Assembly (NCBI GenBank): GCA_030272155.1
Contig: CP126198.1
Location: forward strand, 2,790,001-2,854,000
Direction of reading: 5' to 3'
DNA from: Tetradesmus obliquus
Lineage: Eukaryota > Chlorophyta > Chlorophyceae > Sphaeropleales > Scenedesmaceae
Length of the DNA: 64,000 nt
The translations under genes were made by a program, and so were the position numbers. Below, piece by piece: positions 1 through 64,000 of the stretch; the first letter of the stretch is position 1, and each line of letters starts with the position of its first letter. Below the pieces are notes generated by a model that had not been told where the DNA came from, searched no databases, and saw only the letters and a list, made by a program, of their open reading frames with translations.

Positions 1-715
1 CACTGCTGCCTGCCTTGTTTGTCTGTGCTGCACTCAGAGGCAGGTTGTACCGTGCACTCGCCTGGAGCCCCCGCAAAGCATGCTGGCATGCCGTTGCTGG
101 TGCTGCTGCTGCCACCAGCATCCATCAGGTGGCGTCCAGCCGCCGTACCTGCCTGCTGCTGCCTGAGCTGGCTGGTGGCATTGTTGGTCAGCTTCACAAC
201 GTGCTCTGCTGGTGTCACCAGGTTTGACCAGCTGCAGGCAAAGTCGATCAACACCAGGTTGCAGAGGTTATGAAACCATGCATGGCATGCTGTTAGCAGC
301 GTGACTGCGTGGCATTGTGCTTTTTGAACGCTGTTTGCAAAGTGCTGCGGGCGGTGCAGACGGATGTGCAGATGCAGCCACTCCAGGGTGCGCAGTGCCG
401 TCTCAACACGTTGCACATCTCATCCGCCATGTAGAGCACTGTCACAACACAATTCAATAAATTGGAATTGACAGCTCACCTGAGCCCGGTGCACAGCCGA
501 ATGTACTCTGATGGCAGCCACGGCACTGCCATGCTGACAGACATTGCCAGGAACTGCGTGTGGCCAAAGCTGCGGATGAGGCTGGTGCTGCCGCCTGCGC
601 CAGTGGCTGTGGCGGCCGCAGTGGCCCCAAATGCAGAGGCAGCAGCAGACAGCGCTGTTGCTGTCGAGCCGATGTCAGCTGCCCGCTTCCACAGGTCTGA
701 GCCAGGCACCACGAG
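1..715 (-). CDS. giant gene C-terminal exons, truncated by window
   Basis: Exon 480-715 (acceptor after a pyrimidine-rich tract, donor CAG|GTGAGC, phase 2) encodes an Ala/Thr-rich segment and then SLIRSFGHTQFLAMSVSMAV. The last exon runs open to position 1. Its start is either about 330 or about 418, and I could not settle which. It encodes LCNLVLIDFACSWSNL, a possible membrane segment, and Gln/Ala/Ser-rich sequence. From memory, similar 'LGHxQFLAM' segments precede membrane helices in large chlorophyte proteins; that is inference. Confidence 0.5.
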
Positions 716-3700
716 CTGTGCGTGGATGTTGGGAGGTAAAACCAACACAGGACTAGTCAATGCAGCTCTGATGCATGATTCATTATTATGGGGCAAGTGG
801 TCAAAGCGCAAGGGCGCAATTGCTGTGCAGACTCCGAGTCAAAAGTAGTAGCTGGGTAGCTCTGTCAGGTGCTGACATCATGCAGCAATCGCAACCAGCA
901 GCATGTTTGACTGCCACAGAGCAACACCCGGCAGCGCAGCTACCATAACCTCTGATTGATCCGCGGGCCAGAACCAGTGACTGCCAGCATGCTGCCTATT
1001 CTCACCAATACGCCAACCAGCCAAACGGCACTCACCGCAAGCTGCTTATCCTCCCTGCCAGCATTACCAGCCAGATCCTGATACGCTGCACCCGTCACCT
1101 GCAACACAGCGCCCGCCCCAGCCCAAGACTGCAGCCACATGGTGTACTCAGTTGCTGCACCCATGGCCTGCCCACTCTCTGTGGTTGCCATGGTTCCCGG
1201 CACTGCACTGATGTTGAGAATCGCCACATTGGTGAGCAACAGCCTGCTGCTGCTGAATGTAGCGACGGTTGGAGCAGCATTTGAGGCGGCTGCGAGGGCT
1301 GAGAGGTCTGTCACAGCTGCACCGCTGCTGCTGCTGCTGCTGTTGGCTGGAGTGGATGAGACGCCGTCTGCTAGCCAGGAGACTGGCTCTGAGAAGCGCA
1401 GCAGCAGCTGGAACACGGGGGACACTGCTGTTGGCCATACTGCAATGCTGAGGTCCTCCAGCTGTGGAGGCTGGAAATCCAAGATGACCTGCAAGACAGA
1501 TGGCGTGATGCGGTGGTGAATACGTGCATAAAACCATTGCTGCAGATAAGATCAGCGCCGCAGCAGACGCAGCACACGGTCTCTACTGCACCACACACCC
1601 CACGTGCAAAGAACTGCCTGGAGCTATGCTGCGGCTGCTGCGCCTGCAGGTCGTTTGCTGCTTTCCACACTCTCAGCGCTATACACATGCTCCTCTGTCG
1701 TCAGTCCCTGCTTCAATCCTGCAAGCCTGCAGTCCTAACCTCTGCAACGGCTGGCAGCAGCAGCGTCGTGCGGCCGCAGAACATGTCTGTGCCGTTCACA
1801 GCCGGCAGCAGCGACACCGACCAGCGCCCCTGGGAGCCCAGCGGCACCCCGATCTCACAGGCCAGGGCATTCCACTGGAAGCAGGTCATCGGCATTGTGA
1901 TCATGTCACTGTCGCTGTTGCTGCTGCTGCCTGCGCCAGCTGCTGCGCTGTCCCCTGCAGCTGTGTTCAGCTGTGTCAAGAACATCGGACGGCTCAACAT
2001 GTGCACGGTGCAGTTGCCGGCTGGGCAGTAGAGATCCTTGGAATCAGAAGACATGAACACCACCAGCATCGGCAGCGCCTGTGCCAGCAGGTCCCTGTTG
2101 TTGCCACGAGGGCTGTAGATGACCGGCAGCAGCTGCGGCACCTCGCACTCGCCCTGCACAGGCTGCTTGCAGCAGTGCGTGGCGTTTGGCTCTGTTGCTG
2201 CTGCCTTGCTGCTGTCAAGCACAGTGCCAGGCGGGCAGGGGAAGCTGGCGCCTGACTCGCTGAACAGGCCGCAGGTCGGCACAAAGCGGCAGCAGGTGGT
2301 GCGGCTGGGGCTCGTTGCGTTCAGCGCCTCGCTGTTCAAGGTGTAGCCGGCCGGGCACTCAAAGCTGCCGCCGTTCTTGACCACCATGTCACACGACGGC
2401 ACAAACGAGCATGCTGTTGTGTTCTGCACCCACATGTGGCGCGGCTGGCAGCTGCATGCAAAGCCGACCGCCGGTGCTGGCAGGTCTGTGCAGGAGGCCG
2501 GGACTGCAGCGTCAATGGCATCGCACGGAAAACTGTCTCCACAGCTGTCGATATCTGCAGCGCAGGTTGCAGCACAAGCAGCACAGCTCAATGGTCCCCT
2601 GTTGCCAGTAGTCAGCGGGCCACAATGCAGCACAGGCAGAGGAAGCCAGGCCTTGAAGGATTCCTGCCATGGATGCTTTTCACTGCGGTGATCGCAGAAT
2701 GGCCACTGCCTGTGCCTCCAGGAAGCCGCCAATGACCCGCACACAATCAATCGCTTCTGTGGTGAGCTGCTGACAAGAGACAGCGCAGCACTTGTAAGCC
2801 TTTGCCGTGCGGTTTGTTACGTGTGGGAGCAGCAGCAACACCCTACCTGTTTGGCAGCGGTCGCCCTCCCAACCTGAGGAGCAAGCGCATCTGCCTGCCA
2901 GGCAGCTGTTGTTCACGCTGCGGCCGTTGCAGTAGTTAGGCACCCATGAGCAGTCGTCTGCAGCCATAGCCAGCAAACGCGGCAGTCAGTTGTTTCAAAG
3001 GGTCTGCAAGGAGTTGCGGGCAAAGTGCTCAATAGCGAGATGCAAGAAACTATTCTCAAGTTCTGGGGTTGGCCTGCCCTGTGACAGCAGCCCGGCTGCT
3101 TTCTGTGTGAACAGGAGAGCCCCAGATGTAACCACCATTTGTGTTGAAGCTGTAACCTGAGCTGCTGCTGCCGCCGCACATAGCAGTTCTACGCCTTGCT
3201 GACAAGTGCAGTGGCAGTTGTCAACTTCACCCATTGATTCCCAGCACAGCTGCGTACCGGCGCAGCTAGCATTTGCGGCATCCCAAGAGTAGCCAGGCAC
3301 GCAACCGCAGGTGTGGCCCAGCCCAGGTGCTGGCACATCAACACACGTGCCGATGAGTGCATTCGCAACGCTGCCGCACGGCGCGCCAACACAGCCGTCG
3401 ACGTCTGCATCACAGACAGCAGCACCAGCGGCAGCATTGAGCTAATCATCATGCTTCAACAACACCTGGGTCGCAGCACACTCAGTCGCTGCTGGCTGTG
3501 CGTTTTGTAGCTGCTTCACGCCAGTGCTGAGTGTCCTGGGTGTTTTCATGAACCATGCGCAGAGGCTGCACAGCGGCAGTTCCCGAGCTCACCGTTACAT
3601 GTGGCGCCGCTTGCGTTCCAGCTGTAGCCGGTTTGGCAGCTGCAGCTGTAGCCCAGGGAGGGCGCTGCCAGGTCAACGCAGGAGTTGTTGACAGCGTTTG

Positions 3701-6700
3701 GCGTGCTGGAACAGTTGTGCGGCTGGCAGGCGTCAACGTCTGCAGGTGGAGCAGCGGTGATGCTTTTGTGTTACAATGACCCACAAATACCCACATGTAA
3801 CTACCTTGCTCTATGTGATGGTACCAAGGCACCTGTGCACATAGCGATTAATGCAGGATATGTGGCTGCTTGACTGATGGATTGCATCTGCACTTCCACT
3901 CCATATGTGCATTGGTGCTCTGATCTGGCAGCGGCCAGTTGACGGTTGTGCTGAGAGTGCAACATTAGCAGTTGCCAGCCCAACAGTGTGTACAACCGTG
4001 CATGTCAAAAGCACTTTGCGTACTACATCCGTGCAAGCCAGGAAGCTAGCAAATCGCGGGGATAAGCCTGTTGTCATACACACCTGCACAGCTGCTGCTG
4101 CTGCTGTCCCACTGCCAGCCACTGGAGCAGTTGCAGGCATACCCTAGGGAGGGTGGCGGCAGGTCCGTGCATGACCCGCTCACAGCATTGGCTTGGCTGT
4201 TGCAGGGGCTGGCCAGGCAGGCATCCAGGTCTGCAAGGCACAACAGAGACGGTACAACAGCTGTTCAAGGAGACGTGACCAGGGTTGAAGGTAGGTACTT
4301 GGCATGGTTCAGCAAACAGCAGAGGGACGTTGAGTGCAGTGCCTACCAAGCTCACAAGTCAAAGGCCTAAGTGGTCACAGAGTGGCAGCACGCTGCCTCC
4401 AGCTGCAAGCATGTCATGTGCATATACTTGTATGAAACAACGGCGCCAAAGCATGCTGAATCAAGCAGCATAAATGACACACAACAGTCGAGACTGCGAA
4501 ATGCATGCTTTTGACCAAATCAATGAAAATAAAGCACGGGTACACAGGCAGCAGCTCAGCCCCAGCCCTCACCAGTGCACTGAGCCGTGCTGTTGTCCCA
4601 GGCGTATCCCTGGCTGCAGCTGCAGGTGTAGCCGACCCCTGGTGCTGGCACGTCAACACAGCTGCCGTTGACAGCATTCGCCGTGCTGTTGCAGGGCTCA
4701 TGCTCGCACCCATGAGAATCTGCAGCAGTTGGCACGCAGTTACCAATCGGCCATGTCAGCTTCAAGAGGCTTGGTCTGCGGCTGTGCAATGGTTGTTGCA
4801 CTGTGTGTGTGGGGTCCATACAAGGTTACGTTATGAGCCTGCACATACACAAGTAGCAGTATGCTGTGCATGGGTGTCAGCCACTTGCATTGCTCTATGT
4901 GCAGCCATAAGCAAGTCTGGCCTGACCCCGGCAACTCACCAAACTGGCAGGCGTTGCCGGCCCAAGCTGGTGTGCAGCCACACACGCCCCCGGAGCAGCT
5001 GCCGTTGCCACGGCCATTGCAGTAGTTGCTGACAAATGTGCAGTCATCTGGCGGCAGCAACAGCGGCAGCAACGCAGAAGCAGTACCCGTGGCAGCAGCT
5101 TCAGTGATGGCAGTGGCAAACGACAGCTGTCAGTATGCAGCACATCGCCCGCAACGCCACTAGAGCGAGCACAAGTGTTACATGGTGTATGTTTGCTGGC
5201 AAACCATTGTTGCACTATAGAGAGAGGATAGTTACATGTGGGTCCTGGCACCATCTTGGATGGTATGAGCCACAACAGGTTGAACACAGGTCTGACTATG
5301 GCTTCACTGATACCCTGTAGTCACGCTTCTATGTTAGTGTTAACAACCTTGAAGTTATCACCAAACACGCACCCTGGCACAGGAGGCTGCTTGCGTTCCA
5401 GCTGTAGCCGGGTTGGCAGCTGCAGCTGTAGCCCAGGGAGGGTGCTGCCAGGTCCACGCAGGAGTTGTTGACAGCGTTTGGCGTGCTGGAGCAGTCAAAG
5501 AACTGGCAGGCGTCAACGTCTGCAGGTGGAGCAGCAGTGATGCGTGTAAGAGAAGAGCACTGTGATAAGCACATGTGCTGTCTGATACCACATGCGTCTT
5601 GACCAGCAGCGTCTGCGCATGCTGAGGCAGTGGTGGTACTGACAGCCCCACAGCAGCAGCGCTCCGACCTGCACCGACTGAAGCTGAACCCACGGCTGTG
5701 TGGACATTCAACATCATTCCATAAGCAACAGCTGACAGCAGCGCACCTGCACAGCTGCTGCTGCTGCTGTCCCACTCCCAGCCACTGGAGCAGTTGCAGG
5801 CATACCCCAGGGAGGGTGGCGGCAGGTCCGTGCACGACCCGCTCACAGCATTGGCTTGGCTGTTGCAGGGGCTGGCCAGGCAGGCATCCAGGTCTGCAAG
5901 GCACAACGAAAGCACAACACAGCAAGTGGCATGTGTGGCCTTGTCAGTGCACTTCTTGCCAAGCAGGAGTGTGAAGCAACCACCTCTGCAACGATCAGCA
6001 CAGGAAATGCATCGCGAACCTTGCCGCCGCTCACCGTCACATGTGGCGCCGCTTGCGTTCCAGCTGTAGCCGGTTTGGCAGCTGCAGGTGTAGCCCAGGG
6101 AGGGCGCTGCCAGGTCCACGCAGGAGTTGTTGACAGCGTTTGGCGTGCTGGAGCAGTTGTGCGGCTGGCAGGCGTCCATGTCTGCATACATGCACATGAT
6201 TTTGTCACAGCTCAGTGAGTTGATTGAAATGCGAGCACCGTTGCCATTGCAGCATGCGTTTTCAACAGCAAGAACTTGTTACAAATGTTACATGGTAGCA
6301 CAAGCCGCTAGTTGCCAGCAGCTGAGGTGGTATGAGCTGGCAGCATGCTGCGGCGGCGGCGGCGACGACCCGACATGGCCAGCAGCAAAGGTCATGCTGC
6401 TTCTTCACAGCAGCAGCTGTAACAAAACGGCTGTCATGCTTGTGTCAACCCAGACGCAACAGGTTGCTGCGTGCTTGATGATTTGTATGTTTCCAATTGC
6501 AGAACACGTACCTGCACAGCTGCTGCTGCTGCTGTCCCACTCCCAGCCACTGGAGCAGTTGCAGGCATACCCCATGGAGGGTGGCGGCAGGTCCGTGCAC
6601 GACCCGCTCACAGCATTGGCTTGGCTGTTGCAGGGGCTGGCAAGGCAGGCATCCAGGTCTGCAAGGCACAACGAAAGCACAACACAGCAGTTCTGATCTT

Positions 6701-9700
6701 CAGGTATGCTATTGCACTGCATGCAATGACAACTGCAACAGCAGCAGCATTCGGTTGAGAATGATGACAATTTATGATAATGATGAGCAGCAGCAACAGC
6801 AGTTGAATTTGTGTGTACGACAGCGTACACCAGGCCTCCACGCACCTTGGCACAGGAGGCTGCTTGCGTTCCAGCTGTAGCCGATTTGGCAGCTGCAGCT
6901 GTAGCCCAGGGAGGGTGCTGCCAGGTCCACGCAGGAGTTGTTGACAGCGTTTGGCGTGCTGGAGCAGTTGTGCGGCTGGCAGGCGTCAACGTCTGCAGGT
7001 GGAGCAGAGGTGACACTTCTGTCAGTGTAAGTGTTCACAAGTGCCCATGCATACTGCAGGTAACGCAAGTGGTGTGGCTGCTACAGACAGCCAAACGTAC
7101 GTTTGTTGTGAACCTGCTGGGACCAGAGTACACAACAATGGTGTGAGGTATGTGAGGAACACCGGGCATGCTGAATTCTTGGTGCCCTTGCGTTAACATG
7201 CTCACGCATTGGCTGGCTGATGATGCTGTACGCACCTGCACAGCTGCTGCTGCTGCTGCTGTCCCACTGCCAGCCACTGGAGCAGTTGCAGGCATACCCC
7301 ATGGAGGGTGGCGGCAGGTCCGTGCACGACCCGCTCACAGCATTGGCTTGGCTGTTGCAGGGGCTGGCCAGGCAGGCATCCAGGTCTGCAAGACACAACA
7401 GACACAGTACCAAAGTGACAGATAACACTATTGGGCTACAGTACATGCGGCATTTGATAGCACATGCCTACCAGACCAGGGTGAACTGCGACACTCGTGC
7501 CGTTTTCATCAGCAGCATCAAGCAGCAGAGCAGCTGAGGTGGTAGAAGCAGCGGCATGTACACAGTAGAACTGCAATGCATGAAGCGCAAGTGCTGAGAG
7601 TGCATTGCTTGGACTGGCATGCTGTGCACAAGCAGCCAATTGCCTAGGATGTCAGAAGCCAGGGCCTGCCTCAAAACAAAACATATACATAAAGGCTAAA
7701 CAAAACGCTGTTTCATGCTGCTGTTGAGATGGGAACAGCACCATGAATGCCGCCGTACAGCGTAGGCTACAAGCTCTAACATGCGCTCCAACAAATGCAG
7801 CTCAGCCCCAGCCCTCACCAGTGCACTGAGCCGCGCTGCTGTCCCAGGCGTATCCCTGGCTGCAGTTGCAGGTGTAGCCGACCCCTGGTGCTGGCACGTC
7901 AACACAGCTGCCGTTGACAGCATTCGCCGTGCTGTTGCAGGGCTCATGCTCGCACCCATGGGCATCTGTAACAACATCAGACATTCTCCGCGCCTTAACG
8001 CCATGCACACAAAGGAGGCTGCAGATGTGCACACATCAACAGCAACTCGACACTGCAGTGGCATTGTGCTTTATCAAGCGTAGGGACATACTTTGTTTAA
8101 TTTAATATGCATGCTAAGTCGTGCAAATAGGGTGATGTGCAAACTGGATGCTGAACGGCTACCCATACAGTATTGTGTGGGCCTGGATGAAGGATGTGCA
8201 AGCATCAGCGCAAGCTGTGTGTAGTGCTACCTGCCGCAACTCACCAAACTGGCAGGCGTTGCCGGCCCAAGCTGGTGTGCAGCCACACACGCCCCCGGAG
8301 CAGCTGCCGTTGCCACGGCTATTGCAGTAGTTGCTGACATATGCGCAGTCATCTGGCAGAGCGGCAGCAACAGCGGGGGCAGCACCTTGGTCAACGCAGG
8401 CATATGCTTGCTACAGAAACTGATGCTTGCGGAAGGCTGGTGTATGCCCAGCATCTGGCTGGTTTTGCTGCTGACCCGCCATGATGTGTTCTAGAATGCA
8501 CGGTGGCGCGCTACTCACCGTTGCGACCAGCATCTGCTGCTGTGACACCGCCATGTTGTGTGTTGGGCTGCACAGTGGCAGTTCCCGAGCTCACCGTCAC
8601 ATGTGGCGCCGCTTGCGTTCCAGCTGTAGCCGGTTTGGCAGCTGCAGCTGTAGCCCAGGGAGGGCGCTGCCAGGTCCACGCAGGAGTTGTTGACAGCGTT
8701 TGGCGTGCTGGAGCAGTCAAACGACTGGCAGGCGTCCATGTCTGCACACATGCACATGATTGTGTCAAAGCTCAGTGAGTCGCGTGTAATGCGAGCACCG
8801 TTGCCATTGAAGAATGCAAAATTTTGATGCAAAATTACATGGTAGCGCAAGCCGCTAGTTGCCAGCAGCTGAGGCTGTATGAGCTTGCAGCATGCTGCTG
8901 CTGCTGCGGCGGCGGCGGCGGCGGCAGCAACAACCCGACAAGGCCAGCAGCAAAGGTCATGCTCCTTCTTTACAACAGCAGCTGTAACAGAACGGCTGTC
9001 ATGCTTGTGTTTGCCCAGACGCATCAGGTTGCTGCACGCTTGACGATTTGTATATTTCCAATTGCAGAACACGTACCTGCACAGCTGCCGCTGCTGCTGT
9101 CCCACTCCCAGCCACTGGAGCAGTTGCAGGCATACCCCAGGGAGGGTGGCGGCAGGTCCGTGCACGACCCGCTCACAGCATTGGCTTGGCTGTTGCAGGG
9201 GCTGCCCAGGCAGGCATCCAGGTCTGCGGCGCGCAACAAAAGCACAACACAGCAAGTCGCACGTGCAGCCTTGTCAGTGCACTTCTTGCCAAGCAGGAGT
9301 GTGAAGCAACCACCTCTGCAACGATCAGCACAGGAAATGCATCGCGAACCTTGCCGCCGCTCACCGTCACATGTGGCGCCGCTTGCGTTCCAGCTGTAGC
9401 CGGTTTGGCAGCTGCAGGTGTAGCCCAGGGAGGGCGCTGCCAGGTCCACGCAGGAGTTGTTGACAGCGTTTGGCGTGCTGGAGCAGTTGTGCGGCTGGCA
9501 GGCGTCCATGTCTGCATACATGCACATGATTTTGTCACAGCTCAGTGAGTTGATTGAAATGCGAGCACCGTTGCCATTGCAGCATGCGTTTTCAACAGCA
9601 AGAACTTGTTACAAATGTTACATGGTAGCACAAGCCGCTAGTTGCCAGCAGCTGAGGTGGTATGAGCTGGCAGCATGCTGCGGCGGCGGCGGCGACGACC

Positions 9701-12700
9701 CGACATGGCCAGCAGCAAAGGTCATGCTGCTTCTTCACAGCAGCAGCTGTAACAAAACGGCTGTCATGCTTGTGTCAACCCAGACGCAACAGGTTGCTGC
9801 GTGCTTGATGATTTGTATGTTTCCAATTGCAGAACACGTACCTGCACAGCTGCTGCTGCTGCTGTCCCACTCCCAGCCACTGGAGCAGTTGCAGGCATAC
9901 CCCATGGAGGGTGGCGGCAGGTCCGTGCACGACCCGCTCACAGCATTGGCTTGGCTGTTGCAGGGGCTGGCAAGGCAGGCATCCAGGTCTGCAAGGCACA
10001 ACGAAAGCACAACACAGCAGTTCTGATCTTCAGGTATGCTATTGCACTGCATGCAATGACAACTGCAACAGCAGCAGCATTTGGTTGAGCATGATGACAA
10101 TTTATGATAATGATGAGCAGCAGCAACAGCAGTTGGATTTGTGTGTACGACAGCGTACACCAGGCCTCCACGCACCTTGGCACAGGAGGCTGCTTGCGTT
10201 CCAGCTGTAGCCGATTTGGCAGCTGCAGCTGTAGCCCAGGGAGGGTGCTGCCAGGTCCACGCAGGAGTTGTTGACAGCGTTTGGCGTGCTGGAGCAGTTG
10301 TGCGGCTGGCAGGCGTCAACGTCTGCAGGTGGAGCAGAGGTGACACTTCTGTCAGTGTAAGTGTTCATAAGTGCCCATGCATACTGCAGGTAACGCAAGT
10401 GGTGTGGCTGCTACAGACAGCCAAACGTACGTTTGTTGTGAACCTGCTGGGACCAGAGTACACAACAATGGTGTGAGGTATGTGAGGAACACCGGGCATG
10501 CCGAATTCTTGGTGCCCTTGCGTTAACATGCTCATGCATTGGCCGGCTGATGATGCTGTACGAACCTGCACAGCTGCTGCTGCTGCTGTCCCACTCCCAG
10601 CCACTGGAGCAGTTGCAGGCATACCCCAGGGAGGGTGGCGGCAGGTCCGTGCATGACCCGCTCACAGCATTGGCTTGGCTGTTGCAGGGGCTGCCCAGGC
10701 AGGCATCCAGGTCTGCGGCGCGCAACAAAAGCACAACACAGCAAGTCGCACGTGCAGCCTTGTCAGTGCACTTCTTGCCAAGCAGGAGTGTGCAGCATCC
10801 ACCTGTACACACCTCTGCAACGATTAGCATAGAAAATGCCTCATGCACCTTGCCGCCACTTACCGTTACATGTGGCGCCGCTTGCGTTCCAGCTGTAGCC
10901 GGTTTGGCAGCTGCAGCTGTAGCCCAAGGAGGGTGCTGCCAGGTCCACGCAGGAGTTGTTGACAGCGTTTGGCGTGCTGGAGCAGTTGTGCGGCTGGCAG
11001 GCGTCCATGTCTGCACACATGCACATGATTGTGTCAAAGCTCAGTGGGTCGCTTCAAATGCGAGCACCGTTGCCATTGAAGAATGCAAAATTTTGATGCA
11101 AAGTTACAAGGTAGCACAAGCCGCTAGTTGCCAGCAGCTGAGGCGGTATGAGCTTGCAGCATGCTGCTGCTGCTGCTGCTGCTGCGGCGGCGGCGGCAGC
11201 GACGACCCGACAAGGCCAGCAGCAAAAGTCTTGCTCCTTCTTTACAACAGCAGCTGTAACAGAACGGCTGTCATGCTTGTGTTTGCCCAGACGCATCAGG
11301 TTGCTGCACGCTTGACGATTTGTATATTTCCAATTGCAGAACACGTACCTGCACAGCTGCCGCTGCTGCTGTCCCACTGCCAGCCACTGGAGCAGTTGCA
11401 GGCATACCCCAGGGAGGGTGGCGGCAGGTCCGTGCACGACCCGCTCACAGCATTGGCTTGGCTGTTGCAGGGGCTGCCCAGGCAGGCATCCAGGTCTACG
11501 AGGCACAATGAAAGCCAATCACAGCGATACGAGTGTTCAGGTCAGAGTGCACCGTTTGGTGATTAGGTGAGCAACAGCACCTCCACTCAGCAACCTCTTG
11601 AGTTGTCTTCGTGCATAAATGCTTAAGCGCGCAAATTGCCACCACTCCGAGGACATGCACCGCTGGTGCTGATTCACACCAGCAGCACAGCATGGAGAAT
11701 GTTCTGCTGGAAGGCTGAACTGAGGTGACCATATTCATGATGATGCAGTACACCGTTTGTGTGACATTACACCTGCCCCTGCAGTCCTGAGCACCTTGTG
11801 CACACGCAGACATGAGAAGTGCACCCACCTACACAGCTGAGGCTGCTCTGCTGCCACGTGTACCCCGTGCTACAGCTGCAGGTGTAGTTGTCAGCAGGTG
11901 CGGCTACATCAGCACAACTGCCAGGCAAAGCCTGTGCTGTTGTGTTGCAGGGGTCGCCTAGGCACCCGTTATTATCTGCAGAGCAGCCGGCAAAGTCTTA
12001 GCTGTAATGAAAGAGCGTGTTTGATGCTTCGCAATATTGTTTTGGAGTGTTACGCACGGCTGGTTCTGCTGGAGCAACTTGCAGCTGCAGATGATCCTAT
12101 GGTAGCTGACAGACCAATGGTTTGTACCATCATTCATAGACCAGCAGCTGCTAAGCGCCTGCCCAGTTGACAGCAGGGCTGCAGCGTGCCACACACAGCA
12201 CAGCGGATGCATCTGCACGCGCCAGATGCCTGCCTGCAGCGACACGATGCCTCAGCAGAAACTGATGCACATGCATTGCCATGGCACTAGTGGAGCCCTG
12301 GTCGATGCGTGGTACTCACATGTGCAGCAGGCACTGTCAATGACAAAGTCAATGACGGTGTGAGACACAACTTGCGATGCACTGCGCAACTACAGGGATC
12401 AGTCCGGCTGCAGCAGCCTGTGACGGCATTGGCTGCATGGGCCAAACAGTGCAGCAAGCACAAGTCGTGCTGTTGAGGAGTGCCGGCGCTCACCAGTGCA
12501 GCTGAGGTCAGCCTGCCGCCATGAGAAGCCGGGGGTGCAGGAGCAGGTGTAACCCAAACTTGCCGGTGGCAGGTCTGCACATGAGCCAGCGACCGCGTTA
12601 GGTGTGGTGTTGCAGGGGCTGCTTTGGCAGGCATTGAAGTCTGCAGGTGGGAGCAGACACGGACATGACAGACAAAAAGCTGGTCATGCTTTAGCGCCTG

Positions 12701-15700
12701 GCAGCGAATGAACGGAATACAGCTGTGCAAACTGTTTTCGCTGGACTCCTACCTATTCTGGGTTGGCTGCAGCAGTTAGACAGCTGGAGGCTCATATAGC
12801 ACGCCGAGTGACACATGCCTACACCCATCATAACGCCTACTCTGCTTTGGCATAGCTACACCCAGAGCCACAGCATTGAGCATATGCCTACACACTCTTG
12901 TTATTGGGATCACCTCTGTGTGGAAGGACCCTGCTGTGCTTTCAATACCGCTAAGTTCCAGCACACAGTGTGGCGTGTCTGTTCCGTGCATCCGCTGACA
13001 GATGCAGCAGTGCATTGACGCTGACACGTAGTGCGTCATGCGGCTGTGCTAGTCACAAATCATGTGCCGCAGTGATGTGGGTGACGTAAAATCATCAGCG
13101 CTGCCAGCCCTCACCGATGCAGCTCAAGCTGGCTTGATCCCAGCTCCAGCCGGAGGAGCAGCTGCAGCTGTAGTCAGCAGCCGGAGGGGGCCTGTCCATG
13201 CAGGAGCTGCTCACAGCATTAGGCGTGCCGCCGCAGGGGGCGCTGCTGCAGGCGTCAAAATCTGCAGCAAGAGAAAGGCAGCAGCACGAAAGGAAATGGC
13301 CGCATTCCAGCGTTGTCGGCATTCCCGCCACTGTCAGCCACACAATGAACACGACGGTTTGGTTTTGAAATTGCAGGTGCACTGATAAAGCCTTGAACCA
13401 ACTGGAATCTGATGCATTTCACAGCTGCTTTGCGGTCATGGCACTTGCATGTTGTCAGCTTGTGCCAGACATAAGTGTATGTTGACCAGATATGAAGATG
13501 TACACCACCCTCTGCGGTCCACACAATATGGCAGCTGTTGTTTACAGCCTTGTATGTGCTTTTAATGCCAGGCAACCAGGGCACAGTTGTGTACTTCTCA
13601 GGCTACCAGGGCATGTGCTGCAGTCGCTCTCACCTGCGCACTGCAGAGTGCTGCTGTTCCAGGCAAAGCCAGCTGTGCAGTTGCAGGTGAAGCCAGTGCC
13701 AGGCGCTGCCACGTCCACACATGTGCCGTTCACTGCATTGCTCACGCTGTCGCAAAGGTTCCCATTGCAAGCATTAAAATCTGCAGATCAAACAAACACT
13801 CATCAGCAGCCCTTCAGCAGCATGCCAGCACTTCAAATACAGCAACCCCCACTGTACTATCATCAGCATGCATAGCGTTCAGAGTGGTAACCCTGGAGCA
13901 TGCATAAATGTTTTATTTGGGCAGAGAGCTCAGCAGCTCAGCCCCAGCCCTCACCAGTGCACTGTGCCGTGCTGTTGTCCCAGGCGTATCCCTGGCTGCA
14001 GCTGCAGGTGTAGCCGACCCCTGGTGCTGGCACGTCAACACAGCTGCCGTTGACAGCATTCGCCGTGCTGTTGCAGGGCTGGTTTTGGCACCCATCCGCA
14101 TCTGAAAAGCAGTCACACGTGCAGCATTGCAGATACATTTCCTTTTGCTCGGGCTTGTGATTGTGAGCAGGGCTGCTGCTGCTGTTTTGGTCATCACGCT
14201 CTCGCAGAACTACAGAGATTAACTCCCAGTTTGTGTGCTGCTGCTGCTGCTGCTGCCGCTGCCTGTCAGCAAGCACGTAACACTTCAACCTAGTAACCAC
14301 ATGCACACCATCCGATCAAGACATCGACTGGACCCACATGTGTCTTCCTGTCTCTATATCTCTGTGTGTTCCCCCCCCCTTCCCCCTCCCCCTGCTCCTC
14401 TTCTTCTTCATCATCATCTTCCCTCTTTCTCTCTCTCCCTCGCTCTCTCACCCTCTGTTCCCTTCTCTCTCGATCTCCTCTTCCGTTTTGTTTCCTGCTC
14501 GATCCTCAAAACACATCCCGTACATCAGGCTACACTGTCATCAACAGTGTGCCCAACATGCACCCACCTGTGCAGCAAACTTCCACACTAGGGCTGATGG
14601 CGCTCCCAGCTGTTGCGTTGGATACATAACCTGCGGGACACTGATAGCTGGTGCCGTTTTCCGAAAATACTCCACAGCTGGGCACAAACTGCAGCAGAAA
14701 CCATAGTTTGCTGTGAGTTGCCAGAGTCACATAATAATATGCATGATAGTAGTGCCGATAACCAAGGGCATCAAGTGAGTGAGAGTATGACTGCACTGGC
14801 AAAAGAGTTAGCTGCTGAAAGCTGACAATAGAGTACAGGTCAAGGCGAGGAGCGGTGTGCTGATTTCTTGCTACTGCGTACCAAGCAGCACACTTCTTGG
14901 GATGGAGCAGGATGTGCGGCTGCAGCTGCATCAAACTTGTAGTTTACATTGCACCAAAAGGAGCTGCCATCAGAGTTGTAGTGGTCACATGTGCTGTAGG
15001 CAGAGACAGCCGAATGAGCTTGGTTGTTTGTGTTGTCAATGTCCCTTGAGCACTCTGCAGTGGTGTTTATGTGAAAGCTACCTGTGGCGTTCACAGCCAC
15101 AGTCGCGGTGTGTGTGATGCTGCTCCCAATAGTTAGCGTAGGTATGGGCCCACAAGTCAGCTGCTGCCCCAGCACAGAGCAACCTGCAGAGATTTGGTGA
15201 GGCAAAGTTCCACAACTTATGCTGTGTTGACTTGTGACGTCAGGACAGCTGTAACAGTGGTACCCCAGAAAAGTCAAGGCTTACACACAACCTGCTCATG
15301 GACAGACAGATGGCAGTCTATGCAAATGTTTGCTTTATTGTCCAGGCAAATGTGTACGCAATTCTCACCATTGGGAACAGCCACAAACTGCATCCCTGGT
15401 GACAGCTTTTGTGCAACGTATACATCCAACCCTGTGCCAGAGCCTTGGTTAGTGAGGTTGAAGGTTGCTGTCACTGTATCACCTATGAGCAATTGCCCAT
15501 CAGCAGGGGTCAGGGCTTGGGTAACGACCACATCTGGAAAAACTTCAACCTGCATGACAGCAGGTGATGGGAAGTCAATGCATGGTCCCACGACCCGCTG
15601 CATCAATGTAGCGTATATTTCTGCTCCAAGGCTACTCAGCATGATATGAATGTGAACCAGATGCTGACTCTTTAGAACAGCATACCTGCCATTACTGTGT

Positions 15701-18700
15701 TTGTCCTTACTACAGCATACATTACTTTGCATAACACAAAGTTGCAGGGTACAAGGGCAAGCAAGGCTGACACTCACACAGCAAGCGTCCTGGCTTGGGC
15801 TGTTGTTGGTGGCAGCGGCGCTATTGTAGGTATAATTGGCAAAGCGGCAGTCGCTGAAAGGGCTGCCATCAGGATTGTACCGGCCGCAAGTGCGGTTAAG
15901 GCTAACATACGACACTGCTGCACTATTGGTGATGTTGGCGTCAGGTGCACCAGCCAAAATGTCGACAAATGTTGTCACGGGCTGCCCGGAAACGTCTGTG
16001 GCACCATTGCCTTTTACCAAAATGCTATACGTCGTTGCACTGTTGCCGCCAACAGCCAACGTGTCTAATGGGCCACATGTGACAGTTTGGCCAGCCGCAA
16101 CGCAGCCTGCATCAAGTCAAATCGCATGATCAGCCATGGCAGCAGTGGCAGCAAGATACAATGCCGACAGACATGCCAATGTCATCATGAACTCTCATCC
16201 AAATACTGCTGTCATGCTGCAGCTGTCTGTGAGTTGGCAGTTGAGCGCACACGAGGCTCACCATGTGGGATAGGTGCAGTTGGTTGCAGCCCCATTGGCA
16301 GTGTGTGCGAAACAACTGCATTGGTCGCCTGCCATTGCCCCATGTTTATCACCGTAACAGTGATGTTGCATGTGTCACCCATCATCAACTTGCCGTCTGC
16401 AGGCCACAGGGTCTGGCTAACAACCACATCAGGCAGCAGTCTTGTCTGCAGTCAGCAGCAGCAAGTGATGTGTTTCACCCGAGCCTCTAATGAAAGATGG
16501 GTTGATGACAGAGCGTCTGTGGGCTCACATGCATAGATGAAGTAAAGTCTGCACCAAACTCACGACCACACTGATGATGCTATGATGCTGAGTTTGGTAT
16601 TTGACATCTTGACAATGGTTGATTGACACGTGCAAGACGCTGCTGCAGCGCACGAAGCCGTGTCAAATACACTTACGCAGCATGAATCGTCACCATACAG
16701 CGCTGTTTCATTGCTCATTGCAGGGTTGTATTGATACCCAGCAGAGCAAGTAAAGGCGGTGCCATCAGGGAAATAACTCCCACAGGTGACTGAATAGCAA
16801 CCGCAGTCTCCTGCTGTCACATTGGCAATGTTGTCAGTGCTGGCATTTCGCACCATCCCTCCCGGGCACGCATACGGGGCAACACCAGTGATGACAAGGC
16901 TGCTTCTGTTGAACAATATCACGGCGCCACAAGACGACTGGTAACAGCACTGCCCATCAGGATCAGGGCAGTCGCCCAAAGGCGCTAAGGCTGGCTGATC
17001 CTGGGTGCTATTTATACACAGCACGTCAGCTGTAATTATGTCTGGCTGGCAGCATGTTGTTGTACTTGGCGGGCTCCATCTTGATTGACTGCTGCGTGGT
17101 GTGTAGCCAACTGGACATTGGTAAGAAGCACCACTTCTGTATGCAGTTCCACATGTTGGCGCGAATTGGCAACATGTAAAGTCATTCACAGTAGTCGAGG
17201 CAAGATTCACCAACTGGTACATGCCTACAGTGGGGCATTGATGGGCCGTGCCATTTATGAACGCAGCTGCACAGGTTGCCACAAACACTTTGCAGCAGGT
17301 TTCTTCAGTTGGGTTGACAGCAGCAGCTTTTGCGACATCAGAAGTCCTCCCAGCAGCAGCATTGCACTGATAGGGCAACCCATTTTCATACGCAAGACCA
17401 CATGTTGCTTGAAAGAAGCAGCAAAGGTCTAGTGGGGATGCTGACGAGTAGACCAGGGTTTCATTCACTGCTGTACTGTTCAGCACATACCCTGGATGCT
17501 GGCTGCAAGGGTACGCTGAACTGCCATTGTTGAACAAACGAGCGCCATCTTGAGAAAAGTAGTTGCCACATGTCACGCTAGCATCAAGTATGTCATGATA
17601 CCAGGGTGCTGAAGATCTGGCCGGCCACCAATCACATTTGATGCATGCCAGAGCATCATTGCCGTCCTGGGAGCAGTTCTTGAGCCAACTTGTGATTGAC
17701 GTCGCACTTTCACCACTGTCGCGAAGGCCCCAGGTGACGAGGTTGCAAGGAGCAGCTGCAACACAACACCAGCACAACATCTTGCACGTCGCTACATGCC
17801 CAAGATATGCTGGCAAACCACATCGTTTGATGCACTTATTGTAAAGCAGGCGTGTGAGGTCTTGGCTGACAGATGAGATGAGGTTGCAACCACAACTAAT
17901 TCTGCGACAGTACTTACGGTTGACCCAGCTCAGCTTCCTGGTGTCTGGCCTGATATTTGTGCCCTTTAACTTCACGTAGTACAGCTGTGGAAATGCCGAT
18001 TGATTGTACCATGCAGCAGGAATGTCCCCGTACAGCATCGCATGACCAGCCAGATTGCTGTTACAAGGCAGCAGATTACGCAACACAGTCAGCAGACAAG
18101 ACGGTGATTCAAGCTCAGACTTTGGCGAGGTGCGACAAGTTGTTGGTGTCTATTGAAGCAAATCAAAGCATAAAGCTCAACCCAGGAGCGTCCTGACCGC
18201 AATGATACTCTTCCGTACGGACCATGCAAACATTTTGCGGGCTTGCGTCCCTGTTCGTCGCTGCGAGGCTTTATACTGTGGCGTTCACAATGCGTGCGGG
18301 TGGGGTGCACCCCACGTGGGTTGGGGGCCAGCTGTCTGCGCTGCAGCAGCGGCGGCTGGTGCGCCTGCGCTGTGCAGTGCCGTCCAAATGCAAAAAAGTG
18401 CCAAAAAGCTCAAAAAGCCAGGTTGCTGAAGCTAAGGCCTTGGGTGCCCTGCTTACTGTCAAAGTGCATCGTGATGCTGGACGAGTTGCATGCTAAGAAA
18501 GTTGAGGTTGTTAGTGGTGTTCCAGGAAACCTTGGCACGTTTTCATGCGTCAGCTGTCAGCTGCGTGTCAGCAGCTAACCATAGGTTGTCGCGAACACAC
18601 GTGAACGCATAAATTTTTGTGCTGCTCCGTGTCGCCCAGTATCATATTCTGCTGCAACTCTCGACAAAGTGCAACCTCGTGTGCTGGGCATTCGCTGTGA

Positions 18701-21700
18701 CAGGAAGAACCTGTTACCACCGTAACCGTTACCGGCCGTAACCGGCCGCCGGGCGGCGTGTGCGTTACCATTACCGGCCGTGACCGGCTGCCGCTGTGCC
18801 CCCACAACCCGTAACCATTACCAGCCGTTACTGATGCTGGCGGCTGTGCGGCTGTGCGGCTGTGCGGTGCATTGAGCGGTGCTCGCGCTAGTTGTAACTG
18901 CAGTGTAAGCCACGTCGGCGGCATGTCGGTGTTACGGTTTGGGCGACTGTAGTTACATGCACTACGGTGCCGCTAGCGGCGGCTGCGGAAAGTGCCGCCT
19001 ACCGCTGCCGCCGCCGTTACCGGCCGTTACCGGCTGCTGCCAACCGCTGCACCCGTAACCGTTACTGCCCGTTACCGGCCGCCGCCGCCGCCGCCATGCG
19101 TAACCGTTACCGGCCGTAACCGGCACTGCTTGGATACAGCTTCATCCCGTCATCGCTGACGATACACAACAGCGGAGTGTCGACAAGCACAGCAACAACG
19201 TTCCATACAAACACATTCAAGGGTATTGAGCGGTATCCGAGTCGGCTAGCTTAGGATGTTGCAGCACAGCAAGTCGCCAGTTGTGATGGGTGGTGGTAGT
19301 GTCGATCTGTTTCGCTGGTTCTGGCACGCCATGTCCCCGTATCGCAGGATGGCAACGACTACGCATCACGACTTCGATCATCGAATCGGATTCGATAGTT
19401 ATTAGCCGGGAGTCTTGCAGCAGCTGCTCACTGCAGAGTGCATCAGGCTGAACTCCCAGTTTCTCTTGCAGTGACAGCAGCGCACAAAGCGCACATCCAT
19501 GCTCATGCTTGTAGGCTGCGCCACCCAGACAACAGACAGTGCCAGCTGGGCAGCTGCCCAGCGTGGCTATGCTACGTTTACGCACATGATCTGCATGGCG
19601 CAACTGCGCTGCACTGGGGAGGGTTTAGGGCTGCAAGTTGTGACGTGCTGAACCCTAGTGTTGACCACCAACAGTCTAAAACTGCAAACCCATGCAAACG
19701 GCCCCACAGCAGGCGCAACTGCAAAATGTTATTTAGTAGTTTATTCTGCAAAAAGTCAAAAAGTCCGAAAAGGTGGGGCATGCTTTAAAAGGGTTTCAGG
19801 GCATTAGGCATTTGTATTTAGGTGGTATTCAGAATATCCTTAGCCTAAACTCCGAGTTAAGCTAGCTGTGTTCTGTGGCTATGCCACTCCTACAAGGCAA
19901 CAGGCACATTCGACTCAAGTATGCATAACAAAAAAAAATGGTACAACTCAATTAGGTTGGTGGCCACAGGTATGAGTCAAATGTATGTTGCGTTGTTGTG
20001 TTGTATTGTGTTGTGTGTGCGTGTGAGTGTTGCCGTTGCCCAGCTGTAGTTCTTCAGCATACTATGTATGGAACTATCCTCTCTCAGTTAAATCATGTAC
20101 CAGCACCTACTTACACGCTTGTCAGAGTGTTGTGCCACGCTGCAGGTTGTCCGCTTGATTTGAAACCCCAGCTGCTTGGGATCGTTCCATACATCATCCT
20201 CGTGATGCCATGCACCATTGACGCTCGCAAATCGCCAGTTGTTTGAAAAGCATGCAGGGCATCCCCTGCACTGGGGATGACACTCATATTGTACCACGAA
20301 TCCTCAGGGCAGAAGCATGCACTGCTGATGTTGCCATCCATGCAAAATTCTGGCTCGGTCTGCTGCCAAGCATATTCTTTGGCATATTTGCCAGCACTGC
20401 AGTGCGCCAGCCTACACGCAGCACATTATGAGGCAGTGTAAGCAATGCAATACCTGCACTTCATCACACACTGTGAACGAGACCAGGGCATGTCTTGACA
20501 TGCCTGCTGCGTGCCTGTTGTGCAAGGCAACCACATTCTGCGTGCGACTGCAAGGTGTTATGCTTGCTGACCTAAGGGCCGCTTTTGGGCTGTTCCGCTG
20601 CCACATGCCCCGCTGCCTAGGCCATCACAAAAACTGCCTGCACAGCACCCACCCCAGGTGACGGAGGTTGGGAAATATGTCTGGAAGCTTTGCCAACAGC
20701 ACCAGATTGCCACCCAACATGTTGAAGTTCAAGTTTCTGCATGCAGAGTGTGTGTCAATCATGAGTATCCTAAGATTAAATGCAGCAATGCAACATCACA
20801 ACAAGAAGGTGCCATACATACGCAAAGCAGCAAAATAGCAGTTTTAGCAACAGATTTGGCAAAAAGGGTAAAGCCCGATTTGTTATTCTGGATTTTAAGT
20901 CAATGTATATGCACAGCAAGTGTGAAAGGTCACAGCGCTTGATGGCAGCAGGCCAGCAGGGGGGGCGGGGGGGGGGGGGGGGGGCATACTGCGGAACATA
21001 AGGGCATACTGCGGAACATAAGGGCTTCAGAGCGTCTGGATCAGTGGCAGGGAACCACCATCATTTCAGCATTGGCGGTTGTAATGGTCACACCATCGAT
21101 GCTACTCGAAACATATGTGTTATACATGTGTGCATGTGCACATGCCAGGCGGCAGGGTGCTGCGGCTGCATCACCGGAAACAAATCATTGCACCTGCATG
21201 CTGCCCGAACATGTGCAGTGTGCTTGATGAGGATACTGTGTGCAGCTGTGCACTCGACAAGCTTTAGACGAGCAGTACTTCTACCCAGTATCTGCCAACT
21301 TACAGATACCACACAAAGGACCCTGCAGTGTCCCCTTGGTTGTTGATTCGCTTCTCAAAGGCGCTGAAGTCCAGTTTGGCAGAATAGAGTGTAAGGTTGC
21401 GCCAGTCGCTGCAGTACCAGTTGAAATCATGTATTGTTGGTTGGGTTGTGGAGGGTCAATCCATCAATAGCAAAAACGTTGCAGATGTGAACAGCAGGTT
21501 GCAAGTCCAGTCCTGACCTGCTCTAGGTAACAGTGGGTTGCTGAGTGATCTGCAGTCTCCTGGATGTTGACAGATGTTTCTTGCGCCTGTTGTGCTCTGT
21601 ATTACATCATCTTGAAGACTCCAGCCAAAACATATCAATTGCAAAAGTGGTATTGCACTACCACTGATGTTGCTGCTTCGTTTTCATTAAGCAACTCAAG

Positions 21701-24700
21701 CACTAAAAGTGGATTGAGCAGCCTCATATTTGGCAAGCAGTAGAGCAGATATGTGAAAGGGCTGCCACGACCCACCACATGCAATGCTCCTAGATAATCC
21801 CAAACTCACATGGCTGCAACCTGGTTGGCAAGGCTTGGGTCTTTCATGACACTTGCATCTGCAGACGGACCTGAAGGGCAGAGACTACCCATACACCTCA
21901 CCATGCCGTTTTCACGGTCATACACAGCATTGTTGCTGGAGTTCACCGACCAACCTCTGGAAGCAGGGTTAGATGGTAACGAGCAGTCTGCAATGCACTC
22001 CTGAAATGGCCAGCCGCAAGGATCGTGTTGCTCACTAGCCATGAAGCCCCACAGGTCATCAACTTCAACATACTGCTTGACTAAACGGCTGGCGCATTTG
22101 TCTTCCTCGGCCCCTGTGCGCAGGGACAGCCGCAATGCTCCTGACATTCGTTCACACTGGTTGGCATAAGTGTACAACCAGGTGGTGCCTGTGAAACAGG
22201 GGGCTGAGTAGTTGCTCTGTGAGCCATTGCCTGCCAAGGATGCGTTCAAGCATGCATGTTGCTTGTAGCTCTGGCTGCCATCCCATGTCTGTACACCTGC
22301 ACTGTACATGCAGTTGTCCTGTTGTGTGGCGTTCCAGCTGCTGACTGGGATGCTGGTCAAGTTGTGACATGGTGGATGCATTGTGGGACCACGGGTGTTT
22401 GGACCCTGCCTTGCTCCAGCGGGAACGAATCGCAACCTGCAGTCAGCAAAGAACACAGCGCTGTTGCAGGGTGCTGTTGTGTAGCCTACACACTCACGCT
22501 GAGGCGACCCGAACAAAGATTCAGCAAAATCCGACAAGTATGAATCAATACTTTATGGTGTCACTTCTTACAATCATAGAAAGTTTAGCTTTCAAAAGGA
22601 TACTTTGACTGCTGAGTCATTGTTTGTGCTTGAAACTCAGGTTTCCCTCTTGGTAACCATGTTCATGCTTGTGATACCTGCATACGTATTTTGATCTCAA
22701 GGATCCTGAGGTGATGGTGTAATGGTGTGCAAGCCGTCACTGCACACTCCTGCCTCAAGGCTGCACAGGTGCGGCATGATGCAACATGTCAGCAAGCAGA
22801 CTATCTAGTGGCACATCCCCCGATGCCGTGCCAGAGCACTGCGCTGTCTGATTTCACCCACCGGTGTGACTGAATGTCCACAGCCTCCTTTGCAAAGGTG
22901 TCCAGCCAGAAAGTTCGAAGAACATCATATGATGGCCACGCTGCGGGAATGTACATTGCTGGTGGTTAACTTGGTTTTTGACAATGTGAATGGGGAAGCG
23001 GGTGCACTGTGAAATGTACGTTGCATCCAAGATGTAAAAAGTGTGGTGCCTACCATTACAGCAGAACAAAATTGCACATGAACCGGTGGTCCTTGTAGGC
23101 ATCGTTGCAGGGAATTGTCTCCTGCTGGCCTGCTCGCAAAGTGCACTGTGGTGCACCATGTGATATCAGATCTACATTATTCTTACGTCGCATAATATTC
23201 CTACTCTGTACAGTACATCTTTGCAGAATAATGGATGCTGAGTCATCTGCGGCTCACCTAGGCTGCCACTGAGTTGAGGATTGCCGGTTGGGCCCGTAAC
23301 AATGGCAAAATACCCTCGATTGCGAAGGTCACCCATCACAGCGGCATCTGACGGAGCATGTGTGTTGTACAGCACGATGTACTCGGCGCCCAAGACGGGG
23401 GCAACAATGATTGCGAATCCGCACGGGTTTGCTGCAAACATGCTGCAGTGCGGGGGCTTCAGAAATCCGTCAGTTGTCAGCTGCCACAGTGTTGACCCTT
23501 CGGAGCAAGGCCTGAAATGTAATAGCCGCCTCATTTCCCGTGACAAAGGAGGCACATTGTTGTAAATGTCATAACCAAGGCACAAACCTCTGTGCATGAT
23601 ATGGCCACCAATTCTTAAGTCGCCATCAAGCACAAAGCACTGCCTGCTGTCAGCTACACACGGCTCAGCAGTGACTTCATTGCTGGACCAGCTAGAGCCG
23701 TTGTTGAAGTTGTTGCGCACCTGCCAGCATCTGCCGGCAGGTGATCTGCGGCCTTTAGCACCTTGCACTACAATTTTTGCGCAGCCTGCATGACAGCATG
23801 TACATGTGTGAAAATAGGCATGTGTCTAAACAACAGCAGCGCACAAAGAATATTGAGCGAATGTTGCTGCATTTGACAACCGGGTCAACTCCTCCACACA
23901 CCGCTGCAGCTGTGACGACATAAGAACAGGCTGAGGGCGCAAACACATAATGCTCCCGCTACAGAGCCTGTATGAAAACATGAGCAGGAGCAAATGCAGT
24001 TAAACACACTTGCCTGCTGAACCCCTTGTGCTCGGCAGCTTGAAGACATCTTGCCATGCAAACAGCCTGTCCAGTCTGCCCTGATCTGTGTTCAGACTTT
24101 GTTGCATGTTAGGGTCGTTGCTGTAGAAACTGACACCAGCATTTGCTGTTGTATCAGGCGCTGACCTCCAAGCTTCATATGGCCACATGGGGGGCGTAAA
24201 CCAGCTCCTGATGGTAACATCGTCCCAGTGAGTTTGGTTCACAGCTGCACTGCTGGCCATATGTCGCATAATACCACCCGCAAGGCAACCCCCATACTCT
24301 GGAAAACCGCTACTGCGGGCTGCATCTGTGAAGTATGCTTCGTCATAGGCCAGGTACTGCAGGACGGGAGCTGCGCAGCGGCCACCAAAGCGAGGGCTGC
24401 TGGTGGCCAAGTTGCATGGAACACGGGGCAGCAGGCCCTCAAGTGGTGGCTGTGTGGACCGGCTGTCAGTCCATTTGAAACCCGTGTCCCTGACAACTGC
24501 AGGAACTTTGTACCTCAGCGTAAAACTGGCACCAGGATTTAAAGATGTGAAAGTCTTTGTCTGGCATGTCAAGATGGGCATACCCTGAGGTAGCTGGCTG
24601 ATTATAGGCCCATGTAATGCTCCAGAAGACAGGCGCAGCGTACATACATCGCTTTGGGCCAGTGGGCCGTTGCAAGTACCTGCTGGAGTGTCACCTAACC

Positions 24701-25748
24701 CGTCATCAAAGTCGAAGTTAGGGCTGTAGGCAACTCCATTGTAGTCGAGGTACTGGAGATCGTAGGAATATATATCTGAGTCATACTTGTCTGGAAGATA
24801 GTAATCAACAGAAGGAGGCCCAACGTCAGCAGATGTTCTGGGGCGAAGGACCAAGAGCTCCACAGCCTGCCAAGATGTTTCCAGCCTGAAATTGTATGTG
24901 GCGGGGTCGCTTGAGGCTGCAGCACTTGCTGACATTGGGTACACTGCATTAGGAACAGAGCTCACAGTGAAGGGTTTCCACCTGCCACTGCGGTAACATG
25001 CTCTTGTGTGCCACGTCCAGTGCATCTCACTAGCACCTGACAGCAACATGTCTGTAAGAAACAAGTTGCATGTTTTGTTATACGAGGAGCTGCCTTGTTC
25101 ATTGTCCCATTGCCAGCCTGTCTCATTGGATGAGAAGGTCGACTGGCTCAGGTTGTTCTGAAGTACTTCGTCAGGAATCCAGACCAAACCACTGCCTGCA
25201 CTTGACAGCTGGCGAAAAGTTGTGTAACAGTATGCTCCACCACCAGTCAGAGCATACCATGGCTGGAAAAGAGGTCCAATATTTAATGCGTCGACTTTGG
25301 AGGATATCTGAAGTACGGTGTTGTTGTCTTGTCCTCTGTTTGCTGCAGGCACCCCAAATGGCAACAAGTTGCGGAAGTACTCGGGAAGGGCGTTGTCAAC
25401 ATCTGTCAGACTGTTGTACACTTTGACGTCACTACGATTGCGATAAAAAGGCACCACATTGACGGCTGCATTCCAGGTAGTATTGATGAACATTGTCACC
25501 ATGGCATCGTCAGGAGGTCGCCTACCCAGCCACCATTGCTGCTGCTTCACAGGTGCAGACCAGTAACCGGTGCCCCAAGTATAGCTGATTGTGCTCCAGT
25601 TGTTACTTGGGTCGTACAAGGGCGACGTGCCGGCATCCAGCAGCACTGCCTCATTAGCAGGCCCAGCAGGCATGAGCTGGTCTATGAAGACACCTGACAC
25701 ACCTACAATCACAGTCAGTACAAAGCATGCCAGGTGGCCATTGGACAT
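1..25748 (-). CDS. giant multi-domain secreted/surface protein (LRR, Cys-Cys modules, DUF11, 28 EGF-like), 3' end beyond window
   Basis: This is one long minus-strand gene with about 44 coding exons in the window and roughly 3,800 residues so far. I placed exons by reading donors and acceptors and by requiring matched phases. Every junction from exon 1 (24014-25748) to the Ig-like exon (1036-1488) keeps the frame, which argues for a single gene. Domain order is: signal peptide, unknown ectodomain, leucine-rich segment, seven Cys-Cys modules, two DUF11-like modules each followed by a Cys-Cys module, a lone Cys-Cys module, 27 EGF exons, an exon with one EGF and two Cys-Cys modules, an Ig-like domain, and a C-terminal region. 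Many N-x-S/T sites and even Cys counts fit passage through the ER. The likely role is cell-wall, matrix or receptor-like; ligand and function are unknown. The stop codon lies left of position 1. Confidence 0.8.
1036..1488 (-). CDS. giant gene exon: Ig-like 'FSEPV' domain
   Basis: This 453-base exon (phase 0/0, donor GTGAGT) encodes about 151 residues with LLLRFSEPVSWLADG near the start, a Ser run, and AYQDLAGNAG near the end. The pairing of FSEPV with DxAGN is the hallmark of bacterial Ig-like (Big-type) domains found in adhesins, and it also occurs in green-algal surface proteins. It probably forms a beta-sandwich. Assignment to one Big subfamily is not possible by eye. Confidence 0.6.
1740..2554 (-). 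CDS. giant gene exon: last EGF-like module, two Cys-Cys modules and linker
   Basis: This 815-base exon begins DIDSCGDSFPCDAID, an EGF-like module whose C-terminal part (GFACSCQPRHMW) is followed directly by two Cys-Cys modules (ending SRTTCC and NATHCC). About 150 further residues follow with a Ser/Asn run and paired Cys. It enters in phase 1 and leaves in phase 0 at GTTAGG, joining VILDFQPPQ in the next exon. Placing EGF and Cys-Cys modules in one exon links the two repeat families in one polypeptide. Confidence 0.7.
2847..5519 (-). CDS. EGF array block 4: seven EGF-like exons
   Basis: Exons are 5373-5519, 4940-5047, 4573-4719, 4084-4230, 3593-3739, 3258-3404 and 2847-2957. Five are 147 bases. 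4940-5047 (108 bases) and 2847-2957 (111 bases) are the short form beginning DDCxxVxNYCNxR. The pair 4573/4940 repeats the long-short pair 7819/8245 of block 3, another sign of block duplication. Donors are mostly GTGAGx or GTACGC, and acceptors are TGCAG. Confidence 0.8.
5747..8741 (-). CDS. EGF array block 3: eight EGF-like exons
   Basis: Exons are 8595-8741, 8245-8352, 7819-7965, 7236-7385, 6846-6992, 6512-6658, 6035-6181 and 5747-5893. Six are 147 bases. 7236-7385 has one extra Ser codon in a serine run (150 bases). 8245-8352 is a short form (108 bases) coding a compact module, CNGGVCGCTPAW-like, with closer Cys spacing. All are phase 1/1, so gain or loss of any exon keeps the frame. Confidence 0.8.
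9077..11495 (-). CDS. EGF array block 2: seven EGF-like exons
   Basis: Exons are 11349-11495, 10864-11010, 10566-10712, 10176-10322, 9842-9988, 9365-9511 and 9077-9223, each 147 bases and phase 1/1. Two sequence types alternate: DACQPHNCSSTPNAVNNSC and DACLGSPCNSQANAVSGSC. Introns as well as exons are nearly the same as those of block 3 at an offset of 3,330 bases (9077-10712 against 5747-7385). This is therefore a recent segmental copy inside the gene. Confidence 0.8.
11829..14101 (-). CDS. EGF array block 1: five EGF-like exons
   Basis: Exons are 13955-14101, 13634-13780, 13115-13261, 12494-12640 and 11829-11975. All are 147 bases, phase 1 to phase 1. Each codes 49 residues with the spacing C-x4-C-x10-C-x11-C-x-C-x12-C, the EGF order C1 to C6. 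Each begins with Asp formed by the G|AT junction. These five are more diverged from one another than the later ones, so they are probably older copies. The DxD-type calcium-binding start seen in cbEGF domains is not clear. Confidence 0.8.
14360..14500. repeat. pyrimidine-rich (plus strand) low-complexity tract
   Basis: About 140 bases are almost only C and T on the plus strand (CCCCCCCCTTCCCC, CTCTCTCTCCCTCGCTCTC). It sits in the intron just before the EGF array, so the transcript carries a purine tract there. No coding content was seen. Confidence 0.7.
14568..14688 (-). CDS. exon 13 of giant gene: single Cys-Cys module
   Basis: This 121-base exon enters in phase 0 and leaves in phase 1. It encodes PSCGVFSENGTSYQCPAGY and ends EVCC. 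The next exon on the strand (14101) is the first EGF exon, and the phase-1 junction gives Asp. A G/A-rich (minus strand) low-complexity stretch lies in the intron between them. Confidence 0.7.
14882..16445 (-). CDS. exons 9-12 of giant gene: two DUF11-like modules, each followed by a Cys-Cys module
   Basis: Exons are 16262-16445, 15778-16106, 15369-15549 and 14882-15183. Two homologous modules are each split by an intron at the same Gly codon (phase 1). The first halves read PDVVVSQTLWPADGKLMMGD and PDVVVTQALTPADGQLLIGD. The second halves read GQTVTCGPLDTLAVGG and GQQLTCGPIPTLTIGS. This is the pattern of the DUF11/CARDB-like adhesive beta-sandwich repeats of bacterial surface proteins. Each module ends in one Cys-Cys module (SPSQDACC, PSQEVCC). 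The conserved intron position shows that the pair arose by duplication of a two-exon unit. Confidence 0.7.
16677..17755 (-). CDS. exon 8 of giant gene: seven Cys-Cys modules
   Basis: This 1,079-base exon encodes a Cys-rich lead (CNLVTWGLRDSG) and then seven tandem modules of about 40-55 residues. The typical form is x-T-C-G-x-x-(F/Y)-x-x-G-x-x-(F/Y)-x-C-P-x-G, then Asn-rich sequence, then C-C. Modules five and six are variants (GDCPDPDGQCC, and one ending CGC). I know this pattern as recurrent in chlorophyte extracellular proteins but cannot give it a Pfam name. The adjoining 17756-17917 stretch is open in the same frame, so the acceptor at 17755 may be optional. The donor is GTAAGT, phase 0. 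Confidence 0.75.
17756..17917 (-). other. stop-free, phase-neutral intron or retained coding segment
   Basis: GTAAGT at 17917 and TGCAG at 17756 bound a 162-base stretch (54 codons) with no stop in the gene frame. Its translation is Cys-rich (YCRRISCGCNLISS, ATCKMLCWCC). Spliced or retained, the frame is kept, so two protein forms are possible. Confidence 0.4.
17918..20324 (-). CDS. exons 6-7 of giant gene: leucine-rich segment
   Basis: Exons are 20115-20324 (210 bases, donor GTAAGT) and 17918-18057 (donor GTAAGT). Both accept phase 2. Joining them restores a plant-type leucine-rich pattern over the junction: YGTIPSSW, then LTSVNLAGHAMLYGDIPAAW, then FPQLYYVKLKGTNI. This matches LxxLxLxxNxLxGxIP. 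That the consensus only appears after splicing is good support for both sites. The intron between them (18058-20114) carries a GC-rich repeat field. Only two or so repeats are present, so a full LRR solenoid is not claimed. Confidence 0.6.
18700..19130. repeat. GC-rich imperfect repeat field with TAACCGTTACCGGCC motif
   Basis: Within the intron 18058-20114 there are many imperfect copies of GTAACCGTTACCGG and its near-palindromic partner CCGGCCGTAACCGG, mixed with GCCGCCGCC runs. No ORF of interest is present. The motif is partly self-complementary, so local hairpins are likely. Confidence 0.6.
20325..21809. other. intron of giant gene, contents unassigned
   Basis: This is a 1.5-kb intron. 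On the plus strand 20428-20661 is open and Cys-rich (QCNTCTSSH, PRCLGHHKNC), which may be a remnant of a mobile-element zinc-binding protein. On the minus strand 21456-21644 is open and reads FGWSLQDDVIQ and RNICQHPGDC, which resembles the gene's own Cys-rich style. I could not find donors of the right phase for it. Confidence 0.3.
20959..21023. repeat. poly-G run followed by two 20-bp tandem copies
   Basis: A G run broken by a single C covers 20959-20984. It is followed by two exact copies of GCATACTGCGGAACATAAGG (20984-21003 and 21004-21023). It lies in an intron of the giant gene. A long G run can also mark a place where assembly is weak. Confidence 0.7.
21810..23785 (-). CDS. exons 2-5 of giant gene: rest of N-terminal ectodomain
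   Basis: Exons are 23258-23785, 23054-23121, 22862-23006 and 21810-22485. The first and last are long open segments with good donors (GTGAGC, GTGAGT). The two short ones were added because their phases (1 to 0, 0 to 1) fit exactly between the neighbours and they encode Cys-containing peptide (CTRFPIHIVKNQ, HHMMFFELSG) rather than intron noise. The 23121 acceptor could instead be about 20 bases further upstream. The peptide contains Cys pairs and N-glycosylation sites. No known family was recognised. The two short exons are less certain than the long ones. Confidence 0.6.
24014..25748 (-). CDS. exon 1 of giant gene: signal peptide and N-terminal ectodomain
   Basis: The start is the ATG at 25748. 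Upstream in-frame sequence has no other ATG close by, and residues 1-25 make a clear signal peptide (SNGHLACFVLTVIVGVSGVF). About 578 residues follow without a stop. They are rich in Trp, Tyr and Cys and carry many N-glycosylation sites, and I do not recognise the family. The exon ends at CAG|GCAAGT, a GC-type donor, in phase 1. It joins the acceptor at 23785, giving Gly across the junction. Function is unknown; secretion is a strong inference. Confidence 0.75.
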
Positions 25749-25789
25749 TTGGCATTCAAAACCAAAGCATTTGGCATTCAAAACCAAAG
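25746..25789. repeat. 22-bp tandem duplication at the start codon of the giant gene
   Basis: Two copies of CATTTGGCATTCAAAACCAAAG adjoin. The CAT of the first copy is the minus-strand start ATG at 25748. The second copy carries the same ATG-like triplet upstream at 25770-25768, but that reading soon leaves the main frame. Confidence 0.5.
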
Positions 25790-26990
25790 CAAAAAAATGG
25801 TGCCAGGACCCACATGTAACTATCCTGTCTCAAAGCAACAGGCTGTTAATACTCATCATCATCATGTTACCATTTAAGCCATGCTGATACTAGCTAGTAT
25901 GCTAGTTACAGTACTGTAAAATGGATGCGCTGCAGGGGGCAGGCTCGAGGAGACTACATCACCTCTGCCGTAAAATGGGATAGGTAGTGGCACTACGACA
26001 TATTTTGATACGAGCTGAACTCCAGTTATCACTTTCAAACGACATGTTTACAGTGTCCTAGCGTTGTATGCGGACAGGCACACTGATAGGACAGGTACCC
26101 ATCGTCGATTGTGACGTCTGGTCATCAGCTGCATGTTCCACCCTGCATGCATGGATCTGGAAAACGGCGTTTCTTAGGGGTTGATGAAGAATGCTACTTG
26201 CAGGCCTTGAAACGTCCGTATTATTGCAGTTGACTGAAAATGCTGATGCATGACAACCACTAAATTAACCCAGTGACGTCTGGCTCTACTTGTTACAGTT
26301 ACAGTTACAAATTCACAAGTCACCGTATCGGGAGCAGGCAAGCCTGATTGAGCCTATGCTCTTCCGTGCATAAAATAGAGAAGGACAAGGACATGCCTGG
26401 CCCAGGCATATGGGCCGTATGGGCCTGAGAGCTCTACCGTAAGAACTCATCCCTATCTTCATACTGGCTTTACTTGATTGTCTTTGAACTGAAGGAGGCG
26501 CCAAGGAAAGTTGATGTATCATATGTGGTGCGTCCAGATGTCAGATAGTCAAGAATCAATGAATGATTCATGGTTTCCAGCACCACAGAACTTTCACTTG
26601 TATGAGGTGCCGCAGAGCAGCATCCCTGCAGTGTCAAACTGCAATACAGTACAATACAATACACCTTCGGGACTGAACCCGCCCCCAGGCACTAGCCCAG
26701 CGAGCCGCTACTCCGCTCACTGCAATGGTTGCATCTACCTCTTTATTTTGTGTTGATTTTCTTGATCGCTTGCCTGTGCCAAGGGCACACTGATCTGACA
26801 GCATGTTCAGGTGGTGCAGAAAACATAATGCACTTGAAAGGAGCGAGTGGAGACAGTGGTGGGGGCACCAAAAGTAGTCGTCCTCTGCGGGCGTACCCGT
26901 ATGCTTGTTCACTGTCAGCTCTTCAACCGGGTCAGCATTGACACCAGCAACGTAGTAGGGGCTGCCTGACTTGCCTGTGTTTACCTGTAG
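25790..26990. other. upstream spacer of the giant gene, nothing firm
   Basis: This stretch should hold the promoter and 5' UTR of the giant gene. No clear TATA element or conserved ORF was found. A short ATACAGTACAATACAATACA repeat occurs near 26643. Confidence 0.4.
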
Positions 26991-26999
26991 CTGACACTC

Positions 27000-27860
27000 A
27001 TACACGTGTGCTATCCAGCAAAAACAAAATATCACTCACCATGCTGCCAGCTTGACTGCATCTGCCCAAGACCTTTCTGGCTGTGGTCGGTAACACGTTG
27101 GGTGCAAGACTGTTGTAAGCTGAAGCTGAAGCTGGCATACTGCCCCAGCAATTGACGGTCTTGCGCCTAGGCAGCTTAAGTGTGCTCGTTTCCTTTATGC
27201 TCAAGAAACATGAAGCCGCGAGCAAAGTACAGCTCCAGCATAATCAGCTGGTGGACTCTGGCAACGTTTGGAATGATGCTCCTGTGCCATCGTTACAACA
27301 CACTACTACCTTGGTGTGTAATTTAATCAATGCATGCACTTGATGTACAAATTTGACAAAAGGCTTGCCGAATTGCAACGTGTGAGAGCTGCGCTTAAGC
27401 CGAAATGGAAGAGCCGTCACATCCATGTTGAGATGAAGCGTAATGTGTTGTTAACCTGCATTCGCCCAGTTGTGGAGTACGGCAGTGTGCTTTCTTGCCA
27501 ACAGCTAGGCAGCTACAGCATCTTGATAAGTGCAGACGGATACCATCAACTGTGTGATGTGCTGTGACAAGGAGCGTCCATGCTCTTCAGGTGTCTTGGC
27601 TGATTGGGGTGTGAAGCCTTTGCATAGGTGGTTACATCAGCAAGCTATGGAATGTTACTTCAGGACACAGCGCATGGATGGTGTTAGACTGCCCAAGCAA
27701 GTAGTTCTCCGCGGAATGGAAGCGTTCAAGAGGTGCAATGGCAGCAACACCGTGGCACAAGTATGCGCAAAGTCTAGTGTGCAAGTATGGTGTGAATGTA
27801 GAGACAGCGGCAGGGCATGCAAGCTGCTGCAAGAGCCACATTTCAGGGCAGATTAGGATA
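27000..27860 (+). mobile_element. LINE-type non-LTR retrotransposon fragment, RT C-terminal region
   Basis: The translation gives YYLGV, a stop, then KFDKRLAELQRVRAALKP, RPVVEYGSVL, and in another frame LADWGVKPLHRWLHQQ and MECYFRTQRMDG. This order (YLGV, helix with KAxxRL, RPVxEYG, LGxxPLH, RW) is the known tail of LINE reverse transcriptases after the catalytic palm. At least one stop and one frame change are present, so it is a dead fragment. The catalytic FADD-type box was not found. Ends are approximate. Confidence 0.5.
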
Positions 27861-27869
27861 TTGCATGCA

Positions 27870-29400
27870 GATAGGATCACGCGTGAATCGTTGGAGCACT
27901 TTCCGTACTTACAATATGCATGTGCACCCTAACATGCTGATGCTATGTTGCTTTTAGCCGGGTCAGACCTTTTTCTGCGTTCTGGGTTGCTTACACGTGG
28001 TATCGACTAATGATGCGTGTGCATATGGTTTGTTTGGCTGTGCACAAACGCACCCGCTGATATGGTGGCAGGAGAGCTGCTGGTGACACTGCATGTCTGG
28101 CGTGTGGTGTAGGTGTGCCGTCTTTGTCACATCTGTTGTGCTGCGACGGCTGTGCAGGGAGAAAAACTGATTGATGGATTCAGGGATCTGTCTGGTTGCG
28201 CTGGAAAATGGTGTGCGGTGTGTGTTAAATGCTGCGTGAGGTTCTGATAGGTGACTAGGATAATTGCTGCTTACTTTGAAAAGGCTTGGGGTGTGTGATA
28301 TACTTGCAAACATTATGAAGCAGTGCTCCCTCCTGTTGCCTCCTGGGGCGCGGGGTTGATGGCGTTGATGCTATGGCTTGATGCGCGCGGGGGTGGGGGG
28401 TGGGGGCGGGGGCAGAAAGTCTGCTGACAGCACCATCCCACACTTCAAAATGAGAATGTGGCTTTTGATATGCAACAACATGCTATCTGTTGGTGTGGTT
28501 TGCACTTAGAGCAAGCTGTCGGTGAGGTGGGGTGCCGTTGCGCACCGCAGTAAGAGGTCTCTGGATATAACATGAGAGATTTGGCGTTTAAGGGTGTGCA
28601 TGTGTTCTACGGTGCTCACTTTTGACAGGGCTCAAAATACCTTACTTTGAATCTTTGACAACCCAAATAACCCTGTTTTGTCAATTTTATGCTGTAAGAC
28701 CCTAGCTTTCAACTCAAAGCTTTTTTTATCGAAATGCAGCTCAATGAGTTTCCAGTGATCAAAGCTTGCTGCCAAGGTCCTTGGCCCAGCATTGTGTGCT
28801 GGCAGTTGCCACGGTGTTGCAGCAGCAGCTGCTTTGGTGCCTGCTGCTGCCGCTGCTGCATGCTGCACACCACTGCACTGCATGTATACTAGTAGGTGTG
28901 CTGCAGGCAGCTCTGGCACGCGCAGCTCCTACGCCCTTTGCATTGCCTGCTGTGCTGCCTGCATCTCAGCAGCAGATGTGTTTACTAAGTTGCAGGCAGC
29001 AGAGTGAAATTGCGGCAAGGTTGATGTTTTTATAGCACCATTAATCAGCATTAGTCACAGGTGCATGATGGTATCGGTCAGTGCTGTGCAGCATTGATCG
29101 ATCCTGCCTTGGGCTCTTGGCGCGCCGGTGTGACCAGAACCGGAACGAGCGCCTCACTCGCCCCGCGAGAAATCTTGTGAGCTTTGCCCGGCTATTTGGC
29201 AAGTTTGCTTGTATGATATATTACAAATCGACAGTCAAAAAACCCGTCTTGAATACAAAATGACAAAGTCGATCTAAAAAATACAACAATGAGTTGACAG
29301 TCCCACAAACAGGAGTTTTGTCAATTCGTCATGTGTCACTACGGTAGTACAAACCAAATAGCACTATATTTTCAACAGGCGTAAAAGTTGTCCTTGGCCC
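27870..29400. other. intergenic, nothing supported
   Basis: No gene-like ORF is supported here. A G-rich stretch at 28385-28412 (runs of three to six G) could form a quadruplex. 28800-29035 has a Leu/Ala/Gln-rich open stretch that I judge to be composition only. Confidence 0.4.
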
Positions 29401-29401
29401 C

Positions 29402-29827
29402 CTATTTTGGTGGTGGAGTGGGCTGGTGGTCCCATGGACCAATTTCACATATCTTACGATGGTGTTCCTTAGCTAACTTCCTGCAGCGTGACAGATCTTC
29501 GGGTGTTTGTTGCAACGTAGTTGCCTGTGCACATCGTGTAACTCTCTTCTTTTTTATACACACCTGAGCAAGTTCAGTCTTGTACTTCTGGATGTTTTTG
29601 CGTAATGTAGATTGGTGGTGGGGTCCAGGATCCACAGCCATCATTCAACCGTGTGTGTACTGCAGATGCACCTGTCTGCAAAGTCCACATTGAGTATGTG
29701 CAGGAACGGAGCACTGTATGCATGCAAAGAATATCCCGTGCCCACCGTGTGTAATAGTCAACTCACCTGACAGAAGGCAAGCAAGTACCAGGATTGCTAC
29801 GGGCAGGTGCTTGTTGCCATGCTGCAT
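29402..29827 (-). CDS. weak candidate small gene(s)
   Basis: An ATG at 29827 begins a short signal-peptide-like exon (HLPVAILVLACLLS) ending at a good CAG|GTGAGT donor at 29767. Downstream an ATG-ATG start near 29644 opens 80 residues with a charged helix-like middle (LSRCRKLAKEHHRKICEIG) and a TAG stop at 29402. I could not join the two parts in one frame. They may be two unrelated ORFs or noise. No family was recognised. Confidence 0.25.
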
Positions 29828-30197
29828 GTGATGGGCGACAATCATTGTGGTGCCCGCTTGGCCAACGTGATCGGAGCCTCCTGTAGTCTGGCAATTGGAC
29901 GCCTGGAGGTGGATGCTCTGTAAGCTTGTTTGGGCCTCCTTATGCTGCAATCGTTTCAGCCACCACTGAGAAGTCCTCAACTATGGCCCTTGATGTGAAA
30001 AACAGAAACGCAAACAGTCGACAAAGGTATGTCATGGTCTGGTAAAGGAATCCAAGCTACAAAACCTGACGCTGGCGGTAGTTTCATGTTTTGTAGACAC
30101 ATCATGGGCTGAGCTGATCAGCTTTCACACTCATGGCATCAGCTCTGTGTGTGCACAGCATGGGTACACCACACACCGGTCACTGAGGCATACGCGC

Positions 30198-30709
30198 ATG
30201 TCTGCTCGTTCAGCTAATAAACATGCTTCACGAGCAGCTAGCCATCGATGCCACAGAACAAACGCCAAGGTGTTTGCGTCAAGAGGGAAGGCTGATATTT
30301 ACCCTTGCAAGGCCAATCCTCTCAAGCCAGCAATCTGCTCCATAGCTCAACATTCTGGCTGACCCAGCATACGCAGTTTGTCCAACACGTACTGTGGCTA
30401 TCTATGCAATAAATTTACCGTCATCAATAGGGGTGATATGTGTTCCTGCAGGCTGGGCCAGTAGTTGTCCTCTTAGCTGCTGCTGCTTCGTTCACCTTCA
30501 AGCGAGCTTCGCGACGCACGGCTGACAGACAACGCCCATCAGTGATCCAATCAACATTACTCTCCCGAGCTTCGATGCGGCTGTGTAGGCAGGTTTACGA
30601 AGTCGAAGAGCAACGGAAATCTGGCAAGATGACCCACTTACAATCAGAGCATCGTTTTTTGGTTCAGGAACAAATGAAAGCCTTTGATCCCTGTTTTGAG
30701 CAGGGGTGA
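30198..30709 (+). CDS. candidate two-exon small protein with one hydrophobic segment
   Basis: Exon 1 (30198-30269) codes a basic, Ser/Ala/Arg-rich leader (MSARSANKHASRAASHR) like a mitochondrial or plastid transit peptide. Exon 2 (30452-30709) starts after TGCAG with AGPVVVLLAAAASFTF, a likely membrane helix, then a basic stretch and VYEVEEQRKSG, ending in TGA. Joining them in phase 0 gives about 109 residues. The donor (AAG|GTGTTT) is weak. It would be the only plus-strand gene here. The family is unknown. Confidence 0.3.
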
Positions 30710-30714
30710 CATCA

Positions 30715-31630
30715 ACGGGCCTTAGCCCGCCATGTTACTTTGACCGGTCTGCGTCAGCAGGTGTCGGCAGCAGAAACGCATTAATAGGGTCACAGTGGCG
30801 TGCGATCTGTATTGGCTGAAACTCAAATGCATCTAGGCATTTCGACAACTGCGTCCACAGTGAGCAGCCGGATGAGCTGTGGATGCCTTCTAGAGGCCGA
30901 TGCAGCGGCGAGGCATCCAAGAGGGTGAATGGACGAATTCATACGAATAGTAGAGTTTAAATACCTGAGGTAGATGCACAGCTAGATTGCCTGAAACCTA
31001 TTCCTGAACCCCTTAGCGTCTAACATCAGATCTGATAGAAGTTCAAAAGTGGAAGTTACGCACAGTTCAAAAAGGGTACAACGTGCAAGCAGTTCAATCA
31101 TTGCAATTATAAAGCAGCATAATGAGTACTCACATGGCTAGAAGTGGTCCCCCAAAAGGCCACCATGGCTGCTGAACCTCAAATTGCAAGCATGCATGCA
31201 CATATGTGCAGCTGCTGCTTCTGCTCCTATAGCTATGTGTCGTTGTATAAGAACGAAATCCCACATCCTCCGAGTCCTCACGGACCGCAGTGTCTTTGTG
31301 TATTACCTGCATTCATAACAACACCTGGTCAGCGCCAGGCAACCTCGCCCTTTTGGAAAGCCAATGACAGGCTCATTGGGCAACCGCTCCTCACGAGCCT
31401 CAACCCTTCCTTGTGATAACTTGCCTCTACCATGCAGCGTTCGAACTCCTACAGAGCACGGCAACTCAAAAGTTGCACAAGAAACCTGTCGGATTAAATG
31501 TCGTTACCATAATCTGAGAGCTACCAAAAACACGGCAGCATCATGCCACCCACACGCAGCAAAACTTTAGGAGCTTTCAGATAAGCGCATAGTTCGCCAC
31601 AGCCATGGCTGCTCAGCATCCCCTACCGAG
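30715..31630. other. intergenic region 3' of SEC24, weak coding hints only
   Basis: On the minus strand 30739-30920 reads LDAFEFQPIQIARHCDPINA and ends in TAA. 31145-31195 has a possible Kozak-like ATGG start followed by a GTGAGT donor. These could be exons of a short gene, but no chain of consistent phases was found. Confidence 0.25.
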
Positions 31631-31633
31631 ACC

Positions 31634-34600
31634 CTACTTGTTCATCAACACCTTGTTGTGCAGGTGCTGCAGAAAATCAGCAAATCCAAGCTGGCCTTGG
31701 CTGCGGTCTTCAACAAAGAGAGGCACAACATGCGCTTCAAGTGGTGTACCTTGCCGCACCACAAAAGCAGGAGCAAAGCTGCAGGTGTGGCCGCTCCGCA
31801 GTGCACACAACACTCGACACACTCGCTGCGACAGTGGGCTGTTGTTCCTTGGCGGCTCTAGCGGGAGAGTACAGGGGTCCACACCTGGGGCGGCAGCCTC
31901 GGGGCCCAGCACCTGCAGTAAAAAACACAGCAAATGAGCACAAGGTGCGGGGTTTGAATTATGCAATTCATGCATCAACGGCAAACCCACCAGGATGGTC
32001 CAGCAAATTGTACAATTGCGTATGAAATGGGTTAGGGGCCTTTGGCAACAAGAGCGATAATCACATTTACTTTACAATAACGAACACATCAAAATAGCGC
32101 CCTGCTTGCCTGACAGCCTAACAATTACATATTGCCTGATGTCCCGAAGCAAACTCAATGGCTCACACCGGCTCGCCGGCTCGTACTCAGAAAGCTGGCT
32201 TGAGCAACCTCACTATCTTCCAATGTATAACCACCCGTGAGCAGTCCACAACATTGCATTGTCAATCTGGCGCAGCCTATGTCGGTGGCCATGCCCTGCT
32301 TGCCACTTTGTCAAGGTAGTTCTCAGCGCACCAGCACCTGCATACCTGCCTACCTGTGCTGATTGCATTGTGGTGCTGATGCTGACCATATGCACACAGT
32401 GCTGGCAGCAACATCATCAACTACTTCAAAAACCGTCAGCATGCACAGGCCTGCCAGCTGCTTTGCCAGCAAAAGGTGTGCATTGGTAACTGACAGAAAT
32501 ACTCTGCTGCTCATGATGCCCAGCTCCAACAGACCCGTAAACTATGTGTCATTTGCACATGCATGGGCAATGCAAGGCTTCTCTTTCAGCACCAGCTGCC
32601 GCACCGGACCTCATGCATAAATTGTAAACCCAGCTTAAGTACAACAGCTGCATTGAGATCTCAACAGCTGACCACCCGCTTGCCTGAGTGCAGGCCACTG
32701 AAGTGTACCACAATGTGTTGGCACCAGTGCCCACCTGTACGAGCCAGCCCGGCTCTGCGTCCCGCCCCAGCCACAGCACCAGCAGCTGCCCATTGTCCAG
32801 CAGGTAGGCGCCGCTGCTGCTCAGGTAGGACAGGCTGGCAGGCACGGTGGGCGGCAGCACAACCTGGCAGGGCGGCAGCGGCATAAACAGCCGGAGAAAC
32901 AAGTAACACAATGTATCTGATGTAGACACAATTGCTGGGTTCTGTGCTGTGCAGGTGACAGCAAAGATCAACCTGTGCCGACGTTAACAAACCAGCGTAC
33001 AACCTGCTGCCACAATTCAAACACCACCAAGGGCCACGTTGCTGCAAGTTTGTGCTGGCCTGCACCAACCAAAGAGCAACTCCGCACAAAAACATGCATA
33101 ACCTCCACAAATGCTAAAGTACCTGCCACAAACACCCAAAAAGCATCGTATCAAGAAACCAACAGCCTTTGAGACACATGTGGCGTTGTTGGCACTTTGG
33201 CGCTCTTTGCAGGCCCAGGCGAGCGGGCTGCTGCAACCATTACTGTTAGCAGGGAGGCGTCAGACGTTATATGTGTGCACGCCCTGCTTCTGCACACCTG
33301 CCATCATCAAGCCCTCCCAAACTCACCTAGGTCTGTGCATTTGCCCATGCACCTCCAAATGCCACGTATTGCCAACTATCTTTTCACAAAGGTTGTTTAT
33401 GTTCTCACACAGAAATGACGGAAAACACATGCAGACACGCTTACAACCCCTTCGCTTCGTGTTTCTGAGCTCCACAGCCATCACTGTTGCTACATACATA
33501 CACACGTGGTGTCCATACAAACAATTAGTTTACAACAGCACACACATGACAACCACTTCCAGCTGCACCATCTGTTCTGTTGGGGCAAGCAAACCTTTAG
33601 ACCGCACATACACAGACACGCTGACGCTTTGACATTTGCCTCCACATGTCCACACATCAACACACGTGCATAAGTTCAAGTGCTGCTGGTGCTGCTGGTG
33701 TATATACACAGCCTCCGTCAACTTTGGTTTCCCAAACATCGCTTGCTGTAGCTTCAGGAGCTGAACATGCAGCAATAGGCACAGCCACCTTTGTGGTGTC
33801 AGCAAAAGACCCTGCAACACCCTTGTGGCAAAAGTGTACAGCAACACATGTGAACACTTGCTTCGGGGCACGCAAATAGCTGAAGATCACACCCTGTGCC
33901 GCAACTGCAATCATGCGCAACTGTAGTTTGCTGCAACGCATGTACGCAAAGAACGGGCGCAGCAGCATGCAATTTGCGCTGCTCACCTTGCCCTGCTCCT
34001 CACTGCCCCAGCTGCCGACGTCAGCCAGGTCGTACACGTCTGGGTACGCGATCGCCAGCGCCTCCTCCACCGGTGCCGCCATGAGCATGTGCGCGGCCGC
34101 GGCACGCTCATCAGCTGCCAACTCATGCCCAGAGCCCCTGCAAGTCAGCACAACACAAGACAGCTGCGGCCCTCAGCTGCAGCGCAAGATTTGAGCGTGC
34201 AGCACCATCTACCCGGCACACATGGTAACGCACTTGCAATGACCTTTGCACATGACGCTGTTAGCTGACAAGCTTGCTGTGCCGTTCTATAGCCAACCGT
34301 GCTCAGCTGTTTCTGTCACTACTGTTGCCAGTATAACCCCTCTCCCCACGCACCGCAGGGGGGCGCTTTTCACCAGCCCCAACACGTAGGCAGGCAGGTA
34401 GCGCAGAGAGGAGGGGTAGACCAGCGCGCCAGGGTTGCGCACGGCCGCGCCGTGCAGCAGGCGGTATTCTCTCAGCGCCGCCGACAGCTTGAGCTGCACG
34501 GGGGGCAACACAATGCAAGCAGGGCATTAATGCAAAGATTTCCTGTGCATGCACATCCACACAGGTCAAGTACCTAACTGGGCTACTTATATGCAGCAGT

Positions 34601-37600
34601 TGAACCTCGTGTGGAACACCCAAAGCAGCGAACGGATGCAGGGTATCATGCACACCACCCAGGCCACACAAGCAAAGCAAAACGGCGCAAATGCGTGCAA
34701 CATCATACAACTGCACAGAACCAATCCTGCACAGCACGACCACACATGCCCACATGACTTGCCGTGCATGAGTAACAAAACCACCTGCGAACAGGTTATA
34801 CCCAAAAGTGTGCTTTGGATGATGCCTGATGCTCTGACTCTGTGTTGAGTGTTGCGGCTGACTTTATGCCGGCCGTTCCAGCTATAGGGCAGGAATCAAA
34901 AATTCTTACCACCCTTTGGTGTTGCACACCAGCTGTGCATAAAAGTCTAAACAACTTGCATTTACAGAACATGCATACAAGGTCATAGAGCAGGCTTCAT
35001 CTTGCGCTCCCTTGGTACTGCAAAAACATGTAGTTGTTGCTTGTTTGCTCGACACAAAGCTGTTGCTGCTGATGATGTTACAGCGCTCCTGCAATTAACG
35101 TTACCTATGGTTGACCCAATGGTGGCCCCTGCCCTGCCTATGCCAACTTTGGGAGATTACAGAAGACGTGGTTTCCGTTGCCCTAGAGGGGGCCTGAACT
35201 ATGCACACAGCGTGGCGTGCGTCACGTGCTGCTCTTAACAGGCAATGGAACTGCTGTGCTATGTGCTGTTGGAGCAAGTGCAAAGAAGATGGGTCGAGAT
35301 AAGCAGGCATCAACAAGTCTCGGCTGTGGAGTATCACGTAATTCACATTCTTGCTGGAAGGGCTGGCACTGAGCACCAGTCTTGTACCTGGGCACACCAG
35401 AAAGGGTCTGTGGGCGCCAGTTGTTGATGCTGCGGGTGTCTTATGGGAAGAGCCTAAGGATCCCTGCTGTTACTTGTTGTGCATTCCTGCAAATGAAAAA
35501 TGCTGACAAAGCAGGGCATCTGTGACCCTGAACCCCCATTTGCCCCTTATTGTGAAAGAAGGACAAAACAGCTAACAATGCATATCCTTCTGCCTCAAGC
35601 GAAAATCCGGGCAACCGCCCAGCGTATTATAATACATCCTCCCCCCTGCGACAACGTCGTGCACCATTAGTACTCAGCATTAATGCTGAGTCTATATATT
35701 CACATAATAATCACACGTGCAGTCTGCTGTGCCCCCCCCCCCCCCCCCCCCGACCGCGCCGCTGCCGCTCACCGTGAGTGCCTGCCGCGTGTCCTCCAGC
35801 CGCGCCATGAGGCTCTTCTCCACACCCAGCTTGGCCAGCAGGCACGCCGTGGCCGCGCCGTCAGAAGCGCGGTACAGCTCAGACAGCTCGCTCAGCACGG
35901 GCAGCACCATGGTGTGCACCCTACATGCAGGCGGTAGCACAGCACAACTGGTACGTCCTCCCTCGACAACAAGCCAGGGCACATGCCCTACCTACCTTGA
36001 CACGACACAGCCCGACACCCAAGAATCATAAAATGACCATCTCTGGCAGGACCACTACGTGCTGAATCACAACTGCAGAGCATCCGGCCTCCATTTGTCC
36101 ATTGCCAGCATCAGTTGCTGCTCTTGGCGCTGAAATACATGCCGCACACCTGATGCGCCGCTCTCCGCTGCTGTTGGTGTGCAGCAGTGCGCACTGCACG
36201 TAGGCCACTGGCCCGTTCACCATGGTCTCCTCGTGGCCTATCTGCACCGCGAAGCTCTTGTCCGGGTCGCACGTGGGCAGCGCCAGCAGGTCAGTGCTGC
36301 AGCGGCAGCATGAGCATATTATACATGTGGCAGCTTGTGATACTGACAGGCGTCAGCTGCGTCACAGATGTGCTTACATCTGTTTGGGCCTGTCAGCCTC
36401 TGCAGCCTTTACAAGCTGCTTGTGGTGACAGCCCTTTCTGCGATGTGCAGTCAACGAACTTCCACAATATCGTGGCCATGACGGCTTTGAGCAGCTCTGG
36501 GATAGTCCGCTGAGAACATAAAAGCGAGTGCAGCTGAGCTAGCAGCAACTTGCTGTCAAGCAATTAGTGACATACCTGATAATGTCACCTAACTGATCAA
36601 GGCAGCCAATGATGCATGCATCATTGAGCACCGTGACGCGCTCATGTCGGCGTGATGCCCAAGCAAGGCAGGCAACAATCCCTGATCTACATCAGGTGCA
36701 GCAAGGTTGTAAGCACCCAACGAGAGGTGCGGTTCTGGCAAGTGCTTGCCAATGGCACTACGGAACCTGGGCGGCAACGGCTAAATGGCCTGTTGCCCCA
36801 ACCGTTTGAGTGTGAGTGACCTGACCTGCGCACTGGTGGAGACGAAGCTGCAAAGGATACATGGTCGCACGAGAGCCCCAGCTCCCACCTTTTTGGTGCT
36901 TGTCCAGAAAAAGACACACTTTTGGCAACTTGCTTGTTTTGCAAGTTGCATCATCACCGCCTTCCCTCTTAGAAGGCACAACCGGCATGCCACATGTGAA
37001 GAGCAATGTTTCATGCTTGCTACGCGAATCCCTGTGTGTGCACAGGTAGAGCAGCTACCTAACACATGTTACATCTAGCTTTTGCGCACCACAGCTGGCA
37101 GTCTCCATCTGTTGCGGACTTGACGTGTTGACAGTTTTTGAGATGCGTGCTCGTGCATGGGGCATACAAAGCACCAGACTCCTGCCATGAGCATGGGCAA
37201 AAGCCTGTTCCGCCAGCTAAAGCTGCTTACAAGTCAGGTTGTGCGAACCCGTTCTTGAGATTGGCTTACACAATTGGGTCAAGACTGTCATTGGGCGCCT
37301 TGATCACCTGGCATGGCGTTTGTTCTATAACATGACACATCCAGCACAGTACCCGCAGCAAAGCATACAGTGTGTGTAAGCTTGAGCGTGCTGTGGACCT
37401 GATGCTTGCAAAAAGCATGTTTGCTTTCTAAGATGTATATACACTGGGGGCTGCCTTAAGGCAGTTTTAGGGGCAAAAGTCTATTACACTGGTGACCTTG
37501 TGTTTTTGCATTGTACAGGACAACCAGTGACGCAAACAGCACTTAAGTAATTCAAACATGTTTATGATATATTATACGCGTAGCAGTGGCTTCTTCGTGG

Positions 37601-40600
37601 CGCTGGAAGTGACTTCTTCTTGTGGTGGTTCCTTGCACCTGTTCCTGAGCATTCATAAGGTCTGCCTGGTGAGTATTTGCAGTACACTAATCTGCTGTGA
37701 ACGTTATTAGTGTAAGGCCCTGCCAGAACTCGCAAAGATGGCGAGCTAATTGTCCCTGTATGAGCCATGCACACACTGAGAGGCCTCTGCTGGCCCTATG
37801 GCAAGGGAAGTTTGCACTACAACAGCAGCACACAAGCGGGAGCCCACGCGTGTCATGGTGCTTCTTACCTTCTGTTGAAGAAGTGGCCATGGAAGGATCC
37901 GATCTTCAGCCCCCTGCTGCAGCGGATGCGCATCACCGCCTCCCAGGCTGTGGGCCGAGTAAGGTTGCGCGTGAGCTCCGCAGACAGCTTGCGCCCGTCA
38001 CGTGCTCCGTGGAAGCCAGGGTAGTAGTACACCTGCACAGCAGCGAGCATGGCAGAACACCAGATTAGAAATAACAAGCACACATACCAGCAACCGCGGA
38101 GTCTCATGGTATAGCAGCACGTTACTAGATTGGAATTCGTGACTTGTCAATTGCCACAACTAATCTAAATTGCAAGTAGGGTTGTCAGGTGATCAAGGGC
38201 GCCCAGACTGTCTGCGTCTACCCTATGATCAGCAACCTGTTGATAGCAATGGCAATCAAAATCCAGGTTGGTGAAGCGGTAACACACCATAGGGGTACTG
38301 ACGTTGCTGAAGCTGCATTCCTAGCACCCACCTGCCCGCACGTGTAGCGCGGAATGCTCGCCAGGCTGGCCAGGTCTGCGAAGCCGTGCGCGGCCAGGAA
38401 CACGTCCAGCGTGATCTGCCTGCTGCTGGCCTCGCCCGCGTAGCGCTTGAAGAAGGGGTCCTCCGGGTTGCGCATGCTGGGCTCGCGCTCGGTGTTGTAC
38501 AGGTTGGTGTTATCTCTGCTTGGCTTGAGCCTGCCCACACCCAGGGTGGGCAGGGCCGCCTGGAACAGCAGCAGCTTGCCGCCAACATGGCCCATCACTA
38601 GGAAGGCGGCCTATCAAGGAGGCAGCAGTTCAGCAGTAGCAAAAACTGCATGCATTAACATTGCCAACCATGCACCAACATGCTGCTTAAGGAGTATACA
38701 ACAGCAACGTAGGCTGCAATAAAGCAGCTGCCTGAAACCAGGCCAAACGACAACATTGCATATAGGTTGACGTTACTGCGCCGGCAAGGGGGCTGCAAAT
38801 GCTGATGCACGTAGTAACAGCAACAGCGGCTGCATCTGACAGTATGTTGAACGGGTGAAGAAATTGCCTGAGCACAAATTGCACAATCGACACCAAAAAA
38901 AGACACGTGATGCAAGGAGCGTGGGTACCATTTCAATAGCAACGTACAACACCATGCCGGCAGCAAACGTACAGCTCCCACAACAACACAGTCAAGCATG
39001 CGGGTGTTATAGATCACCTGTAGCGCTGGCCCCATGGCGCTGTCGTTGCTGCTGCTGCTGCTGCTGTTGCTGTAAGTGCTGGGCAGCGCGTCGAGCAGCG
39101 CCTCCACCACCGGCCTGCTGTCCCTCAGGTTGACCAGCAGCTCGTCGGGCAGCGGCAGGAAAGGCTCCTCCAGCTCGCCCACCACCAGCATCTGGCGCGG
39201 CGCATGGCAGCGCCACAGCGAACGCGAGAAAAATACGTTGGAAGATTGGCGGCAGCAGGAGTACACAAACTGGTTGCAGCAGAAGCATGGGCACCAGGTC
39301 CTTGCAGTGTTTATGAAAGGAGGGTATCGGAACACCATGGCAGCCTTACAGCTGTGCTTGGTGAGTGGATGTGTCTCTCTGCTTGGGGGTACCAAGCAAA
39401 GAATGCGAACCCATTTCTCCAACCAATTCACGCATGCTATTCATACACTGATAGTGGGAACTGTTCGTAACCAGAAGAGTACTTGTCATTCCATGGCGCA
39501 CCTAACTAGTCACGCCATCAACCATGCAACATGGCTGGCTGTGCCTGCCGCCTACACCCTCGATTGGTTCCCAGGCACTACACTAACAACACCCCCATGT
39601 GAGCGACACAATTTCTATGTTCGGCCATATCATAAGACTGCAGAACGCTTCGGTGAGTGCTCTTGCTCCAGCATGTGTGCCCCTTTGCAGGGTTGCTGAT
39701 TGCAATCCTAGGCAGGTCAGCTGCAGACAAAGTTGAGCTGCTGATCAGACATGCTGTGCACAGCAAAGACCAAGCGCTGTGTTGCCATGCAATCAGCCGA
39801 GGCAAAGCACTTGCACCAACAATGGTTCATCAGCTCTACATTGAACGTCACATGCAACCAGTGACAGTCCCTTGTTTTGTTGGATGCGGTGGTGTGCCAA
39901 TTGTCCGTCAAAAGTTTTCAAAAAAGCGGTGTTCAGACTGCAGCAGCAAATGCTCCTCCTTCCTGCCAAGAAGTGTGCGCAGTAAACTGTTGCAGGCACG
40001 ACACAACCAATCCGGTGAAATAACAATTCCACACCGACCCTACCTGCTTTCTGTACGGGGGATTTTGGCATTGAAAATCGTTACATTCTGTTTCCTTGTA
40101 CAATGTGTTGTAGCCTGCTTGCATGCCTTCCCGTTTGTGAACATCACTCAGCCTTTATACGCATGGCAATTGAAAATGCAAGCACTCAATAGTGTACACA
40201 AAGCAGCTAGCTCTTTCAAGCGGCTGTGTGCACGCATCTGCAGACACAACCGCGTATGATGAACATAGTGGTTACCCACCTGTGGTGCCGCCAGGCTCGC
40301 CTTCAGGTTGTAGAAGTGCAGGCTGGAGTCGTAGGTCAGGAAGCCCACCTGCGTGCGCTCATCACCCGGCAGCTGGTCCAGGCAGGCGCGGATGGTGTCC
40401 GCCACCACAGACACCATGCCACACGCGTGCGCAGCCGCGCTGACATCAATGGCAAAAAAGTACACAGGTGGCATCGGCGGCCGCACCTGAGGCAGAGGCA
40501 GTCAATGAATGCCTGGATGTGGTGGTGTTGGGCAAAGGAGGGAGGCTAGCGAGAAGGTAAGAGAGGGGGGCAGAGGTGTCAAGAAGGGTTTTGGCTGCAG

Positions 40601-43600
40601 CTAATTTGCTTGAATTTCTCAGAGACCCCCCAGCATTAAGGCAAGACTGCCTGTAGCGGTGTTCTGGTTCTCTGTTTCCTATCGTGCAGCGCTCCCATAG
40701 CACTGCTCAAGCAACAGCAGCTTAGTGGCAAGACGTTGATCACAGGAAGCCTGTATGCGTGTGAGCGCAGCAGGGCAGGGGAGTGCACAGCACGCCTGAC
40801 CTGCCAATGCGTCTTGCCACTACCAACTGACATCTGAACCTCAGGTGCCAGAACCTCCGCCCCAGGTCCATGCCCTGTGCAGGCCCTGTGGACTCGATAT
40901 AAGTACGCGTGCAATGTGGCAGTGACACAAATGTTCCTTAAGAGAATGCCTAGACGCCCTAACGCGTGAGCTGGAATTGATTGCAATGCCTCCCCACAGC
41001 GCGCACACCATGTACTCCTGAGGCGCCACCCACTCCACGGTGCCACAGCTCAGCTCAGGCCGCTCCGCCACGTCACGCCTGACAACAGCAGCGGCAGCAG
41101 CAGCGACCAAACATCACCATGTATAAGCCCGGATGATGCAGCTTGCCAATGGCTACATTCACATGTGGCATGCATGACATGCATTTGCTGCAAACAAACT
41201 AGGTGTGGCAGGAGTTCACCAGCATGTGCGGTGCAAGCCTCCAACATGGTGGTGCACGTAGCCTGTCACCCATTTCTACTGACATTTTCCCTAGTTACCT
41301 GCCCACGCGGGTCCTCGCACTCCTCGCACTCAACAACGGATCAAACATTCTCAGGTTACTTGCTGATCATGTACCTTCAATGCAGTCAGCTTCGCCTACT
41401 GCTGGCTAGCCACCACATCACGTGGCATGGTCTGCTGGGCAAGGGGATGCACACATCACAGCAGAGGCACCTGCAGCACACGCCTATCAAAGCGTATCAC
41501 AACTGCCACAAAGTCAATTGTTCACACCTGAGTCCCGCCGCGTCCAGCGTGCTGAAGTACTCCACGGGGACCTCGTTTAGCATCGCGCACACGTTGCACT
41601 TGAAGCGCCGCCCGCCATCTACCCAGGTGCAGAAAGGGTTCATGTAGGTCCTGCAGCGCCTGCAGCGCACGATGCCCTGGCTGCCCAGCGGGATCACAGG
41701 CACGGCGCGCCCCAGTGCCTCGTCGGCCATCGGCCGCACAATCACGCCCAGCGGCAGCGCCCACCTGAGTCAGACAGCAGGCACGTGTGCAGGTATGGCA
41801 CAGGTGGATATTGCCAGCAGCAGTAGCAGCAGTAGTACACCTGACGTCATCAAACTTGCATAAAGCAGCCAATTCGATGGTACTGGCACCCAAAGGTGTT
41901 GCCAAACCAAGACACAGACCTCAGCCGCAGCGCTGTGCTGTTGGGGACACCCATGACTGTAGGCCGCATGTTGTCAGCGCTGCAGTTGGCCCTGTCAAAG
42001 GGGGGCTGTGCAGCTCGCGCGCCTGCACGCTCCTTGCCAGCTGGCCGTGGGAACGCCCTTCCATCTGCCTCGGGTGCACCTGGACCTGCTGACAGCACCA
42101 ACGTCTCAAACTGCTCCACCAAGCGCTGCAATGGCAAAAAAACAGACCAGGTAGAAAACGGTTTGACGAAGTCTTTGTATGAAAGTCTCAGGGAATTTAC
42201 ACCTTTATTTGGACCTTGTTATCGTTGAGCTGTTCATGACGCCCTGGTCCCGGTCAATGCCAAACTAGCAGTATATATATAAACTAGCAATGTACAGGCA
42301 ATGCACAGGAAGGCAGCAGGCACTGCCGGCAGCACAGCTCTACAGACAGAAACGAATTTGGTGTCTGCTGGCAGCAGCGGAGCCAGCAGTATGAAGAACA
42401 CCATTTGCAGCATGCTGGTGCCAGCAGCACACAACCCTCTGCAATGGTGAAGTACATCAGTAGGTACCATGAACCGTGAACAAACCACGACGTTTTCAGA
42501 AGGCAACTGAAACGAGCCTCTTGCCACACATGCAGCACACAGTGTCCAGCAGGTCCTGCATGTCGCATACAGCGTTTTCGTGCAGGACAACGCAACTGCA
42601 TCATACAACACCTATTTTTCAAGCATCACCCCCTAGCGTGGCGGAACGTGAGCCATGCCCATGCTACTCCATGAGCTATTACCCCCCCACATGAACCCAA
42701 ACTCATACACCCCAACCCCTAACTTAGGGCTCCTGAAGAACTATTGACTACACCCCAGTCAGGGCAGAGGAGGCGGGCTCAGCAATTTGCTTTACAGGTA
42801 AAAAAATAAAGCAAGAAGCTCTATAACCCTAAATCAAGAAGGATAGGGCCTGAACGCGCAGCTTGTGGAATAGGGAGGGGGCCGGTCTGAGCCCTGTCAA
42901 GGATTCTTGTGATGCTGTCATCTCAGCGTTTCAGTACCCGCCCCCCTATCTGACTGCCTACGAAACGTGCAAAGCAAGCAGGCCGGCGATTCAAGACCGA
43001 CACACATAATGGGTACTTGTTTTGATCGCGCAGCGCATTGGATCACGCACGTTGTGGATTTCCTTGTTGCAACCTAAACTGTGGCAGCCACAACAAAATT
43101 CGCAAATCCGCCCGCCACTGCTTGCAGGACCAGTTGCCGTGCTTCCAGACAAACAGTCATGCATGCGGCATAGCAAGCTCCAGACACACTTTTGCAGGAA
43201 GCGGTGCAGCTTGCAGAGCTACCTAAAAGCAAAAATATGACATTCCGGAACACCGCCGAAAAATTGGGTGTTGCCTTGAAATGGCTTAATACTGCTTTCG
43301 CCATGACGATATAGATAGTGGGAAGGCATGGCTGAGGCTGCTGTAACAGCTGGCAGGAAAATGCAAGGGATGCAAGGACACAGCCAGGTGCGAGCCCGCT
43401 GCAATGCATGCAGGAGCTGCCAGCTGTCAGCAGAGCAAACTGCTGGTCAGGTAGCCTCAGCCAATAGCCGTTTGAGGGGTTACACACTTTCAAGCACCGA
43501 GAGCGGCACAATTCAACAAGAGGCAAGACAGAGGAAAGGCGAAAGCAGCAGACAGGTGCAGGCACCGGCAGCAAAGGGAAGGCAGGGGACCAGCAACGAA

Positions 43601-46600
43601 CAGGTCCCCAAACAAGCCTGGCGCAAGGGCGCACAACGCAGAAACAGGCAACGCAGGCCTGCAGCAGAAACACTGCAAGAGCTGCAAAGCACCACACACT
43701 ATGGGAAGCAAGCAGCATCAGCACAGCTATCAAAGCTGCACGACAGCGCACCACTGTCAGACGCTGCATGGCAGCGGACATGACACTGTAATGTAGGGGC
43801 TGCAGCGGGCAACACCATCTCGTTGCTGCAAGCCAGCATAAAACCATGAAACCCAGCGAGCGGCACAGGTTCGGCAGGTAGCGCGGCACGTTGTGCATGT
43901 TGAGCAACTACTCTGCGGCAACTGACAACCAGTGGTCAGTCACCTGAAACCAGAGGCACCGTTAGCAACACAGCCACTGCAGCGCCACCACCCAGTGCAC
44001 AATGCGGAACAGTAGCCACAAAAAAAAGGGGGCGGGAAGGGCGGGCGAGTTGCAGTTCGCATGAACAGCAACGAAACGTGCAGGGCTAGACGCCTGCGCA
44101 TGCTAAGTGGCCTTCGGCAGCAGTGAGGTAATGACGTGTTATGACTGTCACCTCACCCACTGCTTGCCTTTGACCAGGCAAGCAGGGATACAGCTACGCT
44201 GCATTAACCGCAATGAACAAGTCCATTGCACATTAATACTGCTTTCGCCATGACGATATAGATAGTGGGAAGGCATGGCTGAGGCTGCTGTAACAGCTGG
44301 CAGGAAAATGCAAGGGATGCAAGGACACAGCCAGGTGCGAGCCCGCTGCAATGCATGCAGGAGCTGCCAGCTGTCAGCAGAGCAAACTGCTGGTCAGGTA
44401 GCCTCAGCCAATAGCCACATTGAAAAGACAGTGGAACAGGAAGGGGGAGGGCTGCAAGCAGCAAGGCTTGCAGCCCACCTGGCCCGCCGCAACACGGCGC
44501 GCAGATAGAAGCCACAACACATGTGGCAGGCAAACAAACAGACGAACCCCAGCGCACACCACTAACGCAGCAAACACTCACGCTGCCAAACCTACACCGC
44601 TGAATCCAGGGCTGGGGCCGATAACTGCTGCGAGAAGCAGCAGCAGAAGCAAACGCAAACCAAAACACACAACCACCAGCACAAACCGCCACTGCAGCAA
44701 GCATACATGCTGCCAACCTTCAAACCTCTGAATGTAGTGCTGGGGCCGACAACTGCTGCAAGCAGCAGCAACAGCAAATCAAATGCTGAGCAGCAGCCTT
44801 TGCGCAGCAAACACCTAGCTGCGGGACCAACTGCAAGCTAGTGCTCGATGCGAACAGCTAGCAAGGGCCAGGAACTGTGGCGCCGAGCCATAGGGCCGGT
44901 GAGCGTCGAACAAGGCAGCTGGAAGCTGTCAACCGCAAGCAGCATCAGCTCATGAAACCAAGGCTGAGCCGGCCACAACGGCACCACCACCGTAACATTT
45001 GCACGCTCTTCGCGCACTTTCTGCACAACCTGCAGCAACATTGAGGTGGTGACAGGCGGGAAGGCAAAGGCATTGCCCCAAGCAGCCCATGGCTGCAGCA
45101 GGGCATCAACGCCCCTGCTGCCAGGGCACTGGAACAAACTGTAGAAGCAGTGACAGTGCCTGTTTTCCGCCGAAGCAAACAGGTCTATTTTGTGCGGGCC
45201 CCACATAAGATCCAGCCAACTAAACATCTCAGAATCCAGGCGGTAGTCCCCATGGTCAACAAAGCGAGAAGGTGCATCAGCTCTATTAAGTTCTGATTTC
45301 ACCCTGACCACCTGCAGCTGAACATGCAGATCTTCAAGCACAGACCACAACAACCTGTACTCGTCCATGAGAGCAGCGGACCGTGAAGCAAAGCGCCCCA
45401 AAACAGACTCTGTCACCGTGTTATCTTCATGCAGCCTCACCACACGATCGCGCACCACAGGCTCAAAAGACAGCAGAGCCATGCGCACAGCTCGCATCTC
45501 CTGCTGGTTGATGTGCATGCACGCTTCAGCAGCAGACCAGGCGCCGTGGGCAACCCCTTCGGGGCGGTCGCCCAGGACAGGCAGCACAGCGCCCCAGCCT
45601 GTGGGACATGCATCAACAAACAAATCAACAGTAGCCGGGCGCAACCGAATAGGCGACGACAAATGCTGCACAGGGATGCTCGCCCACCACTCAAGATCAC
45701 GGAAGGACTGGCGGGAGATGCTGACAGTCCCATTCCAGCCAGAAACAGACGCACAATCGTCATACAAACTACGCAGAAACAGGTTGGCCGGCATGACAGC
45801 CAGCCGCACAGACTGCGCATATCCACAAAATGCAGCCAGCTCTCGCTTTGGCACGCGGCGCTTGTTCTGCTTGGCAGCAATAGCAATGCCGCGCGCCAGG
45901 TGGGTGAGGCGGGCAACCTTGGCTGGGGGCACACAGAAGGTGCCTTGGGCCAGGTCCACAACCAGGCCCAAATGCTCCAGCCGCTGGGTGGGCTCCCACA
46001 CAGACTTGGTGGGGTGGGGCGTAAAGCCAAGCCAGTACATTTATGGATTGGATCCACTCAGCACCGGCTGCTGCTGTCTCCTGGTCAGGGAACACAAACA
46101 AAAAGTCATCCAAGTAGGGCAGTACCTTGCAGCCAACCTGCGCTACACTGCCACGGCTGCCAGGCGCTGCAGGGTACATGGTGCCTGACGGCACACGGGT
46201 ATGCGCAGGGGAGCGCAGATGTGCAACAAAAGGCCTAGTCACCTTGGTGAAGTAGTATGGCGAGTTATTCCAGCCGAAAGGCAAGCAGTTGATCTGATAA
46301 AACTCGCCAGCAAACTCAAAGCAAAAGTAATCGACTGCGCTAGCGTGCAGAGGCACCTGATAGAATGCGTCTGCCATGTCAGCCTTGACAGCAAAGGCAT
46401 TGCTCAAGTCGTAACGCTGCAAAAACCGCAGCGTCTCAAACCTGCACTTGCGGGCGACATTGAAGGTGTTGATATACTTGTAATTAATCACCAGACGCCA
46501 AGAACTGCCCTTGGGCACACAAAATGCATTAGAGCAGTATGCAGGGCGGGAGGCAAGCTTGGTAAGCACACCCAACTTGCTGAGGCGGGGCGCTTCAGTG

Positions 46601-49600
46601 CACAACCACCATTGCTTTTGGGCGTTGGTAGATGGCAAAGGGTTCTTGTAAAAGGGGGGCGGCGTGCGGCCACCCAGCCACTCTACAGGAACACCATGCT
46701 GCAGCCAGCTGAGCACATGCGAAGATGCACCAATGGCACGCCACTGCTTGCCGCACAATCCTAAGCGCCTGTGCAGCGGCGTGCTTGCAGGAAAGCTGTG
46801 CACGGTAACCATGCTCAGATGTCAAGAAAAGGCACCACAATGATGTGCCCCACACAGCTGCTTAATGACACAACAGCTGGGTGTTCAGACGAGTAGCCTA
46901 ATGACTGGCCGTTACGTGGGAGCCGCCCCACACTCGCCTGCTGTGTGCGCAGGGCGCTTACTGCACTGCTGCTCCAGCAGATGTGCTGCCAGAGCCCATG
47001 CCTCCGTTGCCAGTGCTGCTGCTGGCTGTGAAAGCCTGCAAGCTGCTCCAGCCGCCTGTTGTGGCGCCCATGCGCAGCGCGCTGCCGAACTGGCGGCGCG
47101 CAATCAGGTGTGTGCTGCTGCTGCTGCTGCGACGGCGCACACTGCCAATGAGGCTGCTGTTCTCGCCATTGCTGCTGCTGCTGTGGCTTCTGGGGCTGTC
47201 AAAGCAGCCACTCAGCGCCAGCGCTTCACCTGCTGAGCTCCAGCTGCTGTTGCTGGGGCCCAAACAACCCCTCATGCTGAGGAGGTAAGCAGCCATACGT
47301 AGCTGCGTGCTGACGTGCAGCAAAATGCCGGTCTGTCGGGACTGCACTGTGAAGACAAGCTCCAGCCGCTGGTGCTCCTGCCTGACGCTGGTGCTGCTGC
47401 GGCGCCTGCTGCTTGTGTCACTTATCTACACCCCTAAGCGGAGATAGCTGACCTTAAAAAACTGCGGAAAGCGCATTAACTCAAGCCCAGCGTGCCAAAA
47501 GGGCTGAAAGAGCACGCGACGGCCGCAGGTAGCCGTGCGTTCAGCTGCCTCTGGCCGACCTAAAGCAGGTCCTTAGTTTGTTCTCAGATATACGTAAGAA
47601 CGATCTGGAGATATTCGGAGGTATTAATGGATCAATTTCAGAGAAGTGATGAAAAATAGGACGTGTGCAACACTCCAAACGCTACCGAAGTAGCGAGTCG
47701 AGTTGCAGTTCGCATGAACAGCAACGAAGTGGCCTTCGGCAGCTAAGTGGCCTTCGGCAGCAGTGAGGTAATGACGTGTTATGACTGTCACCTCACCCAC
47801 TGCTTGCCTTTGACCAGGCAAGCAGGGATACAGCTACGCTGCATTAACCGCAATGAACAAGTCCATTGCACATTTATTCTCGGTAGCCTTGACATTGCTT
47901 ATTCCCAGTAGCTTGTGTAGGCTGGATGTGCAAGGGATGCATACACTCTATGTAGCAATCATGGCGCGAGAGGGTTGGAGGGGGGGGGGAACACGCTGTT
48001 GATAGCTAAGCTGATAGCTAAGCTGATAGCTAAGCTAGCACGGTACTGCAAACGAACCCTTCTTCATAGGGTTGTTGGGTTTGTCCACGACCAACGGTGC
48101 CATTGCAAACACCCCTGATAACTTGACCCACAGCATATTTGTGATTGACATGTGTAAACCTCTGACGAGATGCAGCCCCAAACAATCTGCTCACCTGCCC
48201 TGCATAGCCAGGCATTCCTGCAGCGGGCTGCAGTCCGCTCGGCCGCGGAGGCATTGCAGCAGCATGAGGCATGCCAGCAGCACTGCCAGGGTACGCACCA
48301 GGGAAGCCTCCGGCAGCAGGGCGGGGAGTCGGCAGCGGCACCCCGGGGCCCGGCACAGGCCCAAGCGTGCCTGCACAATAACAAGCACGGCAGCAACATG
48401 ACGTGAGGAGCGCACACTCCATGATATGTGCTGAAGTTGTGTACCACTACTATGCGCAGAAGCTGGCATGCAAAGCAAACACGAGTATCACCTATGAAAG
48501 GTTACAGCCCCCTGTGCTCCTGTCCTGTTTGTAGATCAACTTCGCATGAAGACATTGAAAGGTCAGTCCATTGAGAGCGTTGATACTGGGCATCATTTGA
48601 GACGGCATCAGCCACAACAGCATAAATACAAGGACTTGGGTTATAATGTACAGACGCACACCGTTGAACACTATCCAAGCCCTTGCAAGCCACTCCTTGT
48701 GTATCCAAAATGAGACATAAGGCGGTGCTCAGATCGTACCTCAGCTGTTGTAACAACTTGCTGCCAGTGCAGGACTAAATCAACAAACACTGGCAAGCAC
48801 TAGTCAGGTGACTTGGGGCAGCAGTGGCTACTAGGAAACACGGCAGCCGGCCAGGCAGGAAGACAGTGCATGTACTCCAAGTTGGGGCGTGGCGCTGGTG
48901 GACTAACGGCTCAAGCATCAATAAGTCATTGTCTGGCACGGAAAGTCATCAGGCTGGATTGCTGTGAAGACAACCACAACAGCAAGACCAGTTAAACCAT
49001 ATACAATGCACCATCACTTACCGCCATGCCCTCCCTCACTTGGTAAACGACCACCCCACTTGCACCCCACTGGTTGCTCTGCATTACGTACAAGCGCAGC
49101 ACGTCGACAAGCGAATCATAACACCAACACTCCTGTAACCACTCATGAAGTCATATCGAGAGTGCCAGGCTTTGCCCATACACCTACTGGCCCTCAGCTG
49201 ACACAGCATTGCCACAACACCTACCATGTGGCGGTGCCTGCTGCAGTTGTACTAGCTGCTGGGGCTGCAGTTTGTGTGGCTGCCCTGGCATACAGCCCAA
49301 CAACTGCGGCATGCTGGCCGGTAAGTCTGGGTGCACTTGGTGGCTGCCCAGAGGACCTGCAGCAGGTTACAGGGAGCAGCAGGTGTCACACACCTCTAGG
49401 GCAGCAGCACCTGTAAGGCAGCAGCAATGTCAAAGGCACCGGTCCATGAACACGCAGCAACTGTGTTGGTATGCAGAACACCATTTGCAGCGATGATCAG
49501 AAGCCAAAATTGATGGTACATGTAACAGATCAAGGGTACATATAACAGATTAAGCACACATTAATGCCTAACATCGCACACAAAATGTTAGGCATCAACA

Positions 49601-50436
49601 ACCTAGAACCTTCACAACAAGTAACATGTGTGCAGTCACGTGTTGGCTGCTGCAAGCACCAAGAGGCTAAACAGTAGCAACAACTCTCACGTAAAGACTA
49701 GATTCCAGTATGCTACCTACATATGTGGGAGCTATTCGTCAAGTACAGACAGTCTTTGCTCATCTGTTTCTGCCCAACGAAACTACAGCTCAATAGCTTA
49801 GCTCGCTTGTAGCCTTCTCAGCGCCGCACCCCTACGCTCACAGTTTCCAACTTAGAAGCAGCCATCACCAAACTGTGTTGCATAGTGTGGTATGCCTACC
49901 TGCAAAACTAGGACCAGAGCCTGGCACTGACCCCAACACATGCTTATGACAGCCCGGCTGCGCATCAAGCGATCGGGTTGGGTAGCCCAAATGCCGATCA
50001 CCCACAGGTTCTGCAACCGCAGCTGATGAGGTTCCACCAAGATCACAGCCTGACGACAGATGGTGCAGGCCAACCGGCCCTGCAGCAGCTGCTGCTGCAG
50101 CAGTCAAGCTGGGTGGCATGCCCACAGGGCCTAGCATCTGCTGAACAGGTGGTTGTGTCGCAGTTTGTGTCGGGCCTGGCATACCTTTTAAAGGCAGAAA
50201 GAATACGGCGTATGGCAAATTTAAACTGATGCTCAGTGGTTATCCACACTACAAGTATAAATGGTGTGCATCAACAGGTCCCAAGCACACACAAAAACAT
50301 GCATAGGCGGTGTTCTCCACAATGCCTTGAAGCCTACCAAAATCAGCATAAGATCACTGCTTCAGGTAATGTATAAAAGCAGGCAGCAGGTGTCATCGTA
50401 CGCACCTGCGCTGTGCACTCGTGTCACTGTTGGTGC

Positions 50437-50485
<49 letters not shown>

Positions 50486-50897
50486 GACCACTGTGGCTGC
50501 ATGGTGCAGCCTGGTGCTGGTGCACTTGCAAGACCAAAGCCACCTGCAAACAGCCAAGCCGTGGCGCTGCGGAATGAGCCCAAACTTCCTAAGTTTGCTT
50601 GCAGCGCCCTGTAAATCATCAATTATCATGCCAGTGCATAGCAGTGGGCTCAGTGGGAGTGGCAATGCCAACACACCTTCACATGCGAACACCAGTGGCC
50701 TTGCTGAGAGCCCGGAGGCTGATCCGCCAGGAGCTGCTATTCCAGGAGCTCCGGGTCTTGGATCTCCTGCGTGTCACTCCAGATGTGACCAGAGTCAGCA
50801 GCAGGAGCACGTTGCTGCAGCGCGCCCTGGTGCAGCCTGGCGGGTCCTATACTCCAGCAATCGCACCTGCAAACACATTGTGCGAGTACCCGGACAT
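31634..50897 (-). CDS. SEC24: Protein transport protein Sec24 (COPII cargo adaptor)
   Basis: Sec24 pairs with Sec23 on Sar1-GTP at ER exit sites and binds cargo sorting signals. I read 19 coding exons with matched phases and one ATG-to-TAG frame of 3,183 bases (about 1,060 residues, usual for the family): 50867-50897, 50677-50766, 50406-50543, 49900-50184, 49225-49356, 48195-48370, 41920-42125, 41528-41764, 41009-41078, 40280-40486, 39018-39191, 38332-38610, 37869-38032, 36150-36296, 35773-35920, 34354-34493, 33987-34137, 32735-32863, 31634-31912. The N-terminus (about 1-285) is Pro/Gln/Gly-rich with a poly-Gln run. The zinc finger is IVRCRRCRTYMNPF...FKCNVC (about 380-410). The trunk has PPVYFFAIDVSAAA and VGFLTYDSSLHFYNLK. 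The beta-sandwich has TAWEAVMRIRCS and SGERRIR. The helical part has LEDTRQALT and ALREYRLLHG. The gelsolin-like end has AYLLDNGQLLVLWLGRD and FVVRQGTP. The isoform (A/B or C/D) is not resolved. Confidence 0.93.
35732..35751. repeat. poly-C run beside a SEC24 donor
   Basis: Twenty C in a row on the plus strand lie about 20 bases inside the intron after the exon 35773-35920. In the transcript this is a G run just downstream of the 5' splice site. Confidence 0.8.
39192..40279 (+). other. SEC24 intron 10 with unexplained plus-strand open frame
   Basis: The intron between exons at 40280 and 39191 holds an open plus-strand frame of about 200 codons (39660-40259). It has Cys pairs (RCSDCSSKC), VHQLYIERHMQPVTVPCF and a hydrophobic stretch. 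There is no clear start context and no family match by eye. It may be an inserted element or chance. Confidence 0.25.
42126..43287. other. SEC24 intron 6, left flank of the retroelement
   Basis: No exon with usable phases is present. 43030-43226 is open on the plus strand and Cys-rich (CGFPCCNLNCGSH), origin unknown. 42640-42720 is C-rich. Confidence 0.4.
43288..43469 (-). repeat. split direct repeat, outer copy at the element's 3' end
   Basis: This 182-bp copy matches 44235-44416 with no difference seen by eye. It marks the low-coordinate end of the element. Confidence 0.75.
44047..44416 (-). repeat. abutting inner pair of split direct repeats
   Basis: 44047-44234 matches 47700-47874, with one short stretch that differs, and 44235-44416 matches 43288-43469. 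The two abut at GCACATT|AATACTGC, the same joint that would form if the element's two outer ends met in a circle. Confidence 0.75.
47700..47874 (-). repeat. split direct repeat, outer copy at the element's 5' end
   Basis: This copy matches 44047-44234 and ends at GCACATT, where SEC24 intron sequence resumes. It marks the high-coordinate end of the element. Confidence 0.7.
48001..48036. repeat. 12-bp tandem repeat, three copies
   Basis: GATAGCTAAGCT is repeated three times in SEC24 intron 6, just outside the retroelement right end. A short G run (47981-47990) precedes it. Confidence 0.7.
50406..50897 (-). CDS. SEC24: SEC24 exons 1-3: start and poly-Gln low-complexity N-terminus
   Basis: The ATG at 50897 opens a 31-base coding exon (MSGYSHNVFAG) with donor GTGCGA, phase 1. 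Exon 2 (50677-50766) gives DPRPGAPGIAAPGG. Exon 3 (50406-50543) gives APAPGCTMQPQW and about 16 Gln from a (CTG)n tract on the plus strand. The Gly/Pro/Gln composition is usual for Sec24 N-termini, which are disordered and poorly conserved. The start is inferred from phase and position. Confidence 0.65.
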
Positions 50898-52070
50898 GTA
50901 AACAACGCGCTAGTTCATGCGAGCAGCGGGGTAACAATCACAGGGGTGCAGACTTATGCATTTCTGTCGTTCCTTGAGAGTTCAAGAACTGAAAGCGTTC
51001 TTACTGTATCGACAGCTGGCAGATCAGGCACAGGAGGGCCCCAGGTCTAATTGTTATTCAGCTTCCACCCAACTGTATTACACCAGCCAGACTGCTCGCA
51101 CCAGGGTGCCTAAACAGAGCAGCAACGCATTGCACAGAACAACCAGACTCAAAAAACTTTCACACTTCGTCCGACCCACTGCGCAGGATCACGTCGAGCA
51201 GAGTGGGTGCACCTAGGGTGCCTGACGCCTGCGCCGTTTTGCATTCACACCTCCTGCGCCTGCTGTCCTGATGCGGCAAATGCATACGACACACTGGCTG
51301 TTGCCTTATACTACGACACGCAGGGCGCGTTTACAGAGGATAGCGTCTAGCTTGGAAGATTCAAGCGCTGCAACCGCTGAAGCAAATAGACAGCAAGCAG
51401 GGAGGCCCTCAGTGGCCACCACCCATGACAATTCCTGCTGGGATGGTTGCAGCTGACTTCAGCCCAGCATCATCGGCTTAAGCCCGAAGTCGAGGGAGAG
51501 GAGAGAGCTGTGATACTTGATAATAGAACTGAAACAGAGACCTGAACTCACAACTAAGTGCGCCACAACACCCCAACAGCCAAGACAGTCTGTTGATGGC
51601 GAGATAGGGCCCTATCTCGCCGGGGCTATCCCCGGGGCTATCCCCGGGGCTGCAAGACGCCTCTAGAGTTTGCTTTGGCGGTGTATCGCAGCTTGCTGTT
51701 GAGTTCTCATGAAACTTGAACTGAAAGTAGGGTGAGTGTTCACTTGCAGGTGTTCACTTGCCCTCCCCTGTAACAGGTCTTCTTCTTCAGCAGAACATGC
51801 AGCAGCATTGGCATGCCCGCACGCTCGCCACCGCACTGTGCACGACTGCCACCGCATTGTGCACGCTACTATGGGTCATTCTTCGAGCATTTGTGCGGCT
51901 CATTCATGTTATGGCCCAACGCCCATGATAGTTGCATGGTTCGCGTCCAGGCTGCTCTCAAGTCATGTGCTCTGTTCCTGACTCCTGATCAATCGTGTGC
52001 TCGTAGCGAGCATCTGTGCGCAAAATATTTTTTTGGTGGCATTTTCAGCTAGAGTGTCTGGAGCCCTGAT
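50898..52070. other. SEC24 upstream region with palindrome
   Basis: This stretch should contain the SEC24 promoter and 5' UTR. No gene was found. A perfect 24-bp palindrome lies at 51598-51621 (GGCGAGATAGGG and its complement), followed by CCCCGGGGCTAT-type tandem copies to about 51650. Confidence 0.5.
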
Positions 52071-52079
52071 CTAGTGTAT

Positions 52080-52800
52080 AATTGTGTTTTTGACGGTGGG
52101 CGATGAAGAACATGTCTGTGAGTGTGAAAATGCAATGTTACATTGCGTATGTGTTACCAGTTCTCATGCTTGCCAGTGAGACATGGGCTCTGACTAAGCA
52201 GCAGACGCAGAGCCTGGAGTGTGTACATGCTAGATGCGAGCAGCTCGCGGCAGCTGTTACATGTGCGACTCTCTGATACCGAGTACTCATTATGCTGCAT
52301 TATGCTTGCAATGATTGACCTGCATGCAAGTTGTAACCCTTGACATAATGACGTAATGATTACTGGATATCAAGAAGCAGTGTGGTACAGTCAGCCTTGC
52401 ACATAACCTTTGGGCTGCCCGTCTGAGGTGGCCAGCGCCCGTCTGAGGTGTTAAGTCATGTTGTGCGCATGGATGAGGGTAGGATCCCCTAAGTCGTTCT
52501 GTCTTTTTCATTGCAAGGATTCATGTTGACTAAAAACACTGCAGGGCCAGTCCCGACCAGGTGGCAGGATTGAAGCCCCTGGCTCCTCATCTACCTTTCT
52601 CGGGATGATTGTCACGCATGGTCATGTCATGAGGGCACAGTGGCAGCACCGCCAACCGTGTTATGCTCAAATTTGTATGGCACAGGATGTGTCGATTACT
52701 TTGTTTGAGCACAGGGCACAGACGTGGCACGAGTGGCCAAGGATTGCACGATTGTATAGCAAAAATGGCAAGTTGCTTGATGTGAATGACACGCAAACCT
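52080..52800 (+). mobile_element. LINE-type RT tail fragment
   Basis: The frame reads YVLPVLMLASETWALTKQQ and then LECVHARCEQLAAA, followed by a stop. Later pieces read RLRW-like text near 52430 and EHRAQTWHEWPRIARLY near 52710. The order VLPVLxYGSETWALTKxQ, then RRLRWxGH, is typical of LINE RT C-termini. Several stops and frame changes make it a dead fragment. Ends are approximate. Confidence 0.5.
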
Positions 52801-53641
52801 TTTCAAAAGTTGCAAGAGGCACTTGACGAAAACACGATGCAACACATTGATCACTCACGTGTCTGACGGGGCCTCCGCCACTATCATGGCATGCCTTGCA
52901 GGCTGCAAGCCTGAAGCTCAGCTTCAGAGTCACACTTTCTGCTCTGCTTCACCTTCTACTCGCTCTAGTTTCACCTGCAGTCAAAGGACGCGTGACGAAT
53001 TTGGCGCAGACCCTACAAACTATATAAGATTTGCCTGCTGGCTGTCGAATATTGTCAAACTCACACTTACCCACGCAATGCATGCAAAACAACAGCCGCA
53101 TGACAACCGCAGGATACATAGAAAAAACCCGCAGGTTACTCGCTGCTGAAGCCGTACGTGTGCCTTGAATGAAACTTGCATTTATAAAAACGTACTAGCA
53201 GCCTTGCCAGCCAAATAAAGACTGCTGACTTAACATGCCGAGGCTGATGATGATACTAACTGAGCCTGGCAGCACGTCAGCTGAATCCAGCAGCTGCCCA
53301 CAGCCGGTGCCTCGCTTGTGCTCCAGAACCTGGTAGCAGTGCTGTCGCTTCGCTCCCGCTGCCGATTTTCTCTTTATTGTCCCAATCGCACTGCCACTTC
53401 TCTTGCGCTGTCACTTTGTGTGCGCAGAGTGTGAATGTCGCGCGATGAGTCCCACTTGAACTTTGCGCCACTAAGCCACACAAAGTCTGCTAAAATGGCG
53501 ATGCATGTAGACAGCCAGCATCTACAACAACTGTAGCAGCCGCTGCGATGCACATGCCGCGCCTTGCTGCTGCGGCCTTTGCCCACACACCCTGCCTGCG
53601 CTAGATGCGCACCCTGCCCCCACTGCCACACTAACGTCACA
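52801..53641. other. region 3' of MSH1, nothing supported
   Basis: No further exon or gene is supported. It should include the MSH1 3' UTR; a clear TGTAA-type polyadenylation signal close to the stop was not found. Confidence 0.4.
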
Positions 53642-53824
53642 TCACTTCTTGCGCGCAAAGTGCGCATCATGTGACGAGTCCAGCGTGAACCCTGCACCGT
53701 CCAGTGCACGGATGAGGCGGCCTTGCAGTGCGCGCCTGTCCTGGCCGGGGCCCAGCGCCACATACCACATGGCCAGCTGCCGGTCGCGAGTCGACATGTG
53801 CTGCCGCCGCCGCTGGCGCAGCAC
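53642..53824 (-). CDS. MSH1: MSH1 last exon: rest of GIY-YIG domain
   Basis: This exon codes VLRQRRRQHMSTRDRQLAMW, then ALGPGQDRRALQGRLIRALD, GAGFTLDSSHDAHFARKK and TGA. It aligns with the end of plant MSH1 (basic helix, then a helix with QLETLLINQL). The aligned position of the conserved metal-binding Glu is Gln here, so nuclease activity is doubtful. Confidence 0.8.
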   Translation of the reverse strand: MLRQRRRQHMSTRDRQLAMWYVALGPGQDRRALQGRLIRALDGAGFTLDSSHDAHFARKK

Positions 53825-55550
53825 CTGCGCAGCAGCAGCAGCAAGCATGGAGGCTTACAACCGACAAGTTTGATGCCTCAACGCTTTTCACATGACATGT
53901 GTTGCTGAGCGGATGCAGTTGAAACACCTGCAGCACGAGACACAGGTAACAAGAGTCAGATCTGCAAAGAAGGCGTCCACATGCAACAGGCGCGCTTGCC
54001 GGCTTGCCGCCCTGCTTTCGCAGCGCCTGCGACACCCTGCAGCAGCAGTAAGGCATGGCTGCTGCCTCAATTCCTGTGGTTTAACACATGCAGTGGTTGA
54101 CAGATTCACACAGAGGGCCGTACGGCTGGCTGTGATCAACCGTCATGCTTGCGCTCCTCCTGTGGCTGCATTTCACACTGTGCCCGTCAAGCCTGCACCA
54201 CGCCGAGGGCGTAGGCTGCTGTACTACGCACGCAACACGCAGTCCGCTCGTACTGCTGACTGAGTGGTGAAAAGCAACTTGCTTGTCCACACTTGTCAAT
54301 GCAGAAGTGAGCCGGATAGACTACCCACAGCCAACAGGCGAGCTTGCTGATAGACACCATACACAGACCCGAGAAACACACACAAACACAGCATTTTCAT
54401 TTCTTGTCATCGTGTGTTGCGCGTTTACTTTGATGTCACATAAATTACAGTTATGTTGTGTGCCAAGTTTCCCACATACACACTATGTCACATGCCATGC
54501 TAACTTCTTTCCGGCACACTCACAGGTTAATCACTTGGTCTGCCAGTGTTTGCACATGCCGCTATTTTTTAGAGTTTGTCCAAGCTCCGTCATCCCACTA
54601 CACCCTGCCCCAAATCTTTGTGGCTGGCAGTCCACAGACAGTATGACTACTTCGCCACGGACACCTCAACTTCGCAGCAAGCCACGTAGGGGGAGGGAGC
54701 AGCCAACACCTGCAGAAGATGTCTAACGACGGGCCTTACTGACAACCATGCTGACACCAGGGCTACTTCTTTCTGATTGCACATACAGCTAGGGAGAAGA
54801 GACCGCCGGAGGACCTAGCGATGCCATGCATGTACAAGCAAGGCACATGGCACCTCCAACAGAACTGCCTCGTCAGTTTGCTATCAGTGGACGCTCAGCG
54901 CTGGCAACCACTGCCCCCATCCTGTACTGGGAAAGGACACTGCTCTATGGACGCACGGGCAACGGGTCCGCCTACTACTGGAGCACCGGCGCCTTTCAGG
55001 TGCTACGTTTCGGTGTACTCTACCCGTGTTGGAATCGTTGCTCCACCATCATGTTGACACCTGCTCAGGTCCCCTGCTCCCATTATGACACCAGGTTAAA
55101 TGCCCTGCTTACATGCAATATTGGAAAAATACGTAATCTTTATGTCTACAGTGCACAAGCCATCCACGGCAACTCTGTGAGCCAGGTCTCACCTGCGACT
55201 CCCCCACGTACCACACACCACGGTTGTGGCACAGCACGTACACCCAGCTGCCGCGCTCATGGCTGGGCGGAGGCTGCTGCCTGGGCGCCAAATGGTGCAC
55301 CACACCACGCAGCGAGCCAGCAGCAGCAGCAGGCTGCTGGCCGTCAGGCCACGGCTGCGGCTGCGGCTGCTGGGCGTTGGCATCCAGCGGAACATTGAGC
55401 GCCACCTGCGCAAGCAGCGTGCGGACCTGCTTCTCCTGCTGGGCTGCAGCGGCTGCTGCTACCGGGTCCTCCTGCTCTGCAGCAGATGTGGCACCCCGCC
55501 TGCACCTGCGCAGAGTGGATGTGGGTTGGTCATCCGCTGCTGCAGCTGCC

Positions 55551-55594
<44 letters not shown>

Positions 55595-57563
55595 GTGCTG
55601 CTGCTGCTGCCCTCCGCTGGCCTCCTGCTGCTGCGCTGAAGCTGTGCTACTGCTGCCTGCCTGTAAGCTACTACTACTACTACCATCATCTATGCTGTTG
55701 CTGCTGCTGCTGTCCATGCTCCACCGCGTGCTGCTGCCTGCTGCCTGCACCAGCGCCTGGTTGGCTCCCAGGTCGCGCGTGCCCGCCAGCTGTTGCAGGG
55801 CTGCAAAGAAGCTTGTGGCCTGATTCAGCACAGCAGCCGGCATGCCCTGCTGCTCCGCAACCTCCAGCGCCAGGCTCTCCGTGCATGCGCCAGGCTCCAG
55901 CCGCATGGTGGGCTCAAAGCGCTTGGCAGCGAAGGAAGGAAGCCCATGCTGCTGCTGCTGCTGCTGGCGCTCCCGCACTGCCATCTTGTAGGGCTGCAGG
56001 CGCGGCTCGCCCTCCAGCAGCGGCAGCAGCAGGTGCAGGTGCGTGGCGAAGATGCCGCTGCGGCAGCAGCAGCAGCAGCAGCAGCAGTAGGGGCAGGCAG
56101 GGCAGGGAAGGGTGCTGGTGGTGTGGATGTGTTTGGTTGTACACGCGCTTGCTGCCACCTTGTGCAAGCATCCCTGAAGCCTTGCTGCATGTTCCTGCAG
56201 ACGGCACGTGACATCCTCCTTCAGACAGCCTTCGTGCGGCGCGCAGGAGGTAGCAGACAAGAACATCATTAGGCACTGACATATTGCTGCTGTTCTGGCG
56301 CCAAGGAGCTGTCTTGTGGATCCTGCTGCAGGAAACAACCCGTGCACCCAGGAGCCGACACTGCTGCGTATCATTGTACCCTGTTGCCATCACACATCCT
56401 CTACACTGTTGCAGCTGCAGCTGCCGCGCACCTTGCGCCGGACGCTGCCAGCTGCTGCAGGATGGCTGCCGCCAGCGCTGTGCCCCACACCGCCTCCGTG
56501 CCCTTGCCCAGCTCGTCAACCAGCACCAGAGAGTGCGGCCGCACCTCGCCCAGCACGTCCCTGCATGCGTTCAGCGATGCGCGGCAAAAGGCATGCGTTC
56601 AACCAAATTGCTTGCTGAGTGGAGGTTGCGAAGCTGCACAGGAGCAGCAGGCGAGCAGCAGCTGCTGCTACAAAGTGTCATGAACATTTAGCCTGAAGAG
56701 GAGTGTCCTCTGAGACAATAACCCGCCATGTTGCTGCTTGAGCACTCCTGCCGCACCTGTAACCACCTGCCGGTCTGTTGCTGTTGGCACTGCCGCAGTG
56801 ATTGCACCATCTCCTGCATCACAACCCGCACTTCTCCCTGCACACCTGCCACCCTACTGCTGCTGCGGCTGCTGCTGGTGCCAACAGAATCGCCACTCAC
56901 GTCATCTCCTTCATCTCAACGCCAAAGGCGCTGAGCCCCTCCTGCGGCGCGTCGCCGCTGAAGGTGCGCAGCACCACGGCGTCCAGGCACGGCAGGCTGC
57001 TGCCAGGTGCAGCAGGCACGGCCAGGCCCGCGCAGCCGCACAGCGCAGCAGCGGCAACGGCCCGCAGCACCGTAGACTTGCCTGCACGGCGGTAACGGCA
57101 GCAGAAGGCACAACACTCTCAAGTGCAGCCATGAAGGTATGGCCCACGCACTGGGCAGCTACAGTCGGGTTGATGTTGGTATGTTGTTGTTGTGGTTTGA
57201 TGTGTACTCCTGTGTGTGTGCTTGTGCACAGCGACAGTACCGTGGCGGGGCACTTGGAGCATGTCTCTGCACCTGCACAGCAGCAAGTCTCAAACTAGAG
57301 CCACCAGCTATGTTTAATGTACTCAATTGCCAAATGCACGCCCCTGTCACACCCTCCGCTGCCAAACAACAGCACAACGATCAGCCGCAATCCTCTGGGT
57401 CATGTGCCCTTGCAGTTCTGCGCTGCTGCCGCCTCACCAGCCATGTTTGGGCCAGTCAGCAGCATGAAGCCATCCAGCGCCACGTCGTTCTTGATGGTGC
57501 TGCTGTCTGACCCAACCATCCAGAACGGCCAAAGCTCCTTCAAGTAGAAGGCGCCCCTGCTGC

Positions 57564-57594
<31 letters not shown>

Positions 57595-58527
57595 TGCACT
57601 CTTTCGTGCCAGCTGCTTGCCGCCTCGCCGCTGCTGCTTCTGCTGCTGCTGCAGGTACTGCTGCTGCTCCTGCGCACCCACATACGGCACCGTCCAGCCA
57701 GCAGCTGTCGCGGCCCTGCTGTGGCACAGCAGTGCATTCAGCAGATCGCCCAGCTGCACTGCTGCTGCCAGCTGTGTGGCGCTGCCTGCCAGCTCCTTGG
57801 TGAGCTCCTTCAGCGCTTTCGTGGCAGCAGCATTGGCGGCTGCCACAGCGCCTGCAGCAGCAGCAGCGACACCAACAGCAAAGGGCAATCAGTGAACAGC
57901 CACTTGTGGACCGTCACACACCTGACACGCAGCAAGACAGTGCTGTGCGCATGCGCGTACGGGAAGCAAAGTGCTGCAGCAAAGCAGTGAAACCGTTGAA
58001 CAGAACACTCAGCATTGCAGGATAGGATGCTGTGCACAAAAGCCGGTACGCAGGCAGGCTCACAGTATGCACGCATGCCAGGCTACACCCCATGACCTGC
58101 AGATGCGGATGTGACGGGGTGAAGCCAGCAGCAACACTGTACTACAGCACGTCGTGCGGGCTGTCTTCAGCGCTGCGCACTCACTCCTGTAGGCGTTGAG
58201 CGCTGCGTCCAGCTCATCGCAGGTGCGCAGGTCCTGCTTCTTGTGCACACTGCCGTTCCTGTCGTACGGCGCGCGCAGGTGCTGCACGCGGCCCTGCTGC
58301 TGCTCCCCAGGCCGCGCTGGCAGGATGTTCAGCGGCTTGCCTGCCAGCGCCTGCAGCTCCTTGGTTGGCAGCTTGAGCCAGATGGCCACGTTGGTGTCGT
58401 CTGCGTGCAGCAGCTGCTCTGCAGCGATGGGCTTGCCTGCAGACCTGCCGCTGTTTGCTGCTGCCCTGAGCGTGCGCAGCAGGTCCTCAATCACTGTTAG
58501 CAGCGCATCATACGCGACATCCACCTG

Positions 58528-58571
<44 letters not shown>

Positions 58572-58667
58572 TGGAGGAGGCCAGTGCAAGCAGGCTTAGC
58601 AGCAGCAGCAGCGGCGGCGGCGGCGGCGGCAGCAGCAGCAGCAGCACTACCCGGGCTTGACGATTGC

Positions 58668-58712
<45 letters not shown>

Positions 58713-61700
58713 CTACGTGACTTGCTGACTGCGCATATGTTATCGTTGCCCTTTTGAACGGTGCTGTAGTGCGGACATGGCAGGGCTACAGCAAGCACTC
58801 ACAACGCAGCAGCCGTCCTGGCTGCAGCCCACCCATATCGTTTGTGCCACAAGTCTCATCAGGCGGAACACACAGCCGGAGACACACCCCACCAACAAGC
58901 AGGAATCCAAGATGTGGGGGCTGATGCATGCACATACATGGTAGCAGATTGGCCATCCTGCCTGCAGCCACATCTCAGGCAGCAACATCAACAAGAGCGC
59001 GCCAGCCGCCGCACCTGATCCGCCTGAGGCTGGATGGCTGCTGTGACCACACGGCTGTGGAAGCGCTCCTGCCGCGCGGCAAACGCGGTCACCACCTGCT
59101 CCTCAGCGGGCACCGCGTCCTCGGGGGGCATGCCGTCTGCAGCAGCAGCGCTGCTGCTGTCACTGCTGCTGCTGCTGCTGCTGCTGCTGCCTGGCTGCGC
59201 CACCACGCGGCTGATTGCGGCCAGTGCATCCCGGCAGGCTGCCAGCACAGCGCTGTGGCTGAGCTGCTGCGGCTCTGCTGGCATGGTGTGCAGCAGCAGC
59301 GGCCAGAGGTCTTTGACGATAGCAGCCAGGGCAGGGGGGCAGGTGGCTGGGTCCAGGCTGGACACCACCGGCTGCAGCGTGGCTGCAGCAGCAGCAGCGG
59401 GGCAAGCACGACGGCAGACAGTTGCCGGGAGACAATAAGTTCACCAAACCCAGCACGGCAGTAGCGGGAGCAGGGCCCGGCGTGCCATGGCTGTACTGCT
59501 TCAACAGTTACTGCACAGGGGCCTCCGAGCAAGGTGCGTGGCACAGAGCTTGCACCACACGGCGGCTGACCCGCTTGCATGAACTGCCCCATGGACTGCA
59601 CCACTCTCAGTGCACAGGTGGCACGGCGGAGCTTGCTCAGCGCCCCGCCTCACCCGCCAGCGCCTGGAAGAACTTCTCTGGCGCCTCGCCCGCCTGCAGC
59701 ACCACCGCCACCTTCTTGGGCGTGATGCCCCCGCACTGCCACCCAGGCAACGCACCCTCGTAGCACACTGCAGCAGCAGCAGCAGCAGCAGCAGGCGGCG
59801 GCAGCGAGTAGCCACAGGGACAGGGGCATGTGCAGTAGGCACACAGCACAGTGCATGAGAGCCGGCAACGGCCAGCAGCAGCAGCGCAAGAAGACACGTG
59901 TGAGCTCTGTCAGTGGGGTGGCCACCGCCAGCTGCGCACACCGCCGGGCTGTCTTGCAGCCGAACGCGCGTGGTCGCTTGGCCCTGCGTGTTGTGTGAAC
60001 ATGTGCGTGCAGGTGCTTGGCACAGAGGAAGCAGCAGCGCAGCTGTGACAGAAGGAGATGGCAGGCCAACGCATGTGTACCTGCTGCTAAGCAGCACTGT
60101 GTACTGTGCATGTGCTGCATTCAACCATCCACAGCACGCCACAGCCTGCTTGTGCACCCGCCCAGCAGCGTGCGTGCCACTCACACATGCCGCGCAGCGC
60201 CTGGCGGGTTGCAGCAGCCACGTCGTGCGGCGGTGGCGCGCTGAGCAGCGCCGCCAGCGCCTCCCGCACCGCCCTTGGCGCGTCATCAGGCACCAGATAG
60301 TCCTGCAGGCGGGTTGACCAGCACATGCGCGGAGCATGACAGCAAAGCGCGCAGGGCAGTTGGCGCCAAGCACCTTGCAAGCACTCATCTTAAAGCTCAG
60401 CACATACAAACATGCGTCAGACAGCGCTGCAAGCCCAAGTGGAGAGGCGGGCCGCACAGCGAGGTTGCGATGCAACCCAACTGCGGCATCACACGCCAGG
60501 CGGCTGGCCATGAGACGCTTTTGCAGACAGCGCCCCGCACGCAGCTGCCTTGTGAGCCGTGCCGCTTGCGGCTTCAGTTGAGCCGCCAGTAATCCTAGCA
60601 AGCACAGCAGCTTCCACCGCTGATCCCGGGAACTTCCCGGCTGTGATCACCAGTACGTCTTCAAACAGAGAGCACCACGTTTATGCTTGATGTTGTGGAT
60701 TGTCCCTGATGTACTTGATATGCTCACACACACGCCGCCCCCCGCCTCACCACCAGGCCCGGGATGCCCCTGTTGCGCAGCAGCCCCAGCTGCAGCAGCG
60801 TGCTCAGGTACAGCGGCAGCAGCCCAGGCCAGCTGCCCATGTCCCGCGCCTGCAGCCGGTTCAGTTCGTGATTGCAGGCAGGGCAGCCGGAAACCAATGC
60901 TTTCAATTGCAGGCGCCAAGGCGCACGTGCTGCTGCTGCTGCACGCCCTGTGCACGCATGAGCAGACGTAACAAAGCATCTAAGCATGCACTGCTGCACC
61001 CAGCAGGTCCTGCTGCACCACAGCTTGTGCAGTCTGCAGACATACAGTTCACCTGAATCCCCCTGCTAAACCACATGCACATCGACTGCGGTGGCCCGTG
61101 TATGCAGCAGCCGCGCGGCACTCACCTGCCGTGTTGTCAGCTGTGCTGCTGGCATTGCCAGGGCTGTCGCCACCTGCTCCTTGAACGCTGCCAGGGGGTC
61201 AGCGCCCGCATACCTGCAACATTCAGCAAGCACCGCATGATCGGCTGAATTCTTTGCTTGTGTGCTGCTGCTATGACACGTTGGGCAGGCACACACCCAC
61301 GCAAGAGGTGGTGGAGTGCAAGAGGGAATGCAGGCGGAGGTAGGTCAGCAAGCATGAAGCAGGTCAGGCCTGCACACTGCTGTGGCTGGCAATCATGAAG
61401 GCATGTCTCGCTGCCAAGGCATGCACATCGCCACAGGCATGAAGCGCTGAGAGTGCTGCAGTGGAAGCTACCGCGCAGCGCCACAAAGGTCCTGCATGTT
61501 GCAGCACCCGTAGCCTTGCAACAGCTGCGCCCGCCCTACCAAACTGGCGCACAAACAGCATGATGCACAGGAACCCCTACGTCTTGGGCGGCGCTGCGCA
61601 CTCACGTGTGCACACGCATGCCTGCCGCCTTGAGCCGCTTGGCCAGCGTTGCCTGCGTCCGGTCAGCGTCCGAGGCGTAGGCTGTCGAGGCTTGCTGCAG

Positions 61701-63495
61701 AGCAGCGGCAGCGCAGCAGATCCGCAGCAATGCGTCCGTGACCAGCTGCGCAAGATGCATGCAGCGCAGGTGGAAAGACGGCGGCTGCTGCAGCAGCCAG
61801 GCCATCGACACAGCCGCGGCAGCTGCACGCACACAAAAGTACGCTGTTGCGCTGCAGGCCTGCTGCAGTGTCCGAGCGTGACATCAGCAGGTGATGCTGC
61901 CAGTTGTCTGGTTTATATGCTCATTCCCTGCCCCCAGGCAAGGTGTTTGCCTCATGCCTCCCCCACCACAGCTGCAGCTGCCTGGCTCGGCCTCTCACCC
62001 GCAGCTCTCCAACCCTCTGGATGTGTCTCTATGGTTGATAACCGGCAACTAGTTCAACTGTCCGACACTTTCACCATCACCCAACAGCAGGAGGCTGAGC
62101 TTATCTCCTGCGCCCCCACACACCTGCAGCTGGCTGTAAGGCCTGTGCAGGTAGACCACGCCTGGCGCTGAGCTGTCAGCGGCGAGCAGCCCCCACAGCC
62201 CATCCTCACTCAGCCCTTTGAAAACCTCCACAGCAGCAGCAGCGCGGTTCAGCCGGTACACAGACAGCCCGCTGATGCTGCCCGACACGCCTGTGTGTGT
62301 AGGCAGCCGGCAGCCAGCAGAGGAGATGCAAGATTGAAGTGGGGACTTGCACTGCTGAAGAAAAAAGCAAAACATGCACATACCAGTCACGCATGGCAAG
62401 ATGAGTTGCTGTGCCGTAGGCAGCTCAAACGAAGATGTTCCGAGCACGGCACAGTCAGTGAGCCATCGTGGCGTTGCAGCCTGGTGCACGCCTGCAGCAA
62501 ACCACACAGATCTGGAGGGCATGCCAGCTACAGCAGTGCCTATTCATGCAGCTGCTATGGCTGCCGCAACATCTGCACGGTCCTTCGCAATGTTCCTGCG
62601 CGGTCGCTCGGCACGCCCTGCAGTCACCCAGGCTGAGCGACCAGCAGTCGCCCTGCAGAGGATTACTCGCAGCACAAAGGCGGCCAGCAACACACACACG
62701 AGAACTCAGACCAAACTCCACGCCAAAAGCGGAAGACCCCATGCCAGAACCGACACATGCTCCAGCCGCGCACCACACAGCGTGGGCACGTTGACGTCCC
62801 TGTCGCTGGCGCTGTCTGCGTAGCCGTGCAGGTAGGCCGGGTTCTCGGGCGTGACCAGCTGGCTGAAGAAGCGCTGCTTCTGGTCCTTGGAGCGCCGCCC
62901 ATACTCCGCGCCAGACGCCATCTCCTCCCACACGGCCTGAGACAGGCAGAGGCATGAGCGCAGCGTGAACACGCAGCAGAGGCGTCAGCTTGCAGGCACG
63001 CCGGCTTGCAAGGCATGCTGGTTGTCAGGCAGCTAGTGTGGAGGGTTTGAGACCAGGGCCTGCAGCCGCAGCGCCACGTCACACCATCAAGGAACCTATA
63101 GCTGTGGTGCCAGTGCAGCCGGCCGCGCACCACGCTGAGCCCGCGCTCCTCCACCAGCACCCGCAGCAGCGCCAGCAGGTTGGCCTCAGGGCAGCCCGCG
63201 CGCGGCACCTCCAGGTTGCTGCCCATGAGGTTGAGCCCGGCGTGCTCCACCAGCAGCAGCGCGTCAAGGCCGGCAGCCTCATAGAAGGCGCCCACCTGCG
63301 GCAGCAGCAGCGGCAGCAGCAGCAGCAGCAGCAGCAGCGCATGTACGCAGGCACAGCGTGCACATGACATGAAAGCTGCAGCATGGCACTCACCCACAGT
63401 GCTGCAAACTGACCTGCAGCTGCCACACCGGAGGCGGCGACACGCAAGGCAAGCTTTGCAGCACAAACACGCTTGTTTGTGATTACTACGTTGAG
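53642..63495 (-). CDS. MSH1: MSH1-type MutS homolog with C-terminal GIY-YIG domain, N-terminus not in view
   Basis: Plant MSH1 acts on organelle DNA, limiting mutation and ectopic recombination. I read 17 exons with matched phases (3,870 bases): 63394-63495 (tentative), 63131-63295, 62774-62936, 62384-62491, 62075-62290, 61606-61822, 61126-61213, 60751-60849, 60185-60302, 59654-59767, 59015-59382, 58185-58524, 57438-57851, 56901-57081, 56432-56560, 55193-56057, 53642-53824. Domain I has VGAFYEAAGLDALLLVEHAG, keeping the mismatch-contact Phe-x-Glu, and SVAVWEEMASGAEYGRRSK. Walker A (GPNMAGKST) is split by an intron. Walker B is SLVLVDELGKGTE, and ATHLH follows. The MutS tail CTESLALEVAEQQGMP precedes a low-complexity linker and the GIY-YIG domain. 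The transit peptide and start lie upstream. The 62075-to-61822 junction is the least certain internal one. Confidence 0.85.
55193..56057 (-). CDS. MSH1: MSH1 exon: MutS C-terminus, low-complexity linker, start of GIY-YIG
   Basis: This 865-base exon codes GIFATHLHLLLPLLEG, then TMRLEPGACTESLALEVAEQ (matching the plant MSH1 C-terminal helices), then about 150 residues of Ser/Gln/Ala-rich sequence from CAG/CTG repeats, then SWVYVLCHNRGVWYVGESQ, the first strands and motif of GIY-YIG. It ends in phase 0 at CAG|GTGAGA and joins 53824. The linker is longer than I recall in land plants. Confidence 0.8.
55550..55600. repeat. (CAG)n run in MSH1 coding sequence
   Basis: A run of about 15 CAG triplets on the plus strand encodes poly-Ala on the minus strand, in the linker before the GIY-YIG domain. 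Length variation here would change linker length only. Confidence 0.75.
56432..57081 (-). CDS. MSH1: MSH1 exons: MutS ATPase core
   Basis: Exon 56901-57081 begins inside Walker A (GKSTVLRAVAAAALCG) and continues AVVLRTFSGDAPQEGLSAF and VEMKEM, the signature region of MutS ATPases. Exon 56432-56560 adds RPHSLVLVDELGKGTEAVWG, with the Walker B Asp-Glu pair. Key residues for nucleotide binding and hydrolysis are present. Confidence 0.9.
58525..58715. repeat. CAG/CTG and GGC microsatellites in an MSH1 intron
   Basis: (CAG)n at 58531-58570, (GGC)n near 58611-58630 and (CAG)n at 58671-58709 fill the intron next to the acceptor at 58524. In the transcript the first run reads (CTG)n-CTTTCAG, so it forms the 3' splice site region. 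Confidence 0.75.
62075..63495 (-). CDS. MSH1: MSH1 exons: mismatch-recognition domain
   Basis: Exons 63131-63295, 62774-62936, 62384-62491 and 62075-62290 line up with plant MSH1 domain I. They read VGAFYEAAGLDALLLVEHAG and GCPEANLLALLRVLVEERGL, then RRSKDQKQRFFSQLVTPENP and YLHGYADSASDRDVNVPT, then LILPCVTG joined to VSGSISGLSVYRLN. The first exon listed (63394-63495) fits by phase and a GTGAGT donor, but its peptide is not diagnostic. Confidence 0.7.
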
Positions 63496-63850
63496 CTGCA
63501 AGCACAGCACGGGAAACATATGCACGTTGTTGTGCCAAGCACTACACAATGATTGCACCAGAACTGTGTGTGATGAGAGAGATGGTTATGCATGCATCAC
63601 CAATATCAATCTCATACACAGAGGTTTTCTTGGGGTTGAACCTCAACTGAGTGACAGTCCGAGCTGAGCTATTGCAGCTTCCAATTTTACCAGGTGTTAG
63701 TGGTGGCGTATGCCGCATGAGCACACTGATGTAACCCCTCTACATCTTTATCTCAAAACATATGCACATTGTTGTGCCGAGCTGTAAGCGCTCACATCGT
63801 ACCGGCAACAGCATGCCCGTGTTGTCAGCGCCGCAGTGAACCCAACTGCA
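63496..63850. other. MSH1 upstream intron or 5' region, nothing firm
   Basis: No exon with a convincing transit peptide was found. AAACATATGCACATTGTTGTGCC and a close copy occur at about 63517 and 63757, a short dispersed repeat. Confidence 0.35.
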
Positions 63851-64000
63851 CCTCTGCTGACAGGCAGCGGCATATGCGCATTACTATGCATACGCATGAG
63901 CTGCTGCCGACAGGCAGCGGCATATGCGCATCACAATGCACACGCATGAACTGCTGCCGACAGGCAGTGGCATATGCGCATTACTATGCACACTGTCAAG
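63851..64000. repeat. 50-bp tandem repeat, three copies to the window edge
   Basis: Copies at 63851-63900, 63901-63950 and 63951-64000 share GACAGGCAGCGGCATATGCG followed by CATNACNATGCA and ACGCATGA. They differ at a few bases. The array is cut by the window end, so it may be longer. Confidence 0.8.

Follow-up and report, generated by a model that had tools for sequence, protein, structure and literature searches.

Results

Organization of the EGF exon array

The stretch of DNA analyzed (the window, 64,000 nucleotides of Tetradesmus obliquus) carries 27 EGF-like exons on the minus strand, spanning positions 14101 to 2847 (~11.3 kb), with the first exon (E01) at 14101–13955 and the last (E27) at 2957–2847. 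Splice sites were read from the sequence: AG precedes and GT follows all 27 exons, and all 27 are in phase 1/1, so that each module has its own exon with phase 1 introns on both sides, as defined for class 1-1 modules. Joined, the exons give 1286 codons free of stops. The exon length is 147 bp in 23 of the 27, the others being E16 (7385–7236, 150 bp), E14 (8352–8245) and E22 (5047–4940) with 108 bp each, and E27 with 111 bp. A 28th EGF module (~2554–2406) lies in the next exon (2554–1740), ahead of Cys-Cys modules, and an HMM of the 24 long modules matches it with an E value of 3.1e-12. The upstream partner is a Cys-Cys module exon (14688–14568; phase 0 in, phase 1 out), and splice phases are compatible at both ends of the array. 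Farther upstream, an open frame on the minus strand (16116–15277) shows a repeat resembling DUF11 at an E value of 1.9e-4, its score of 22.2 bits falling short of the 24.6 cut-off. The preliminary description, which listed 27 modules on separate exons of almost always 147 bases, all in phase 1/1, and a 28th fused to Cys-Cys modules in the next exon, is thus borne out in its layout, and its word "algal" is supported by the LHC family (PF00504), for which the genome has 52 matches. A tandem-repeat scan did not list the array; relative to that scan, the array units are far apart and separated by unlike introns.

The exons include four recurring types, A, B, D, and S, arranged in nested repeats in the order D-2-3-4-5-(AB)x4-S-D-(AB)x3-S-D-AB-26-S'. 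Type A comprises E06 (11495–11349), E08 (10712–10566), E10 (9988–9842), E12 (9223–9077), E16, which has one extra Ser codon, E18 (6658–6512), E20 (5893–5747), and E24 (4230–4084). Type B comprises E07 (11010–10864), E09 (10322–10176), E11 (9511–9365), E13 (8741–8595), E17 (6992–6846), E19 (6181–6035), E21 (5519–5373), and E25 (3739–3593). Type D is found in E01, E15 (7965–7819), and E23 (4719–4573), and the short type S in E14 and E22, with E27 a diverged form of it. E02 (13780–13634), E03 (13261–13115), E04 (12640–12494), E05 (11975–11829), and E26 (3404–3258) are single. Between types A, B, and D the differences amount to ~27–36%, and dS among the type A copies is 0–0.086. E08–E11 recur as E16–E19 in a four-exon tandem duplication, with E09, E10, and E11 identical to E17, E18, and E19 and with introns 94–100% identical; this block was copied together with its introns. 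A second duplication carrying an intron relates E06-intron-E07 to E12-intron-E13, the introns I06 and I12 being 95% alike. The repeat unit is the A-B dimer and larger blocks, rather than the single exon.

Module identity and the predicted protein

All 27 modules have six cysteines with a C-x-C between the fourth and fifth, as in the EGF-like superfamily. The Cys spacing is 4-10-11-1-12 in 23 of the 24 long modules, with 13 in place of 12 in the remaining one, and 6-7/8-4-1-8 in the three short modules. At E values up to 0.1, PF00008 matched 32 of 41 aligned modules (best E 5.9e-5), and the seven modules with known EGF-profile cut-offs all score below them. Calcium-binding EGF modules (PF07645) carry D-x-D/N-E/Q before Cys1 and D/N plus an aromatic residue after Cys3. 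The long modules depart from this motif at the E/Q position, which is Ala in 19 and Gly in 5 of the 24, and otherwise mostly follow it, with Asp at position 1 in 24, Asp or Asn at position 3 in 22, and, after Cys3, Asp in 24 and Tyr or Phe in 23. A whole-genome EGF_CA search gave no matches, and neither did its controls. Among solved structures, the best match to the module profile had an E value of 0.098. For the hydrophobic C-terminal piece, the sole genome match was itself and no solved relative was found by sequence at E values up to 1. On the scanned pieces, Pfam returned just the sub-threshold DUF11 plus matches with E values of 0.025 or worse, and a by-eye reading of the upstream exons as leucine-rich repeats was dropped for want of Pfam support. 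On viral contigs there were 11 pattern matches, none of which was confirmed.

Taken from the sequence, the locus is probably a cell-surface EGF-rod gene. It would form a single large cell-surface or extracellular matrix gene encoding 28 EGF-like modules in a rod, all but the last having a frame-neutral exon to themselves. The product has roughly even chances of being an adhesion or matrix protein anchored in the membrane, with the EGF rod as a disulfide-stapled spacer. The scale had been called more usual for animal matrix proteins, which is fair: 17 other scanned stretches of this genome have ~2 to 9 EGF-like matches each, with genome-wide counts of such matches being lower bounds.

Unrelated introns beside near-identical exons

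Introns were compared after trimming 35 nt from each end, with z computed against shuffles, and 15 of 351 pairs reach z 6. Thirteen of these 15 pairs entered a tally of the 60 same-type exon pairs; I03–I04 and I00–I26 flank no same-type pair and were omitted. The flanking introns are related on both sides in 5 exon pairs, on one side in 16, and on neither side in 39, the last group including 16 type A pairs that are 97–99% identical (p-distance 0.014–0.034). With trimming on one side and a threshold of z 4, the neither-side pairs number 25 of 60 rather than 39. A further 21 of the 351 intron pairs lie at z 4 to 6, including I15–I23 and I20 with both I06 and I12, and a few of the "unrelated" introns may therefore be very old relatives. 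For most copies, the flanks do not show the recombination within introns by which class 1-1 modules are recognized. Whole-genome DNA searches with E24–E26, E22–E23, and E01–E02 as probes found other copies whose match covers the exon and extends no more than 30 nt into the intron, and, at the sensitivity of the search, the introns after E22 and E24 have no second genome match. E12 lies between two introns that are related to introns of different copies. In the intron before E20, the last 31 nt match intron 17 and the next 39 nt outward match intron 11.

Mosaic exons

The type B exons, E13 and E21 among them, are mosaic (runs test, P 0.0007), with blocks at nucleotides 2–4, 17–23, and 131–145 (0-based) that violate the four-gamete rule. 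The type D exons are also mosaic (runs test, P 0.012). E01 and E23 have eight of their nine differences within the first 21 nt and one in the remainder, a boundary picked after inspection of the data, and the first 24 nt of their introns are identical. The type A exons show no internal mosaicism (seven variable sites, P 0.63). E17, E18, and E19, as duplicates of E09, E10, and E11, and the 150-bp E16 were left out of the test. Mosaic copies, one mark of gene conversion, are thus present among the B and D exons.

Calibration with related arrays

A partial copy of the array on another contig (C9) was used as calibration for the array's own contig (C8). Between the two contigs, synonymous sites differ at 7.0 of 83.9 and introns at 57 of 690, which is 8.3% each. 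Because introns and synonymous sites differ equally here, on a basis of 84 synonymous sites, the introns appear not to be simply fast-evolving, and where synonymous sites differ by 3% they should stay recognizable. E14–E16 and E22–E24 differ by just that much (2.5 of 84.4 synonymous sites), and their introns are unrelated (binomial P 8e-10, even assuming a neutral distance of only 0.30). The S exons E14 and E22 differ from each other at 3 of 108 sites and from the C9 copy at 10 and 9, respectively, although 254 of the 272 sites aligned between C9 and the intron following E14 are identical. Speaking against this comparison, the D exons of the two contigs are closer than their introns predict, E15 showing none of 30.7 possible synonymous differences. 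Similarity in excess of neutral flanks, a second mark of gene conversion, is found as well.

A second EGF array, on contig C16 of the same genome, served as an imperfect control. Introns beside similar exons are still recognizable there; one exon pair is 97% alike with left introns just 76% alike, so some excess exon similarity may exist in this array too.

Discussion

The near-identity of the exons is probably maintained by non-allelic recombination anchored in the exons, through conversion and crossover, which would keep the array uniform by exchange inside the exons, in place of the textbook exchange inside introns. Non-allelic homologous recombination would start and end within the exons, since these seem to make up most of the long sequence that still matches between copies. 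In the absence of crossover, conversion would take in an exon and as much as ~30 nt of the adjoining intron; a crossover would change copy number and leave an exon between the introns of different copies. Phase 1/1 would keep every recombination product in frame, and copy-number variation between strains is plausible.

The array had been described beforehand as the textbook arrangement for exon duplication. This stands as a description of frame-neutral modules, and the E08–E11/E16–E19 copy is real, but recombination in introns explains a minority of the similarity, given that both flanking introns are related in only 5 of 60 same-type pairs. The tandem-duplication model, in which exon and intron are duplicated through intron recombination and the introns then lose similarity by fast change, is already disfavored and we regard it as unlikely. 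It accounts for that segmental copy, for I06 and I12, and for the C16 introns that remain recognizable beside similar exons. It does not sit with the equal divergence of introns and synonymous sites between C8 and C9, or with the 16 pairs that share one flanking intron alone, where the switch lies at or near the exon. The sharp loss of similarity no more than 30 nt from the exons could instead reflect short copy-and-paste events, each placing a lone exon with 10–30 nt of flank into an intron already there and so adding one module. Both C8 blocks and the C9 copy share the order B-S-D-A-B, which would then have to be rebuilt by chance, and the B and D mosaics suggest exchange among existing copies; an unsystematic look showed no intron interrupted by an insert. 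These points make copy-and-paste improbable. Conversion by retroposed cDNA was ruled out, since up to ~30 nt of intron edge travels with the exon.

That extension of the shared unit up to ~30 nt into the intron also speaks against selection on exon DNA, for splicing or protein identity, as the keeper of likeness without recombination. Some constraint is present, as the six cysteines of all 27 modules show, but synonymous sites are homogenized too in the type A exons, while types A, B, and D have stayed far apart, and selection of this kind is the least probable account we considered. An assembly or polishing artifact, with reads shorter than an exon joining or overwriting near-identical exons, is somewhat less remote and still very unlikely. 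The exchange points do lie in repeats that short reads could not cross. However, the chromosome size of the contigs (C8 is 5.9 Mb) and the absence of any N from the window and the fetched stretches suggest that long reads were used; reading frame and splice sites are intact in every one of the 27 exons; and polishing, by our reasoning, needs reads that already match and so should not equalize divergent exons.

In the exon theory, introns supply the recombination sites for module shuffling. Here the introns have diverged and the exons are the main homology, apparently acting as both module and exchange site. We consider it a long shot that the array works as a recombination workshop, in which exon-to-exon exchange varies module number and sequence between individuals and so provides a variable surface for mate, self, or predator recognition or for adhesion. 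With the locus, its partial copy on C9, and the C16 array at hand, the exon-exchange idea is directly testable by strain sequencing.

Comparison with known systems

Animal fibrillin, Notch, and the LDL receptor carry one EGF module per exon in phase 1/1, in long extracellular tandem arrays. The algal array resembles them in its one module per exon, symmetrical 1/1 phase, long tandem arrangement, and probable extracellular use, and differs in its own Cys spacing of 4-10-11-1-12, in its near-identical nested A-B dimers, and in similarity that stops near the exon edges.

In the open-licence literature, no such algal array and no exon-limited exchange in an EGF array was reported among the matches listed. 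Mass spectrometry of the green alga Scenedesmus obliquus has detected two proteins with predicted EGF-like domains in the maternal cell walls (PMC11839794); the likeness to the present protein lies in the predicted EGF-like domains.

For EGF domains, Bjorklund et al. 2006 (PMC1553488) describe exon junctions enriched in linkers, expansion by exon shuffling as a possibility, with shuffling defined as nonhomologous recombination in introns, and duplication mostly of one domain per event. Unlike that pattern, the algal unit is a dimer or a larger block, and its exchange points lie in or beside exons. The same paper reports nebulin super-repeats of seven domains at a time, which the algal array resembles in its higher-order repeat with fixed module order; unlike in nebulin, algal introns at equivalent positions are mostly unrelated whereas the exons are related. 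As in the concerted evolution of duplicated genes by gene conversion (for example PMC2720389), copies within the genome are more alike than expected. In contrast to such duplicated genes, the process would act among the exons of one gene, in tracts of about one 147-bp exon.

Structure of the EGF array

The preliminary description, 27 frame-neutral EGF-like exons with a 28th module fused to Cys-Cys modules, proved accurate, coordinates included; the array is real and unusually clear. The exons, numbered E01–E27 in transcription order (introns I01 and so on take the number of the preceding exon), run from 14101 to 2847 on the minus strand. As read from the sequence, all 27 have AG and GT borders and phase 1/1, and joined they give 1286 stop-free codons. 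Their lengths are 147 bp (n = 23), 150 bp (n = 1), 108 bp (n = 2), and 111 bp (n = 1), and each of the 27 modules contains six cysteines. The 28th module is the start of the next exon (2554–1740), which runs on into Cys-Cys modules, and a phase-compatible Cys-Cys exon lies upstream of the array (14688–14568, minus strand). The window corresponds to C8:2790001–2854000, and the genome (104.7 Mb in 17 contigs) contains 52 matches to the light-harvesting family, indicating a photosynthetic alga.

DNA identity groups most of the exons into type A (E06, E08, E10, E12, E16, E18, E20, and E24; 95–100% identical), type B (E07, E09, E11, E13, E17, E19, E21, and E25; 88–100%), type D (E01, E15, and E23; 93–97%), and type S (E14 and E22; 97%), with E27 (S') further off at 67–68% and E02–E05 and E26 as single exons. 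The resulting order is D-2-3-4-5-(AB)x4-S-D-(AB)x3-S-D-AB-26-S'. E16–E19 is a second copy of E08–E11 including introns, which are 94–100% alike, and E12-intron-E13 repeats E06-intron-E07 (intron 95% alike); tandem duplication carrying introns, with several exons per unit, has therefore occurred.

Other repeats are also present in the window. Intron 21 holds a repeat of ~76 bp (5216–5295) with 38 near-identical genome matches (96–100%) among the matches listed; nine aligned copies have one fixed end and one of variable length, and the repeat looks like the end of a retroposon. A stretch upstream (18708–19124) contains short, degenerate repeats whose units resemble CCGTTACCGGCC. At 20960–21025, a perfect tandem repeat with a 20-bp unit comes after a long run of G.

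Similar exons between unrelated introns

For most exons of the same type, the neighboring introns are unrelated. After removal of 35 nt from both ends of each intron and scoring against shuffled sequences, 15 of 351 intron pairs reached z ≥ 6 and 21 lay at z 4–6. With z ≥ 6 as the threshold for relatedness, the 60 same-type exon pairs had related flanking introns on neither side in 39 cases, on one side in 16, and on both in 5; an earlier, looser test gave 25/60 with no related flanking intron. The 39 pairs comprise 16 A, 19 B, 3 D, and 1 S, with exon differences of only 1.4–3.4% of sites for A and 4.1–13.6% for B. The same pattern is directly visible in whole-genome DNA searches. With E24–E26 as query, all other E24 matches stop at base 149–154 (exon end 147), and matches to E25 (492–638) start at or after 462 and stop by 667; with E22–E23, matches stop 8–9 nt past E22 and start 3 nt ahead of E23; and with E01–E02, E01 matches stop 22–24 nt into the intron.

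Such a pattern could arise if introns were simply fast-evolving, and a partial array copy on contig C9 (C9:2182–2185k; 1757–5011 of the stretch L034, C9:2180001–2190000) provides a calibration. It has about nine EGF-like exons, two frame-broken, and is probably a pseudogene or relic; inspection of L034 by eye showed no Cys-Cys module exons. The order B-S-D-A-B is common to this copy and the array on C8. Between the two loci, introns differ at 18/272 aligned sites after S and 39/418 after D (57/690 in sum, 8.3%), and matching S, D, and A exons at 7.0/83.9 synonymous sites (8.3%). Introns and synonymous sites thus change alike, and the introns appear not to be simply fast-evolving, as far as 84 synonymous sites tell. 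Within C8, E14–E16 and E22–E24 have only 2.5/84.4 synonymous differences (P = 8e-10 if the neutral distance were 0.30), with no recognizable relation between their internal introns past the edges. The S exons E14 and E22 differ at 3/108 sites and each from C9 at 9–10, in conflict with the intron following E14, which groups E14 with C9. Counting against this interpretation, C8 and C9 are closer in their D exons than in their introns, with 0/30.7 synonymous differences for E15; exchange between loci or chance could account for this excess.

Another EGF array of this genome, on contig C16 (C16:3027–3029k; 6639–9002 of L038, C16:3020001–3030000) served as a control, with four consecutive 150-bp exons and additional weaker modules of approximate borders at its ends. 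For its most alike exons (97%), the introns are related both on the left (76%, z 17) and on the right (91%, z 54). The pairs next in similarity (81–82%) have a left intron in common (91% and 73%), whereas the right one, at the array end, is not shared. Recognizable introns are therefore kept beside similar exons there, unlike in most C8 cases. Exons 97% alike beside left introns 76% alike may reflect the same exon excess in milder form, so that the control supports the contrast but is not clean.

Probable exchange inside exons

Many of the 25 variable sites of the B exons cluster in blocks. A 5' marker separates E07, E11, and E13 from E09, E21, and E25; at nt 17–23 E13 groups with E21, and at nt 131–145 most sites group E09 with E21. 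Each of the four possible combinations occurs for blocks 1 and 2, and likewise for blocks 2 and 3. In the runs test, B exons gave P = 0.0007 and D exons P = 0.012; for the A exons, with just 7 variable sites, P was 0.63. Eight of the 9 differences between E01 and E23 fall in the initial 21 nt (nominal P = 4e-7, the boundary being picked with the data in view); a single difference lies in the other 126 nt, and the following intron is identical over its first 24 nt. In the intron preceding E20, the final 31 nt show 0 differences from intron 17 and 5 from intron 11, whereas the 39 nt further out show 19 and 4, respectively; the intron following E20 shows a weak relationship to the I10/I18 class (z 7–8). 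By intron-pair scores, the intron context switches across the A exons E06, E12, E16, and E20 and the B exon E13, as expected for crossovers within exons.

Proposed mechanism, putative protein, and known systems

On the evidence of its sequence, the C8 array has exons that are homogenized while the introns have diverged, exons that are mosaic, intron contexts that are recombinant, and multi-exon duplications. We infer that the exons would anchor non-allelic homologous recombination, by both conversion and crossover, with phase symmetry keeping every product readable.

The 28 Cys-rich modules, the 49 N-glycosylation sequons in the 27 array exons, a sub-threshold match to a DUF11-like repeat upstream, and several hydrophobic segments point to a putative surface or matrix protein anchored in the membrane; the exons that would link these parts are modeled in part. 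The hydrophobic segments lie to the left of the window in open reading frames (6779–9999 of L001, C8:2780001–2790000), possibly the membrane end of the array gene; a sequence search of the genome with one hydrophobic piece gave no second match. EGF-like proteins are reported from Scenedesmus obliquus cell walls in an excerpt of PMC11839794, and no account of such an EGF array in an alga was found among the literature matches listed. In excerpts of a domain-repeat survey, exon shuffling is defined as recombination in introns and EGF domains are described as duplicated mostly singly (PMC1553488); compared with the EGF repeats covered there, the C8 array has a larger unit and its exchange points lie in or beside exons.
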